Source: Eubacteriaceae bacterium CHKCI004
GTDB lineage: Bacteria > Bacillota > Clostridia > Lachnospirales > Lachnospiraceae
DNA length: 49,349 nucleotides
Assembly: GCA_900016875.1 (NCBI GenBank)
Contig: FCNR01000031.1
Coordinates: 1-49,349 of the forward strand
Reading direction: 5' to 3'
The position numbers and the translations under genes are program-made. The notes beneath the pieces are model-generated. The model saw nothing but the letters and a program-made list of their open reading frames with translations, had not been told where the DNA came from and made no database searches. This document shows positions 1 through 49,349 of this stretch, piece after piece; position 1 is the first letter of the stretch; each line of letters starts with the position of its first letter.

Positions 1-119
1 AACTGAAAGACTATGATAAATGGGAAGCCGTATACATCGAGAGGTGTACGTACGGTTTCGGGGCGAGGCTATGGAAACCTATCATGGAGACATGAAAAGG
101 CGCTGTAGTCTTAGCCTAC
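1..119 (+). mobile_element. 3' end of a group II intron (domains V and VI)
   Basis: Positions 24-59 fold as a group II intron domain V. The outer arms are GAA/TTC and CCGT/ACGG, the AGC triad is at 26-28, the inner helix is ACATC/GGTGT, and a GAGA tetraloop (GNRA class) caps it, with a two-base bulge on the 3' side. Domain VI follows, with GGCTA (67-71) pairing TAGCC (112-116). The intron ends in the usual A-pyrimidine at 118-119 (...CCTAC). From base 120 the reading frame of a ParB protein resumes. The intron body, any maturase gene and the 5' exon lie left of the window. Assignment is by fold and exon continuity; the subclass is not determined. Confidence 0.85.
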
Positions 120-677
120 AATCTTCAAAGGGAACGGATCAGTTACAGCGAGAAAGCTTTTGCTTACAAAATGAAGAATGATGCTATGAAAAGGACTGCA
201 GGAAGACCGCGTAGCCAAATCGACCACAATTTAAAAGGAAAGAGAACAGTGGAAATTATCGCAGAAGAAACAGGTGAAAGTCCAAAGCAGGTGCAAAGAT
301 ATATTACTCTTACGAACCTGATTCCAGAGCTTTTACAGCAGTTAGACGATGAACTGATTTCCTTCAATCCGGCAGTTGAACTGGCAGCATTAAAGGAAAA
401 GGAACAAAAACAGCTAATCGAAGCCATGGATTATGCTCAGTCAGTGCCCTCTCTTTCTCAGGCACAGCGAATAAAAAAATTGAGCAAAGATGGAAAGCTG
501 ACTTTAGAAAAGATGCAGGAAATTCTCAGTGAAATAAAAAAAGGAGAAATAACAAGGGTCACATTTACAAATGAACAGCTTCACAGATATTTTCCAAACA
601 ACTATACACCGGAAATGATGAAGCGGGAAATTATCGCAATCTTAAAAATATGGATGGAACAATACTGGGATAAATAA
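120..677 (+). CDS. parB: ParB/Spo0J-family protein, 3' exon downstream of the intron
   Basis: The frame is open from the intron boundary at 120 and reads N-L-Q-R-E, then SEKAFAYKMK, matching the same segment of the second parB copy in this window (DANIQRE...SEKAFAYKMK, about 1,815-1,875). This is the central part of a ParB DNA-binding protein, with a predicted helix-turn-helix around ETGESPKQVQRYI, followed by a complete C-terminal part. The N-terminal nuclease-like ParB domain must lie upstream of the intron. The first ATG is at 171, but translation probably depends on splicing or on upstream sequence. The gene sits 15 bases before parA, so order here is parB-parA-parB. ParB proteins load at centromere-like sites and help segregate DNA; on an integrated element they may act in maintenance of an excised form. 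Family call is firm; functionality depends on intron splicing. Confidence 0.8.
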   Translation, partial: NLQRERISYSEKAFAYKMKNDAMKRTAGRPRSQIDHNLKGKRTVEIIAEETGESPKQVQRYITLTNLIPELLQQLDDELISFNPAVELAALKEKEQKQLIEAMDYAQSVPSLSQAQRIKKLSKDGKLTLEKMQEILSEIKKGEITRVTFTNEQLHRYFPNNYTPEMMKREIIAILKIWMEQYWDK

Positions 678-692
678 GAAATGGAGGAATGA

Positions 693-1481
693 ATGATGTG
701 TAAAGTAATTTCTGTTACAAACCAAAAAGGTGGTGTCGGCAAGACAACGACAACCGTAAATTTAGGGATTGGTCTCGCAAAAGAAGGAAAAAAAGTGCTT
801 TTGATTGATGCAGATCCACAGGGAAGTCTGACTGCCAGTCTTGGATATGTGGAACCGGATGATATTGGAATTACTCTGGCAACCATCATGCTGGCGGTGA
901 TCAATGAGGAAGAAATACAACCGGATGACGGAATCCTTCATCATGAGGAAAATGTGGATCTGTTACCAGCAAACATTGAACTATCAGCTTTGGAAGTGAC
1001 ACTGGGAAATGTAATGAGCAGAGAAATGATCATGAAGGATTATATAGAAATGATGAGAGAACGATACGATTATATTCTGATCGATTGTATGCCCAGCCTG
1101 GGAATGATGACGATCAATGCGCTGGTTGCTTCGGATGCGGTTCTGATTCCGGTACAGGCGGCATATCTGCCAGTGAAAGGTCTGCAGCAGTTGATCAAAA
1201 CAATTTCCATGGTAAAGAAAAGACTGAACCGGAAATTGCAGATCATGGGGATCCTTCTGACCATGGTGGATTTCCGAACAAATTACGCAAAAGATATTTC
1301 AACAATGCTCCACGTTACCTACGGTTCAAAGATCACGATTTTTGAAAATGTAATACCGTTATCGGTAAAGGCGGCAGAAACAAGTGCAGAGGGAATTAGC
1401 ATTTATGCCCACTGTCCTAAGAGCAAAGTGTCCAATGCATATAAGAGTCTTACACAGGAGGTTTTGGAAAATGAAAAATAG
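693..1481 (+). CDS. parA: ParA/Soj-family chromosome/plasmid partition ATPase
   Basis: A 262-residue ParA-type ATPase. The deviant Walker A motif KGGVGKTTT is near residues 12-20, preceded by NQ, as usual for ParA/Soj. The A' motif reads LLIDADPQGS and the Walker B region reads YILIDCMPSLG. These proteins bind ATP, sit on DNA as dimers and position ParB-bound DNA. A GGAGG at 683-687 fits either ATG 693 or ATG 696; the second gives the more usual spacing, so the true product may be one residue shorter. It lies between two parB copies and overlaps the second by 11 bases, pointing to translational coupling. Such genes are common on integrative and conjugative elements of Firmicutes, consistent with the integrase and attachment site further right. 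Confidence 0.93.
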   Translation: MMCKVISVTNQKGGVGKTTTTVNLGIGLAKEGKKVLLIDADPQGSLTASLGYVEPDDIGITLATIMLAVINEEEIQPDDGILHHEENVDLLPANIELSALEVTLGNVMSREMIMKDYIEMMRERYDYILIDCMPSLGMMTINALVASDAVLIPVQAAYLPVKGLQQLIKTISMVKKRLNRKLQIMGILLTMVDFRTNYAKDISTMLHVTYGSKITIFENVIPLSVKAAETSAEGISIYAHCPKSKVSNAYKSLTQEVLENEK

Positions 1482-2061
1482 AAGCGTCGAGAAAATCAAA
1501 TTAACAAGCATCGACGAATTACTGGGTGTTGTAAATGAAGAATCAGCTATGGAGATTGAGATTGATAAAATAAAGCCCTTTGCAGGTCATCCATTTAAAG
1601 TAATTGATGATGAGAAAATGCTGGATCTCATAGAAAGCATCAGTGAATCAGGAGTTTTGACCCCGGTTCTGATCCGTCCGGATCAAAATGATGGATATGA
1701 AATGATCTCCGGCCATCGTCGGATGCATGCGGCACAGAAGGCGGGGTTAATAACAATACCGGCAATTGTCAGAGAAATGACGGATGATGAAGCTGTGATT
1801 GCCATGGTAGATGCCAATATCCAAAGAGAGGAGTTGCTTCCGAGTGAGAAGGCATTCGCTTATAAAATGAAAATGGAAGCAATGAAAAGGCAAGGGGCTC
1901 GAAATGATTTAACTTCTCGCCAAAATGGCACGAAGTATAGAACAGATGTTGCGATAGCTGAGCAAACAGGAGAAAGCGCAAGAAATGTACAGCGTTTAAT
2001 CAGCAAACTTTCATCGTCGTCTGTTCCTGTACACATCTATCACATTGTGATGCCAACATAG
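1471..2061 (+). pseudogene. parB: ParB-family protein truncated at its C-terminal part
   Basis: Starts at ATG 1471 with AGGAGG at 1456-1461, overlapping the end of parA. It carries the N-terminal ParB domain (IKPFAGHPFK, then SGHRRMHAAQKAG near residues 75-88) and the motif DANIQREELLPSEKAFAYK. It enters the helix-turn-helix (AEQTGESARNVQR, about base 1,996) and then diverges into an unrelated serine-rich tail (SKLSSSSVPVH) ending at 2061. A full ParB should continue with the recognition helix and about 100 more residues, as the upstream copy does. The protein is therefore 3'-truncated, most likely by a deletion or insertion near 1,997-2,005. It keeps the ParA-interacting and CTPase-like N-terminal parts but should bind DNA poorly. 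It could be a decoy or regulator of ParA, but decay is the simpler reading. Confidence 0.75.
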
Positions 2062-2593
2062 GTATAAATGGCTGTCCCTTCCATTTGTACCATTGTTGCT
2101 GCGACCACTTTTTCAGTGGAAGCCAAAAGACATCTGTGATGTCGAAAACGAGGGCATGGGGAAACGGAATCCCCATCAAGATGAAAACCCGTAAGTGCAA
2201 CAGTTGCCAAAATGGCACTACTGTTAAACACGGGTGGATCTTGCTCTTCGAAAAAGAACCTCTCAATATATATGGGAATAGAGACCACCTTATACAACAT
2301 GGAAATGGAAAAACCTCGCTATGGTAGAAATATGATTTTGTTGAAATAGTCAAAAATATTGGCTTTGCGGAATTAGAAACGGAGTGGATCAATTTGTTAC
2401 AATGAAAATTCATGTATTAAAAAGTTTACTTATTAGAGCTACTTTGTTGGAGTACCTGTTCTTGGGCATTGCAAAGGTGTTTGCCTATTGTCGTTGGGAG
2501 GATATCTGATATGCTGAAATAGAGGATACTTGAAATAATGCATAGGAAATTTAAAAGTATATTTCTAGAGATAAGAAACAAGGAGGCAGTATA
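2062..2593 (+). other. 532-base stretch without a recognisable gene
   Basis: No convincing coding region. Open frames on both strands (2,085-2,327 plus; 2,000-2,413 minus) are cysteine- or proline-rich, lack good ribosome binding sites and resemble no family I know. A short frame ending at 2405 (from about 2,330: KYDFVEIVKNIGFAELETEW and four more residues) has normal protein composition and may be the tail of a lost gene. The stretch begins where the second parB loses homology, so it may be scar tissue of an old insertion. A ribosome binding site for the next gene (AAGGAGG) lies at 2579-2585. Confidence 0.5.
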
Positions 2594-3514
2594 ATGAAGG
2601 AATTATATATACCATCCTCAGATGGAAAGAATCAGTTGCATGTTGTTATTTGGGAACCCAATATTACAGTAATTGGAATTGTTCAGATTTCTCATGGAAT
2701 GATTGAATACATAAAACGCTATGATGAATTTGCAAGGTACTTAAACCAATATGGTATTCTTGTAATTGGGAATGACCATCTTGGTCATGGAGAAACGGCA
2801 AAAATAGATGACGATTTGGGGTATTTTTGTCCAAGCAACATGAGTGAAACTGTCGTTGCAGATTTATATGAAGTAACCCGTTTTGCAAAGAAAAATTACC
2901 CTAATGTTCCTTACTTCTTGTTTGGACACAGTATGGGGTCATTTATGGCAAGGCGCTATATAATGACATATGGAAATGAGTTGGATGGAGTGATTATTTC
3001 CGGAACAGGCAACCAGTCTGGAAGTGTACTGAAAGCTGGTAAAATAATGGTATCGCTGACTAAATTCTTTAAGGGAGACCGCTATAGATCCAAGATGCTG
3101 AAAAATATGTTTTTCAGCAAATTTAATAATCATATTCCAAACGTCAGGACATCAAATGATTGGCTTACAAAGGATGAAACTATTGTTGATAAATATAACA
3201 CAGATAAGTATTGTACATATTCCTTCACGGTAAATGGATACCGTACTTTATTGGACGTGCTGTCATTCATACAGAATTCAAATAATATTGCAAAAATACC
3301 GAAGAACCTTTCTGTATTTTTGATTGCAGGAGAAGAAGACCCTGTTGGTAATTATGGAAAAGCAGTTAAAAATGTTTATGAAATCTACAAAAAAGCAGGA
3401 ATTAAGGATATTTCGATAAAACTTTATAAAAATGACAGACATGAATTGATCAATGAGACAGACAAAGAAGACGTTTATGACGATATCAGGCATTGGCTGA
3501 TTTGTCATTTGTAA
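2594..3514 (+). CDS. Alpha/beta hydrolase of the serine aminopeptidase S33 / monoacylglycerol lipase type
   Basis: A 306-residue cytosolic hydrolase with no signal peptide. It has the oxyanion region ISHGMIEYIKRYDEFARYL near residue 35, the NDHLGHGET motif near 60, the nucleophile elbow GHSMGS near 112 (catalytic Ser), an acid in AGEEDPVG near 255 and a His in NDRHELINE near 283. Motifs and length fit lysophospholipase or monoacylglycerol lipase proteins, which release fatty acids from lysolipids or monoglycerides. The substrate is not shown by the sequence. The neighbours (TetR, oleate hydratase, DegV) make a lipid ester reasonable, as it could supply free fatty acid to them. Start ATG 2594 is preceded by AAGGAGG. 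The gene ends about 100 bases before the regulator, which has its own promoter. Confidence 0.85.
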   Translation: MKELYIPSSDGKNQLHVVIWEPNITVIGIVQISHGMIEYIKRYDEFARYLNQYGILVIGNDHLGHGETAKIDDDLGYFCPSNMSETVVADLYEVTRFAKKNYPNVPYFLFGHSMGSFMARRYIMTYGNELDGVIISGTGNQSGSVLKAGKIMVSLTKFFKGDRYRSKMLKNMFFSKFNNHIPNVRTSNDWLTKDETIVDKYNTDKYCTYSFTVNGYRTLLDVLSFIQNSNNIAKIPKNLSVFLIAGEEDPVGNYGKAVKNVYEIYKKAGIKDISIKLYKNDRHELINETDKEDVYDDIRHWLICHL

Positions 3515-3534
3515 TTTGATTTATTTTTTGTTCA

Positions 3535-3563
3535 TTGTGGAAAATATGCGAGTTTGGTATAAT
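3535..3563 (+). promoter_or_regulatory. Sigma-A-type promoter with extended -10 before the TetR gene
   Basis: TTGTGG at 3535-3540, 17 bases, then TATAAT at 3558-3563 with TGG directly upstream (an extended -10, TGn). It lies 49 bases before the GTG start of the TetR gene. Confidence 0.6.
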
Positions 3564-3611
3564 ATTTTTCAAACGAATGGAATGATATACAGAATAGGAA
3601 GGGATTGATAA

Positions 3612-4193
3612 GTGTCGGATATTACAAAAAGAGCATTAGAGGCATCTCTTAAAAAGATGTTACTGAAAAAACCGGTTACCAAAATTACAATTAGTGATAT
3701 TACAGAAGACTGCGGTGTCAACCGTGCAACTTTTTATTATCATTTCAAAGATATTTATGACCTCATTGAATGGTCCTGTGAGGAGGATTCCCGCATAGCA
3801 GCAAATGGAAATACTACATATGATACATGGGAACAGGGATTTCTGAATATTTTTCAAGCCGTAGAAGAAAACAAGCCTTTTATACTTAATGTTTACCGTC
3901 ATGTGAGTCAGGAACAGATTATTCAATATCTGTACAGGGTTGTTTATCAATTGATTATTAACGTTGTTGAAGAATGTGCACAAGGCATGAGTGTCAGGGA
4001 GGAGGATAAAAAATTTATTGCCGATTTTTACAAGTATGCTTTTGTAGGTATGATGCTGGACTGGATACGGCAGGACATGAAACCATCACCGGAAAAGATG
4101 ATTTTCAGACTGAGTAATTTAATAGAGGGAGATATCATTCGTATGCTTGAAAAATGCCGGATTGATAAGCCATATGATAATATCAACAAATGA
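3612..4193 (+). CDS. TetR/AcrR-family transcriptional regulator
   Basis: 193 residues. The N-terminal DNA-binding domain is typical: TKRALEASLKKML, then KITISDITEDCGVNRATFYYHFKD near residues 22-46, the TetR helix-turn-helix with its FYYHF signature. The C-terminal ligand domain resembles the TetR_C type found beside dihydroxyacetone- or fatty-acid-related genes. The start is GTG at 3612, with AGGAAGGGA at 3596-3604 in place. It is followed after 153 bases by oleate hydratase, and a second regulator of the same type is encoded at 11,941. Members often repress neighbouring genes and respond to acyl ligands, so control of oleate hydratase by a free fatty acid or hydroxy fatty acid is a fair inference, not shown by the sequence. 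Confidence 0.9.
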   Translation: MSDITKRALEASLKKMLLKKPVTKITISDITEDCGVNRATFYYHFKDIYDLIEWSCEEDSRIAANGNTTYDTWEQGFLNIFQAVEENKPFILNVYRHVSQEQIIQYLYRVVYQLIINVVEECAQGMSVREEDKKFIADFYKYAFVGMMLDWIRQDMKPSPEKMIFRLSNLIEGDIIRMLEKCRIDKPYDNINK

Positions 4194-4219
4194 TGGAGTT
4201 TGTCGAAAAAAACAACAAT

Positions 4220-4256
4220 ATAGCCCTGTCATCGAAGAATTCGATGATGGGGCTAT
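4220..4256. terminator. Strong hairpin after the TetR gene
   Basis: Arms ATAGCCC (4220-4226) plus TCATCGA (4229-4235) pair with TCGATGA (4241-4247) plus GGGCTAT (4250-4256), with a TG/TG mismatch and a 5-base loop. The T-run downstream on the plus strand is poor, so it may be a weak terminator or an operator-like dyad. Confidence 0.5.
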
Positions 4257-4346
4257 TCTGTTGATTGAGAGTAGTTATCATACAATGTATATTGAGGATG
4301 TAATTGAAAAACATATATAACGAATTGAATTTCAGGAGGTATGATT

Positions 4347-6122
4347 ATGTATTATTCAAGTGGAAACTATGAAGCTTTTGCTCATCCGAAGAAACCAGAA
4401 GGAGTAGATCACAAGTCAGCTTATATTATTGGTACAGGGCTGGCAGCACTTTCAGCCGCATGTTACCTTGTCCGTGATGGTCAGATGAAAGGTGAACGTA
4501 TACACATTTTTGAAAAAGATCCGATTCCTGGTGGTGCCTGTGATGGGTTTGAATATCCGGGTGTAGGTTATGTAATGCGTGGCGGACGTGAAATGGATAA
4601 CCATTTTGAAGTTATGTGGGATTTGTTCCATTCTATCCCATCTATTGAAACTGAGGGAGTCAGTGTACTGGATGAGTATTATTGGCTCAATAAAGAAGAT
4701 CCGAATTACTCCCTTTGCCGTGCTACTGTCAACCGGGGACAGGATGCACATACAGATAAGAAATTTGCAGTTTCAGACAAAGCACAGATGGAGATCATGA
4801 GGCTGTTTTTCACGCCGGATGAAGAATTGTATGATAAACGTATTGATGAATATTTTGACGATGAAGTATTTGATTCAAACTTCTGGCTGTACTGGCGGAC
4901 GATGTTTGCGTTTGAAAACTGGCACAGCGCACTGGAAATGAAGCGTTACATTAAGCGGTATATTCACCATATTGGAGGGCTTCCTGATTTCACCGCTCTG
5001 CGCTTTACAAAATATAATCAGTATGAGAGTATGATCCTTCCGATGGTAAAATATCTGGAAAATGCCGGTGTCGTATTCCACTATAATACAAAGGTTGTAA
5101 ATGTTGAGTTTGATGTTACATCCAACAGAAAGCAGGCTACCCGTATTGAAATTGAGGCGGAAGGTGAAACACGTTTCGTAGACCTCACAGAGGATGATCT
5201 TGTGTTCATCACAAATGGTGGATGTGTGGAAAACTCTGCAATGGGATCCCAGAATACGCCGGCTCCATATAATCCGGAAATCAAGCCAGGTGGCGGATGG
5301 GATATGTGGAGACGTATTGCCGCCCAAAGCCCTGACTTTGGAAATCCGGATAAATTCTGTTATGACAGTGAGCTGTGCAACTGGATGAGTGCCACTGTGG
5401 AGACACTTGATCAAAGAATTATTCCATATATCACAAATATCTGTAAACGAGATCCGTTTACTGGTAAAGTGGTCACCGGCGGTATTGTATCTGTAAAAGA
5501 TTCCAGCTGGCTTTTGAGTTGGACGATTAACCGTCAGCCACAGTTCCGTTCCCAGCCAAAAGACCATTGTCTCGTTTGGGTATATGCGCTCTTTAACGAC
5601 AGACCTGGTGACTATGTCAAAAAGCCAATGAGAGATTGTACAGGAAAAGAGATCTGTATGGAATGGCTGTACCATATTGGTGTGCCGGAAAACGAGATCG
5701 AAGAACTGGCTGAGAACAGTGCAAACACAGTTCCGGTCATGATGCCTTATATTGATGCCTTTTTCATGCCTCGTAATGATACGGATCGTCCAAAAGTTGT
5801 GCCTGATGGAGCAGTAAACTTTGCATTTATTGGCCAGTTTGCCGAGACCGCAAGGGATACTATTTTTACAACAGAGTATTCCATGCGTACCGGTATGGAA
5901 GCTGTTTATACCTTGCTTAATGTAGACCGTGGAGTTCCGGAGGTTTGGTGCAGCACATATGATGTGAGGGATCTTTTGAATGCGACTGTCAAATTGCGTG
6001 ATGGAGAACCACTGACTCAGATGAAGCTGGGAATCAAGGAAAAGATTGCTGTTAAAAAGGCTTTAGACTTTATCAAAAACACAGATGTGGAAAAACTGCT
6101 GAAAGAATATCATGTTATTTGA
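4347..6122 (+). CDS. ohyA: Oleate hydratase (FAD-dependent fatty acid double-bond hydratase)
   Basis: 591 residues from ATG 4347. AGGAGGT at 4334-4340 abuts an ATG at 4341 and so points to 4347 as the real start. The family (formerly 67-kDa myosin-cross-reactive antigen) adds water to the cis-9 double bond of oleic or linoleic acid to give 10-hydroxy fatty acids, with FAD needed for structure and activity. Visible features: the dinucleotide-binding segment AYIIGTGLAALSAA near residues 25-38, EKDPIPGGACDG near 56-67, and MRGGREMDNHFEVMWD, where the Glu of RGGREM (E84) matches the catalytic Glu described for the Staphylococcus enzyme. SMRTGMEAVYTLL near the end is also typical. Length is normal. 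In gut bacteria the activity detoxifies unsaturated fatty acids. Its place behind a TetR gene and before lipid-binding and membrane genes fits a fatty-acid stress locus. Confidence 0.96.
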   Translation: MYYSSGNYEAFAHPKKPEGVDHKSAYIIGTGLAALSAACYLVRDGQMKGERIHIFEKDPIPGGACDGFEYPGVGYVMRGGREMDNHFEVMWDLFHSIPSIETEGVSVLDEYYWLNKEDPNYSLCRATVNRGQDAHTDKKFAVSDKAQMEIMRLFFTPDEELYDKRIDEYFDDEVFDSNFWLYWRTMFAFENWHSALEMKRYIKRYIHHIGGLPDFTALRFTKYNQYESMILPMVKYLENAGVVFHYNTKVVNVEFDVTSNRKQATRIEIEAEGETRFVDLTEDDLVFITNGGCVENSAMGSQNTPAPYNPEIKPGGGWDMWRRIAAQSPDFGNPDKFCYDSELCNWMSATVETLDQRIIPYITNICKRDPFTGKVVTGGIVSVKDSSWLLSWTINRQPQFRSQPKDHCLVWVYALFNDRPGDYVKKPMRDCTGKEICMEWLYHIGVPENEIEELAENSANTVPVMMPYIDAFFMPRNDTDRPKVVPDGAVNFAFIGQFAETARDTIFTTEYSMRTGMEAVYTLLNVDRGVPEVWCSTYDVRDLLNATVKLRDGEPLTQMKLGIKEKIAVKKALDFIKNTDVEKLLKEYHVI

Positions 6123-6173
6123 GTTTGAAAAAATTGAAATAATCATATTCTTTTCCATGATAAACAAATAAGC

Positions 6174-6219
6174 AAAAGCTTTCCGTTGTCGACATTTATG
6201 TCGGCAATGGGAAGCTTTT
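6174..6219 (+). terminator. Hairpin downstream of oleate hydratase
   Basis: AAAAGCTTTCC (6174-6184) pairs with GGGAAGCTTTT (6209-6219) with one imperfection. The centre holds TGTCGACA and a near-complementary TGTCGG. The 3' arm ends in TTTT. It is probably a rho-independent terminator, weakly T-rich. Confidence 0.6.
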
Positions 6220-6361
6220 ATTGATCTTGGACTTTGAATGAATCCAGACAAACATGTTAAGATTGCCTAGTTTTTGGATATATAGAAGACGTTTGCCCAT
6301 AGAAGAAGAATGAAATAGTATGTAGAATTTAGGCAAGAAAAAGAGAATGGAGGTGAAAATA

Positions 6362-6946
6362 TTGAAAAAGATTCGTATGGCAAGAGATGGGTATGTTTTG
6401 ATTTCAATTATTTTCTATATAGCTGGAATCGTATGTATGACAATACCATCTATATCCCCACTGGTGCTATGTATCACAGGGGGCATCATATTAGCTGCCT
6501 ATGGAATTGTTAAGATTATTGGATATCTTTCAGATGATTTGTATGATCTGGCTTTCCAATATGATCTGGCCTGTGGAATATTCCTGATAGTGCTAGGAGT
6601 GATAGTGCTTGGATGTAATTTGCGTATCCGTTCATATCTTTCCCCAGGACTAGGATTGTTGATTTTGCTTGACGCTGTATTAAAAGTTCAGACTGCAAAA
6701 GACGCAAAAGTATTTGGACTTGAAATATGGAAATGGATATTGACACTTTCCATCATTGTAGCTGCTTTTGGGATCTTAATTATAATAAAGCCGTTTCAGG
6801 AAAGTCAGATCAGTCATGTCATTATCGGATGCGGTTTTTTTGCAGAAGGTCTCATGAATCATCTCACAGTCAAGGAGACGGTGAAGATTTCAAAACAAAT
6901 CCAAGGACAGGAAAAGAACGAGGAAGATACTGACTGGGAAGAATAA
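6362..6946 (+). CDS. DUF308 / HdeD-family multi-pass membrane protein
   Basis: About 194 residues and almost wholly hydrophobic, with roughly six membrane segments arranged as helix pairs (for example VLISIIFYIAGIVCMTIP and IFLIVLGVIVLGC) and a charged C-terminal tail (QIQGQEKNEEDTDWEE). DUF308 is the HdeD family, linked to acid or membrane stress in enterobacteria and otherwise of unknown biochemistry. ATG 6347 overlaps the ribosome binding site GGAGGTG (6349-6355), so TTG 6362 is the more likely start. This is the first gene of a probable operon running through the radical SAM, metK, DegV and cardiolipin synthase genes. Two further DUF308 proteins occur at 13,075 and 14,425, so the family is clearly a theme of this cargo. 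Confidence 0.82.
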   Translation: MKKIRMARDGYVLISIIFYIAGIVCMTIPSISPLVLCITGGIILAAYGIVKIIGYLSDDLYDLAFQYDLACGIFLIVLGVIVLGCNLRIRSYLSPGLGLLILLDAVLKVQTAKDAKVFGLEIWKWILTLSIIVAAFGILIIIKPFQESQISHVIIGCGFFAEGLMNHLTVKETVKISKQIQGQEKNEEDTDWEE

Positions 6947-7003
6947 AATGTTTAAGTAAAACTTATTATTAACAAATATAAAATTATAGGGAGGAATTCT
7001 ATT

Positions 7004-8359
7004 ATGAACGCATCAAATACTTTAAAGAAACTGGGAATCGAGCAGACATTCAATTATATTTACAAGGATCCGGATAAGCATATGCCGAAGATGATGGACT
7101 GGGCGGACAAATTTGCTGATGGTGAATTTATTTCTCAGAGAAAAATTATTCGGGAAGCAATTACAGATCCGGAACATCCTTATTATAGCTATATCCGCCG
7201 TCTTTTTAAAGAGGTAGATCCCAATGTGACTAAGACACTTGCCGTGAATCTTTTTATTAATGCCAGTCTGATTGGCTGGAAAAAGGAAGAAGAACTGAGA
7301 AAGAAGTATAACTGTAATATTCCATGGGCTATCCTTCTGGATCCCACATCGGCCTGTAATCTGCACTGTACTGGTTGTTGGGCAGCGGAATATGGACACA
7401 AATTAAATCTTACTTATGATGAGATTGATGATATTATCTGCCAGGGAAAAGAATTGGGCGTTTATTTGTACATTTACACTGGTGGGGAGCCGCTGGTCCG
7501 TAAAAAAGACTTGATTCGGATCTGTGAAAAGCATTCGGATTGCGTATTCCTTTGCTTTACAAATTCAACATTGATTGACGAAGAATTTGCGGATGAAATG
7601 CTCCGTGTAGGTAATTTTGTACCAGCCATTTCTCTGGAAGGATTTGAAGAGGCAACTGATGGACGACGTGGAACTGGTGTATATCAGAAAGTACGTAAAG
7701 CCATGGAACTTCTCAGAAGAAAGAAACTGATTTATGGAATCTCTTGCTGCTATACCAGTGCCAATTATGATTCAATTACATCAGAGGAATTCTATGATAC
7801 ATTGATTGAAATGGGCGCCTATTTTGTATGGTATTTCCATTATATGCCGGTAGGAAACGATGCTGTTCCAGAGTTGATGCCTACACCGCAGCAGCGTACC
7901 GGAGTTTATGAGAAAATCCGTCGTTATCGTGCCACAAAGCCATTATTTGCACTGGATTTTCAGAATGATGCAGAATATGTTGGCGGATGTATCGCTGGTG
8001 GTCATCGCTACTTACATATTAATGCTAACGGTGATATCGATCCTTGCGTATTTATCCATTATTCAGATTCTAATATTCGGGAAAAGACGCTTCTGGAAGC
8101 ACTGCAGTCACCGATGATGATGGCTTACCATGATAATCAGCCATTTAATGATAATATGCTTCGTCCGTGTCCTATGCTGGAAAATCCTGACAAGCTTCGT
8201 GCAATGGTTGAAAAATCAGGAGCTCACTCAACAGATCTTCAATCTCCGGAAACAGCAGAACATCTTTGTGCAAAATGTGACCAGTATGCGAAGTATTGGA
8301 AGCCAGTTGCAGATGAACTTTGGAAAGAGAACAGAGAGAAAAAGGGAATCGCAAATTAA
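7004..8359 (+). CDS. Radical SAM protein with C-terminal SPASM-like cysteine cluster, function unknown
   Basis: 451 residues. The radical SAM motif CNLHCTGC (C118, C122, C125) binds the catalytic 4Fe-4S cluster, followed by YTGGEPL near residue 158. A long N-terminal stretch of about 105 residues precedes the barrel. Downstream cysteines (VGGCIAGGHR, IDPCVFIHY, LRPCPML, LCAKCDQYAK) form a SPASM/twitch-like set likely to hold an extra cluster. GGGAGG lies 10 bases before ATG 7004. I do not recognise a characterised orthologue. No peptide-maturation precursor is seen beside it, so a lipid or small-molecule substrate is at least as likely as a peptide. Neighbours are a membrane protein upstream and S-adenosylmethionine synthetase downstream, which would supply its cofactor. 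Confidence 0.88.
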   Translation: MNASNTLKKLGIEQTFNYIYKDPDKHMPKMMDWADKFADGEFISQRKIIREAITDPEHPYYSYIRRLFKEVDPNVTKTLAVNLFINASLIGWKKEEELRKKYNCNIPWAILLDPTSACNLHCTGCWAAEYGHKLNLTYDEIDDIICQGKELGVYLYIYTGGEPLVRKKDLIRICEKHSDCVFLCFTNSTLIDEEFADEMLRVGNFVPAISLEGFEEATDGRRGTGVYQKVRKAMELLRRKKLIYGISCCYTSANYDSITSEEFYDTLIEMGAYFVWYFHYMPVGNDAVPELMPTPQQRTGVYEKIRRYRATKPLFALDFQNDAEYVGGCIAGGHRYLHINANGDIDPCVFIHYSDSNIREKTLLEALQSPMMMAYHDNQPFNDNMLRPCPMLENPDKLRAMVEKSGAHSTDLQSPETAEHLCAKCDQYAKYWKPVADELWKENREKKGIAN

Positions 8360-8431
8360 AGAAACAACTATGAATTTGAATATCGAAGTATTCATTCAGG
8401 TAATCGGAAAAAAGATGAAAGGAAATGAAAA

Positions 8432-9625
8432 ATGAATAAAAGTAAACGATTTTTTACATCGGAGTCTGTCACAGAAGGGCATCCAGATAAAATGTGTGAT
8501 GCTATTTCAGATGCCGTGCTGGATGAATTGTTGAAGCAGGATCCTATGAGCCGGGTGGCGTGTGAGACGGTAACGACTACAGGTCTTGTTATGGTAATGG
8601 GAGAAATTACTTCCAATGCATATGTAGATATCCAGAAGGTGGTTCGAGATACAATCAGGGAAATTGGATATACAAATGCAGAGTATGGTTTTGATGCAGA
8701 TACCTGTGGTGTGTTAACAGCCATTGATGAACAGTCGGCAGATATAGCAATGGGTGTGGATAAGGCTCTTGAGGCAAAAGAACATAATTTGTCGGATGAA
8801 GAGATTGAAGCCATCGGAGCTGGAGATCAGGGGATGATGTTTGGATATGCGACGAATGAGACTAAGACGTATATGCCTTATCCCATTGAGCTTGCACATA
8901 AGCTGGCATTGCAACTGACAAAAGTACGAAAAGAAGGAATACTTCCATATTTGAGACCAGATGGAAAAACCCAGGTAACTGTAGAATATGATGAAAAGGA
9001 CAAACCATTCAGGCTGGATGCCGTAGTGCTTTCTACACAGCATGATCCGGACATAACACAGGGACAGATTCAGTTGGATATTAAAAAATATGTGTTTGAC
9101 GAAATCCTACCAGGTGGAATGGTGGACGAGAATACAAAATTCTATATCAATCCAACAGGCCGTTTTGTAATAGGTGGACCGCATGGAGACAGTGGATTGA
9201 CAGGCCGTAAGATTATTGTAGATACATATGGAGGATATGCGCGGCATGGTGGTGGAGCTTTTTCGGGAAAGGACTGTACTAAGGTAGATCGCTCTGCATC
9301 ATATGCGGCTCGTTATGCGGCAAAAAACATTGTAGCGTCAGGGTTGGCTGAAAAATGTGAGGTGCAGCTTTCCTATGCTATTGGTGTAGCACAGCCCACC
9401 TCAATTATGGTGGACACGTTTGGAACAGGAAAACTTTCAGATGAGAGAATTACGGAGATTGTAAGAGAGAACTTTGATTTTCGCCCAGCTGGTATTATCA
9501 AAGAATTGACTTTAAGAAGGCCTATTTACAGACAGACAGCTGCTTATGGACATTTTGGAAGAGAAGATTTGGATCTTCCATGGGAAAGGCTGGATAAAGT
9601 AAATGAATTAAAGAAATATTTGTAA
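8432..9625 (+). CDS. metK: S-adenosylmethionine synthetase (methionine adenosyltransferase)
   Basis: 397 residues, full length. It makes SAM from methionine and ATP in the cytosol. Signatures: [13 protein letters not shown] at the N-terminus, [12 protein letters not shown] near residue 130, the P-loop-like [16 protein letters not shown] near 277, and the C-terminal [15 protein letters not shown]. The ribosome binding site is modest (AAAGGAAA just upstream). It lies 72 bases after a radical SAM enzyme and about 30 bases before a DegV gene, so it is probably co-transcribed with them. A housekeeping metK normally stands alone. A copy inside a mobile lipid cluster suggests a second copy serving the radical SAM enzyme, which a genome-wide search could confirm. 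No SAM riboswitch is visible upstream. Confidence 0.96.
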
Positions 9626-9656
9626 TAGTATAAAAATGGCACAGGAGGATTATGAG

Positions 9657-10520
9657 ATGAACGTTGCGATTGTAACAGACAGCAACAGTGGGATCTTTGA
9701 AGAAGAAGGAAAGATTCTAGGTGTCCATGTCATTCCAATGCCGGTGATTCTGGAAGGGAAAACATACTATGAAGGCATTGATTTAACTCATGAGGAGTTT
9801 TATCAATGCCTTGAGGAAAAAAGAGAAGTTTTTAGTTCTCAGCCTTCACCAGCAGAAGTTTTAGACATGTGGGATAAACTGCTCTTATCCGAATATGATG
9901 AGCTTGTATATATTCCAATGTCCAGCGGACTTAGTGGTTCCTGTCAAACAGCTCAGGTACTGGCACAGGATTATGAAGAAAAAGTACAGGTGGTTGATAA
10001 TCATCGCATTTCTGTCACCCAGAGGCAGTCCGTGTTGGATGCGCTGATGTTGAAAGAAAAAGGGTGTTCTGCAAAAGAAATAAAAGAAGCTTTAGAACAA
10101 ACTGCTTATGAATCCATTATCTATGTAGGCGTGGAAACCTTAGAATATTTGAAAATGGGTGGACGTGTCACTCCGGCGGGAGCTGCCATGGGCACATTAT
10201 TAAGTATAAAACCACTGCTTGTAATTGCCGGGGAACGTTTAGATGCCTATACAAAAGTTCGTGGAACAAAAAGCTGTAAAAAGCGTCTGCTTATGGAAAT
10301 GAAAACAATTGCAGATGAATTTCATAAAAATAGTGATGAGATATATGTGGGCGTCGCAGGGAGCTTCGGAAAAAAAGAAGAACATCAGGAATGGATGGAA
10401 ATGGCCCAAGAGATGTTTCCTTGGGAAGATGTTAAATACGATCCGCTGACATTCAGTATCAGCTGTCATGTGGGGCCAGGGGCTTTCGGTATGGGGATAA
10501 GTAGAAAAATAAGAATTTAG
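9657..10520 (+). CDS. DegV-family fatty-acid-binding protein (FakB type)
   Basis: 287 residues from ATG 9657, chosen because AGGAGG (9643-9648) sits 8 bases before it; an in-frame ATG at 9636 lies upstream of that site. Family signatures are AIVTDSNSG at the start, SSQPSPAEVLDMWD near 62, IPMSSGLSGSCQTA near 86 and the conserved GGRVTPAGAAMGTLLSIKPLL near 165. DegV/FakB proteins bind one fatty acid molecule in a buried tunnel and present it to the kinase FakA for acyl-phosphate formation. No FakA is encoded in the window. The protein is a natural carrier for substrate or product of the oleate hydratase upstream. Specificity for saturated versus unsaturated chains cannot be read here. Confidence 0.9.
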   Translation: MNVAIVTDSNSGIFEEEGKILGVHVIPMPVILEGKTYYEGIDLTHEEFYQCLEEKREVFSSQPSPAEVLDMWDKLLLSEYDELVYIPMSSGLSGSCQTAQVLAQDYEEKVQVVDNHRISVTQRQSVLDALMLKEKGCSAKEIKEALEQTAYESIIYVGVETLEYLKMGGRVTPAGAAMGTLLSIKPLLVIAGERLDAYTKVRGTKSCKKRLLMEMKTIADEFHKNSDEIYVGVAGSFGKKEEHQEWMEMAQEMFPWEDVKYDPLTFSISCHVGPGAFGMGISRKIRI

Positions 10521-10537
10521 AATAAGTGGGGAATCAA

Positions 10538-11898
10538 ATGAAGCGTTCATGGTTTAGAGCATTGCTCTTGAGACGAGTACAAGTATTATTCTTGTTGATT
10601 TTACAACTTTGTTTTTTACTCTTTATTTTTCAAAATGAAAGCTTTATTGCACAAGTATTACGAAGCGTTGTTCATATAATCAGTGGGTTTCTTGTCCTTT
10701 ATATCATTTCTAAAAAGGACAAAGGGGCCAATAAAGTAATCTGGATTTTTTTGATTTTATTGTTTCCGTTGTTTGGAAGTCTGTTGTATATCTTATATAA
10801 TTTTCAGGCATCTACAAGAAAATTTGAACAGAAAATATTTCAGATCGGACAAAAGAACAGAACCCTTTATGGATTACCTGGAAGTGCAGAAAAATCTGCA
10901 TATTATGAGGCTCCTGCTCATATACCACAGATCCGGTATCTAAAGTATGCTGGTTTTCCTGTTTATGATGATACCCAGACTGAGTACCTTTCGCCGGGAG
11001 AGAAATTTTTTCCTATTTTCCTGGAGGAATTGAAAAAGGCACAAAAATATATTTTTATAGAATACTTTATTATAAAAGAAGGATTGATGTGGCAGTCTAT
11101 TTTGGATATTTTGAAAGAAAAGGTTTCTCAAGGTGTTGAGGTGCGAGTTATTTATGATGATATTGGATGTTTTCTCGCACTACCGAAAGACTATGCGATG
11201 CAATTGAAAAATATTGGTATTAAATGTGAAGTGTTTAATCCATTTCGTCCTGTTCTTACGGCTATTCAAAATAATCGGGATCATAGGAAAGTTACTATAA
11301 TTGATGGGAAGGCTTTTTCCCCAAAAATGAAGTAGATGAAAGAATAGAATCAGATGGATTTGTACAACCCTATTCGGATAGTCCTGTGGATAATGAAAAC
11401 GTGGGAGAACATGTATATCTTCAGATTATAAATAATGCTAAGGATTATGTCTATATCTGTACGCCATATTTGATTGTCGATGACAGCATGGTATCTGCAT
11501 TGTGCTTAGCGGCTAAAAGCGGTGTAGATGTGCGGATTATCACTCCTCATATTTATGACAAGGCCTTGATTCATTTGACTACACGATCATTTTACAGGGA
11601 ATTGATATATGGTGGTGTGAAAATATATGAATATTCAAAAGGATTTATGCATTCTAAAATATTTGTTTCCGATGACCAGATAGCGACTGTAGGAACAACG
11701 AATTTAGATTTTAGAAGCCTCTATCTGCATTTCGAATGTGGAGTATGGATGTATAACAGTAAGGCAGTATTACAAATTAAAAAAGATTATTTTGATACAT
11801 TGAATGAGTGCACGCAGATTACATTAGAAGAGTGTATAGAAAGGTTGCCAATAAGGGTATTTCAGGAAATCTTGAGAATATTTGCCCCACTAATGTAA
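10538..11898 (+). pseudogene. cls: Cardiolipin synthase broken by internal deletion and frameshift
   Basis: The N-terminal half (from ATG 10538, stop at 11335) has two membrane segments, a PLDNc-like region (VIWIFLILLFPLFGSLLYIL) and the first HKD motif DHRKVTIIDGK. The C-terminal half continues in another frame from about 11,327 (DGFVQPYSDSPVDNENVGEH) and has the second HKD motif HSKIFVSDDQIATVGTTNLD and the end LRIFAPLM. About 60-80 residues expected after the first HKD motif, including the TGGINLADEY region, are missing at about 11,312-11,330. Cardiolipin synthase condenses phosphatidylglycerol in the membrane using both HKD motifs, so this copy should be inactive unless the halves pair. 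It is last in the probable operon from 6,362. Confidence 0.88.
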
Positions 11899-11899
11899 A

Positions 11900-11926
11900 G
11901 AGCACCGTCAAGTTGAAGCGGTGCTC
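11900..11926. terminator. Hairpin between convergent genes
   Basis: GAGCACCG (11900-11907) pairs perfectly with CGGTGCTC (11919-11926) around an 11-base loop, between the cls pseudogene and the convergent TetR gene. T-runs are weak on both sides; probably a two-way terminator. Confidence 0.6.
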
Positions 11927-11940
11927 AATCTAATCGGGTA

Positions 11941-12504
11941 TTATGTCCTTGAAGATTCGGACAATTCAAGAAATGCCTGCTTCAAAGAATCTCCAATCAA
12001 ATCAGTAATACGAGTAACTGACTTCAAAAGGTCAAAGTTCATGTTTTTGTCCAGCCAATCTAATGTGTATCCAAGAAGGCAACATTTATAGTACTGTATT
12101 AGGATAGTTTTATCTTCAGAAGGAATATTCAAATCTTTGGTAACAGTATGTACATATTGAGTTACTGTGTAGAGTATGATTCTTTCTGATTCGCTTTGGA
12201 ATATATCTCGTTTCACAGAACGGTATATATGGAGCATGGCTTTTTTACGTTTTAAGCAACGCTCAACAATTGGAATCAAGCAATCCGTCGGTGAACCAAA
12301 ATGTCCGTTAGTCTGGATGATTTGATCTACATCAGATTTTATCGTAGTTTCCAGAAGCTCAGGAATGTCATGAAAATGATAGTAAAAGGTGTTTCGATTG
12401 ACTTGGCAGAGTTCTACGATATCCCTTACAGTAATCTTGGTGTAGGGACGTTCTTCCAGCAACTGCCAGAAAGCATCTATGATGGCAGATTTTGTATGAT
12501 TCAT
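11941..12504 (-). CDS. TetR/AcrR-family transcriptional regulator, second copy
   Basis: 187 residues on the minus strand. The N-terminus reads MNHTKSAIIDAFWQLLEE, then YTKITVRDIVELCQVNRNTFYYHFHD, the TetR helix-turn-helix. Length and C-terminal region (YYKCCLLGYTLDWLDKNMNFD) parallel the regulator at 3,612 (YKYAFVGMMLDWIRQDMKPS), so the two are distant paralogues. The gene is divergent from the fragment at 12,577, with a 72-base gap containing TGTCGAA (12,550-12,556) and a possible -10 (TACAAT). It stands at the middle of the lipid cargo and probably controls the genes to its right, itself, or the operon converging on it. The ligand is unknown. Confidence 0.88.
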   Translation of the reverse strand: MNHTKSAIIDAFWQLLEERPYTKITVRDIVELCQVNRNTFYYHFHDIPELLETTIKSDVDQIIQTNGHFGSPTDCLIPIVERCLKRKKAMLHIYRSVKRDIFQSESERIILYTVTQYVHTVTKDLNIPSEDKTILIQYYKCCLLGYTLDWLDKNMNFDLLKSVTRITDLIGDSLKQAFLELSESSRT

Positions 12505-12576
12505 ATATATATCAACTCGCTTTTTGTTTTTTTATATCGTAGCATAAAATGTCGAATGATACAATGATGCAGAACA

Positions 12577-12933
12577 ATGAAAAAATTTGGAAAGATGATA
12601 AAAGGTATTTTGAAAATATGGTTCTTTTATTTGATAGTATGTCTAGCAATCCTGCCTCTGTATCACAAACGAGCTGATGAAGAAAACAGAGAGTGTGAAA
12701 GGGTGTTAAATATGGCTGGACAGGAGAGAATATTAAATATTGAAAATAATGTGGATGCGTTGGTGTGGCGGCTCCGTTTAATCGAATCGGCAAAAGAAAA
12801 TATTATGCTTTCAATTTTTGATTTTCGTGACGATAACAGTGGTCAGGATATGATGGCTGCACTATTAAATGCTGCAGATAGAGGTGTAAAAGTTCAGATA
12901 TTAGTTGATGGCATGGAGAAAATTATCAAATAA
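12577..12933 (+). pseudogene. N-terminal fragment of a membrane-anchored phospholipase-D-like protein
   Basis: 118 residues. One membrane segment (ILKIWFFYLIVCLAILPLY, residues about 11-29) is followed by the start of a PLD-type domain (RLIESAKENIMLSIFDFRDD then NAADRGVKVQILVDGM). That segment normally leads into the first HKD motif, but the frame stops after DGMEKIIK. No HKD motif is encoded, and no homologous continuation is visible in the next 140 bases in any frame. It is read as the remnant of a phospholipase D or cardiolipin-synthase-like gene of roughly 400 residues. Together with the broken cls at 10,538, both PLD-superfamily genes in this cargo are damaged. Confidence 0.75.
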
Positions 12934-13074
12934 TAGAACAGAGTGTAGAAAAAAGGATTTTTTATGAAATCCTGCGCATTTTAATTATTCCGTTTCGACA
13001 TTTGCTATAAAAAGCAGAAATAGTAAATATTATTGATGAATGTGAGAGTTTACTAAAACTGGGAGGAGTAAAAT

Positions 13075-13671
13075 ATGAAAACGTTGAAAAAAATAAAGCT
13101 GGATATGTGGACAAATGCAATAATGACGGTATTGATTGGTGTATTATTCATAATAAAACCACATGATTCCTTAAAAGTAATTGCGATAATTGCAGGTATT
13201 CTGATTTTGTGCAGTGGGATTTTTGATCTGGTTTGTGATTCAAAATTACGACGAAATACTTATTTTACATATGGAACGTTATTTGAAGGCATTTTGAAAT
13301 GTATTTTGGGAATCTTTATCATCACACATGTGGGAATTACAATAGTGTTGTTTTCTTATGTGTTTAGTATTGTCATCATAATCAATGGAGTAATCTGTAT
13401 GGAGACGGCTGTTTGCATGAAAGACATATTTCATGTGCGCTGTACATCATATGTTATTCTATCATGTATTATTATTCTGGTTGGAATTAGTATGATGTTC
13501 TTTTCACCGGATACAGTTTCAGCCGCTGCATTAATGGCAGGAATTATCTTCATTTTAAATGGTATTATTGACATTTTTATATTATACCGATTGAGCAAAA
13601 TAGGTAAAAAATATGCTCTTGAAATGAAGAATGTGTTTGATGAAGTAAATGGAAATATAATAGACGAATAG
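13075..13671 (+). CDS. DUF308 / HdeD-family membrane protein
   Basis: 198 residues with about six hydrophobic segments (for example AIMTVLIGVLFIIKP, VIAIIAGILILCSGIFDLV, ILSCIIILVGISMMFF, MAGIIFILNGIIDIFILY) and a short charged tail. The internal duplication of helix pairs is the family hallmark. GGGAGGAG at 13061-13068 precedes ATG 13075 well. It is paralogous to the proteins at 6,362 and 14,425 rather than near-identical. It opens a likely three-gene unit with the VTT-domain protein (16-base gap) and the frameshifted DUF308 gene (4-base overlap). Role unknown; membrane stress is inferred only from the family and context. Confidence 0.82.
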   Translation: MKTLKKIKLDMWTNAIMTVLIGVLFIIKPHDSLKVIAIIAGILILCSGIFDLVCDSKLRRNTYFTYGTLFEGILKCILGIFIITHVGITIVLFSYVFSIVIIINGVICMETAVCMKDIFHVRCTSYVILSCIIILVGISMMFFSPDTVSAAALMAGIIFILNGIIDIFILYRLSKIGKKYALEMKNVFDEVNGNIIDE

Positions 13672-13687
13672 ATATAAGAAGTACTTT

Positions 13688-14428
13688 ATGATTATAATTA
13701 TGAATGAGAAAAGTTGGACGAAAATCAGAAATAAAGAAAAAAAACAAAAGAGTGAGAAAAAGTCAGAAATGAAGCTAAAGAAACTCACTCCTTTAGCAGC
13801 AATTATTCTGATGACACTGATTCTTTTAGTGATTGTAAGAAAATCAGAAGAACCTTTGTCTGTAGAAACGATATTGAAGTATACACCTGAAAATATGATT
13901 TTGGCTGCGTGTGTTTTAGTTTTGTTCTTTGCTCTCAAAAGCCTTACAATTATGTTCCCATTGTCGATTTTATATTTGAGCAGTGGAGTTCTGTTTACAC
14001 CATTTATAGCTGTGATGGTAAGTATGGTTGGACTGACGACAACCATTACGATTCCTTATTGGATCGGAAGATACAGCGGTGAGGATATTATACAGTATAT
14101 TGGGACTAGATATCCCAAGGTTCAACAACTGACAGGATATCAGAATGAAAATGCTTTTTTTGTATGCTTTATTACCAGAATTGTTGGATTTTTGCCAGGT
14201 GACATTGTGAGCCTGTATTTTGGCACTTGTGGAGTGAAATTCACTACTTATCTGACAGCAGGAATAAGCGGTTCTTTGCTCAGTATTGTTACTACTACTT
14301 TGCTTGGAACTAAGTTGAGCAATCCATTTTCAATAGAATTTATCATGGTATTATTATTAAGAATTTTGGTTGCTGCCGGAACTGTTGTCTTGAAACACTA
14401 TATGAATAAAAGAACAGGAGAGAAATGA
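13688..14428 (+). CDS. TVP38/TMEM64 (VTT, DedA-like) family membrane protein
   Basis: 246 residues: a highly basic cytosolic N-terminus (KIRNKEKKQKSEKKSEMKLKK), then about five to six membrane segments. The VTT signature is clear: FITRIVGFLPGDIVSLYFGTCG near residues 155-177, with the conserved R...G..PGD pattern, preceded by the G-rich hydrophobic region SILYLSSGVLFTP. Members are now viewed as lipid scramblases or lipid-carrier flippases and protect membrane integrity. Starts at ATG 13688 or ATG 13700 are both possible, as neither has a strong ribosome binding site. It overlaps the next gene by 4 bases (ATGA), indicating co-translation, and fits the membrane-lipid theme of the cargo. Confidence 0.88.
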   Translation: MIIIMNEKSWTKIRNKEKKQKSEKKSEMKLKKLTPLAAIILMTLILLVIVRKSEEPLSVETILKYTPENMILAACVLVLFFALKSLTIMFPLSILYLSSGVLFTPFIAVMVSMVGLTTTITIPYWIGRYSGEDIIQYIGTRYPKVQQLTGYQNENAFFVCFITRIVGFLPGDIVSLYFGTCGVKFTTYLTAGISGSLLSIVTTTLLGTKLSNPFSIEFIMVLLLRILVAAGTVVLKHYMNKRTGEK

Positions 14429-14936
14429 GAAAAATGAATAGAATATTAAAAGTCAAGAGTATATTGTTTCCATCTCTAGGATTAATCTGTATTTTGTTTT
14501 CTGATAGAGTAACTCTTCTGTTGGCTTATTTATTAGGAAGTGCTATGGTACTTGTAGGAACGCTGATGGTAGTAAGCTATTTTAAGGAAAAAAGTTTTTT
14601 GAAAAGCAGGCAGACGAATTAGCATATAGTATTATGATGTTTATTATGGGGATTGCATTTCTACTGAAAGGCTCCAGTTCGTTGGAGGTATTAGGAATTA
14701 CTTGGGCAATTATCGGTATAAGAAAGGCATCTAAATCATTGAATGCGGCAATTAGGCAGTTCTTTTGTAAAAATAATAATTGTGTTATACCAATGATAGA
14801 ATTTTTCGTACGAATCACGCTAGCATTACTCCTTCTGTTTAATCCGATTGAAAAGATATCCAATCATGTAATTATATTAGGATTGGAAATAATAGCAGTT
14901 AGTTTTCCATTTTGTAATATATCCCATTCAGGATAA
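14425..14936 (+). pseudogene. DUF308-type membrane protein split by a frameshift in a homopolymer tract
   Basis: The first frame (14,425-14,622) encodes 65 residues with two hydrophobic segments, ending in FKEKSFLKSRQTN. The other frame continues the protein without a gap (KFFEKQADELAYSIMMFIMG, then three more hydrophobic segments to 14,936). The switch falls in GGAAAAAAGTTTTTTG, positions about 14,584-14,599, a run of six A followed by six T. One base gained or lost there would restore a DUF308-like protein of about 170 residues. It could be a real null mutation, a slippage-controlled switch or a sequencing error. The gene is translationally coupled to the VTT gene by a 4-base overlap. Confidence 0.78.
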
Positions 14937-14959
14937 TTGATGATGATAAGTATATTGAT

Positions 14960-14996
14960 CCTTCGTATGATTCAATTCATACGGAGGTTTCTTTTT
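14960..14996 (+). terminator. Rho-independent terminator closing the lipid-related cargo
   Basis: CCTTCGTATGA (14960-14970) pairs with TCATACGGAGG (14977-14987) with one G-T pair, followed by TTTCTTTTT. A clear terminator. Confidence 0.88.
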
Positions 14997-15083
14997 GCCC
15001 TTTTTCTCATCTTGACATTTTTTAACTAAAACATGTTGTATAAGCCCCTCTGAAACTTTGGATATATAGAGGGACATTTATAT

Positions 15084-15174
15084 CCGCGAGCAACGAGCCA
15101 AGCGGACATGCTTGCATGTCTATTTGGCGACTGCCGCGAGAGCCAAATGCCCCGTCACTTGCGGGAGTATTTGG
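15084..15174 (+). promoter_or_regulatory. Highly structured leader upstream of the excisionase gene
   Basis: Three dyads lie in 90 bases. GACATGC-TT-GCATGTC (15105-15120) is a perfect palindrome. ATTTGGC (15122-15128) pairs with GCCAAAT (15142-15148). The same CCAAAT (15143-15148) plus CCCG can instead pair with CGGG plus ATTTGG (15162-15174). The second and third hairpins exclude each other. CCGCGAG is repeated directly at 15084 and 15134. It is GC-richer than its flanks and ends about 40 bases before the start of the excisionase gene. It could be an RNA switch, or DNA sites for recombination or transfer proteins. Confidence 0.6.
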
Positions 15175-15214
15175 AATGCCGCCTCCAAAATAATGAAATG
15201 TGAGGTAATGACAT

Positions 15215-15400
15215 ATGTCAGAGAAAAGATGTTATACAGTAAAAGAGTTACAGGAAATTCTTGGAGTCAGCAGACCGACAATATATAACCTTCTGAAGAA
15301 AAATGAGTTCCGGTGGATCCAGCTGGATGGCGGAAAGTACCGTATTTCCAAAAAAAGCTTTGATGACTGGCTGGATAAGTTGCCGGAATCTTCCAACTAA
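15215..15400 (+). CDS. Excisionase-type small DNA-binding protein (HTH_17, MerR-like)
   Basis: 61 residues. YTVKELQEILGVSRPTIYNLLKKNEFRWIQLDGGKYRISKKSFDDWL is a complete winged helix-turn-helix of the excisionase/HTH_17 class, with almost nothing outside the domain. Such proteins bend DNA at attachment sites and steer a tyrosine integrase towards excision; the integrase is two genes downstream. GTGAGGT lies 8 bases before ATG 15215. The unusually structured leader just upstream suggests tight control of expression, which would make sense for a factor that decides between integrated and excised states. Confidence 0.85.
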   Translation: MSEKRCYTVKELQEILGVSRPTIYNLLKKNEFRWIQLDGGKYRISKKSFDDWLDKLPESSN

Positions 15401-15481
15401 TCTCCTATCCGGATGAAAAATCGACATCCTAAATTTTTTTGAAAAAGTGCGGTATGGTATGGGAAGAAGGAGGAAAGCTTC

Positions 15482-16453
15482 ATGGATGAGAAGGGAAAAA
15501 TGAATATCGAGAAATACGAAGAATTGATAAAGGAAGTGGAAGCAAACAGCCCATACAAGAGGCTGTCTTTTGCGAAAAAGAAATGGATGAGTGTTTCTGA
15601 GATGGGCGAGATCCTGGGACTTAAAAAGACGGATCGGTATTGGCTGGTACATAAAAACTTTTTTGAGACCAAAGAGATTGCCGGAAAGATGCGGGTCAAT
15701 ATTGAGAGTTTTGAAAAGTGGTATGCGAATCAGATTAAATATCATAAAGTCAACGGAGAAGAACCGGGAAAGGAATTGAAAAAATGGTCTTATTCTGTTC
15801 CGGAACTTGCAGAAATGCTGGAGCTTACGGATGGTGTCATTTATGACCTGATCAAGCAGAATAAGATTGAGGTTGTGATTGTGGACTACTGGAAACGTGT
15901 ACCAAAAGCTGCATTTCAGAAATGGTATGACGGACAGTCCAGATACCGCACGAAGGAGGATAAAAAGAGGGACGCGGAAATGGAGGCCGCTACTCTCACT
16001 ATGCCGGAAATGGCCAGACAGCTGGGAATCACCAGAAATCAGGTATATGGCATCCTGAATAGTCAAAAGTATCAGCATTTCTTTGAGTTCGTCACGATCG
16101 CTGATCGAAAAAGAATCACGAAGGAAAGCTTTCAGAAGTTTCTGGACGGGCAGGATGAATATCATCTGGATCCGGCAAACGATTATGAAGAACTGGCAAT
16201 GGAAGAAAATGTGGCACTGGCGAATTATCGGAGAAAGAAACTGGCACAGACCGGGGAACGAGGAAGGAATGGCAATCTGCAGTATCTTACGATAGATGAA
16301 GCAGCCTTTATGGCAAAGGTCAGCCGGTCCATGATAAATGTCTGGTACACAAAAGGATATTTTCCGGTTGTAAAAATAAGGAATCATGTTCGGATCAAAC
16401 GAAAAGAGTTTGAACCATGGCTGGAAAAGAGAAATAGAGAAAGGGGCTGTTAG
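15482..16453 (+). CDS. Protein with four tandem excisionase-like HTH units
   Basis: 323 residues. Four copies of a helix-turn-helix/HTH_17-like unit can be aligned by eye. Each runs from an S/T-x-x-EMA-like helix to a (K/R)(K/R)xxFxxWY-like end: WMSVSEMGEILGLKK...IESFEKWYANQ; YSVPELAEMLELTDG...KAAFQKWYDGQ; LTMPEMARQLGITRN...KESFQKFLDGQ; LTIDEAAFMAKVSRS...RKEFEPWLEKR. The units are about 65-85 residues apart. AAGGAGG precedes ATG 15482 and the stop is 4 bases from the integrase start, so the two are surely co-expressed. By analogy with single-domain excisionases this protein could bind several sites in an attachment region at once and act as an architectural or directionality factor. Function is inferred; I know of no characterised example. 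Confidence 0.8.
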   Translation: MDEKGKMNIEKYEELIKEVEANSPYKRLSFAKKKWMSVSEMGEILGLKKTDRYWLVHKNFFETKEIAGKMRVNIESFEKWYANQIKYHKVNGEEPGKELKKWSYSVPELAEMLELTDGVIYDLIKQNKIEVVIVDYWKRVPKAAFQKWYDGQSRYRTKEDKKRDAEMEAATLTMPEMARQLGITRNQVYGILNSQKYQHFFEFVTIADRKRITKESFQKFLDGQDEYHLDPANDYEELAMEENVALANYRRKKLAQTGERGRNGNLQYLTIDEAAFMAKVSRSMINVWYTKGYFPVVKIRNHVRIKRKEFEPWLEKRNRERGC

Positions 16454-16456
16454 ATT

Positions 16457-17848
16457 ATGGCATCGATCAGAGAACGAAACGGAAAATTTAATGTGATCTA
16501 TTCCTATACTGATGCAGACGGGAAACGGAAGCAGAAATGGGAAACTTATGCTACAAAGGCAGAGGCAAAGAAACGCAAGAAAGAAATCGAGTATAAAGAA
16601 GAAATGGGATCCATGATAATCCCGCAGTGTAAAACCATGAAGGATCTTCTGGCAGAATACGTTGCCCTGTATGGAAAAGACAACTGGGCATTATCTACGT
16701 ATGATGGAAATGTTTCTCTCATAAATAATTATATCCTTCCGATCATCGGGGATGAAAAACTGTCGGAGATCAATACCCGTTTTATTGAAAAATATTATCA
16801 GAGATTGTTGAAAGCTCCGGCTGTGGTCAATCCTATAATTGGGAAACGAAAGAATGAATATGTATCTACCAGTACCATCAGAGATATCCATAAACTTCTC
16901 CGAAGCTGTTTTAAACAGGCTGTCAAATGGGAGTTGATGGAGAAGAATCCTTGTATCTATGCGACCGTACCAAAACATAAAACAAAGAAACGAGAGATCT
17001 GGACTGCCGAAACTCTGATGTACGCACTGGAAGTATGTGAGGATGATCGGTTAAAGCTGGCAATGAACCTTTCCTTCTCCTGCTCTCTCCGGATCAGTGA
17101 GCTTCTGGGGCTTACCTGGGATTGTGTGGACATCTCGGAGGAAGCAATTGAGGAAAACCGGGCATATCTGTTTATCAATAAGGAATCCCAGCGAGTGAGC
17201 AAATCCGCTTTAAAAGAGCTGGATGCAAAAGATGTGCTGCTGATATTTCCAGAAAAAAGCAAGACCAATAAAACAGTCCGTGTTTTGAAAACACCGAAGA
17301 CAGACAGCAGTGTCCGAAAGGTTTTCCTTCCAAAGTCTGTCGCAAAGATGCTGATCGAATGGAAAGAAAAACAGGATGAGACAAAGGAAGTTCTTGGAGA
17401 TGAATACATGGACTATAACCTGGTCATGGCAAGTTCGTTTGGTCTTCCTTTGGGGGATGGCGCGATCCGGAAGCCATTAAATCAGTTGATTAAGGACTAT
17501 GATCTCCCACCGGTTGTTTTCCACAGTCTCAGACACAGCAGTGTTACCTATAAGTTGAAACTGAATGGTGGAGATATTAAGGCTGTCCAGGGAGATTCCG
17601 GACATGCCCAGGTCAGCATGGTTACGGATGTATATTCCCACATCCTGGATGATGACCGGAAGAAAAATGCAGAGCTGTTTGAAGAAGCATTTTATGAGAA
17701 AAAAGATCTGGATCCCCAGATGCATCCGAATACAGCACAAAACACGGTAGCGGTTCCGGAAGGCGTGGATGCAGAACTGCTTGCAAAGGTTCTTAATAAT
17801 CCTGAGATGGCGGCACTGCTTGCGTCACTGGCGAAGACAATGAAGTGA
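16457..17848 (+). CDS. int: Tyrosine site-specific integrase of the mobile element
   Basis: 463 residues. It has an N-terminal arm-binding domain (SIRERNGKFNVIYSYTDADGKRKQKWETYATKAEA split over two strands), a SAM-like core-binding domain from about residue 55, and a catalytic domain with Arg in CSLRISELLGL (near 212), HSLRHSS (H-x-x-R, near 357-360), GHAQVSMV (near 383) and the nucleophile Tyr in DVYSHI (near 393). The set is complete, so the enzyme should be active. The C-terminal tail after the Tyr is long (about 70 residues). It integrates or excises DNA at short identical sites, often tRNA 3' ends. The tRNA-Arg 3' fragment at 19,360-19,401 lies 1.5 kb downstream with a Fic gene in between. 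Confidence 0.95.
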   Translation: MASIRERNGKFNVIYSYTDADGKRKQKWETYATKAEAKKRKKEIEYKEEMGSMIIPQCKTMKDLLAEYVALYGKDNWALSTYDGNVSLINNYILPIIGDEKLSEINTRFIEKYYQRLLKAPAVVNPIIGKRKNEYVSTSTIRDIHKLLRSCFKQAVKWELMEKNPCIYATVPKHKTKKREIWTAETLMYALEVCEDDRLKLAMNLSFSCSLRISELLGLTWDCVDISEEAIEENRAYLFINKESQRVSKSALKELDAKDVLLIFPEKSKTNKTVRVLKTPKTDSSVRKVFLPKSVAKMLIEWKEKQDETKEVLGDEYMDYNLVMASSFGLPLGDGAIRKPLNQLIKDYDLPPVVFHSLRHSSVTYKLKLNGGDIKAVQGDSGHAQVSMVTDVYSHILDDDRKKNAELFEEAFYEKKDLDPQMHPNTAQNTVAVPEGVDAELLAKVLNNPEMAALLASLAKTMK

Positions 17849-17915
17849 AAAATAGTGAAAAAATAGTGTAATTTTAGTGAAAAAATGGGTTTCGTTAAAA
17901 GGAATGTTAAAAATA

Positions 17916-17971
17916 TATCTCCATCATGCTAATTGATATCACCGTCATTTGATGGTAAAATGATGGAGATA
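17916..17971. promoter_or_regulatory. Inverted repeat in front of the Fic gene, probable operator
   Basis: TATCTCCATCAT (17916-17927) and ATGATGGAGATA (17960-17971) are perfect inverted 12-mers, 32 bases apart. A second smaller ATGATGG-like half (TTTGATGGTAAA) lies between them. The dyad ends 23 bases before the Fic start. It could be an operator, possibly for autoregulation through the C-terminal winged helix of the Fic protein. Confidence 0.6.
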
Positions 17972-17994
17972 ATATTAAAATGAAGGAGATTTCG

Positions 17995-19041
17995 ATGAGA
18001 AGTTTTGATTATATAAAAACTCCGGAGCAATTGCTAAAACCTGAAATTGTTCAGATGGTCGGAAGCATTCATGAGCATAAAGGTAAGCAGGAATTGTTTC
18101 TTGAAGCCAATATAGACGAATTGAAAACTCTGCTGGAAGTTGCTTTGATTCAAAGTACAGGGGCTTCTAACAGGATTGAAGGTATTTATACTACCGACAA
18201 ACGTTTGGAAGAATTAGTAAGACAGAAAGCCGAACCGTGTAACCGGTCTGAACAGGAAATATCCGGATACCGGGAAGTTCTTGCCACTATCCATGAAAGT
18301 TATGAGTATATTAATCCGAGACCCAATATTATTTTACAATTGCATCGGGATTTATACTCATATTCCGGAGGAAATGCTGGTGGAAATTATAAAAATTCGG
18401 ATAATGTAATTGCAGAAACAGATGTAGAAGGTCATCAGAAAGCGCGTTTTATCCCGGTGCCGGCATTTCAGACTCCAGAAGCTATGAATGAACTTTGTAC
18501 AAATTTTCTGGAAGCATGGGAAGCAGATCGAATAGATAAGTTGATTCTTATCCCTATGTTTATTCTTGACTTTCTGTGTATCCATCCATTTAATGATGGA
18601 AATGGGCGAATGAGCCGCCTGTTAACACTTCTTTTGTTTTATAAAGCCGGCTATATTGTCGGAAAGTATGTCAGTGTTGAAATGCTGATTGAAAAGACAA
18701 AAGAAACTTATTATGAGGCATTACAGGAAAGTTCCAATGGATGGCACGAAAATGAAAACAGTTATGAGTCATTTGTAAAATATTATCTGGGAATTATACT
18801 GAAAGCATACAGTGAGTTTGAGGGGCGTGTAGAGCACCTGAAAAACAGAAGCCTTTCAAAGCCGGATCGTATAAAGGCAGTGATTGATAATAAGGTAGGA
18901 AAAATTACCAAAAAAGAAATCATGGAGTTATGTCCGGATATAAGCAAGGTAACTGTAGAAAGGACCCTGACGGAACTGGTTAAAAGTGGATATATCGCAA
19001 AAGTAGGTGCCGGGCCGGCAACAGGATATGTTCGTATTTAA
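17995..19041 (+). CDS. Fic-domain protein (AMP-transferase type) with C-terminal winged helix
   Basis: 348 residues from ATG 17995 (AAGGAG at 17983-17988; an in-frame ATG at 17980 lies before that site). The Fic core motif HPFNDGNGRMSR is complete near residue 197, so NMP transfer to target hydroxyls is expected. The inhibitory motif S-N-R-I-E-G near residue 58 ([S/T]xxxE[G/N]) precedes the core, which makes this a class II, self-inhibited Fic. The last 60 residues (KITKKEIMELCPDISKVTVERTLTEL split over a helix-turn-helix) form a DNA-binding-like domain that often accompanies this architecture. No separate antitoxin is encoded. It lies between the integrase and the attachment site, the usual place for end cargo on such elements. 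The target is unknown. Confidence 0.92.
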   Translation: MRSFDYIKTPEQLLKPEIVQMVGSIHEHKGKQELFLEANIDELKTLLEVALIQSTGASNRIEGIYTTDKRLEELVRQKAEPCNRSEQEISGYREVLATIHESYEYINPRPNIILQLHRDLYSYSGGNAGGNYKNSDNVIAETDVEGHQKARFIPVPAFQTPEAMNELCTNFLEAWEADRIDKLILIPMFILDFLCIHPFNDGNGRMSRLLTLLLFYKAGYIVGKYVSVEMLIEKTKETYYEALQESSNGWHENENSYESFVKYYLGIILKAYSEFEGRVEHLKNRSLSKPDRIKAVIDNKVGKITKKEIMELCPDISKVTVERTLTELVKSGYIAKVGAGPATGYVRI

Positions 19042-19244
19042 ATCGGCTGTCGTGGTCGAAACACCATAGACAAATCAACAACAACGTTGTATAGTAATAA
19101 TAGAAATCTGGTCAATTGAATATTGTTTATCATTCCCGCTTGTAAGGGGATGGTAGCCGGAAGATGATATCTGTCAGTAACAACAGAGCTTTCCCCGGAT
19201 GTTAGCAGCTGCAAAGAATCTGCTAATTTTCAGGTCTTATCTGG

Positions 19245-19347
19245 TCTTGACAGAAAGGGTATTCAGATTACCAGAATTTGATTCGAAAATAAAAAAGTCC
19301 TTGATAATAAAAGGCTAAACATATCAGTTCTTGACAGGGATTGACAG
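19245..19347 (+). repeat. TTGACAG direct repeats beside the attachment site
   Basis: TCTTGACAG (19245-19253), TTCTTGACAG (19328-19337) and TTGACAG (19341-19347) are in the same orientation within 100 bases to the left of the tRNA fragment. A palindrome ACAACGTTGT lies at 19081-19090. The spacing and position are what one expects for arm-type integrase sites. The span 19,042-19,359 holds no gene. Confidence 0.5.
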
Positions 19348-19359
19348 AACCACAGAGCT

Positions 19360-19401
19360 CTCCTAAGCGAGGGGTCGGAGGTTCAAATCCTCTCGGGGAC
19401 G
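19360..19401 (+). other. Attachment site: 3' part of tRNA-Arg(CCT)
   Basis: CTCCTAA (19360-19366) is an anticodon loop with CCT. It is followed by GCGAG, a variable region, a T arm (GGAGG TTCAAAT CCTCT) and CGGGGACG, the 3' side of an acceptor stem. The 5' half (D arm, 5' anticodon stem) is missing: the sequence just upstream (CACAGAGCT) does not pair with GCGAG. This is the pattern left when an element integrates at the anticodon loop of a tRNA gene and duplicates the 3' end. The tRNA-type terminator follows directly, so the original chromosomal side is to the right and the intact tRNA should be at the far left end of the element, outside the window. Confidence 0.8.
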
Positions 19402-19406
19402 GGCGT

Positions 19407-19456
19407 AAAAAGCGGGAATGATTATCAGAGATAACTGAATCATTTTCCGCTTTTTT
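19407..19456 (+). terminator. Terminator of the original tRNA-Arg gene
   Basis: AAAAAGCGGGAATGATT (19407-19423) pairs with AATCATTTTCCGCTTTTTT (19438-19456), a long stem ending in six T. It lies 5 bases after the tRNA 3' end. Confidence 0.88.
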
Positions 19457-19566
19457 CATATTATAGAAAAATAGAAAATGATGCTGTGTAATAACGGATA
19501 TCATATGGCGTCTGTTCTTTCTAAAAGAATAGACGCCATAAAAGGAGAGGAAGTGTAAAGAAAGTA

Positions 19567-21735
19567 ATGAAAGCTGCATTATTTCCAACTCTGAGAGAAT
19601 ATAAAAAAGAATTTCTTTTAAAAGATATTTTTTCAGGGATTATTATTGCCGCTGTTTCCATACCGATTTCAATGGGATACGCGCAGATAGCGGGGCTGCC
19701 GGCAGTGTACGGCTTGTATGGATCTGTCTGGCCAATCTTATTTTTTGCACTGTTTTCCACATCGAAACAGTTCATATTCGGAGTGGATGCCGCTCCCGCA
19801 GCCATTGTAGGAGCCGCGTTATCCAGTCTGGGTATTATAAATGAAAGTGAGGCCGCATTGCAGTATGTTCCCTGCATTGCTTTATTTGCGGGCCTGTGGC
19901 TTCTGCTTTTTTATCTACTCCATGCGGACCGGATTGTGGATTTTATATCGATGCCGGTAATGGGAGGATTCATAAGCGGTATAGCCATAACAATTATCCT
20001 TATGCAGATTCCTAAAATTCTGGGAAGCACTGCGGGAACAGGGGAGCTTCCGGAATTACTCCATCATCTGATGGAAGCAATGCGGCAGATCAATGTGCCG
20101 TCTGTGTTTTTGGGCTTGTTGTTCCTGGCTGTTCTTCTGGCAGGAAAACGGTTTATTCCAAGATTTCCCATGTCGGTGGCAGTCATGGCAGCGGGAGCAT
20201 TTTTGACGATTGTATTTCATATACAGGATTATGGAGTCAGCCTTCTTTCGCAAGTAGAGACTGGATTGCCGGGATTCTTTGTCCCGGATATAACTCAGAT
20301 CAATCTTACACAGGCAGCGGGAAGAGGGCTCATGGTTGCGGTAGTTATCATGGCGGAGACACTGCTCAGCGAAAATAACTTTGCATCCAAAAACGGATAC
20401 AAACTTAATGACAGGCAGGAAATTCTGGCATGCGCCGCAGGTAATCTGGCGTCTGCCGCCATCGGCTCCTGTCCGGTCAACGGAAGCATTTCAAGAACTT
20501 CCATGAATGAGCAGTATGGAGGAAAAACACAGGCTGTCTCGGTGACGGCAGGTCTTGTCATGGCAGTGATTCTGCTGTGCGCCACGGGATTTATCGGATA
20601 TCTTCCTGTGCCTGTGCTGACGGCCATTGTAATTTCTGCTTTACTGAATATTGTAGAAGTACATCTTGCTGTTCGTCTTTTTAAAGTGAGTCGTCAGGAA
20701 TTCTTTATTTTTATGGCGGCCTGTGTAACAGTACTTATACTGGGAACTATATACGGCGTGGTGGCAGGTATCCTGCTTTCTTTCATTGCCGTGATTCTTA
20801 AAGCAACCAATCCGCCGAGAAGTTTTCTGGGGATGATACCGGGAAAGGCAGACTTTTATAATATAAATAAAAATCATTTTGCCTGTCCTGTAAAAAATGT
20901 AGTAATCTACCGCTTCAGTGAAAATCTGTTTTTCGCTAATATCAAGATTCTCCAAAATGACATAGAGAACAGTCTCAGCGAAGATACCAGGGCTGTTATT
21001 CTGGACGCCGGAGCGATTAACAGCCTGGATATTACGGCGGCGGACGGACTTGAAAAACTGGCGGAAAGTCTTAAGAAAAAGAATATCCGGTTTTATATAA
21101 CAGAACATGCAGAAAATATAAACGAGCAAATGAGAAATCTGGGAATCGGTCATCTGATCAAAGAAGGGATGGTGCGGAGAACAATATCGGCAGCGCTGCA
21201 TGATCTGGGGCTGCAGGAACCGTTTCCGCTGGAAATATCAGAAGATGAAAAAAAGAAAGCGCTGCGGAAAAGTTTTTATGCGCTGACGCCGGAAGAAGAA
21301 AACACTATGGAGGAATTTGCCTGGGCATTTGGAACGGATGCGGTTCGGGAAATTGAAAACTTTGTAAAGTACGTGGTGGAACAGATTCATGGCATTTCGG
21401 ATCTGGAAGAACTTGCAGAGGCAGGTCTGGAAGAAAAATTGAAATTCTGGCATTCACTGGGGCCTCTGGATGAAGATGAGCTTTTGCGGAGGCTGGAATT
21501 ACATATTGATGATTTTCCGGCGGAAGTAAGAGAGAAGAGCACACTGGTTGTCAGCCTCATTGAGAGGAGAAGACGAATACTCAGAGATAAGCTGCTGAAA
21601 GAACATCCAAATGTAAAGGAACATCTGAAAGAAAAACAGGCCATACTGGAGCGAAGACTCATAAAGCAGAATCCGGAAGGCGTCCGCAGGCTGCATGAGC
21701 TGGAGGAAGGATATTCAAATAAAGAAAAGGATTAG
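19567..21735 (+). CDS. SulP-family anion transporter with STAS domain and a long C-terminal extension
   Basis: 722 residues. Ten or more membrane segments (residues about 20-420) include the SulP signatures GIIIAAVSIPISMGYAQIAGL (split by a kink), AAPAAIVGAALSS and CPVNGSISRTSMNEQYGGKTQ. A STAS domain follows at about 438-551 (VVIYRFSENLFFANIKIL; AVILDAGAINSLDITAADGL). The last 170 residues (552-722) are highly charged and mostly helical with many Glu, Lys and Arg (for example EEFAWAFGTDAVREIENF and ERRLIKQNPEGVRRLHELEE), beyond normal SulP length (about 550). Substrates in the family are sulfate, bicarbonate or dicarboxylates; which applies is not readable. The nearest GGAGAGG lies 18 bases or more upstream, so the start ATG 19567 is not certain. 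This is the first chromosomal gene right of the attachment site. Confidence 0.92.
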   Translation: MKAALFPTLREYKKEFLLKDIFSGIIIAAVSIPISMGYAQIAGLPAVYGLYGSVWPILFFALFSTSKQFIFGVDAAPAAIVGAALSSLGIINESEAALQYVPCIALFAGLWLLLFYLLHADRIVDFISMPVMGGFISGIAITIILMQIPKILGSTAGTGELPELLHHLMEAMRQINVPSVFLGLLFLAVLLAGKRFIPRFPMSVAVMAAGAFLTIVFHIQDYGVSLLSQVETGLPGFFVPDITQINLTQAAGRGLMVAVVIMAETLLSENNFASKNGYKLNDRQEILACAAGNLASAAIGSCPVNGSISRTSMNEQYGGKTQAVSVTAGLVMAVILLCATGFIGYLPVPVLTAIVISALLNIVEVHLAVRLFKVSRQEFFIFMAACVTVLILGTIYGVVAGILLSFIAVILKATNPPRSFLGMIPGKADFYNINKNHFACPVKNVVIYRFSENLFFANIKILQNDIENSLSEDTRAVILDAGAINSLDITAADGLEKLAESLKKKNIRFYITEHAENINEQMRNLGIGHLIKEGMVRRTISAALHDLGLQEPFPLEISEDEKKKALRKSFYALTPEEENTMEEFAWAFGTDAVREIENFVKYVVEQIHGISDLEELAEAGLEEKLKFWHSLGPLDEDELLRRLELHIDDFPAEVREKSTLVVSLIERRRRILRDKLLKEHPNVKEHLKEKQAILERRLIKQNPEGVRRLHELEEGYSNKEKD

Positions 21736-21744
21736 TTGATTTTA

Positions 21745-21753
21745 TGGTATAAT
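21745..21753 (+). promoter_or_regulatory. Extended -10 promoter element for the hsd operon
   Basis: TGGTATAAT (TGn followed by a perfect TATAAT, 21748-21753) lies 55 bases before the hsdM start. No good -35 is visible, as is allowed for extended -10 promoters. Confidence 0.55.
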
Positions 21754-21807
21754 GTGGTCAATTATTATGGTGGAAAATGTTTATAAAATGTGATGGAGGC
21801 AGCGAAA

Positions 21808-23406
21808 ATGGCGGAAATGGAAAATAGCAAAGATTTGATAAGCGTATTATGGAGCGGGGCGGATATTCTCCGTTCAAAAATGGATGCCAATGAGTATAAA
21901 GATTATTTATTAGGAATTGTTTTTTATAAATATTTATCTGATTCATTTTTGATTAAAGTATATGACTTGCTCTTTGATAAAAAGCCGGAAAATCTGAAAG
22001 TTGCTTTGGATGCATATAAGGAAGCTTTGGAAGATGAGAGTGCTGAAGAATTAAAAGATCAGCTTAAATCAGAATGTCACTATATCATTGAGCCGGAATT
22101 AACGTATACATATTTTGCAGAAACAGCAAGAAATAATGCATTTAACAGAGAACAATTGCAGAAAGCTTTTAATAATATCGAACAGAGTGATCCGCTATTT
22201 GCAGATTTATTTACAGACATTGATTTGTATTCAAACCGACTGGGAACAGGCGACCAAAAACAAAGCGATACTGTTTCAAGTCTGATAAAAGAAATTGATA
22301 AAGCAGATCTCCTTAATACAGATGCGGATATTCTTGGAAATGCTTATGAATATTTGATTGGACAGTTTGCCTCTGAAACAGGAAAGAAGGCCGGAGAATT
22401 CTATACGCCACAGCCAGTATCTAAAATCCTTACAAGGATCGCCATCGCTGGTCAGGAAGATAAGAGAGGATTACTGGTATATGATCCGTGTATGGGGTCC
22501 GGTTCTCTTTTGCTGAATGCAAAAAAATATGCAAAGGAGCCACAATATATCCGATATTTTGGTCAGGAACTGATGACATCAACTTATAATCTGGCGAGAA
22601 TGAACATGTTTCTTCATGGAATAGCTCCTGAAAACCAAAAACTTCGAAATGGCGATACGCTGGATGAAGACTGGCCAACCGGAGAAGAGACAGATTTTGA
22701 TATGGTACTTATGAACCCACCGTATTCTGCTAAATGGAGCGCAGCGGCAGGATTCTTGCAGGATGAAAGGTTTAGTGATTACGGAGTGCTGGCTCCTAAG
22801 TCAAAAGCAGATTACGCATTTTTACTTCATGGGCTGTATCATTTAAAAAGTAGCGGAACCATGGCAATCGTATTGCCCCATGGAGTATTATTTCGGGGTG
22901 CCTCTGAGGGAAAAATAAGAGAAAAGTTACTCCGTTCAGGCAATATCTATGCAGTCATAGGTCTGCCGGCAAACTTATTTTATAATACATCAATTCCTAC
23001 CTGTATCCTCGTATTAAAAAAGCACAGAGAAGGAAGAGACGTGTTGTTTATTGATGCATCAAAAAAGTTTGAAAAAGGCAAAAAGCAGAACAGTATGACA
23101 GATGAACATATTGACACAATCATCAATCTGTACATGAACAGAGAAAACGTAGAAAAAGAATCCTTCCTCGCCAGCTTTGAAGACATCGAAAAAAATGATT
23201 TTAACTTAAATATACCTCGATATGTCGATATATTTGAAAAAGAAGAAGAGGTGGATTTAAACGCTCTGCTGACAGATATGAAAAAAACAGATGAAGAATT
23301 GGAAAAAACACAGCAGGAATTTTTGTCACTACTCAAAGACTTAACCTCACCAGATGAAAAAATTATGGCGTCGTTACAGGATTTGATTGAAAAGATGGAG
23401 GAGTGA
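21808..23406 (+). CDS. hsdM: Type I restriction-modification DNA methyltransferase subunit
   Basis: 532 residues from ATG 21808 (GGAGG at 21795-21799; earlier in-frame GTG/ATG at 21790/21793 overlap that site). The N-terminal HsdM_N domain includes KDYLLGIVFYKYLSD. The methylase core has motif I DPCMGSGSLL near residue 230 and the adenine-specific NPPYSAKW near 307. GKKAGEFYTPQPV near 195 is the usual HsdM loop. The helical C-terminus contacts HsdS. With two HsdM and one HsdS it makes the N6-adenine methyltransferase of a type I system. The stop overlaps the region of the hsdS start, so the genes are coupled. Confidence 0.95.
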   Translation: MAEMENSKDLISVLWSGADILRSKMDANEYKDYLLGIVFYKYLSDSFLIKVYDLLFDKKPENLKVALDAYKEALEDESAEELKDQLKSECHYIIEPELTYTYFAETARNNAFNREQLQKAFNNIEQSDPLFADLFTDIDLYSNRLGTGDQKQSDTVSSLIKEIDKADLLNTDADILGNAYEYLIGQFASETGKKAGEFYTPQPVSKILTRIAIAGQEDKRGLLVYDPCMGSGSLLLNAKKYAKEPQYIRYFGQELMTSTYNLARMNMFLHGIAPENQKLRNGDTLDEDWPTGEETDFDMVLMNPPYSAKWSAAAGFLQDERFSDYGVLAPKSKADYAFLLHGLYHLKSSGTMAIVLPHGVLFRGASEGKIREKLLRSGNIYAVIGLPANLFYNTSIPTCILVLKKHREGRDVLFIDASKKFEKGKKQNSMTDEHIDTIINLYMNRENVEKESFLASFEDIEKNDFNLNIPRYVDIFEKEEEVDLNALLTDMKKTDEELEKTQQEFLSLLKDLTSPDEKIMASLQDLIEKMEE

Positions 23407-23411
23407 CTGAT

Positions 23412-24647
23412 ATGGGAAAGCCAAAGATAAGATTTAAAGGATATGAGAAGGAGTGGGAACAGCGTAAGCTGGGGGAGTTGGTGAAATTTTCGAAAGGAAC
23501 TGGTTATTCTAAAGGAGATTTAAAGGAATCTGGAACCCCTATTATTCTTTATGGAAGACTTTACACAAAATATGAAATAGTAATAAAAGATGTAGATACA
23601 TTTGTTGATGCAAAAATTGGTTCTGTTTATAGTTGTGGCGGTGAAGTGATAGTTCCGGCTTCTGGAGAGACAGCAGAAGATATTTCAGTAGCCTCAGTAG
23701 TTGAAAAATCAGGAATTTTACTTGGTGGTGATCTCAATATTATAACGCCTTCGTCTGAACTTGATTCAACATTTTTGGCTCTTAGTATATCTAACGGAAA
23801 ACCACACAATGATATGGCTAAAATGGCGCAAGGAAAATCCATCGTACATCTCCACAATTCTGATTTGGAAAAAATAGAATTAGCTTATCCAAGTTATGAA
23901 GAACAAGTTCAGATAAGTACTTATTTTGGATACCTTGACCACCTCATCACTCTTCATCAGCGTAAATGTGAAGAAATAAAAATATTGAAAAAATACATGC
24001 TTCAGAAGATGTTTCCTCGAAAAGGAAAAAATAAACCAGAGATAAGATTTCAAGGATTTACTGATGCTTGGGAACAGCGTAAGTTGGGAGAAATTGCTCA
24101 ATCATTTGAGTACGGGTTAAACGCTGCAGCGAAAGAATATGACGGAACAAATAAGTATCTGAGAATAACAGATATTGATGATGCATCAAGAAAGTTTAAC
24201 ACAGATAATCTGACTTCACCAGATATCGAGTTTTCAACAGCCGAGAATTTTCGATTGTTTGATGGAGACATTCTCTTTGCTCGAACAGGTGCAAGTGTCG
24301 GAAAATCCTTTATTTATAGGGATTCAGATGGCATTGTATACTTTGCAGGCTTCCTTATTAGAGCAAGAATTAAGATGGAATATGATGCAGAGTTTGTTTT
24401 TCAAAATACACTATGTGAATCATATGGAAAGTATATTCAAATTACATCTCAGCGTTCTGGCCAGCCCGGAGTCAATGCAAAAGAGTATTCGGATTATGTT
24501 TTTTATTTACCAACATATGATGAACAAAAAAAAATTGGGAACTTTTTGCATCAAATCGACAACCTCATCACTCTTCACCAGCGTAAGTGCGATGAACTGA
24601 AAAAAGTGAAAAAATTTATGCTTCAAAAAATGTTTCCGCAAGATTAG
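23412..24647 (+). CDS. hsdS: Type I restriction-modification specificity subunit with two target-recognition domains
   Basis: 411 residues from ATG 23412 (GGAGGAG at 23397-23403). Two target-recognition domains alternate with two conserved helical regions. Domain 1 begins after EWEQRKLGEL and ends at LITLHQRKCEEIKILKKYML; domain 2 begins after AWEQRKLGEI and ends at LITLHQRKCDELKKVKKFML. Each domain reads one half of a bipartite DNA target. QRK is encoded by CAGCGTAAG (once CAGCGTAAA) at all four boundaries, at 23,460, 23,958, 24,075 and 24,579. A third, silent domain with the same boundaries lies at 25,664-26,194, and a tyrosine recombinase follows hsdR, which suggests that domains can be exchanged. 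The target sequence cannot be predicted. Confidence 0.95.
   Translation: MGKPKIRFKGYEKEWEQRKLGELVKFSKGTGYSKGDLKESGTPIILYGRLYTKYEIVIKDVDTFVDAKIGSVYSCGGEVIVPASGETAEDISVASVVEKSGILLGGDLNIITPSSELDSTFLALSISNGKPHNDMAKMAQGKSIVHLHNSDLEKIELAYPSYEEQVQISTYFGYLDHLITLHQRKCEEIKILKKYMLQKMFPRKGKNKPEIRFQGFTDAWEQRKLGEIAQSFEYGLNAAAKEYDGTNKYLRITDIDDASRKFNTDNLTSPDIEFSTAENFRLFDGDILFARTGASVGKSFIYRDSDGIVYFAGFLIRARIKMEYDAEFVFQNTLCESYGKYIQITSQRSGQPGVNAKEYSDYVFYLPTYDEQKKIGNFLHQIDNLITLHQRKCDELKKVKKFMLQKMFPQD
23460..23468 (+). repeat. Site A, CAGCGTAAG at the left edge of recognition domain 1
   Basis: Context TGGGAACAGCGTAAGCTG, shared with sites C and E. Confidence 0.7.
23958..23966 (+). repeat. Site B, CAGCGTAAA at the right edge of recognition domain 1
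   Basis: Context CTCATCACTCTTCATCAGCG followed by TAAA; shares the CTCATCACTCTTCA(C/T) lead-in with sites D and F. One base differs from the common nonamer. Confidence 0.65.
24075..24083 (+). repeat. Site C, CAGCGTAAG at the left edge of recognition domain 2
   Basis: Context TTGGGAACAGCGTAAGTTG, matching sites A and E. Confidence 0.7.
24579..24587 (+). repeat. Site D, CAGCGTAAG at the right edge of recognition domain 2
   Basis: Preceded by CTCATCACTCTTCAC, as at site F. Sequences of D and F agree up to CAGCGTAAGT and then diverge. Confidence 0.7.
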
Positions 24648-24700
24648 AAAGGTAAAAATCGTAAAATCATATCTGAGAAAAATATGAAAGGGGAAGGTTA

Positions 24701-25180
24701 ATGATTTTATATCATGGCAGCAATATGGAAGTAAGAAGTCCTAAAATTATAAAGGCAAAAAGATTATTGGATTTTGGAACAGGATTCTATCTTACCAGCG
24801 ATTATGAGCAGGCAAAGAAATGGGCAATCCGAACTACTGCCAGGCGGGAAGAAGGAGTTCCTACAATTACAATATATAATATCGATGAAAATAAATTTGA
24901 TGAATTAAATGTATTGAACTTTAATAGAGCAGACAAAGAATGGCTTCGGTATGTTTCTGTAAATAGAACGGATAAGTCAGCGAGAGATAACTATGATATT
25001 GTCATTGGTCCGGTGGCAAATGACCAGGCGATTCGTACTGTCAATAATTATCTGAAAGGATATTTTACGGAAGATATTGCAATTCAATTATTGTTGCCAC
25101 AAAAGTTAAAAGACCAGTATGTTTTGAAAACAGAAAAAGCACTTTCCTTTTTGAAATTTGATGAGGTGAAGAAAGTATGA
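24701..25180 (+). CDS. DUF3990 protein, probable ADP-ribosyltransferase-fold toxin
   Basis: 159 residues. MILYHGSNMEVRSPKI at the N-terminus, the segment LDFGTGFYLTSDYEQAKKWA near 25-44 and Asn/Asp-rich DNYDIVIGPVAND near 98-110 are the hallmarks of DUF3990 as I recall it. The family has been placed with ADP-ribosyltransferase-like folds (the H-G-S start and the G-F/Y-Y-L-T motif). An enzymatic toxin is therefore plausible but not shown. A ribosome binding site GGGGAAGG is just upstream of ATG 24701. The gene overlaps the next by 4 bases and the third follows directly, so all three form one unit. The unit sits between hsdS and the silent specificity domain, on DNA that recombination between hsdS sites could excise. 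Confidence 0.75.
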   Translation: MILYHGSNMEVRSPKIIKAKRLLDFGTGFYLTSDYEQAKKWAIRTTARREEGVPTITIYNIDENKFDELNVLNFNRADKEWLRYVSVNRTDKSARDNYDIVIGPVANDQAIRTVNNYLKGYFTEDIAIQLLLPQKLKDQYVLKTEKALSFLKFDEVKKV

Positions 25181-25422
25181 AGAGATTAGAGCCTGAAATT
25201 ATTGACTATTATGATAATGAAGTAGTAATGATGATATCAGAAAAATATGGGGTAAGTCAGATGGAGGCATTAAAAATGTTTGTATGCTCTAAAACCCATG
25301 AGATGCTTGAAAATGAAGAATGTGGCATGACAGAATTTGGGGCGGAAGCAATTTTTGAGATATGGGAATGCGAAAAAATCACAGGAGATCCGAGAAATTC
25401 TGTGTATATAAGGGAGGAATAA
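25177..25422 (+). CDS. Small acidic protein, possible antitoxin partner of DUF3990
   Basis: 81 residues, acidic (PEIIDYYDNEVVMMISEKYG; ENEECGMTEFGAEAIFEIWE). No membrane segment or known catalytic motif. An N-terminal helical segment resembles small antitoxin-like proteins found with DUF3990 genes in Firmicutes. ATG 25177 overlaps the toxin-like gene stop by 4 bases with GAGG just upstream, so it is translationally coupled. I cannot give a firm family name; a DUF3791-like relation is possible but weak. Role as immunity or antitoxin is inferred from order and size. Confidence 0.6.
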   Translation: MKRLEPEIIDYYDNEVVMMISEKYGVSQMEALKMFVCSKTHEMLENEECGMTEFGAEAIFEIWECEKITGDPRNSVYIREE

Positions 25423-25423
25423 T

Positions 25424-25633
25424 ATGTCAGAAGAAATGAAATTTTTTATGTATTTGTTGGAGTATTATTCTGCTTATAAAAATAAAAAAACTGGAGATGT
25501 GTTTAAAACCTGGGAGAAGTGTGGAATTCTAAAAAAAATATATGATAATTATTGGATTTACCATACGGAACGTATAGAAAATGCTTATATGGATATTGAC
25601 AGTTTAATCAAGACAGGGAAAAGTGCTTGGTAA
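25424..25633 (+). CDS. DUF3791 protein
   Basis: 69 residues. EEMKFFMYLLEYYSAYKNKKT, DVFKTWEKCGILKKIYDNYW and HTERIENAYMDIDSLIK match the pattern of DUF3791 proteins as I recall them, small Firmicute proteins usually next to DUF3990 genes. AGGGAGGAA precedes ATG 25424 by a few bases and overlaps the end of the previous gene. The stop codon (25,631-25,633) is in the same frame as the silent hsdS domain that follows. Function unknown; a partner in a toxin-antitoxin or immunity module is the simplest view. Confidence 0.72.
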   Translation: MSEEMKFFMYLLEYYSAYKNKKTGDVFKTWEKCGILKKIYDNYWIYHTERIENAYMDIDSLIKTGKSAW

Positions 25634-25663
25634 TTAGGAGAAGGAAAAACTATAACTTGGGAA

Positions 25664-25672
25664 CAGCGTAAG
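25664..25672 (+). repeat. Site E, CAGCGTAAG at the left edge of the silent domain
   Basis: Context CTTGGGAACAGCGTAAGCTC, as at sites A and C, here without a gene start in front. Confidence 0.7.
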
Positions 25673-26185
25673 CTCCTTGATTGCATAGATAAGATTACTG
25701 ATTTTAGAGGTCGTACACCAAAAAAACTTGGTATGGATTGGAGTGAAAATGGTTATTTGGCTCTTTCAGCATTGAATGTAAAGGATGGTTATATTGACTT
25801 CACACAAGATGTTCATTATGGAAATCAAAAATTATATGATAAATGGATGTCGGGAAATGAATTGCATAAAGGACAAGTACTATTTACAACAGAAGCTCCA
25901 ATGGGAAATGTGGCTCAAGTGCCTGATAATAAGCGATATATATTAAGCCAAAGAACCATTGCTTTTAGTGTAACCTCAAATTTGATTACCGAAAATTTTC
26001 TTGCTATTATCTTACGTTCTCCTAATGTTGTTTCAACTTTGACAGCCTTATCGAGTGGGGGAACTGCAAAAGGAGTAAGTCAAAAATCATTATCAACAGT
26101 AGAGATAACAATTCCAGCTGATTTAGAAGAACAAGAGCGACTCGCAAGTACATTTTTAAAGTTAGACAATCTCATCACTCTTCAC

Positions 26186-26194
26186 CAGCGTAAG
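26186..26194 (+). repeat. Site F, CAGCGTAAG at the right edge of the silent domain
   Basis: Preceded by CTCATCACTCTTCAC and followed by TATTTT, which resembles the sequence next to site H (read on the minus strand). Confidence 0.7.
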
Positions 26195-26266
26195 TATTTT
26201 CATACCCAAAACATTCTCAATTACATAAGAACTGGCTTAGTAACAATAGGAAAGGAGACTAAAGAG

Positions 26267-29254
26267 ATGCCTGAATTGGAATCGATGATTGAAAATAAAT
26301 TAATCGAGCAGTTAGCCTATGGGGATTCCCAGTGGACATATCGGCCAGATTTGAAAACGGAAGAAGATTTATGGAAGAATTTCAGATATATATTGGAGCA
26401 GAATAATAAAGACCGATTGAACGGGCAGTCTCTTTCTGACCAGGAATTTGAGCAGGTAAAAAATCAATTACAGTTTTCATCCTTTTATAAGGCAGGAGAA
26501 TGGCTGGTGGGAGAAAATGGAAAGGTACAGGTTCATGTGCAGCGGGATATGGAGAGGCTGCATCTTGTGGTGATGAATCATGAGCATATTGCGGGAGGAA
26601 GCAGTGTGTATGAAGTGATTAATCAGTACAGTGCATTGAAAACCGAAGAAGACGGTAAAGATGCCGGGCGCAACAGGAGATTTGATGTTACGCTGCTGAT
26701 TAACGGATTGCCGATGATACATATTGAATTGAAAAACAGACAGCATTCTTATATGGAGGCATTCCGTCAGATTAAGAAATATATTGGAGAGGGAAAGTTT
26801 ACGGGAATTTTTTCTGCAGTGCAAATGTTTGTGGTCAGTAATGGAGTTGACACGAAGTATTTTTCTGCTGCCAGTGATACAGAGCTGAATTCAAATTTTG
26901 TCAGTGGATGGTTGGATGAGGAAAATAATCCGGTGTCAGATTATATTGACTTTGCAAAAAAGGTACTTCGCATACCACAGGCTCATGAGATGATAGCCAG
27001 ATATACGGTATTGGACAAGGAAGCAAAAAAATTAATCTTACTTCGTCCGTATCAGATTCATGCCATTGAAGCGATTCGAGCGGCTTCAAAGGTTGGTCAG
27101 TCTGGTTTTGTGTGGCATACGACTGGCTCGGGTAAGACTTTAACATCTTATAAAGCAACCAGAAATCTGTTAATGGATATTCCTTCGATAGACAAGGCTA
27201 TTTTTCTGATTGACCGGAAGGATTTGGACACCCAGACGACCATGGCCTTTCAGGCATATGCTAATAACGATTTAATTGATGTCAATGATACAGAGAATGT
27301 CAACGACTTAAAGAAAAAACTGAAAGCGGACGACCGACAGGTTATTGTCACAACTATTCAAAAATTACAGAGATTGGTCACGAAAAGGCTGAAGGAAGGA
27401 ACTTCGGAATACAGTAGGATTAGAGGATTAAAGATTGCTTTTGTGGTAGATGAATGTCACAGGGCGGTATCGCCGGGGACAAAGAGAGAATTAGAAAGAT
27501 TTTTTGGAAATTCATTGTGGTATGGCTTTACCGGAACGCCAAGATTCTCAGAGAATCCTTATCCTCAGATGGGTGATTTGCCGCGTACAACAGAAGAATT
27601 ATATGGAAAATGTCTGCATAAATACACGATACAGAATGCAATCCATGATAAAGCAGTGCTGGGATTTCAGGTAGAACACAATGGCCCGAAAAATATATCT
27701 GATGAGGCTGATTGCAGTGAATACGAAAATGAAACTCATATGCTGCAGGTTCTGGATATCATTTTGAATAAATCATATCATAAATTAGGATTTCAAAATG
27801 GAAAAGGCAAGACATATGAGGCATTACTTACCACAAGTTCCATTCCGATGGCTCAGAAATATTATGATTTACTCTCTAAAGTAAAAAAAGGAGAGAAATC
27901 TTTAAAGATTGATGAGAAGATAAAACAGGTACTTCCGGATTTTCCAAAGTTTGCTATTACATATTCCATAACAGAAAATGCAGAAGGCTCTCAGGTCAAT
28001 CAACAGAAAATGCAGAGAGCATTGGATGATTACAATAAAATGTTTGGGACGAAATATGAACTAAGTCAGATACAAGGATATAATGGAAATCTGAACAAGA
28101 GACTTGCCAGAAAAGATGCAAAATATAAGAGAAGAAATGAGCAGCTTGATTTGGTGATTGTGGTAGACCGTCTGCTCACAGGTTTCGATGCTCCATGTAT
28201 GTCCACCTTGTATATAGACAGGCAGCCTATGGGACCCCATGATTTGATTCAGGCATTTTCAAGAACTAATCGAATCTTTGATGATAATAAAATGTTCGGC
28301 CAAATTGTTACTTTTCAGGCTCCGCAGATGTTTAAGAAATGTGTTGATGACGCCATTAAATTGTATTCTGCCGGAGGAACCAATGAATCTATTCTGGCGG
28401 AATGGGATGAGATTGAAAAGGCGTTTAAAAAAGCGCTTGCGGCCCTTCGCATTTCTGCAAAGACACCTTCTGAAGTACCGGGAATGTCTTTGAAGGAAAA
28501 AAAGGTATTTGTAAAAGTATTTCAGAATTTTGACCGCTCGTTTGCGCAGCTTCAATCATTTTCACAGTATGATAATAGTATGCTGGAAAAATATGGAATT
28601 ACACAGGAAGAATATGAGGATTATGCCGGACATTATCAGAATGTAATGGAAGAAATTAAAGCAGATCGGGAGAATCAGGAAAGTGGTGAAGAGGAAGAGA
28701 TAGAAGAGATTGAGCTTGATCCGGATTATGAATTAATGGCATACAGCAATACAAAGATTGATTATGAATATATTATCAACTTGATTCAGAATATTGTGAC
28801 TCCGGACGAGGATGCATCTGACATTACACCGGGAGAAAGGCAAAAACAGATTGATGAAGTGAAGCAGTACGTGGGAGAGCTCAGAAAAGAGAACCCCAAG
28901 ATTGCTGATATTATGTCTAATCTGATATCAGAAATAGAACAGGACGAGAATAAATATAAAGGACAGTCCATTTTAAATATTGTCGAAAAAATGAAAAATA
29001 CATACATAGACAAAGTTATTTCTGATTTTTGTGTGAAATGGTATGCATCAAAGGATGATGTAATGTATGCGGCAACACATTATAGAAATGAAGAAATACC
29101 TAATGAAAGTGTAATCAAATCCACCATTGATTATGCAAGTTATAAAAAAACGCAGGAAAAGGCATTGCCGAAATTTAAGTATTATACGCAATGTTTAACA
29201 GAATTGAAAAAAATATTGGAGGAAGAGATAAAACCACTAATCAGTCATTCATGA
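26267..29254 (+). CDS. hsdR: Type I restriction endonuclease/translocase subunit
   Basis: 995 residues from ATG 26267 (AAAGGAG 26251-26257). The N-terminal nuclease of the PD-(D/E)xK type is visible (RRFDVTLLINGLPMIHIELKNR around residues 140-155 with D and E-x-K). The superfamily 2 helicase motor has Walker A TTGSGKT near 287, DECH in FVVDECHRAVSPG near 394, YGFTGTPRF, and the late motifs LLTGFDAP and IQAFSRTNR. The C-terminal helical part (about 850-995) is long and charged. HsdR joins the methylase, pumps DNA and cuts unmethylated targets away from the site. It has no stop codon upstream in its frame until 25,633, so its frame is joined to the silent specificity domain. Confidence 0.95.
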   Translation: MPELESMIENKLIEQLAYGDSQWTYRPDLKTEEDLWKNFRYILEQNNKDRLNGQSLSDQEFEQVKNQLQFSSFYKAGEWLVGENGKVQVHVQRDMERLHLVVMNHEHIAGGSSVYEVINQYSALKTEEDGKDAGRNRRFDVTLLINGLPMIHIELKNRQHSYMEAFRQIKKYIGEGKFTGIFSAVQMFVVSNGVDTKYFSAASDTELNSNFVSGWLDEENNPVSDYIDFAKKVLRIPQAHEMIARYTVLDKEAKKLILLRPYQIHAIEAIRAASKVGQSGFVWHTTGSGKTLTSYKATRNLLMDIPSIDKAIFLIDRKDLDTQTTMAFQAYANNDLIDVNDTENVNDLKKKLKADDRQVIVTTIQKLQRLVTKRLKEGTSEYSRIRGLKIAFVVDECHRAVSPGTKRELERFFGNSLWYGFTGTPRFSENPYPQMGDLPRTTEELYGKCLHKYTIQNAIHDKAVLGFQVEHNGPKNISDEADCSEYENETHMLQVLDIILNKSYHKLGFQNGKGKTYEALLTTSSIPMAQKYYDLLSKVKKGEKSLKIDEKIKQVLPDFPKFAITYSITENAEGSQVNQQKMQRALDDYNKMFGTKYELSQIQGYNGNLNKRLARKDAKYKRRNEQLDLVIVVDRLLTGFDAPCMSTLYIDRQPMGPHDLIQAFSRTNRIFDDNKMFGQIVTFQAPQMFKKCVDDAIKLYSAGGTNESILAEWDEIEKAFKKALAALRISAKTPSEVPGMSLKEKKVFVKVFQNFDRSFAQLQSFSQYDNSMLEKYGITQEEYEDYAGHYQNVMEEIKADRENQESGEEEEIEEIELDPDYELMAYSNTKIDYEYIINLIQNIVTPDEDASDITPGERQKQIDEVKQYVGELRKENPKIADIMSNLISEIEQDENKYKGQSILNIVEKMKNTYIDKVISDFCVKWYASKDDVMYAATHYRNEEIPNESVIKSTIDYASYKKTQEKALPKFKYYTQCLTELKKILEEEIKPLISHS

Positions 29255-29288
29255 TATCATTATAACAAGTGCTGAAATTCTGAATAAT

Positions 29289-29303
29289 CATATCAGCGTA
29301 AGT
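29289..29303 (+). repeat. Site G, left inverted copy beside the recombinase gene
   Basis: CATATCAGCGTAAGT, non-coding, 24 bases upstream of the recombinase start. It is the inverted partner of site H with one mismatch in 15 and shares CAGCGTAAG with the hsdS sites. Confidence 0.75.
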
Positions 29304-29327
29304 GATTTTTGAAAAGAAAGGCGTATT

Positions 29328-30254
29328 ATGGTGAAGAACAAGAATGAGGCACTTCTTTTTTGTGAGTATTATAAGCAGTGGGTAGACATATATAAAAAAG
29401 GAGCGATCCGGGAAGCAACTATGGCAAAATATAGGATGACTCAGAAATGGGTAGAGCGACTGGTTCCGGATCTGAAAATGTCAGAGTTGACGAGGATGAA
29501 GTACCAGCAGCTTTTGAATAATTACGCAGAAGAACATGAAAAACAAACTACGCTGGATTTTCATCATCAGCTCAAAGGGGCTATTCTAGATGCGGTAGAT
29601 GAAGGATTGATAGAAAGAGACCCGACTCGAAAGGCAATTATTAAAGGAAAGCCACCTGGAGTAAAAAAGATAAAATATCTGAATCAATTTGAATTGCGTA
29701 AGCTGATTGATGATTTAAATTTAAAAGGGGAGCCAAATTGGGATTGGTTTATTCTTCTGGTTGCAAAAACCGGTATGAGATTTTCTGAAGCTCTGGCAAT
29801 TACTCCCGGGGATTTTGATTTTGCAAGGCAGACTCTCTCTATAAATAAAACATGGGATTATAAAGGAGACGGGGGCTTTTTACCTACAAAAAACAAATCA
29901 TCGGTAAGAAAAATTCAGATTGACTGGCAGGTTGTAGTAAAATTTGCTGAGCTGACAAAAGAAATACCAGAGGGTAAACCTATTTTTGTAGGTGGATCAA
30001 AAATATATAACTCTACTGTTAATGGCGTACTTACAAGACATTGTAAAAAAAGCGGTATATCAGAGATTTCCATGCATGGGCTTAGACATACCCATGCATC
30101 TTTGTTATTATTTGCAGGTGTATCCATTGCGAGCGTGGCACGCAGGTTGGGACATGCCAGTATGACGACGACACAAAAAATATATCTGCATATTATTCAG
30201 GAACTGGAGAACAGAGATGTAGATTTGGTTATGAGAACTTTATCAGGGTTATAA
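29328..30254 (+). CDS. Tyrosine recombinase associated with the type I locus
   Basis: 308 residues. The N-terminal core-binding part begins CEYYKQWVDIYKKGAIREAT. Catalytic residues are complete: Arg in KTGMRFSEAL (near 150), HGLRHTHASLL (near 249-252), LGHASMTTT (His near 275) and Tyr in QKIYLHI (near 285). The size and the lack of an arm-binding domain resemble the recombinases that shuffle hsdS genes (the class that includes CreX/PsrA of the pneumococcal SpnIII locus) rather than element integrases. The gene lies directly downstream of hsdR, between inverted motif copies G (29,289) and H (30,264) that share their core with all cassette boundaries. AAAGG precedes ATG 29328. Switching of HsdS specificity is a strong inference. 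Confidence 0.88.
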   Translation: MVKNKNEALLFCEYYKQWVDIYKKGAIREATMAKYRMTQKWVERLVPDLKMSELTRMKYQQLLNNYAEEHEKQTTLDFHHQLKGAILDAVDEGLIERDPTRKAIIKGKPPGVKKIKYLNQFELRKLIDDLNLKGEPNWDWFILLVAKTGMRFSEALAITPGDFDFARQTLSINKTWDYKGDGGFLPTKNKSSVRKIQIDWQVVVKFAELTKEIPEGKPIFVGGSKIYNSTVNGVLTRHCKKSGISEISMHGLRHTHASLLLFAGVSIASVARRLGHASMTTTQKIYLHIIQELENRDVDLVMRTLSGL

Positions 30255-30263
30255 ATAAAAAAT

Positions 30264-30278
30264 ACTTGCGCTGATATG
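30264..30278 (-). repeat. Site H, right inverted copy beside the recombinase gene
   Basis: ACTTGCGCTGATATG; read on the minus strand CATATCAGCGCAAGT. It lies 10 bases after the recombinase stop. Similarity to site G extends into AATAAT on the outer side. Confidence 0.75.
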
Positions 30279-30370
30279 TATTATTACACATTTTTTTATA
30301 AAAAAATGAATAAATATGCAAGATTTCATCAATAAAAATGCAAATTGTAGCATAAAAACCAGGCGAAATC

Positions 30371-30399
30371 TTGAAAAGAGCGGCTGTTTCTGCTATACT
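30371..30399 (+). promoter_or_regulatory. Sigma-A promoter of the symporter gene
   Basis: TTGAAA (30371-30376), 17 bases, TATACT (30394-30399) with TGC directly before it. A very good match to the consensus. Confidence 0.8.
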
Positions 30400-30436
30400 G
30401 AAAAATATTTTTGTGTTTAGGAGGATAAGAGAAAGT

Positions 30437-31987
30437 ATGAATGATACCATGCAGATTATGATTACAATGATTATCTACATGTTGATTGTCATTGGAATCG
30501 GTCTGGCGTTTGCCAGAAGAGCCAATAAGAGCTCGGAAGATTATTTCCTTGGCGGTCGTACTTTGGGACCATGGGTCACAGCTATGAGTGCGGAAGCTTC
30601 AGATATGTCCGGATGGCTGCTGATGGGACTGCCGGGAGTTGCCTATTGGTGCGGAATTGCCGACGCGGCATGGACGGCCATCGGACTGGCAGTGGGAACC
30701 TATATTAACTGGCTGATCACATCAAAGAGACTGAGACGCTACAGCGAAAAGGCAGAGGCGATTACGCTGCCGGAATTTTTCTCCAATCGTTTCCATGAAG
30801 AGAAGAAAGTGATCATGACGATCGCAGCGCTGTTTATCCTGATATTCTTCACGGTATATGCAGCGAGCTGTCTGGTGACCTGCGGCAAATTATTTTCTAC
30901 ATTGTTTGGATTTGATTACGTGCCGATGATGATCATAGGAGCCGTATTTGTTCTTGTCTATACGATCATCGGAGGATTTCTGGCAGAGAGCGCTTCTGAT
31001 TTTATGCAGGCCATCGTTATGATCGTTGCTCTTGTTATTATCGTAGTGACCGGTACTGTGGCAGCCGGAGGACTTGATGCAGTCATCTCAAATGCACAGT
31101 CTATTCCAGGCTTCCTTGATTTCTTTGGAATTGCCACTCCGGTTGTGACTGACGGAACGCAGCAGGTTGTGAATGGAGCTCCTGTTTTTGGTGAAGCCGG
31201 TACTTACAGTATTATGAGTATCTTGTCCAATGTGGCATGGGGACTTGGATATTTTGGTATGCCTCAGGTTCTTCTCCGTTTTATGGCTATCAGAAAAGAA
31301 GGAGAACTGAAGATGTCCCGACGGATCGCAACAGTGTGGGTTCTGATTTCACTCACAGTATCTGTTTTTATCGGAGTTATCGGAAGAACCTTATATCCTA
31401 CGGCTCTGACAACAGAAGCTACGTCAGAAAATGTGTTTATCCTGCTGGCGACGAATCTGCTTCCGCCGATTCTTGCCGGACTGGTGATGGCAGGTATTCT
31501 TGCTGCAACTATCAGTTCTTCCGATTCTTATCTGCTGATCGCTGCATCTGCATTTGCCAAGAATATCTATCAGGGCTTGTTCCACAAAAAGGCATCGGAT
31601 AAAGAGGTTTTATGGATTTCCCGCTTTGCGCTTCTTGCAATCACAGTAATAGCCATTGTGATCGCGCTTGATGAAAACAGTGTTATTTTTACCATTGTAA
31701 GTTTTGCGTGGGCAGGATTCGGAGCAACCTTCGGTCCGTTGATGCTGCTTTCACTGTTCTGGAAAAGAATTAATCGTGCCGGCGCCATTGCCGGAATGAT
31801 CAGCGGCGGATGTATGGTATTCGTTTGGAACCTTCTTATTCGTCCAATGGGAGGTATCTGGGATATCTATGAACTGCTGCCGGCATTTGTTATCTCTTGT
31901 CTGTGCATTGTTGTGGTTTCCCTTCTCACGGCGCCGCCGTCAGAGGAAATGCAGAGAGAATTTGAAGAGGTACGTGCAGGAAAATAG
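30437..31987 (+). CDS. putP: Sodium/proline symporter (solute:sodium symporter family)
   Basis: 516 residues from ATG 30437, which follows AGGAGG (30419-30424). About thirteen membrane segments. Family features: the sodium-site regions ANKSSEDYFLGGRTLGPWVT and AMSAEASDMSGWLLMGLPG near residues 28-65, AEAITLPEFFSNRF near 110, and GILAATISSSDSYLLIAASA near 350. These strongly resemble PutP, which couples proline uptake to sodium. The substrate is inferred from similarity; other amino acids cannot be excluded. It stands alone between a strong promoter and a terminator, so it is monocistronic. The start at 30,371 in the same frame would place the promoter inside the gene and is rejected. Confidence 0.92.
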   Translation: MNDTMQIMITMIIYMLIVIGIGLAFARRANKSSEDYFLGGRTLGPWVTAMSAEASDMSGWLLMGLPGVAYWCGIADAAWTAIGLAVGTYINWLITSKRLRRYSEKAEAITLPEFFSNRFHEEKKVIMTIAALFILIFFTVYAASCLVTCGKLFSTLFGFDYVPMMIIGAVFVLVYTIIGGFLAESASDFMQAIVMIVALVIIVVTGTVAAGGLDAVISNAQSIPGFLDFFGIATPVVTDGTQQVVNGAPVFGEAGTYSIMSILSNVAWGLGYFGMPQVLLRFMAIRKEGELKMSRRIATVWVLISLTVSVFIGVIGRTLYPTALTTEATSENVFILLATNLLPPILAGLVMAGILAATISSSDSYLLIAASAFAKNIYQGLFHKKASDKEVLWISRFALLAITVIAIVIALDENSVIFTIVSFAWAGFGATFGPLMLLSLFWKRINRAGAIAGMISGGCMVFVWNLLIRPMGGIWDIYELLPAFVISCLCIVVVSLLTAPPSEEMQREFEEVRAGK

Positions 31988-32006
31988 ATTTAGAAATAAA
32001 GTTAAG

Positions 32007-32037
32007 AAAACCGGAGCTCAAACTGCTCCGGTTTTTT
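32007..32037. terminator. Two-way terminator between the symporter and CmpB-type genes
   Basis: AAAACCGGAGC pairs with GCTCCGGTTTTTT around TCAAACT. There are T-runs on both strands. Confidence 0.9.
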
Positions 32038-32071
32038 GTGAGAAAAAATGATAATATTTTGTATTTGCGTA

Positions 32072-32632
32072 TTATGAGAGAATCATATGTAAGTAATCGA
32101 CAACCAGAATCAGTCCGATGACTCCGCTGACCCGGTATAATGCTTTGCGGGAAAGTCTTTCTACGCATTTTTCAAAAAGCGGCTGCAAAAGATAAAGGAT
32201 CACCATACCGCCGATTCCGAAACGAATGCTTGGATTCAGGGCGATCCGTCCCTGAAAGTTGGCAAAATAATTGGAGTAATCCCACATCCAGCTTCCCTGT
32301 GTAAATTCCATGATATAACTTCCAATCAGTTCTACAACCGTGGCAATAAAAATAATGGCGAAAAAAACAAGAACCGGCGTCAGATTAAATTGCTTTGGGC
32401 CAATTCTTTTTGATTTTAAATTCTTAAGAAGAATAAGAAAAATCAGGGCGCCGAAACCATAGATAATGCAGTAAGGACCAGTCAGTACTCCACGGTCGGA
32501 ATATCCCCACCGATAAATAAATACTTCCAAAACTACTTCATAAACCCATCCCAGAACAGAGTATAAAAAGAAATAAATAAGATATTCCGGAACAGATTGT
32601 AATACAGATAAATTTCTATGTATTTTTTTCAT
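32072..32632 (-). CDS. ABC_trans_CmpB-family (putative type IV ABC transporter) membrane protein
   Basis: 186 residues on the minus strand from ATG 32632. GGAGG at 32638-32642 overlaps an earlier ATG (32644), so 32632 is chosen. Four to five membrane segments. The pattern YFFLYSVLGWVYEVVLEVFI, then RGVLTGPYCIIYGFGALIF, then TVVELIGSYIMEF, WDYS and GRI is typical of the CmpB/DUF1113 family, common in Clostridia. Biochemical role is unknown, and the ABC-transporter label rests on a Pfam name, without an ATPase partner here. Convergent with the symporter, with a shared terminator in between. Confidence 0.82.
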   Translation of the reverse strand: MKKIHRNLSVLQSVPEYLIYFFLYSVLGWVYEVVLEVFIYRWGYSDRGVLTGPYCIIYGFGALIFLILLKNLKSKRIGPKQFNLTPVLVFFAIIFIATVVELIGSYIMEFTQGSWMWDYSNYFANFQGRIALNPSIRFGIGGMVILYLLQPLFEKCVERLSRKALYRVSGVIGLILVVDYLHMILS

Positions 32633-32838
32633 ATTTTCCTCCATAAATAAACAATAAGTACTTCCAAAATATATCGTAAAAGCATTACCATTTCATCACA
32701 TTTGTATTAAATTTTAAAAAAGTGTCAGGAGTGCAGTCGCCCCATTTCGTTGCAGATATTAAGAAATTTGTGATAAAATACCAGCGATACAAAGATTGCA
32801 CAGGAAATTTAGAATAGACGAAGCAAAGGAGACAGAAC

Positions 32839-33405
32839 ATGAAAGAAAAGGAAATGCACGGAAAAGATGAAAAGCTGAGCAACCCTCATATTTTCGATTA
32901 TAATATTGTGCTGATCGGTTTTATGGGGGCGGGGAAAAGTACTGTTGCCAGCTATATGCACAAGACGTTTTCCATGGAAATCATAGAGATGGATCAGGTG
33001 ATCGTAGAGCAGCAAGGAATGAGTATACCGGAGATTTTTGAAAAACATGGAGAAGAATATTTCAGGAATCTGGAGACCCAGCTTCTCATTGATCTGCAGG
33101 AAAGAAAAAATGTAATTATATCCTGCGGCGGCGGAGTAGCTCTGAGAGAAAGAAATGTGAGAGAAATGAAAAAGAATGGACGGGTAGTCCTTCTGACAGC
33201 ATCTCCGGAAACGATACTGGAAAGAGTGAAAGACTGTGATGACCGCCCATTATTAAATGGAGCTAAGAATGTGGAGCATATTACTAAGCTGATGGATGCA
33301 AGAAGACCGAAATATGAGGCGGCAGCGGATATAATCATCGCTACCGATGGAAAATCTGCCTCTGAAATTTGCCGGGAAATTGTCGGGAAACTGCAGGAAG
33401 CATAG
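32839..33405 (+). CDS. aroK: Shikimate kinase
   Basis: 188 residues. Phosphorylates shikimate at the 3-hydroxyl with ATP in the chorismate pathway. Walker A GFMGAGKST at residues 27-35, the shikimate-binding Asp in IIEMDQVI, the Arg in EEYFRNLE, the glycine run SCGGGVAL and the lid Arg in DCDDRPLL are all present. A 20-residue N-terminal leader before the first strand is longer than usual. AAAGGAG precedes ATG 32839. The next gene (aroD) begins 14 bases after the stop, so the two pathway genes are co-transcribed. Confidence 0.95.
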   Translation: MKEKEMHGKDEKLSNPHIFDYNIVLIGFMGAGKSTVASYMHKTFSMEIIEMDQVIVEQQGMSIPEIFEKHGEEYFRNLETQLLIDLQERKNVIISCGGGVALRERNVREMKKNGRVVLLTASPETILERVKDCDDRPLLNGAKNVEHITKLMDARRPKYEAAADIIIATDGKSASEICREIVGKLQEA

Positions 33406-33419
33406 ATGGAGGGAAGCAA

Positions 33420-34208
33420 ATGAATCCAGTAATAGTCAGAAAAGTAAAAATCGGCGAAGGAATGCCGAAAATCTGTGTGCCTGTGGTGGGAGTAACAAGA
33501 GACGAGATCTTTGCGCAGGCGGAAAATATAGCGGAGCTTTCCGTCGATATTGTGGAATGGAGGGGAGATTGGTTTAAAGATATCACAGAACAGCAGCAGG
33601 TAAAAGAGATTCTCTCAGGGCTCAGAAAAATTCTGAAAGAAACGCCTCTTCTTTTTACTTTCAGGACACTGCAGGAAGGCGGAGAGAGAGAGCTAGATGT
33701 ACATAGCTATGAACTTCTCAACAGATTTGTCATAGAAACAGGATATGCGGATATGATCGATGTGGAGCTTTTTATCGAGACAAAGAAAATGGCGGCAGTC
33801 AAAGACGGAGTAATAACAAATCTGATCAGGGAGGCGCACGCACACGGAGTTAAGGTCGTTGCATCCAATCATGATTTTATGAAGACGCCGTCCAAAGATG
33901 TCATCATAAAGCGATTGTGCGTAATGCAGGAGGCTGGAGCTGACATTGCAAAAATTGCGGTGATGCCGCAGAATAAAGAAGATGTGCTGACCTTGCTTCA
34001 GGCCACTGAAGAAATGTGCCGGATGCATGGGAAAACGCCGGTGATCACCATGTCCATGTCCGGTTCCGGTTTGATCAGCCGCCTGTGCGGAGAAGTCTTC
34101 GGGTCGGCTGTTACATTCGGAAGCGCCGGACAGGCATCGGCGCCGGGACAGATGGACGCATCGGAGCTCAGAAATATTCTGAACACTATTCACAGAAATC
34201 TGTTATAA
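33420..34208 (+). CDS. aroD: Type I 3-dehydroquinate dehydratase
   Basis: 262 residues from ATG 33420 (GGAGGG at 33409-33414). Dehydrates 3-dehydroquinate to 3-dehydroshikimate through a Schiff base. PKICVPVVG near the start, VDIVEWRGDWF near 40, KVVASNHDFMKTP (catalytic His) near 145 and ADIAKIAVMP (Schiff-base Lys) near 175 are present, as is SMSGSGLISRLCGEVFGSAVT near 215-235 (split by the conserved G). It is 14 bases after aroK. Earlier in-frame ATG 33369 lies inside aroK and has no ribosome binding site. Confidence 0.95.
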   Translation: MNPVIVRKVKIGEGMPKICVPVVGVTRDEIFAQAENIAELSVDIVEWRGDWFKDITEQQQVKEILSGLRKILKETPLLFTFRTLQEGGERELDVHSYELLNRFVIETGYADMIDVELFIETKKMAAVKDGVITNLIREAHAHGVKVVASNHDFMKTPSKDVIIKRLCVMQEAGADIAKIAVMPQNKEDVLTLLQATEEMCRMHGKTPVITMSMSGSGLISRLCGEVFGSAVTFGSAGQASAPGQMDASELRNILNTIHRNLL

Positions 34209-34356
34209 AATATATAAAATGTTATGCAGCGGCTTTGTAAGTAAAATTTAAAGATTGTGTGAAATACTTGTATATGTCTTTGTATAATGATAGAATTGGT
34301 AAACAGGCTGTTTTCAGATGAGTTATTTTGAGACAATATTATAGAAGGAGAATATT

Positions 34357-35535
34357 ATGGCTGGAGCATTGAGCGGATTAAAGATACTTGATTTTTCTAC
34401 ATTGCTGCCCGGACCGCTTGCAACAATGCATCTGGCGGATATGGGGGCGGAAGTGCTTCGTGTCACTTCCGGCACAAGGGCGGATCTGGTACAGACAATG
34501 CCTCCATATGTGCCGGGAATGAATATTTCCGCCACAGCCGCCCAGATCGGAAGAAATAAAAAAGTGATCACATTGAATCTGAAAGATTCCCGGGCAGTTC
34601 AGATCATAAAGAAATTAATCAGAGAATATGACATCGTTTTAGAGCAGTTCAGACCGGGCGTCATGAAAAAGCTGGGGCTGGACTATGAGACGCTGTCTGC
34701 AATTAATCCAGGGATTATCTATTGCTCCTTAACGGGATATGGTCAGGATGGCCCGATGGCTGTAAAGGCAGGACATGATATTAATTATCTGTCTTTAAGC
34801 GGTATGATGAGCTATGCCGGAAGGAAAAAAGACGGGCCGTCGTTGATGGGAATCCAGATAGCGGATATTGCTTCCGGAACCAATAATACGATAATCAGCA
34901 TCCTGGCTGCGGTAATTTACAGAAACAATACAGGCAGGGGACAATATCTGGACGTGTCCATGACCGACGGGGTGTTTGCTCTGAACGCCATGAGCGGACC
35001 CGGAGTACTGGCGACAGGAGAGAATCCGAAGCGGGAAGGAGAGCTGTTAAACGGCGGTTCACTGTATGATTTCTATGAGACGAAAGACGGCGAATATGTA
35101 AGCTTCGGAGGTCTGGAACCGAAGTTCTTTGCTGATTTCTGCAGAGTCATACACAGAGAGGAATGGATAGAAAAGGGAGTCCAGGCCGGCGATGAGATTA
35201 AAAATGAAGTGCGGGAGATTATGAAAACGAAAACCAGAGATGAGTGGATGTCCATCTTTCGGGAGGCCGACGCATGTTTTGAACCGGTATTATCGCTTTC
35301 GGAGGCCTTAAACGGCAAGCTTGCCAGAGAAAGAAATATGGTTGTGGATGTACCTGCAGCGGAGGGAAAAACGATTCGCCAGATTGGAAGTCCGTTTAAA
35401 TTCTCAGAATCACCTGTGGAGTACAAATTTGCAGGCAGAACTCTGGAACAGGCGGACACAGAAGAAGTTCTTATGGCATTAGGGTATTCCATGGAAGAGA
35501 TAGAATCTCTCGCCAGAGAAGGCGTGCTCCAATAA
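34357..35535 (+). CDS. CaiB/BaiF-type (class III) CoA transferase
   Basis: 392 residues. LKILDFSTLLPGPLATMHLADMGAEVL at the N-terminus (two parts), then LNLKD, VLEQFRPGVMKKLGLDYE, IIYCSLTGYGQDGP and AGHDINYLSLSGMMS. The Asp in GHD near residue 147 is the expected acyl-anhydride nucleophile. Members move CoA between acids such as carnitine, oxalate, bile acids, or act as alpha-methylacyl-CoA racemases; the substrate here is not evident. AGAAGGAG is 8 bases before ATG 34357. A TATAAT at 34283-34288 may be its -10. The lipid-kinase gene follows 38 bases later. Confidence 0.9.
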   Translation: MAGALSGLKILDFSTLLPGPLATMHLADMGAEVLRVTSGTRADLVQTMPPYVPGMNISATAAQIGRNKKVITLNLKDSRAVQIIKKLIREYDIVLEQFRPGVMKKLGLDYETLSAINPGIIYCSLTGYGQDGPMAVKAGHDINYLSLSGMMSYAGRKKDGPSLMGIQIADIASGTNNTIISILAAVIYRNNTGRGQYLDVSMTDGVFALNAMSGPGVLATGENPKREGELLNGGSLYDFYETKDGEYVSFGGLEPKFFADFCRVIHREEWIEKGVQAGDEIKNEVREIMKTKTRDEWMSIFREADACFEPVLSLSEALNGKLARERNMVVDVPAAEGKTIRQIGSPFKFSESPVEYKFAGRTLEQADTEEVLMALGYSMEEIESLAREGVLQ

Positions 35536-35573
35536 ATAATGATTTTTGCAGAGACTTTACAGGAGAGATGAGT

Positions 35574-36488
35574 ATGAAAGGGTTGTTTATTATTAATCCG
35601 TCATCCGGCAGACAGAATTTTCACGATAAAATAAAAGAGATTGCAGGTAATCTGATCATGGATCAGATATGCAATACGATAGATGTTTTCTATACGGAAA
35701 AACAGGATGACGCTCTCAACAGGGCACAGAAGCTGAAAACCGGAGAATATGATTTTGTGGTTGCCGTAGGCGGTGACGGAACATTAAACGAGGTAGTCAA
35801 TGGGATTATTCTCAGCAAAAGTGATATTCCTGTGGCAGTGATCTCAGCGGGTACGGTCAATGATTTTGCCAATTATCTGAAACTTCCGCAGACGCCGAAG
35901 GAGTTCTGTGAGATGATCAAAGAATTTAATCTGAAGCAGGTGGACGCGGGCAGAGTGAACGACAGGTATTTTATCAATGTGGTAGCTGCCGGGATGTTAT
36001 CAGATATAGGATTTAAGGTGGCCAAAGATAAAAAAGCTGCTATGGGTAAGCTTGCCTATTATCTGGAAGGGGCCATTGATCTTCCTAAACAGTTTGGCAG
36101 AACATTAAAGCTTAGATTTACCTGCGATGATAAGAGTCTCGAGGAGGAGATTCTTCTTTTTATGGTAGCCAACAGTCAAAGTGTGGGAGGATTCAGGGAA
36201 ATTGCGCCGCTGGCTTCCACTTCGGATGGAAAGTTTGATGTGGTTATCATCAAAAAAATGGATATTTTTCAAGTGACGCCGCTGTTATTGTCTATCTTGC
36301 AGGGCGATCATGTCAATCATCCGGCAGTGGAGTATTTTCAAACTAATCATATGCAGATTGAAAATATGGATGATCAGGAAATTAATGTAGATTATGATGG
36401 CGAGCAGCTCATGGACAGTTTTCCTCTGGATCTGGAGCTGATTCCGAAGGCCGTGCGGATCGTGATACCTCCGCAGAAAGAGCAATGA
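35574..36488 (+). CDS. Diacylglycerol/lipid kinase of the DgkB/YegS family
   Basis: 304 residues from ATG 35574. AGGAGAG at 35561-35567 abuts an ATG at 35568 and so favours 35574. IINPSSGRQNFHDK near the start and VVAVGGDGTLNEVVNG near 63-78 form the nucleotide-binding core. SAGTVNDFANYL near 95 and the later NSQSVGGF are typical. Family members phosphorylate diacylglycerol or other lipids at the membrane, feeding phosphatidic acid back into phospholipid synthesis. Which lipid is not certain. It may share a transcript with the CoA transferase. Confidence 0.92.
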   Translation: MKGLFIINPSSGRQNFHDKIKEIAGNLIMDQICNTIDVFYTEKQDDALNRAQKLKTGEYDFVVAVGGDGTLNEVVNGIILSKSDIPVAVISAGTVNDFANYLKLPQTPKEFCEMIKEFNLKQVDAGRVNDRYFINVVAAGMLSDIGFKVAKDKKAAMGKLAYYLEGAIDLPKQFGRTLKLRFTCDDKSLEEEILLFMVANSQSVGGFREIAPLASTSDGKFDVVIIKKMDIFQVTPLLLSILQGDHVNHPAVEYFQTNHMQIENMDDQEINVDYDGEQLMDSFPLDLELIPKAVRIVIPPQKEQ

Positions 36489-36514
36489 TTTCTTGCCGTG
36501 AAAGAACATAAAAC

Positions 36515-36543
36515 TTGCAAATCGCCGGAGAATAGACTATTAT
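36515..36543 (+). promoter_or_regulatory. Promoter of serS
   Basis: TTGCAA (36515-36520), 17 bases, TATTAT (36538-36543), overlapping a TATAAT at 36541. Only about 30 bases lie between it and the start, so there is no room for a T-box leader. Confidence 0.55.
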
Positions 36544-36575
36544 AATACATGTAAATTTACCCTCTGGAGGAAAGT

Positions 36576-37859
36576 ATGTTAGATTTAAAATTTGTTAGAG
36601 AAAATCCGGAAATCGTTAAACAGAATATAAGAAATAAGTTTCAGGATGAGAAGCTTCCGCTGGTGGACGAGGTTATCGCTCTGGATGTGAAGAGAAGACA
36701 GACACAGCAGGAGGCCGATGAGTTAAGAGCCAGCAGAAAGAAGATTTCCAAACAGATCGGAGCCCTGATGGCTCAGGGCAAAAAGGAAGAAGCAGAAGAA
36801 GTGAAGCAGCAGGTCACAAAAAATGCAGAACGCCTGGCTGAACTGGAAGCACAGGAAGCGGAAATCGGAGAAAAAGTGACCTCCATTATGATGCGGATTC
36901 CAAATATCATTGATCCAAGTGTTCCGATTGGAAAAGACGACAGTGAAAATGTTGAGATACAGAAATACGGCGATCCGGTAGTTCCGGACTTTGAGATTCC
37001 GTACCACACAGATATCATGGAAAGATTCAACGGCATTGATCTGGAGAGCGCCAGAAAGGTGGCCGGCAATGGTTTCTATTATCTTATGGGGGATATCGCG
37101 AGACTTCATTCCGCTGTGATTTCATATGCAAGGGATTTCATGATCGACAGAGGATTTACTTATTGTGTTCCTCCGTTCATGATCCGCAGCAATGTGGTTA
37201 CCGGAGTTATGAGTTTTGCAGAGATGGATGCCATGATGTATAAGATTGAGGGAGAAGATTTGTATCTGATCGGTACAAGTGAACATTCTATGATCGGTAA
37301 GTTCATCGATACAGTGCTGCAGGAAGATACGCTTCCGAGGACATTGACATCTTATTCTCCGTGTTTCCGTAAGGAAAAAGGAGCGCATGGTATCGAAGAA
37401 AGAGGAGTGTACCGTATCCATCAGTTTGAGAAGCAGGAGATGATCGTTGTCTGTAAACCGGAAGAGAGCCCGATGTGGTTTGACAAACTTTGGCAGAATA
37501 CGGTAGATTTGTTCCGTTCTATGGATATTCCGGTTCGTACTCTGGAATGCTGCTCCGGAGATTTGGCTGATTTGAAGGTTAAGTCCATTGACGTGGAAGC
37601 ATGGTCTCCTCGTCAGAAGAAATACTTTGAGGTGGGAAGCTGCTCTAATCTGGGAGACGCGCAGGCGAGAAGATTAAAGATCCGTGTAGTCGGAGAGAAC
37701 GGCAAATATTTTGCCCATACCCTCAATAACACGGTAGTTGCTCCGCCGCGTATGCTCATTGCATTTTTGGAAAATAATCTGAATGCGGACGGTTCCGTAA
37801 ACATTCCGGAAGTGCTTCGTCCGTATATGGGCGGCAAATCTGTGATTAAGCCAGAATAA
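36576..37859 (+). CDS. serS: Seryl-tRNA synthetase
   Basis: 427 residues, full length. The N-terminal coiled-coil arm that grips the long variable arm of tRNA-Ser spans about residues 28-105 (QTQQEADELRASRKKISKQI onwards). The class II core shows motif 2 (FRKEKGAHG ... GVYRIHQFEKQEM) near 265-290 and motif 3 near the end (PPRMLIAFLENNL). The serine-site region CCSGDLADLKVKSIDVEAW is the variant seen in many Clostridia. GGAGG is 7 bases before ATG 36576. No T-box control is seen. The gene stands alone with its own promoter and terminator. Confidence 0.97.
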   Translation: MLDLKFVRENPEIVKQNIRNKFQDEKLPLVDEVIALDVKRRQTQQEADELRASRKKISKQIGALMAQGKKEEAEEVKQQVTKNAERLAELEAQEAEIGEKVTSIMMRIPNIIDPSVPIGKDDSENVEIQKYGDPVVPDFEIPYHTDIMERFNGIDLESARKVAGNGFYYLMGDIARLHSAVISYARDFMIDRGFTYCVPPFMIRSNVVTGVMSFAEMDAMMYKIEGEDLYLIGTSEHSMIGKFIDTVLQEDTLPRTLTSYSPCFRKEKGAHGIEERGVYRIHQFEKQEMIVVCKPEESPMWFDKLWQNTVDLFRSMDIPVRTLECCSGDLADLKVKSIDVEAWSPRQKKYFEVGSCSNLGDAQARRLKIRVVGENGKYFAHTLNNTVVAPPRMLIAFLENNLNADGSVNIPEVLRPYMGGKSVIKPE

Positions 37860-37895
37860 AAAATACTGCTTTATTTTGAATATGGCAAATAAAAT

Positions 37896-37940
37896 AGCTG
37901 CTGCAAAACCCGGTATCGGGATTGCAGCAGCTTCCTTTTT
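37896..37940. terminator. Terminator after serS
   Basis: AGCTGCTGCAA (37896-37906) pairs with TTGCAGCAGCT (37922-37932), with inner CCCG/CGGG, then TCCTTTTT. It also faces the convergent flavoprotein gene. Confidence 0.88.
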
Positions 37941-37949
37941 GAGCAAAAA

Positions 37950-38570
37950 TTATCGGATGAAGTTTGTGAACATATGCTCGTCTTCCTGCTTTGGCATGCC
38001 GTATTTTTCTTTTCCAAGAGCGATACTCTTCATGAGAAATGCCATATTTCTTGCGAGAACACGCATGGTCTGAAGGCCTTCAGCGTCCTGCGCGGCTTCT
38101 CCGGGACCACGGCCGTGTACACTGTTCCAGTACTGGCTGGATGCGACAGGCATGCCGGAAATGGTAAAATATTTGTTCAGTTCATCAAAGGTGGCAGAGC
38201 AGCCGCCCCTTCTTGCCACCGCTACGCTGGCGCCTACTTTCATGCTCTTATCAAAACCGGTGCTGTAGAAGAGACGGTCGAGACAGGCAATAAGAGTTGC
38301 GTTGGCGGAAGCATAATAAACCGGGCTGGCAATCACAAGGCCGTCGGCCTCCTCAAACTTTGGAGCCAGCTCGTTTACCACGTCGTCAAATACACATTTG
38401 CCTTTGGAGGCACAAGTTCCACAGGCGATGCAGCCACGGATGTCTTTATTTCCAATCTGGACAGTTTCCACTTCGACGCCCTCTTCTAAAAATGTCTTTT
38501 CCATTTCCTGCAGGGCGATGGATGTATTGCCTCCCTTGCGGGGACTTCCGTTAATCATTAATACTTTCAT
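37950..38570 (-). CDS. Flavodoxin-fold NAD(P)H-dependent oxidoreductase (FMN reductase family)
   Basis: 206 residues on the minus strand. ATG 38570 is chosen because GGGAGGT lies just before it, while ATGs at 38585 and 38576 precede or abut that site. VLMINGSPRKGGNTSIAL binds the FMN phosphate. CIACGTCASKGKC is a cysteine cluster typical of the iron-sulfur flavoprotein-like branch, though only four cysteines in this spacing are seen. SPVYYASANATLIACLDR is the flavin-ring loop. Such proteins reduce quinones, nitro compounds or metals. Substrate unknown. Convergent with serS. Confidence 0.88.
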   Translation of the reverse strand: MKVLMINGSPRKGGNTSIALQEMEKTFLEEGVEVETVQIGNKDIRGCIACGTCASKGKCVFDDVVNELAPKFEEADGLVIASPVYYASANATLIACLDRLFYSTGFDKSMKVGASVAVARRGGCSATFDELNKYFTISGMPVASSQYWNSVHGRGPGEAAQDAEGLQTMRVLARNMAFLMKSIALGKEKYGMPKQEDEHMFTNFIR

Positions 38571-38668
38571 GTTCATACCTCCCAAATGATCTGGGCAGCG
38601 CTGATGGTTGCCGGTATTGTGTTGATATGTCTGAATCAGCAGGTTATCACTGCTTCCGAAGATTTATT

Positions 38669-39340
38669 TTACACCTGAGAAGGAGAGTTTTCAATACTTG
38701 CAGCGTTCTGGTGAATGACCATTTTGCAGATAGGATTTCCAAGATTGACAAACTTTTCCTCGTATTCAGTCATGACATTTCCAGGCAGATATTCACTGTG
38801 ATGCAGATCGTAAGTATAATAATCAAGAATCCAGCCGGATTCTTTTACTTCTTCAAGAGAAAAGTCAAAAAGTCCCCGGTTGTCTGTTTTGAAGATCACC
38901 TTGCCATTATCGGAGAGAATCTCATGATAGCGTGACAAAAACTGCCGGGAGGTAAGACGACGTTTGGCATGCCGGTCTTTTGGCCATGGATCGGAAAAAT
39001 TCAGATAAATTTCTTCCACTTCTCCTTTATCAAAATATTCTGTGATGTATTCGGCGTCCATCCGCAGAAAATGTATATTGGGCAGCGGCGCTTCTTCCAT
39101 CTTTTCAAGGGCGCGTACAAGGACGCTGGAGTATTTCTCAATTCCGATATAATGGATCTCCGGATGAAGTCTGGCCATCTCCATGAGAAAACGTCCCTTG
39201 CCCATGCCGATTTCCAGATGGATTGGTTTACCATCCTGAAAGAATTTCCGCCATTTTCCTTTGTTTTCCTCTGCATTTTTAATAACATATTCATTTTCAG
39301 CAATCTGTTCTCTCGAACCTTTTACATTTCTTAACCGCAT
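38669..39340 (-). CDS. trmB: tRNA (guanine-N7-)-methyltransferase
   Basis: 223 residues on the minus strand from ATG 39340 (MRLRNVKGSREQI), preceded by GAGG at a proper distance. The longer frame to 39,448 adds 36 unlikely residues. SAM site: HLEIGMGKGRFLMEMA; then YIGIEKYSSVLVRALEK; the catalytic/tRNA-binding signature LNFSDPWPKDRHAKRRL is perfect for TrmB. It makes m7G46 in tRNA using SAM. Divergent from the carboxypeptidase gene, across a 240-base gap with A/T-rich promoter-like DNA. Confidence 0.95.
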   Translation of the reverse strand: MRLRNVKGSREQIAENEYVIKNAEENKGKWRKFFQDGKPIHLEIGMGKGRFLMEMARLHPEIHYIGIEKYSSVLVRALEKMEEAPLPNIHFLRMDAEYITEYFDKGEVEEIYLNFSDPWPKDRHAKRRLTSRQFLSRYHEILSDNGKVIFKTDNRGLFDFSLEEVKESGWILDYYTYDLHHSEYLPGNVMTEYEEKFVNLGNPICKMVIHQNAASIENSPSQV

Positions 39341-39580
39341 GATTATCCTCACATTCGCATAAATATTTTCATGTATCATTTCAATCACTTTATACATCCT
39401 ACTCGAAAAGTAACATTTTTGCAATTTTTTTTTACTTGATTCGTACAAAATGATAGTATAAAATAAAACAATGTACGTATGCCGTATAAAATGTAATGTT
39501 TTATTGTGAAAATATGTCTGCGGGCGGTCTGTGAACCGTCAGATATAAACTGAAAAATAAATAATAAGGAGATTATACAT

Positions 39581-41239
39581 ATGAGACGTCTATTAACTTT
39601 AATATTGGCTTTATCTATGAGTGTTTCCGTCTGTCTTCCTGTACATGCACAATATTCTTTTCAGGAAGATGCTGCGGCAGAAGCAGCTACCCAGGGAGAA
39701 AGTGCCGCTGAAGGCGAAACAGATACGGAGTCTGCCGAGTCAGATACGGAGTCTGCCAAAGCGGCTGACAACGGAGAAAATGCATCTGCCGGAAGTTCAG
39801 TTTCAGATAATTCTTCCGCTGCCGCATACGGTGTGGATAATCTGAAAGGAGCGCCGGATATCACAGCAGAATCAGCGATTCTCATGGATGCAGCCTCCGG
39901 CGCTGTACTTTATGGTAAAGATGAGGAATCCAAACAATACCCCGCCAGCATAACCAAAGTGATGACAGCGCTTCTGGCCATAGAAAATTGTTCTATGGAT
40001 GATATTGTTACATTTTCCAATGAAGCGGTCAATGGAATTGAACCGGGAAGCAGCAGTGCCGGAATCAATGTGGGCGCTCAGCTGACCGTGGAAGATACTT
40101 TATATGCTCTGATGCTGGTTTCCGCCAACGAGGCGGCTTCTGCTTTAGCCGAGCATATCTCCGGTTCCAATGAAGCGTTTGCTGAGCTGATGAATCAGAG
40201 AGCGGCTGAACTGGGATGTACCGGAACACATTTTACCAATCCCCATGGTCTGCCGGATGAGGATCATTATACAACCGCCCACGATATGGCTTTGATTCTT
40301 CAGCAGGCTATGAAATATGATGAGTTCAGGACCATAGCCGAGGCAGACAGCCATACTCTGAAAAAAAGCGACACGCTGACAGATACTCTGGAATTATGGA
40401 ATCACGCAAAGATAATCCGGGAGAACAGCGATTATTATTATGAATACGCCAAAGGATCTAAAACTGGTTATACGCAGGCTGCTTTAAATACTCTGGTCAC
40501 TTACGCCGGAAAAGATAATGTGGAACTTATATGCGTTATCCTGAAAGATTATGGCGCGGACAGCAGCTACTATGATACCACTGAACTCTTTGAGTGGGGA
40601 TTTGAGAAAGTAAAAGGAATTACTCCACTGTCATCTTTTGATTTAAATGGGGCTCTGGACGCAGAATCCTCCATTTCCGATGATAAATTGACAAATATTC
40701 AGAGATTGGGATGTACATTTCCTTCTGATTACTATCTCCTTGTAAAAAAGGATTTTGACGATTCTGCTCTGACTGCTTCGTTTGTATTGGATGAGGATAT
40801 ACATGCGGGAAGAATTGGATATATTAATGTTTTATCAGGAGAAAATGTAATAGCCGCGGTTCCTGTTACTTATGATATGAATACAGAAGCTGCCCAGAGT
40901 TATGTCAGCAGCGGAAGTGCGGACGATAATCTGGAGACTGCTCCGGTGGATGAAGACCGGATGACCCCAAGTAAAATTTTTAACTATATCGTTCGTGCCG
41001 TTGTGGTGGTTATTATTCTGGCGATTCTTATCAGTTTCCTGAGAAGAAGGCAGGCAGAGAAGCGAAGACAGCAGAGAATACTGGAGAGAAAGAAAAAACA
41101 TGCTTCTTCCAATACCAGAAACAGCGGAAGTTACGGGGCCGGCGCGGGAAGAAATGCATCCGGCAAGAATACAGCCGGCAGAACAACATCCGGTGGAGCT
41201 TCCTCCTCGAGAAAGAGACGTTCCGGGAAGAAGAGATAA
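39581..41239 (+). CDS. D-alanyl-D-alanine carboxypeptidase (DacF-type, S11) with membrane anchor
   Basis: 552 residues. Signal peptide MRRLLTLILALSMSVSVCLP with cleavage likely after HAQ or VHA, followed by a low-complexity Ala/Glu/Ser linker (residues about 28-85). The S11 penicillin-binding catalytic domain has S-x-x-K in PASITKVM near 122, S-x-N in SANEAA near 180 and K-T-G in GSKTGYT near 292. A membrane segment (YIVRAVVVVIILAILISFL) near 468-487 is followed by a very basic Ser/Gly/Arg tail (RRRQAEKRRQQRILERKKK and onwards). It trims the terminal D-Ala of peptidoglycan outside the cell. The basic tail of about 65 residues is unusual. AAGGAGA precedes ATG 39581. Confidence 0.94.
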   Translation: MRRLLTLILALSMSVSVCLPVHAQYSFQEDAAAEAATQGESAAEGETDTESAESDTESAKAADNGENASAGSSVSDNSSAAAYGVDNLKGAPDITAESAILMDAASGAVLYGKDEESKQYPASITKVMTALLAIENCSMDDIVTFSNEAVNGIEPGSSSAGINVGAQLTVEDTLYALMLVSANEAASALAEHISGSNEAFAELMNQRAAELGCTGTHFTNPHGLPDEDHYTTAHDMALILQQAMKYDEFRTIAEADSHTLKKSDTLTDTLELWNHAKIIRENSDYYYEYAKGSKTGYTQAALNTLVTYAGKDNVELICVILKDYGADSSYYDTTELFEWGFEKVKGITPLSSFDLNGALDAESSISDDKLTNIQRLGCTFPSDYYLLVKKDFDDSALTASFVLDEDIHAGRIGYINVLSGENVIAAVPVTYDMNTEAAQSYVSSGSADDNLETAPVDEDRMTPSKIFNYIVRAVVVVIILAILISFLRRRQAEKRRQQRILERKKKHASSNTRNSGSYGAGAGRNASGKNTAGRTTSGGASSSRKRRSGKKR

Positions 41240-41285
41240 GTAACAATAAACAGAAGTACAGATAAACATAATATAACATGTAATG

Positions 41286-41342
41286 AAAACCGCCAGCACC
41301 TCGATACCGGTTAATAACCGGAATTGCGTGCTGGCGGTTTTT
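41286..41342 (+). terminator. Long terminator after the carboxypeptidase gene
   Basis: AAAACCGCCAGCAC pairs perfectly with GTGCTGGCGGTTTTT. An inner palindrome ACCGGTTAATAACCGG sits in the loop. Confidence 0.92.
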
Positions 41343-41439
41343 GTGTAAAACTCATGGCATATATACACGGGATTTCTGTGACAGACAACAAAAAAACACC
41401 GTCCCCAATGGTCAAGCCATCAAAAACAGTGCTTTTAAG

Positions 41440-41512
41440 TGGGCCTTCAGGGGCTCGAACCCTGGACACCCTGATTAAGAGTCAGGTGCTCTTCCAACTG
41501 AGCTAAAAGCCC
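41440..41512 (-). tRNA. tRNA-Lys(CTT)
   Basis: 73 bases on the minus strand. Acceptor GGGCTTT/AAGGCCC with discriminator A, D arm with AGCTCAGTTGG, anticodon stem CCTGA/TCAGG with loop CTCTTAA (anticodon CTT, reads AAG), T arm CAGGG TTCGAGC CCCTG. CCA is not encoded. It is intact and lies between the carboxypeptidase and the AI-2E exporter, transcribed against both. Confidence 0.96.
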
Positions 41513-41552
41513 TTGCATTTGAAATTGTTGCGAACTTTTCAACGCAAGGAAC

Positions 41553-41581
41553 ATTATATATGAGAATCGAAAAAATTGCAA
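41553..41581 (-). promoter_or_regulatory. Promoter of tRNA-Lys
   Basis: On the minus strand TTGCAA (41581-41576), 17 bases, TATAAT (41558-41553), about 40 bases before the tRNA 5' end. Confidence 0.85.
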
Positions 41582-41719
41582 GCTTTTTTTTCGTTTTTCT
41601 TACTTTTTTTAAGTATTTTTTTCAGTACAATTTTTCTGAGGCTGTTTATTTTTGGTGAAGGATGTAAATGATATAGACAGGGATGAAAAGGGAAGGGAGG
41701 GAAGGAGGTAAAATGTACT

Positions 41720-42925
41720 GTGAATAATAATCGTTTCCGGTCCAATCAGAGATATTTTACTATTTGCATTTATACGGTATTTGTTATTTTTGCCGCCTGC
41801 ATTATTTTCAGGCTTATTTTTCACTGGGATGATATATTGAAGATAATAAAACATTTTCTCTCCAGTATGTCCGGATTTGTGGTGGGAATATTGATTGCGT
41901 TTATTGTGAATCCTCTTGTAGATTTTATTTATGAGAAGATACTGCCTGGATTTTTTCATGTACAAGAGGGAAAAAAGAGCCGGATGCTGGCGATTGCGCT
42001 GGCGTATGTGGTGGTGCTGGGAGCGGCGGCAGTATGTCTGATATATATTATACCGCAGATTATTTCCAGTCTGACAGAATTGTCAGGAAAAATTCCTTCA
42101 ATGTATACAGCATTTTCCGGGTGGCTTCTGAATATAGCTGCAGAGTTTGAATTTTTGAATAATGGAATTGTCCATACATTGATTGAAAATATGTATCCGA
42201 AGATGATGGAATTGTCAACGGTACTGGCGTCCAAAATCATTCCATGGATGTATTCGGTGTCGGTGGCGGTGATACAATGGCTTATAACTATTGTGATTGC
42301 CGTGGTCGTATCAATCTATCTGTTATTTGACAAGCAACTGATATTTCGCTCCGTAAAGCGGATATCTTATGCATTTCTGCCGGAGAGACGTGTCGATGAG
42401 ATGATCGGGGTCGTTAAAAAGTGTAATGCGATTTTTACCGGATATATAACAGCGCAGGCATTGGATGCGCTGATTGTGGGAATTCTATGTTTTCTGCTGA
42501 TGACATTTCTGAGACTGCCGTATGCGCTTTTGATCAGTGTTATAGTGGGTGTGACCAATATGATTCCATATTTTGGTCCATATATAGGCGCAGTGCCGGG
42601 CGTGTGCATACTGGCGGCGATCAGACTGAAATATGGGATCATGTTTGTGGTGATGATTTTTGTCCTGCAGCAGTTTGACGGATGGATTCTGGCGCCGAGA
42701 ATATTGGGAGATTCTACGGGGTTGCGCCCTATTCTGATTTTGTTTGCCATTACGCTGGGAGGAGCCTATCTGGGAGTGTTCGGTCTGTTTCTCGGCGTGC
42801 CTGTTGTGGCGGTCCTTCAGTATCTGTTGAATCTTATGATTGAAAGAAGAATCATGAAAAAAGCGTTGAGAGACCGAAAGTGTTGCGAAGTTTCAAACAA
42901 TAATGACATGAAGGAATATAAATAA
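41720..42925 (+). CDS. AI-2E-family membrane transporter (PerM/YtvI-like)
   Basis: 401 residues, seven to eight membrane segments. It starts with GTG 41720; AGGAGGT at 41703-41709 supports it, and the nearer ATG 41713 opens only a four-codon frame (ATG TAC TGT GAA TAA) that overlaps the GTG. Family features are GFVVGILIAFIVNPLVDFIYE near residue 50, the long soluble region (about 110-160), GYITAQALDALIVGILCF near 230, MIPYFGPYIGAVPGV near 275 and the late ILAPRILGDSTGL. Members export signalling molecules or ions in exchange for sodium or protons; the substrate is not readable. It ends in a terminator at 42,941. Confidence 0.9.
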   Translation: MNNNRFRSNQRYFTICIYTVFVIFAACIIFRLIFHWDDILKIIKHFLSSMSGFVVGILIAFIVNPLVDFIYEKILPGFFHVQEGKKSRMLAIALAYVVVLGAAAVCLIYIIPQIISSLTELSGKIPSMYTAFSGWLLNIAAEFEFLNNGIVHTLIENMYPKMMELSTVLASKIIPWMYSVSVAVIQWLITIVIAVVVSIYLLFDKQLIFRSVKRISYAFLPERRVDEMIGVVKKCNAIFTGYITAQALDALIVGILCFLLMTFLRLPYALLISVIVGVTNMIPYFGPYIGAVPGVCILAAIRLKYGIMFVVMIFVLQQFDGWILAPRILGDSTGLRPILILFAITLGGAYLGVFGLFLGVPVVAVLQYLLNLMIERRIMKKALRDRKCCEVSNNNDMKEYK

Positions 42926-42940
42926 AATGTTAAATAATAG

Positions 42941-42972
42941 CGGGAGGAGATGTTGCATCTCCTCCGTTTTTT
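42941..42972 (+). terminator. Terminator after the AI-2E-family gene
   Basis: CGGGAGGAGATG-TTG-CATCTCCTCCG followed by TTTTTT. Confidence 0.92.
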
Positions 42973-43099
42973 ACCGGTCATTGAGTGTACGGCAGATTTC
43001 ATCAAAGCTTTTTACAATTTGATTCAGACATTTCCATATACCTTTATTGCTGAAACTTTTTCTTTGAATATTCCAGCGGATTTTTTCTGAAAAATTCAT
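42971..43099 (-). CDS. Possible small basic protein of 42 residues
   Basis: On the minus strand, ATG 43099 is preceded by TTGAGGATTTC (GAGG, good spacing), and the frame runs 42 codons to TAA at 42971, right at the terminator. The protein reads MNFSEKIRWNIQRKS then FSNKGIWKCLNQIVKSFDEI and ends in CRTLNDR. Composition is normal for a soluble helical peptide with basic and aromatic residues. I do not recognise it. It lies in the 330-base gap between the AI-2E gene and the two-component system and would be transcribed divergently from the response regulator. A promoter-like TTAACA-16-TAAAAT lies just before the ribosome binding site. Support is the start signal only; it is too short to judge by composition. 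Confidence 0.42.
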   Translation of the reverse strand: MNFSEKIRWNIQRKSFSNKGIWKCLNQIVKSFDEICRTLNDR

Positions 43100-43271
43100 G
43101 AAATCCTCAATTTTGTCATTTTAATATATTGTATGTTATTGTTAAGTGGATGATTCTTACGGTATTGTTTAAAAAAGAACTTTATTTCATCAAGATTATG
43201 GGATAATATAAAAGGTATCTGAAATGAAGATAATATAGTATTTTTTTATAAAAATGAATATGGAGGACGAT

Positions 43272-43946
43272 ATGCGGCTGCTGGTTGTGGAAGACGAGAA
43301 GGATTTGAACAGTATAATCGTGAAGAATCTGGAAGCGGAAGGCTATATTGTCGATTCCTGCTACGATGGTGAGGATGCCGTATTATTTATGATGAGTATA
43401 GATTATGACGCAGTTATTCTGGATGTGATGATTCCGAAGATGAGCGGATTTGAAGTATTAAAAAAAGTGAGGGAAATGAAAATTGAGACTCCTGTGCTAT
43501 TTTTAACCGCCCGTGACAGTGTGGAAGATATCGTATTCGGGCTCAATATCGGGGCAGATGACTATATGGTTAAGCCGTTTTCTTTTGATGAACTGATGGC
43601 AAGACTCAGGGTGATCGTAAGAAGGAAGCCGGAAGTGAGAGAAAATATATATACATGTGGAGATTTAAGCCTGAATGTCAATACGAGACAGGTAACAAGA
43701 CAGGGAAAAGAAATATCTTTGTCTCCAAAAGAATATGCGATTCTGGAATGCCTGATTCGCAATAAGAACATTGTTCTCACGAGAGCGCAGATTGAATCGA
43801 ACATATGGGATATGGATTATAATGGTGAATCGAATGTTATCGATGTGTACATTCGGTATCTCAGAAAAAAGATTGACGAAGGTTTCGATGAGAAATTGAT
43901 TCAGACAGTCAGAGGGGTAGGGTATATGCTGAAATGCGACGAATGA
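43272..43946 (+). CDS. OmpR/PhoB-family response regulator
   Basis: 224 residues from ATG 43272, since GGAGG (43262-43266) lies upstream and the earlier ATG 43254 precedes it. The receiver has the acidic pair in LLVVEDEKDL, the phosphorylation Asp in VILDVMIPKMSG (near residue 50), Thr in FLTARD and Lys in DDYMVKPF, so it is a normal receiver. The C-terminal winged helix (SPKEYAILECLIRNKNIVLT; VIDVYIRYLRKKI; IQTVRGVGYML) is of the OmpR type. It overlaps the sensor kinase gene. Targets may include the sulfotransferase-like genes downstream, but no site is recognisable. Confidence 0.95.
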   Translation: MRLLVVEDEKDLNSIIVKNLEAEGYIVDSCYDGEDAVLFMMSIDYDAVILDVMIPKMSGFEVLKKVREMKIETPVLFLTARDSVEDIVFGLNIGADDYMVKPFSFDELMARLRVIVRRKPEVRENIYTCGDLSLNVNTRQVTRQGKEISLSPKEYAILECLIRNKNIVLTRAQIESNIWDMDYNGESNVIDVYIRYLRKKIDEGFDEKLIQTVRGVGYMLKCDE

Positions 43947-45304
43947 AGAAGATGTCCATTGCAAGATACATTTCTATGCATTTTATAGGGATAACATTTG
44001 CGGCGGCAGTGCTGATGGCGCTGTTTATTACTTATTTTTCAAATGTGGCTATTGAATCTGATTTTAAAAAGCAGATTCGAAAGGAATCCAGATATGATTA
44101 TATCAATATCAAGGAAAAAAAGGGAGAGATCAGAGTTTCTGATAAACTTGTTTATGAGGATGATGGAATCATAAAAGTTGTTCTTGACACAGAAGGAAAT
44201 CTGATTGAGGGGACGTATCCTGATGAGAGACTGGAGTATTTAAAACTCAAGCCAAAGATTGTCCGGGAAATAGAATGTGGAGGGGTAAAATATTATATTT
44301 ATGATCGCTCTATTATAAAAGGCGATGAAAACGGTAATTCAAGGGTGATAGCGTATATCAGAAGCATGGTGAACAGAGGTAATCTTTCAAGCGGTTACCG
44401 GACTTTAAAATATGCTTCTTATATATGCGCGGCTGCTATTGTTCTTATCGCTACAATTCTGGCATCGGTGTTTTCAAGGCGTATAGTGGTTCCACTCAGG
44501 CAGATCTGCGATACTTCGGAAAAAATCGGTCTGGAAAAAGATTTATCCAAGCGAATAGAATATGATGGAATGTTTCGTGAGATAGAGATTCTTGCCCAGG
44601 CCAATAACCGGATGCTGGACAGGCTGGAGGAAATGTTTGAAAAACAAAAACAGTTTTCTTCTGATGTGACTCATGAATTGAGAACGCCAGTGTCTGTTAT
44701 TATGGCGCAGTGCCAGTATGCGAGAAAGCATATTAATAACAAAGAAGAATTTGATGAAGCGATTTCTCTGATTGAACGGCAGGTAAAAAAGACCAATGAT
44801 ATTATTTCACAGATTTTACAGTTGTCACGTCTTGATCAGGATAGAATACGTATAGATTTTGAATATGTCGATGTGAAGGATATTGTGGAAGAAGTCTGTG
44901 ATAATGAAAAGTTTCATGATGAGAAAAATATTGATCTTCGTCTTTCGCTGGAGAACGCGGAGGCCAGGGTGGATGTGGGGCTGATCATGGCTGCCATACG
45001 AAATGTCATTAATAATGCATTAAAATACAGTTACGAGAATTCTGTCGTGGATGTAGTTCTGAAGAAAAAGGACGGCGCGGTGGAACTGACGGTCAGGGAT
45101 TATGGAAGGGGAATGAGCGAGGAAGAGAAAAAACACATTTTTGACAGATTTTATCGGGCAGATAAGGCGAGAAACTCAGAAGGATTTGGACTGGGACTCT
45201 CCATAACAGCGAGAATCATGGAGATTCATTCCGGAACAATTACGGTGGAAAGTGAGGAGAAAAAAGGAAGTACCTTTTATCTGACGATTCCTGAGAGAAT
45301 TTAA
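43934..45304 (+). CDS. Sensor histidine kinase
   Basis: 456 residues. Two membrane segments (about residues 14-36 and 157-180) flank an extracellular sensor region of about 120 residues without cysteine pairs or a known fold by eye. A HAMP-like linker follows (SRRIVVPLRQICDTSEKI), then the H box VTHELRTPVSVI (phospho-His near 245), N box NVINNALKYSYEN, and G boxes DYGRGMS and GFGLGLSI. It phosphorylates the regulator upstream. ATG 43934 and ATG 43943 (ATGA overlap with the regulator stop) are both possible; the ribosome binding site is weak. The signal is unknown. Confidence 0.94.
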   Translation: MRRMKKMSIARYISMHFIGITFAAAVLMALFITYFSNVAIESDFKKQIRKESRYDYINIKEKKGEIRVSDKLVYEDDGIIKVVLDTEGNLIEGTYPDERLEYLKLKPKIVREIECGGVKYYIYDRSIIKGDENGNSRVIAYIRSMVNRGNLSSGYRTLKYASYICAAAIVLIATILASVFSRRIVVPLRQICDTSEKIGLEKDLSKRIEYDGMFREIEILAQANNRMLDRLEEMFEKQKQFSSDVTHELRTPVSVIMAQCQYARKHINNKEEFDEAISLIERQVKKTNDIISQILQLSRLDQDRIRIDFEYVDVKDIVEEVCDNEKFHDEKNIDLRLSLENAEARVDVGLIMAAIRNVINNALKYSYENSVVDVVLKKKDGAVELTVRDYGRGMSEEEKKHIFDRFYRADKARNSEGFGLGLSITARIMEIHSGTITVESEEKKGSTFYLTIPERI

Positions 45305-45373
45305 TTTTACTTTAATCTTGATGTATTAAAGTAAAAAAGATTATTTAAAGGGATACGAGAAAGAGGTCAGAGA

Positions 45374-46540
45374 ATGAAAACATTATATCTTCATATAGGA
45401 ACTTCAAAAACAGGTACCACCTCTATTCAGCATTTCTGCACAGAGAACGCTGAGATTTTTGAGAAAAAAGGATATAGTTATCCGATATTTCCACATAAAT
45501 TCAAATATATCAATATTATGAGAAATGATCATTTCCTTGCACACAGAGCATACAATGAGGACGATAGCAGGAATCTTCTGGAGGAAGAACAGTATTTTCG
45601 TCAGGGTATGGATTTTGTGCTGGACAGCTTTAAAAAGGCGGATAATGTTATTTTGTCAGACGAGGGTGTCTGGAGTGTGATTTTTAAGGGAGAGAAACCG
45701 GAGCTTCTGAATAAAATCATGAAAGAGGCGAGTGAGCATAACTATGCCGTAAAGGTGATTGTTTATCTGAGAAGACAGGATGGGATGGCAGATTCCTGGT
45801 GGAATCAGAAAATAAAAGTCGGCGGACGTTTATTTTCTACTATTTCATGGGAAGAGTATGTGAAGAATCCGGTTAATCCGGAAATGAATTATTACAGGCC
45901 GTTGAAATTGGTAGAAGAAGCTGTCGGCAAAGAAAATATGATCGTCCGTCGCTTTGGCAGAAAGTATTTCAAGAATGGTTCTCTGTTTGAAGATTTTGTC
46001 GATGCCTTAGGAATGGAATACAGCAGTCGTTTCATTGTATCTGAGGGACAGAGAAATATCAGTCTTCTGGGCAACGCCCATGAGATTAAGAGAGTGCTCA
46101 ATACTTTGCCGGAACTGTCAAATGCAGATAATACATTTTTCCGGAGAATTACTGCAGGAATGTCTGAACAGCGTCCTGATCTGAAGTCTGAGACTATGTT
46201 TTCTTCGGAGGAAGCATTGGAATTTATGGAGCAGTACCGGGAAAGCAACCGGAAGATCATGCAGGAATATTTTGGAAAAGATGAAGATTTATTTGATATG
46301 GACTTTTCCGGAAATAAAAAATGGGTTCTTGACCATACAGAAATGGAGAAAGATATAATCCTGTTTATGGGAAGAGCCATTGTGGAACTCAGAGAAGAAA
46401 ATAAGGAACTTAAAACAAGAATGGGGGAAATGGAGAAGGAGATGGTTCGGAATAAAAAGGTTTTGAAAGAACTGCAGGAAAAAAAGACCAATCCGTTAAA
46501 ATCTTTTCTTTCCTCAGCGAAAAAGGATGGACAAGATTAG
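45374..46540 (+). CDS. Sulfotransferase-like protein with C-terminal coiled coil
   Basis: 388 residues. LHIGTSKTGTTSIQHF at residues 6-21 is the 5'-phosphosulfate-binding loop pattern (SKTGTTS), and VYLRRQDGMADSWWNQKIK near 135-153 fits the 3'-phosphate-binding strand (R then S). No signal peptide. The last 60 residues (VELREENKELKTRMGEMEK and onwards) are a coiled coil with Lys/Glu heptads, probably for oligomerisation or tethering. Such proteins move sulfate from PAPS to a hydroxyl or amine; the acceptor is unknown. AGAGGTC precedes ATG 45374. It is 70 bases after the kinase and has a close paralogue at 47,451. No PAPS-making genes are in the window. Confidence 0.72.
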   Translation: MKTLYLHIGTSKTGTTSIQHFCTENAEIFEKKGYSYPIFPHKFKYINIMRNDHFLAHRAYNEDDSRNLLEEEQYFRQGMDFVLDSFKKADNVILSDEGVWSVIFKGEKPELLNKIMKEASEHNYAVKVIVYLRRQDGMADSWWNQKIKVGGRLFSTISWEEYVKNPVNPEMNYYRPLKLVEEAVGKENMIVRRFGRKYFKNGSLFEDFVDALGMEYSSRFIVSEGQRNISLLGNAHEIKRVLNTLPELSNADNTFFRRITAGMSEQRPDLKSETMFSSEEALEFMEQYRESNRKIMQEYFGKDEDLFDMDFSGNKKWVLDHTEMEKDIILFMGRAIVELREENKELKTRMGEMEKEMVRNKKVLKELQEKKTNPLKSFLSSAKKDGQD

Positions 46541-46655
46541 TATATTTCCATGAGTCAGTTGGTAACACATAATTTAAGAGAGAAAGTATGAGTCGCTTTG
46601 AAAAAATACATAAAAACTGAGTATACATTGAAAATCCATGAAAGGAGACGTAATT

Positions 46656-47342
46656 ATGAGACGTAATACCATCTTTTTAATGGAAAAAAACGTGGAGTAC
46701 ATTAAAGAGTTTTGCAGATTTTTTGAGAATGACTACAACGTATTGTGTTCTTCTGACGGGGAAAAAGCAATGGAAATATATGCGGAGAATAATACAGGTA
46801 TTCATCTGATCATATTGGATAATAATGTTTGTGCAAAAAAGAGATGTGAGATTCTGGAGGAAATACGTGCGTTTTGTGATGTGCCGGTCATTGTTCTTAT
46901 GGAAAATGAGGAACCGGAACTGCAGATCATGGCGTACAGAATGGGAGCGGACGAATGTGTATCCGGTGAGATTTCATTCCCTCTGTTAAAAATGAAAATA
47001 GAAGCTATCATAAAAAGGGTCTATGGAACGGATAATTTTATTAAAGAGGGAATCCTTGAACTGGATCTGGATAAAAGAACCCTGAAGGTAGATAATGAAT
47101 ATATCGACATTACTATAAAGGAATTTGAGCTGTTATCTTTCTTTATGCGCAATAAGCATGCCATTCAGAGCCGTGACCAGATTATTACGGCTGTGTGGGG
47201 AATTAATTATGAAGGAAGCGACCGGGTGGTGGATTCTCTGGTGAAGAAATTGAGACTGAAGCTTAAAGGAGCTTCCGATTATATTCATACGGCTTACGGT
47301 ATGGGATATTATTTTGAACTGCCGGTGAAGGAAACGGCATAA
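46656..47342 (+). CDS. Atypical OmpR-type response regulator
   Basis: 228 residues from ATG 46656 (AAAGGAG 46641-46647 favours it over ATG 46638). The receiver-like domain has the Asp in LIILDNNVCAK, but the usual acidic pair is replaced (IFLMEKNVEY), and where Lys of the KP motif is expected it reads DECVSGEIS, so the phosphorylation pocket is incomplete. It is probably regulated without phosphorylation. The C-terminal winged helix is complete (KEFELLSFFMRNKHAIQSRD; GSDRVVDSLVKKLRLKL; IHTAYGMGYYF). There is no partner kinase next to it. It stands between the two sulfotransferase-like paralogues, which suggests it controls one or both. Confidence 0.85.
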   Translation: MRRNTIFLMEKNVEYIKEFCRFFENDYNVLCSSDGEKAMEIYAENNTGIHLIILDNNVCAKKRCEILEEIRAFCDVPVIVLMENEEPELQIMAYRMGADECVSGEISFPLLKMKIEAIIKRVYGTDNFIKEGILELDLDKRTLKVDNEYIDITIKEFELLSFFMRNKHAIQSRDQIITAVWGINYEGSDRVVDSLVKKLRLKLKGASDYIHTAYGMGYYFELPVKETA

Positions 47343-47450
47343 AAATAGATTTTATAGTTTGCAATTTTGAGAAATTAAATTATAATCTATTTATAATTTA
47401 ATTCTCTGTATAAAAGCGGGGAAAATGATGAAAAAGAAAGGGTCAGCAAG

Positions 47451-48608
47451 ATGAAAACTTTATATGTTCATATAGGAACGCCTAAGACGGCTACCACCTC
47501 TCTGCAGCATTTTTGCGATGAGAATGAAAAGATTCTGGAGGAACAGGGATATTGTTATCCGATTTTTCCCCACAAATTTAAAGGCGTGAGCATTACAAGA
47601 AATGGTTCTTTTCTTGGATGGGTTTCTTCCAGCAAGCCGGAAAAGAGAAATAAACTGGAGGAAGAGAAGTATTTCCGTCAGGGTATGGATATGGTTCTTG
47701 ATAATTTCCGTAAGTTTGATAATGTCATTTTGTCAGAGGAAGCCACATGGAGCGCAGCTTTCCGGAGAGGAAAAGATTATATCTGGGAGAATATTCTGAA
47801 AGAGGCGAAAGAACACGGATACGGGGTTAAAATTATCGTTTATCTCAGAAGACAGGACAGCCTTGCCGATTCCTGGTGGAAACAGAAGGTGAAGGTAGGA
47901 AGAAGAATTTATTCTACTTCTTCCTGGGAAGAGTTTGTCAGTGATCCTTCCCAGCTGGAGTTTGATTATTACAGCGCCGTCAAAAAGATTGAGGCTGTTT
48001 TCGGAAAAGAAAATGTCATTATCCGACGTTTCGGCCGGCAGTATTTCAAGAACGGTTCTATCTATGAAGATTTTATGGAAGCGCTGGGCGTAAAATATGA
48101 CAGTCGTTTTGTGATTTCAGAGGGCAAGAGAAATAACAGTCTTTTTGGTAATTCTCATGAAATAAAGAGAGTTCTCAATATGCTTAAAATGAACAAGGGA
48201 GACAGACTGTTCTTTAAGAGAATTGTCCGGACCATATCGGACAATCATACAGATTTAAAAGGGGAGACCATGTTCTCCTCTGAGGAAGCCCGCCAGTTCA
48301 TGGAGCAGTACCGGGAAGGCAACCGGAAGCTCATGCAGGAATACTTCGGTAAAGACGAAGACCTGTTTGATATGGATTTTTCCAAAAATAAGAAATGGGT
48401 TCTTGACCATACTGAGATGGAGAAGGATATTATCACCCTCATCGGTCATGTGACTGTTCAGCTCCGTCAGGAGAACCGGGAACTTCAGTCTCAGATTCAG
48501 GATATGAAGAAGGAATTGGCAGCCTGCAAAAAGAAACTGGAGGAAAAACCGTCAGCCGGCAGGAACCCGATTCGGTCGGTGATCTCCGGGATAAGGGGAA
48601 AGAAATAG
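47451..48608 (+). CDS. Sulfotransferase-like protein with C-terminal coiled coil, paralogue of 45,374
   Basis: 385 residues, collinear with the protein at 45,374 over its full length. VHIGTPKTATTSLQHF gives the phosphosulfate loop (PKTATTS), VYLRRQDSLADSWWKQKVK the second nucleotide region, and NSHEIKRVLNML, TMFSSEEARQFMEQYREGNRK and KKWVLDHTEMEKDI are shared blocks. The C-terminal coiled coil (QLRQENRELQSQIQDMKKE) is less alike than the core, and the end is basic (IRSVISGIRGKK). The strongest conservation falls in the catalytic half and the DLFDMDFS region near 310. Start ATG 47451 has only a weak ribosome binding site (AAAGGGTC). Ancient tandem duplication with the regulator in between is likely. 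Confidence 0.72.
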   Translation: MKTLYVHIGTPKTATTSLQHFCDENEKILEEQGYCYPIFPHKFKGVSITRNGSFLGWVSSSKPEKRNKLEEEKYFRQGMDMVLDNFRKFDNVILSEEATWSAAFRRGKDYIWENILKEAKEHGYGVKIIVYLRRQDSLADSWWKQKVKVGRRIYSTSSWEEFVSDPSQLEFDYYSAVKKIEAVFGKENVIIRRFGRQYFKNGSIYEDFMEALGVKYDSRFVISEGKRNNSLFGNSHEIKRVLNMLKMNKGDRLFFKRIVRTISDNHTDLKGETMFSSEEARQFMEQYREGNRKLMQEYFGKDEDLFDMDFSKNKKWVLDHTEMEKDIITLIGHVTVQLRQENRELQSQIQDMKKELAACKKKLEEKPSAGRNPIRSVISGIRGKK

Positions 48609-48662
48609 AAAACAGAAGGCATTTGATAAATCATAAAAGATGAGAATATCAGAATGATAAAG

Positions 48663-48700
48663 AAGGCAGCAAATCAGAGAGAATTCTGATTGCTGCCTTT
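48663..48700. terminator. Two-way terminator
   Basis: AAGGCAGCAAATCAGA pairs with TCTGATTGCTGCCTT, followed by TTGACTTTTATATTTAT. It lies between the convergent sulfotransferase-like and repressor genes. Confidence 0.85.
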
Positions 48701-48731
48701 GACTTTTATATTTATAAAAAAATGAGAGAAA

Positions 48732-49160
48732 TTACTGGTCTGAATTGGAATCTGCCTCTCTCTGTTTTTTTAATTCACGGCGTCTGTTTGCCAGAATGTC
48801 TGATAATTCTTTCAGAAGTTCATCGTCGGTTTCTTCTTCCACCAGCGCGGTAAAAAGATGAGACAGAGCTGATGATGCGGACTTCTGTTCCTGTTTTACC
48901 TGGAAAAGACTCCACTGATCTCTTGTCATGGTCGGTTCAAAGGTACGCGCATAGTTCTTTGTTGTCTTTTTGAAGCCTGCTACCTTGATCATTTCTTTTT
49001 TCAGCAGGGAGTTGATCATAATATGAATGTAACTCGGCTTCCATGTGCGGCCGGCACATAATTTTACGATTTCCGTTGAAGTGAGAGGTTCTTCGCTGTC
49101 CCAGAGAAGGTCAAGAACCTGTTTTTCGCTGTCTGTTAATTTTTTAATTTTTTGTCTCAT
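48732..49160 (-). CDS. BlaI/MecI/CopY-family transcriptional repressor
   Basis: 142 residues on the minus strand. LTDSEKQVLDLLWDSEEPLTSTEIV begins the winged helix, with WKPSYIHIMINSLLKKEMI as recognition helix and KTTKNYARTFEPTMTRDQW in the wing, matching the BlaI/MecI/CopY pattern. The C-terminal dimer part is short and charged (KKQREADSNSDQ end). Such repressors usually answer to a BlaR1-type sensor protease or to copper. No partner is seen to its right inside the window. AGAAGGGA precedes ATG 49160 and a TATAAT lies upstream on the same strand. Targets unknown. Confidence 0.85.
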   Translation of the reverse strand: MRQKIKKLTDSEKQVLDLLWDSEEPLTSTEIVKLCAGRTWKPSYIHIMINSLLKKEMIKVAGFKKTTKNYARTFEPTMTRDQWSLFQVKQEQKSASSALSHLFTALVEEETDDELLKELSDILANRRRELKKQREADSNSDQ

Positions 49161-49349
49161 GTGATTACCAATCCCTTCTAGGTATGAAATTATAATAGGA
49201 TTTTTATTACGTGTTTTTATAATATGATATTGGGGTCAAAAGCCTGTCTATAGCACCTTGAAAAGTTCATATATTTTGTAGTAAATACAAGCCGAAATGC
49301 TTCTCTTGCTGTATAATAGAGCTATCCTAGAAAAGAAGGTAATCTTTAT
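49161..49349 (+). promoter_or_regulatory. Divergent upstream region at the window end
   Basis: A plus-strand TATAAT (49312-49317) and GAAGGT near 49,337-49,342 look like a promoter -10 and a ribosome binding site for a gene that starts just past the window. No -35 is convincing. The minus-strand -10 of the BlaI-type gene is also here. Confidence 0.4.

What the first reader, a model, noticed from the sequence alone, without database searches (positions are those of the whole stretch)
23412..30278. Type I restriction locus wired for specificity switching through a shared CAGCGTAAG motif
All six edges of three recognition domains (two in hsdS, one silent) carry CAGCGTAAG or a one-base variant. 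Two further copies, in non-coding DNA, stand as an inverted pair around a tyrosine recombinase gene (29,289 and 30,264, 14 of 15 matching). Agreement inside hsdS could come from the conserved protein motif QRK, but the copies flanking the recombinase cannot. Boundary sequences of cassettes 2 and 3 diverge exactly after the motif. Recombinase-linked shuffling of hsdS is known (for example pneumococcal SpnIII). Direct cassettes and a recombinase bracketed by its own inverted sites seem a less described layout, which could allow excision, re-entry and recombinase inversion.
Basis: partly seen in the sequence, partly recalled or inferred. Interest (0 to 1): 0.85.

Follow-up and report, generated by a model that had tools for sequence, protein, structure and literature searches.

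The report
Self-bracketed recombinase and recognition-module cassettes
A gut bacterium's DNA-restriction locus looks built to swap its DNA-recognition modules at one short repeated site, and the enzyme gene that probably does the swapping is itself enclosed by an inverted pair of the same site, a layout kept in dozens of related species.

Summary
All six edges of three HsdS recognition domains carry CAGCGTAAG (one ends AAA). An inverted pair of the site (14 of 15 bases) brackets the tyrosine recombinase gene and occurs nowhere else in the 3.99 Mb assembly. The bracket is conserved: 44 of 45 close relatives with enough flank have both copies, inverted; with no motif assumed, 83 of 96 loci show it against 2 of 96 in direct orientation. 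Inside hsdS the site is held as DNA, not only as peptide QRK: 86 of 115 and 72 of 73 edges use exactly CAGCGTAAG, where codon use predicts about 4%. Cassettes 81-95% identical sit silent in one species and in hsdS position in another, with ends at the site. I read it as a recombinase-driven cassette Type I restriction locus. Direct cassettes resemble pneumococcal SpnIV/tvr (published excision-reintegration) and a flippable recombinase is known from SpnIII, so neither is new. The dedicated non-coding inverted bracket, its partial co-variation across lineages and a DUF3990 toxin-like module in the array make a new variant. Self-inversion is inferred: 49 of 49 close relatives show one orientation, 12 of 44 brackets have unequal cores, and no reads could be examined.

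The parts
21790..23406 (+). hsdM, Type I modification subunit
   Evidence: TIGR00497 hsdM 364.5 bits, cut-off 242.75
23403..24647 (+). hsdS, specificity subunit with two recognition domains (TRD1, TRD2)
   Evidence: Pfam Methylase_S, two stretches; PADLOC Specificity_I
23460..23468 (+). site A, start of TRD1, start type (TGGGAA before the core)
23958..23966 (+). site B, end of TRD1, end type, CAGCGTAAA
24075..24083 (+). site C, start of TRD2, start type
24579..24587 (+). site D, end of TRD2, end type
24701..25180 (+). DUF3990 gene, toxin-like, between sites D and E
   Evidence: PF13151 E 1.7e-51; PDC-M13A E 4.8e-70; model pLDDT 92.0 nearest to RES and ParT toxins, modest scores
25177..25422 (+). 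small gene, PDC-M13B
   Evidence: E 1.3e-35; no Pfam match
25424..25633 (+). small gene, DUF3791, PDC-M13C
   Evidence: PF12668 E 2.5e-10; PDC-M13C E 1.7e-34
25664..25672 (+). site E, start of the silent TRD3, start type
25643..26230 (+). silent recognition domain TRD3, no start codon of its own that fits an hsdS gene
   Evidence: translation, TRD profile hit
26186..26194 (+). site F, end of TRD3, end type
26267..29254 (+). hsdR, restriction subunit
   Evidence: TIGR00348 and Pfam HSDR_N, EcoR124_C in the open frame 25733-29254; start ATG 26267 read
29289..29303 (+). site G, non-coding, left copy of the inverted bracket
29328..30254 (+). tyrosine recombinase gene
   Evidence: Pfam Phage_integrase E 2.1e-21
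30264..30278 (-). site H, non-coding, right copy of the inverted bracket
   Evidence: homology with relatives ends just beyond it

Best explanation
This is a recombinase-linked, specificity-switching Type I restriction-modification locus organised as cassettes. The tyrosine recombinase acts at a site with the common core CAGCGTAAG. In hsdS the core doubles as the codons for Gln-Arg-Lys at both edges of every recognition domain, so recombination between cores keeps the reading frame. Recognition domains, and the DUF3990 module, lie between directly repeated sites and move by excision and re-entry or by exchange, working like pneumococcal SpnIV/tvr. Shown by comparison of species: the site is held as DNA; cassettes have changed place between silent and hsdS positions with ends at the sites; the bracket G/H is conserved and always inverted. 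Inferred: this recombinase is the enzyme that uses the sites, and the inverted pair lets it flip its own gene. With the start codon only about 33 bp behind G, transcription probably enters from hsdR or from a promoter outside G, so a flip would uncouple the gene and limit its activity. Not shown: any rearrangement in a living population of this species.
For: Codon lock at TRD edges (86/115 and 72/73 against 3/32 and 2/17 elsewhere, expected 4.2% and 4.4%). Bracket conserved (both copies in 44/45 clade A, 19/34 clade B; 83/96 inverted, 2/96 direct). G/H co-vary beyond shuffles, also after clustering. Homology-block ends at sites: 40/84 right, 22/71 left against 3.5% and 4.8%. Same cassette silent in one species and in hsdS in another. 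Between two E. raffinosus strains with a 62%-identical recombinase, N-terminal TRDs changed places with a breakpoint at a start-type site. Promoter-like sequence outside G in L074/L076 (read). Precedents: SpnIV/tvr and SpnIII/creX.
Against: No reads and no strain-level variant of this species were seen; the window's array matches only itself in its assembly. 49/49 clade-A loci have one recombinase orientation. G and H cores differ in 12/44 clade-A and 19/31 clade-B loci. H is below threshold in 1/45 clade-A loci; 15/34 clade-B loci lack one or both at threshold. Species-level cassette movement could also come from homologous exchange. No enzyme activity was tested.
Confidence: 0.72

Rival explanations
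1. Docking model, integron-like: G and H are vacant landing sites beside the recombinase where excised recognition-domain cassettes are parked; relatives with a TRD next to the recombinase show occupied sites.
For: In clade B and L201, L077 a TRD lies directly beside the recombinase, upstream in the same direction or downstream inverted. G and H resemble end-type sites in the base before the core (62/64 and 49/51 T or C).
Against: All 18 parked TRDs with a readable start site (of 21) keep the start-type left arm TGG(G/A)AA, which a simple crossover in the core at a G- or H-type site would have replaced.
Confidence: 0.1
2. G and H are only binding sites by which the recombinase regulates its own gene; no flipping takes place, and the cassettes are exchanged by other enzymes or by homologous recombination.
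For: One orientation in 49/49 clade-A loci; G and H cores unequal in 12/44; co-variation could follow the binding taste of each recombinase; in tvr and SpnIII part of the shuffling continues without the recombinase.
Against: Strictly inverted orientation (no copy the other way round in 45 + 34 loci) is not asked for by mere binding; in clade B 6/31 loci have the recombinase opposite to hsdR, four of them tail to tail with it.
Confidence: 0.15
3. The motif agreement is only protein conservation of QRK plus chance copies in non-coding DNA.
For: All six internal copies encode QRK.
Against: Codon test, uniqueness of the 15-mer in the assembly, bracket in the family.
Confidence: 0.01

Closest known systems
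SpnIV / tvr locus of Streptococcus pneumoniae, recombinase TvrR (PMC6265443; abstract, sections 14 and 21 part 1, and passages seen)
   Same: Type I genes, spare TRD segments, locus recombinase, two kinds of direct repeat at TRD edges that share a short core (about 11 bp there, 9 bp here), toxin-antitoxin-like genes in the array
   Different: There the toxin-antitoxin genes are phd-doc homologs and the recombinase lies among the cassettes before hsdR, with all repeats in one orientation; here DUF3990/DUF3791, the recombinase behind hsdR, and one inverted site
SpnIII / cod / ivr locus, recombinase CreX = PsrA (PMC6620402, PMC4948785, PMC7096588; passages seen)
   Same: Recombinase gene lies inside DNA bounded by short inverted sites (15 bp) and changes orientation; CreX core ATTATGGGAA resembles the TTGGGAA left arm of the start-type sites here
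   Different: There the inverted sites lie in opposing hsdS genes; here they are non-coding, tight around the recombinase gene, and no opposing hsdS is present in the window
PDC-M13 of PADLOC (candidate anti-phage system)
   Same: The three genes at 24701-25633 match PDC-M13A, B, C
   Different: A candidate without a function test that I saw; the models say nothing of recombination sites

Membership tests
SpnIV/tvr-type locus | hsdM, hsdS, hsdR with at least one spare TRD segment and a locus-borne tyrosine recombinase | tested here: met
SpnIV/tvr-type locus | Two types of direct repeat at TRD edges sharing a core | tested here: met
   Start type and end type share CAGCGTAAG
SpnIV/tvr-type locus | All repeats of the locus in one orientation | tested here: not met
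   H is inverted
SpnIV/tvr-type locus | phd-doc type toxin-antitoxin pair next to the recombinase among the cassettes | tested here: not met
   DUF3990/DUF3791 instead; recombinase lies behind hsdR
SpnIV/tvr-type locus | Circular intermediates and shuffled arrays in cultures | not testable with these tools
   No reads or PCR
SpnIII-type inverting locus | Opposing hsdS copies with inverted repeats | tested here: not met
   All TRDs of the window point the same way
SpnIII-type inverting locus | Recombinase gene inside a segment bounded by short inverted sites | tested here: met
   G and H, 14 of 15 bases
SpnIII-type inverting locus | Inversion observed | not testable with these tools
   No reads; 49/49 clade-A loci in one orientation
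Integron | Cassettes inserted at a site beside the integrase gene by a crossover in that site | tested here: not met
   18 of 18 parked TRDs with a readable start site keep their own left arm
PDC-M13 candidate defence system | Adjacent genes matching models A, B and C | tested here: met
   E 4.8e-70, 1.3e-35, 1.7e-34

The most novel reading that the evidence does not exclude
A self-limiting specificity shuffler: the recombinase gene is transcribed only while it faces the same way as hsdR, and flipping itself between G and H is its off-switch, so switching comes in short bursts. The one inverted site H also lets direct cassettes be reordered by paired inversions without losing DNA circles, while the DUF3990 toxin cassette penalises cells that lose the array.
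Probability: 0.3. Interest if true: 0.75.

Novelty: new variant of a known kind. Interest (0 to 1): 0.6.

Why it matters
It would extend pneumococcal-style epigenetic switching to many gut Lachnospiraceae and relatives (20 of 392 genomes of the order carry a close recombinase) and gives an exact short site for each locus, so that existing reads can be searched for rearranged junctions and methylome changes. It also makes a question testable: how does a recombinase gene in its own invertible segment stay in one orientation, and what does the toxin-like cassette do in the array?

Tried and rejected
Docking of cassettes at G/H by a simple core crossover: 18 of 18 parked TRDs with a readable start site (3 more had none) keep the start-type left arm.

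Alternative junctions in the window's own assembly: the array matched only itself. Strain-level flips in plasmid relatives: of 71 plasmid records with a match I fetched 10; 7 Ligilactobacillus salivarius plasmids show the same annotated order and the same flanks of the recombinase, with no copy of the site visible there, so they do not inform; Listeria innocua and E. raffinosus have the opposing-hsdS layout. Viral contigs: 36 relatives; of 34 annotated, 22 show no hsd hit; no use for orientation.

Promoter scan: 42 sites against 31.7 (sd 5.9) in shuffles, not informative; the promoter-like sequence before G in L074/L076 is my own reading.

Weak points and slips. In one search HsdR was translated in a wrong frame, so its HsdR identities are void; corrected. 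The shuffle test ignored relatedness; one search repeats it on clusters. In one search the cross-locus control is high (34.5 of 96) because loci share the motif; the direct-orientation control (2 of 96) is the cleaner one. The 96 loci include near-identical pairs (L099/L100, L074/L076). L046 and L053 had too little flank. One search uses only blocks of 80% or more and 200 bp or more, in the 29 loci with a complete hsdM-hsdR span, and counts both members of each pair, so its ends are not independent. Two of the 28 block ends just beyond H are where contig L053 ends.
Full report
WHAT WAS CHECKED. The motif is present at every stated place and above chance (18 matches at one mismatch or better against mean 4.53, 0 of 100 shuffles). 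The inverted 15-base pair around the recombinase occurs nowhere else in the 3.99 Mb assembly. The locus runs hsdM 21790-23406, hsdS 23403-24647, DUF3990 24701-25180, two small genes to 25633, a silent TRD, hsdR 26267-29254, site G, recombinase 29328-30254, site H.

THE LOCUS IS AN ISLAND. A congener, G009, has the neighbouring SulP and sodium-symporter genes side by side without the locus. By my reading the insertion spans about 21736 to about 30308 or a little less, so H lies within a few tens of bases of its right end. Among relatives, 37 homology-block ends fall near H; 28 stop 3-24 bp beyond it (two of them because a contig ends) and 9 run on, from pairs that share the flank.

THE BRACKET IS CONSERVED. 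One scan of 84,980 species genomes found 225 stretches encoding a relative and kept the best 80. I call loci at 79.5% identity or more clade A (47 with the window) and the other scanned loci clade B. Of 45 clade-A loci with enough flank, 45 have G and 44 have H at 9 of 11 or better; of 34 clade-B loci 27 and 21, both in 19; none in the other orientation. With no motif assumed, an inverted shared word scoring 10 or more joins the 70-bp flanks in 83 of 96 loci, against 2 of 96 in direct orientation and 34.5 expected from pairing different loci; by identity class it is 47 of 48, 36 of 43 and 0 of 5 for loci below 65%. The site differs among lineages and the two copies often differ together: CAGTATAAG in both copies of L075, CAGCGTGAG in both of L085, L095, L098, L101, L111, L112, CAACGTAAG in both of L106 and L118, ATCGGCG forms in L206 and L207, ATGAATTGGCA in L205. 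But the cores are identical in only 32 of 44 clade-A and 12 of 31 clade-B loci, the window itself differing by one base. Shuffles still show matching beyond chance in the core and the next two bases, also after thinning clade A to 32-33 clusters (core: no shuffle reached it in 20 draws of 500; next base 25.2 against 14.1; second base 24.1 against 19.4, largest p 0.026; further inner bases and the outer six bases no effect).

THE SITE IS HELD AS DNA. At TRD edges QRK is written CAGCGTAAG in 86 of 115 cases in clade A and 72 of 73 in clade B. QRK elsewhere in frames of 150 aa or more gives 3 of 32 and 2 of 17; codon use of hsdM, hsdR and recombinase predicts 4.2% and 4.4%. Silent TRDs keep TGG(G/A)AA before the core in 58 of 69 (1 other, 10 without a readable site). 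G and H resemble the end type: the base before the core is T or C in 62 of 64 and 49 of 51.

CASSETTES HAVE MOVED. Of 155 ends of interspecies homology blocks inside the hsdM-hsdR span of 29 loci, 40 of 84 right ends and 22 of 71 left ends lie at a site, against 3.5% and 4.8% for random positions. Clear cases: the silent TRD of L043 matches the second hsdS TRD of L045 (94.6%, 521 bp); the silent TRD of L041 matches the first TRD behind hsdM of L092 (91.3%, 515 bp); the window's TRD2 matches a silent TRD of L092 (81.8%, 522 bp); the segment with DUF3990 shared by L059 and L072 (95%, 1,274 bp) ends on the last core base. In these TRD cases the shared stretch starts 7-8 bp before the first core and stops at or near the end of the second. 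Between two E. raffinosus strains whose recombinase is 62% identical to ours, the N-terminal TRDs of opposing hsdS genes have changed places, one breakpoint lying in a 22-bp repeat that holds a start-type site. Species comparison cannot by itself separate site-specific from homologous exchange.

THE TOXIN-LIKE MODULE. 16 of 29 complete hsdM-hsdR spans, the window included, hold DUF3990, in several subfamilies. The window's trio matches PADLOC PDC-M13A, B and C. PDC candidates are described as found by guilt-by-embedding in a passage of PMC12988326 that cites a preprint I did not see and does not name M13. The model (pLDDT 92.0, pTM 0.85) is nearest to RES and ParT toxins of toxin-antitoxin pairs with modest scores (E 4.1e-4 to 1.1e-2, TM about 0.5). 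In tvr the phd-doc homologs were first suspected of addiction and found to restrain the recombinase. A like role here is inference.

ORIENTATION. The recombinase points the same way as hsdR in 49 of 49 clade-A loci with a nearby hsdR (45 behind it, 4 before it); it is opposite in 6 of 31 loci at 65-79.5% and 4 of 5 below 65% (which adds loci). Four of the six (L091, L104, L205, L209) have it tail to tail with hsdR, as a flip between G and H would leave it; the shared words of L104 and L209 are weak (scores 10 and 9). This fits slow or selected-against flipping and does not prove flipping.

LITERATURE. Seen: abstract, sections 14 and 21 (part 1 of 2) and passages of PMC6265443; passages of PMC7096588, PMC4948785, PMC6620402, PMC7394358, PMC5903667, PMC11892184 and PMC12988326. 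PMC11892184 reports inverton groups tied to hsdS and tyrosine recombinases in gut Firmicutes; whether they include this site I could not see. Nine searches of the open library listed no paper that I could recognise as describing a recombinase bracketed by its own non-coding inverted sites in a Type I locus; most listings were not opened, and subscription papers and supplements were out of reach, so I do not claim absence from print.

VERDICT. A real, conserved, well-delimited variant of recombinase-driven Type I specificity switching. The cassette part works like tvr; the bracket, if it flips, works like the creX inversion of SpnIII. It fails at least one defining feature of each, so I file it as a new variant, not as a member of either.

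Noticed in passing
window 25634-29254: The silent TRD3 is in one stop-free frame with hsdR. The same holds in 12 of 25 clade-A loci with a TRD just before hsdR (2.3 expected from base shuffles; the loci are related) and 1 of 7 in clade B (0.4 expected). Moving the last cassette into hsdS could give an HsdS-HsdR fusion or coupled translation.
   Followed up: partly
L042, L053, L068 just before hsdR: Degenerate site copies and TRD-end remnants lie between the last TRD and hsdR, like scars of earlier cassettes.
   Followed up: no
L045 4400-6378; L067 4504-6179: The DUF3990/DUF3791 module is 88% alike over 994 bp, but two pieces that lie before it in L045 lie behind it in L067 (80%, 278 and 277 bp).
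   Followed up: partly
L205 around 9882-10805: A 69%-identical recombinase is bracketed by a different inverted word, ATGAATTGGCA, so the site seems to have changed outright in this lineage.
   Followed up: no
L217-L245: The recombinase family grades at 50-58% identity into integrases on viral contigs, most of them without an hsd hit nearby.
   Followed up: partly
window about 19360-19455: A short stretch matches several places in congeners and one other contig of the same assembly at 82-100%; ARAGORN finds no tRNA there. Unexplained.
   Followed up: partly
window 17980-19041: A Fic-domain gene lies upstream of the island, before the SulP gene.
   Followed up: no
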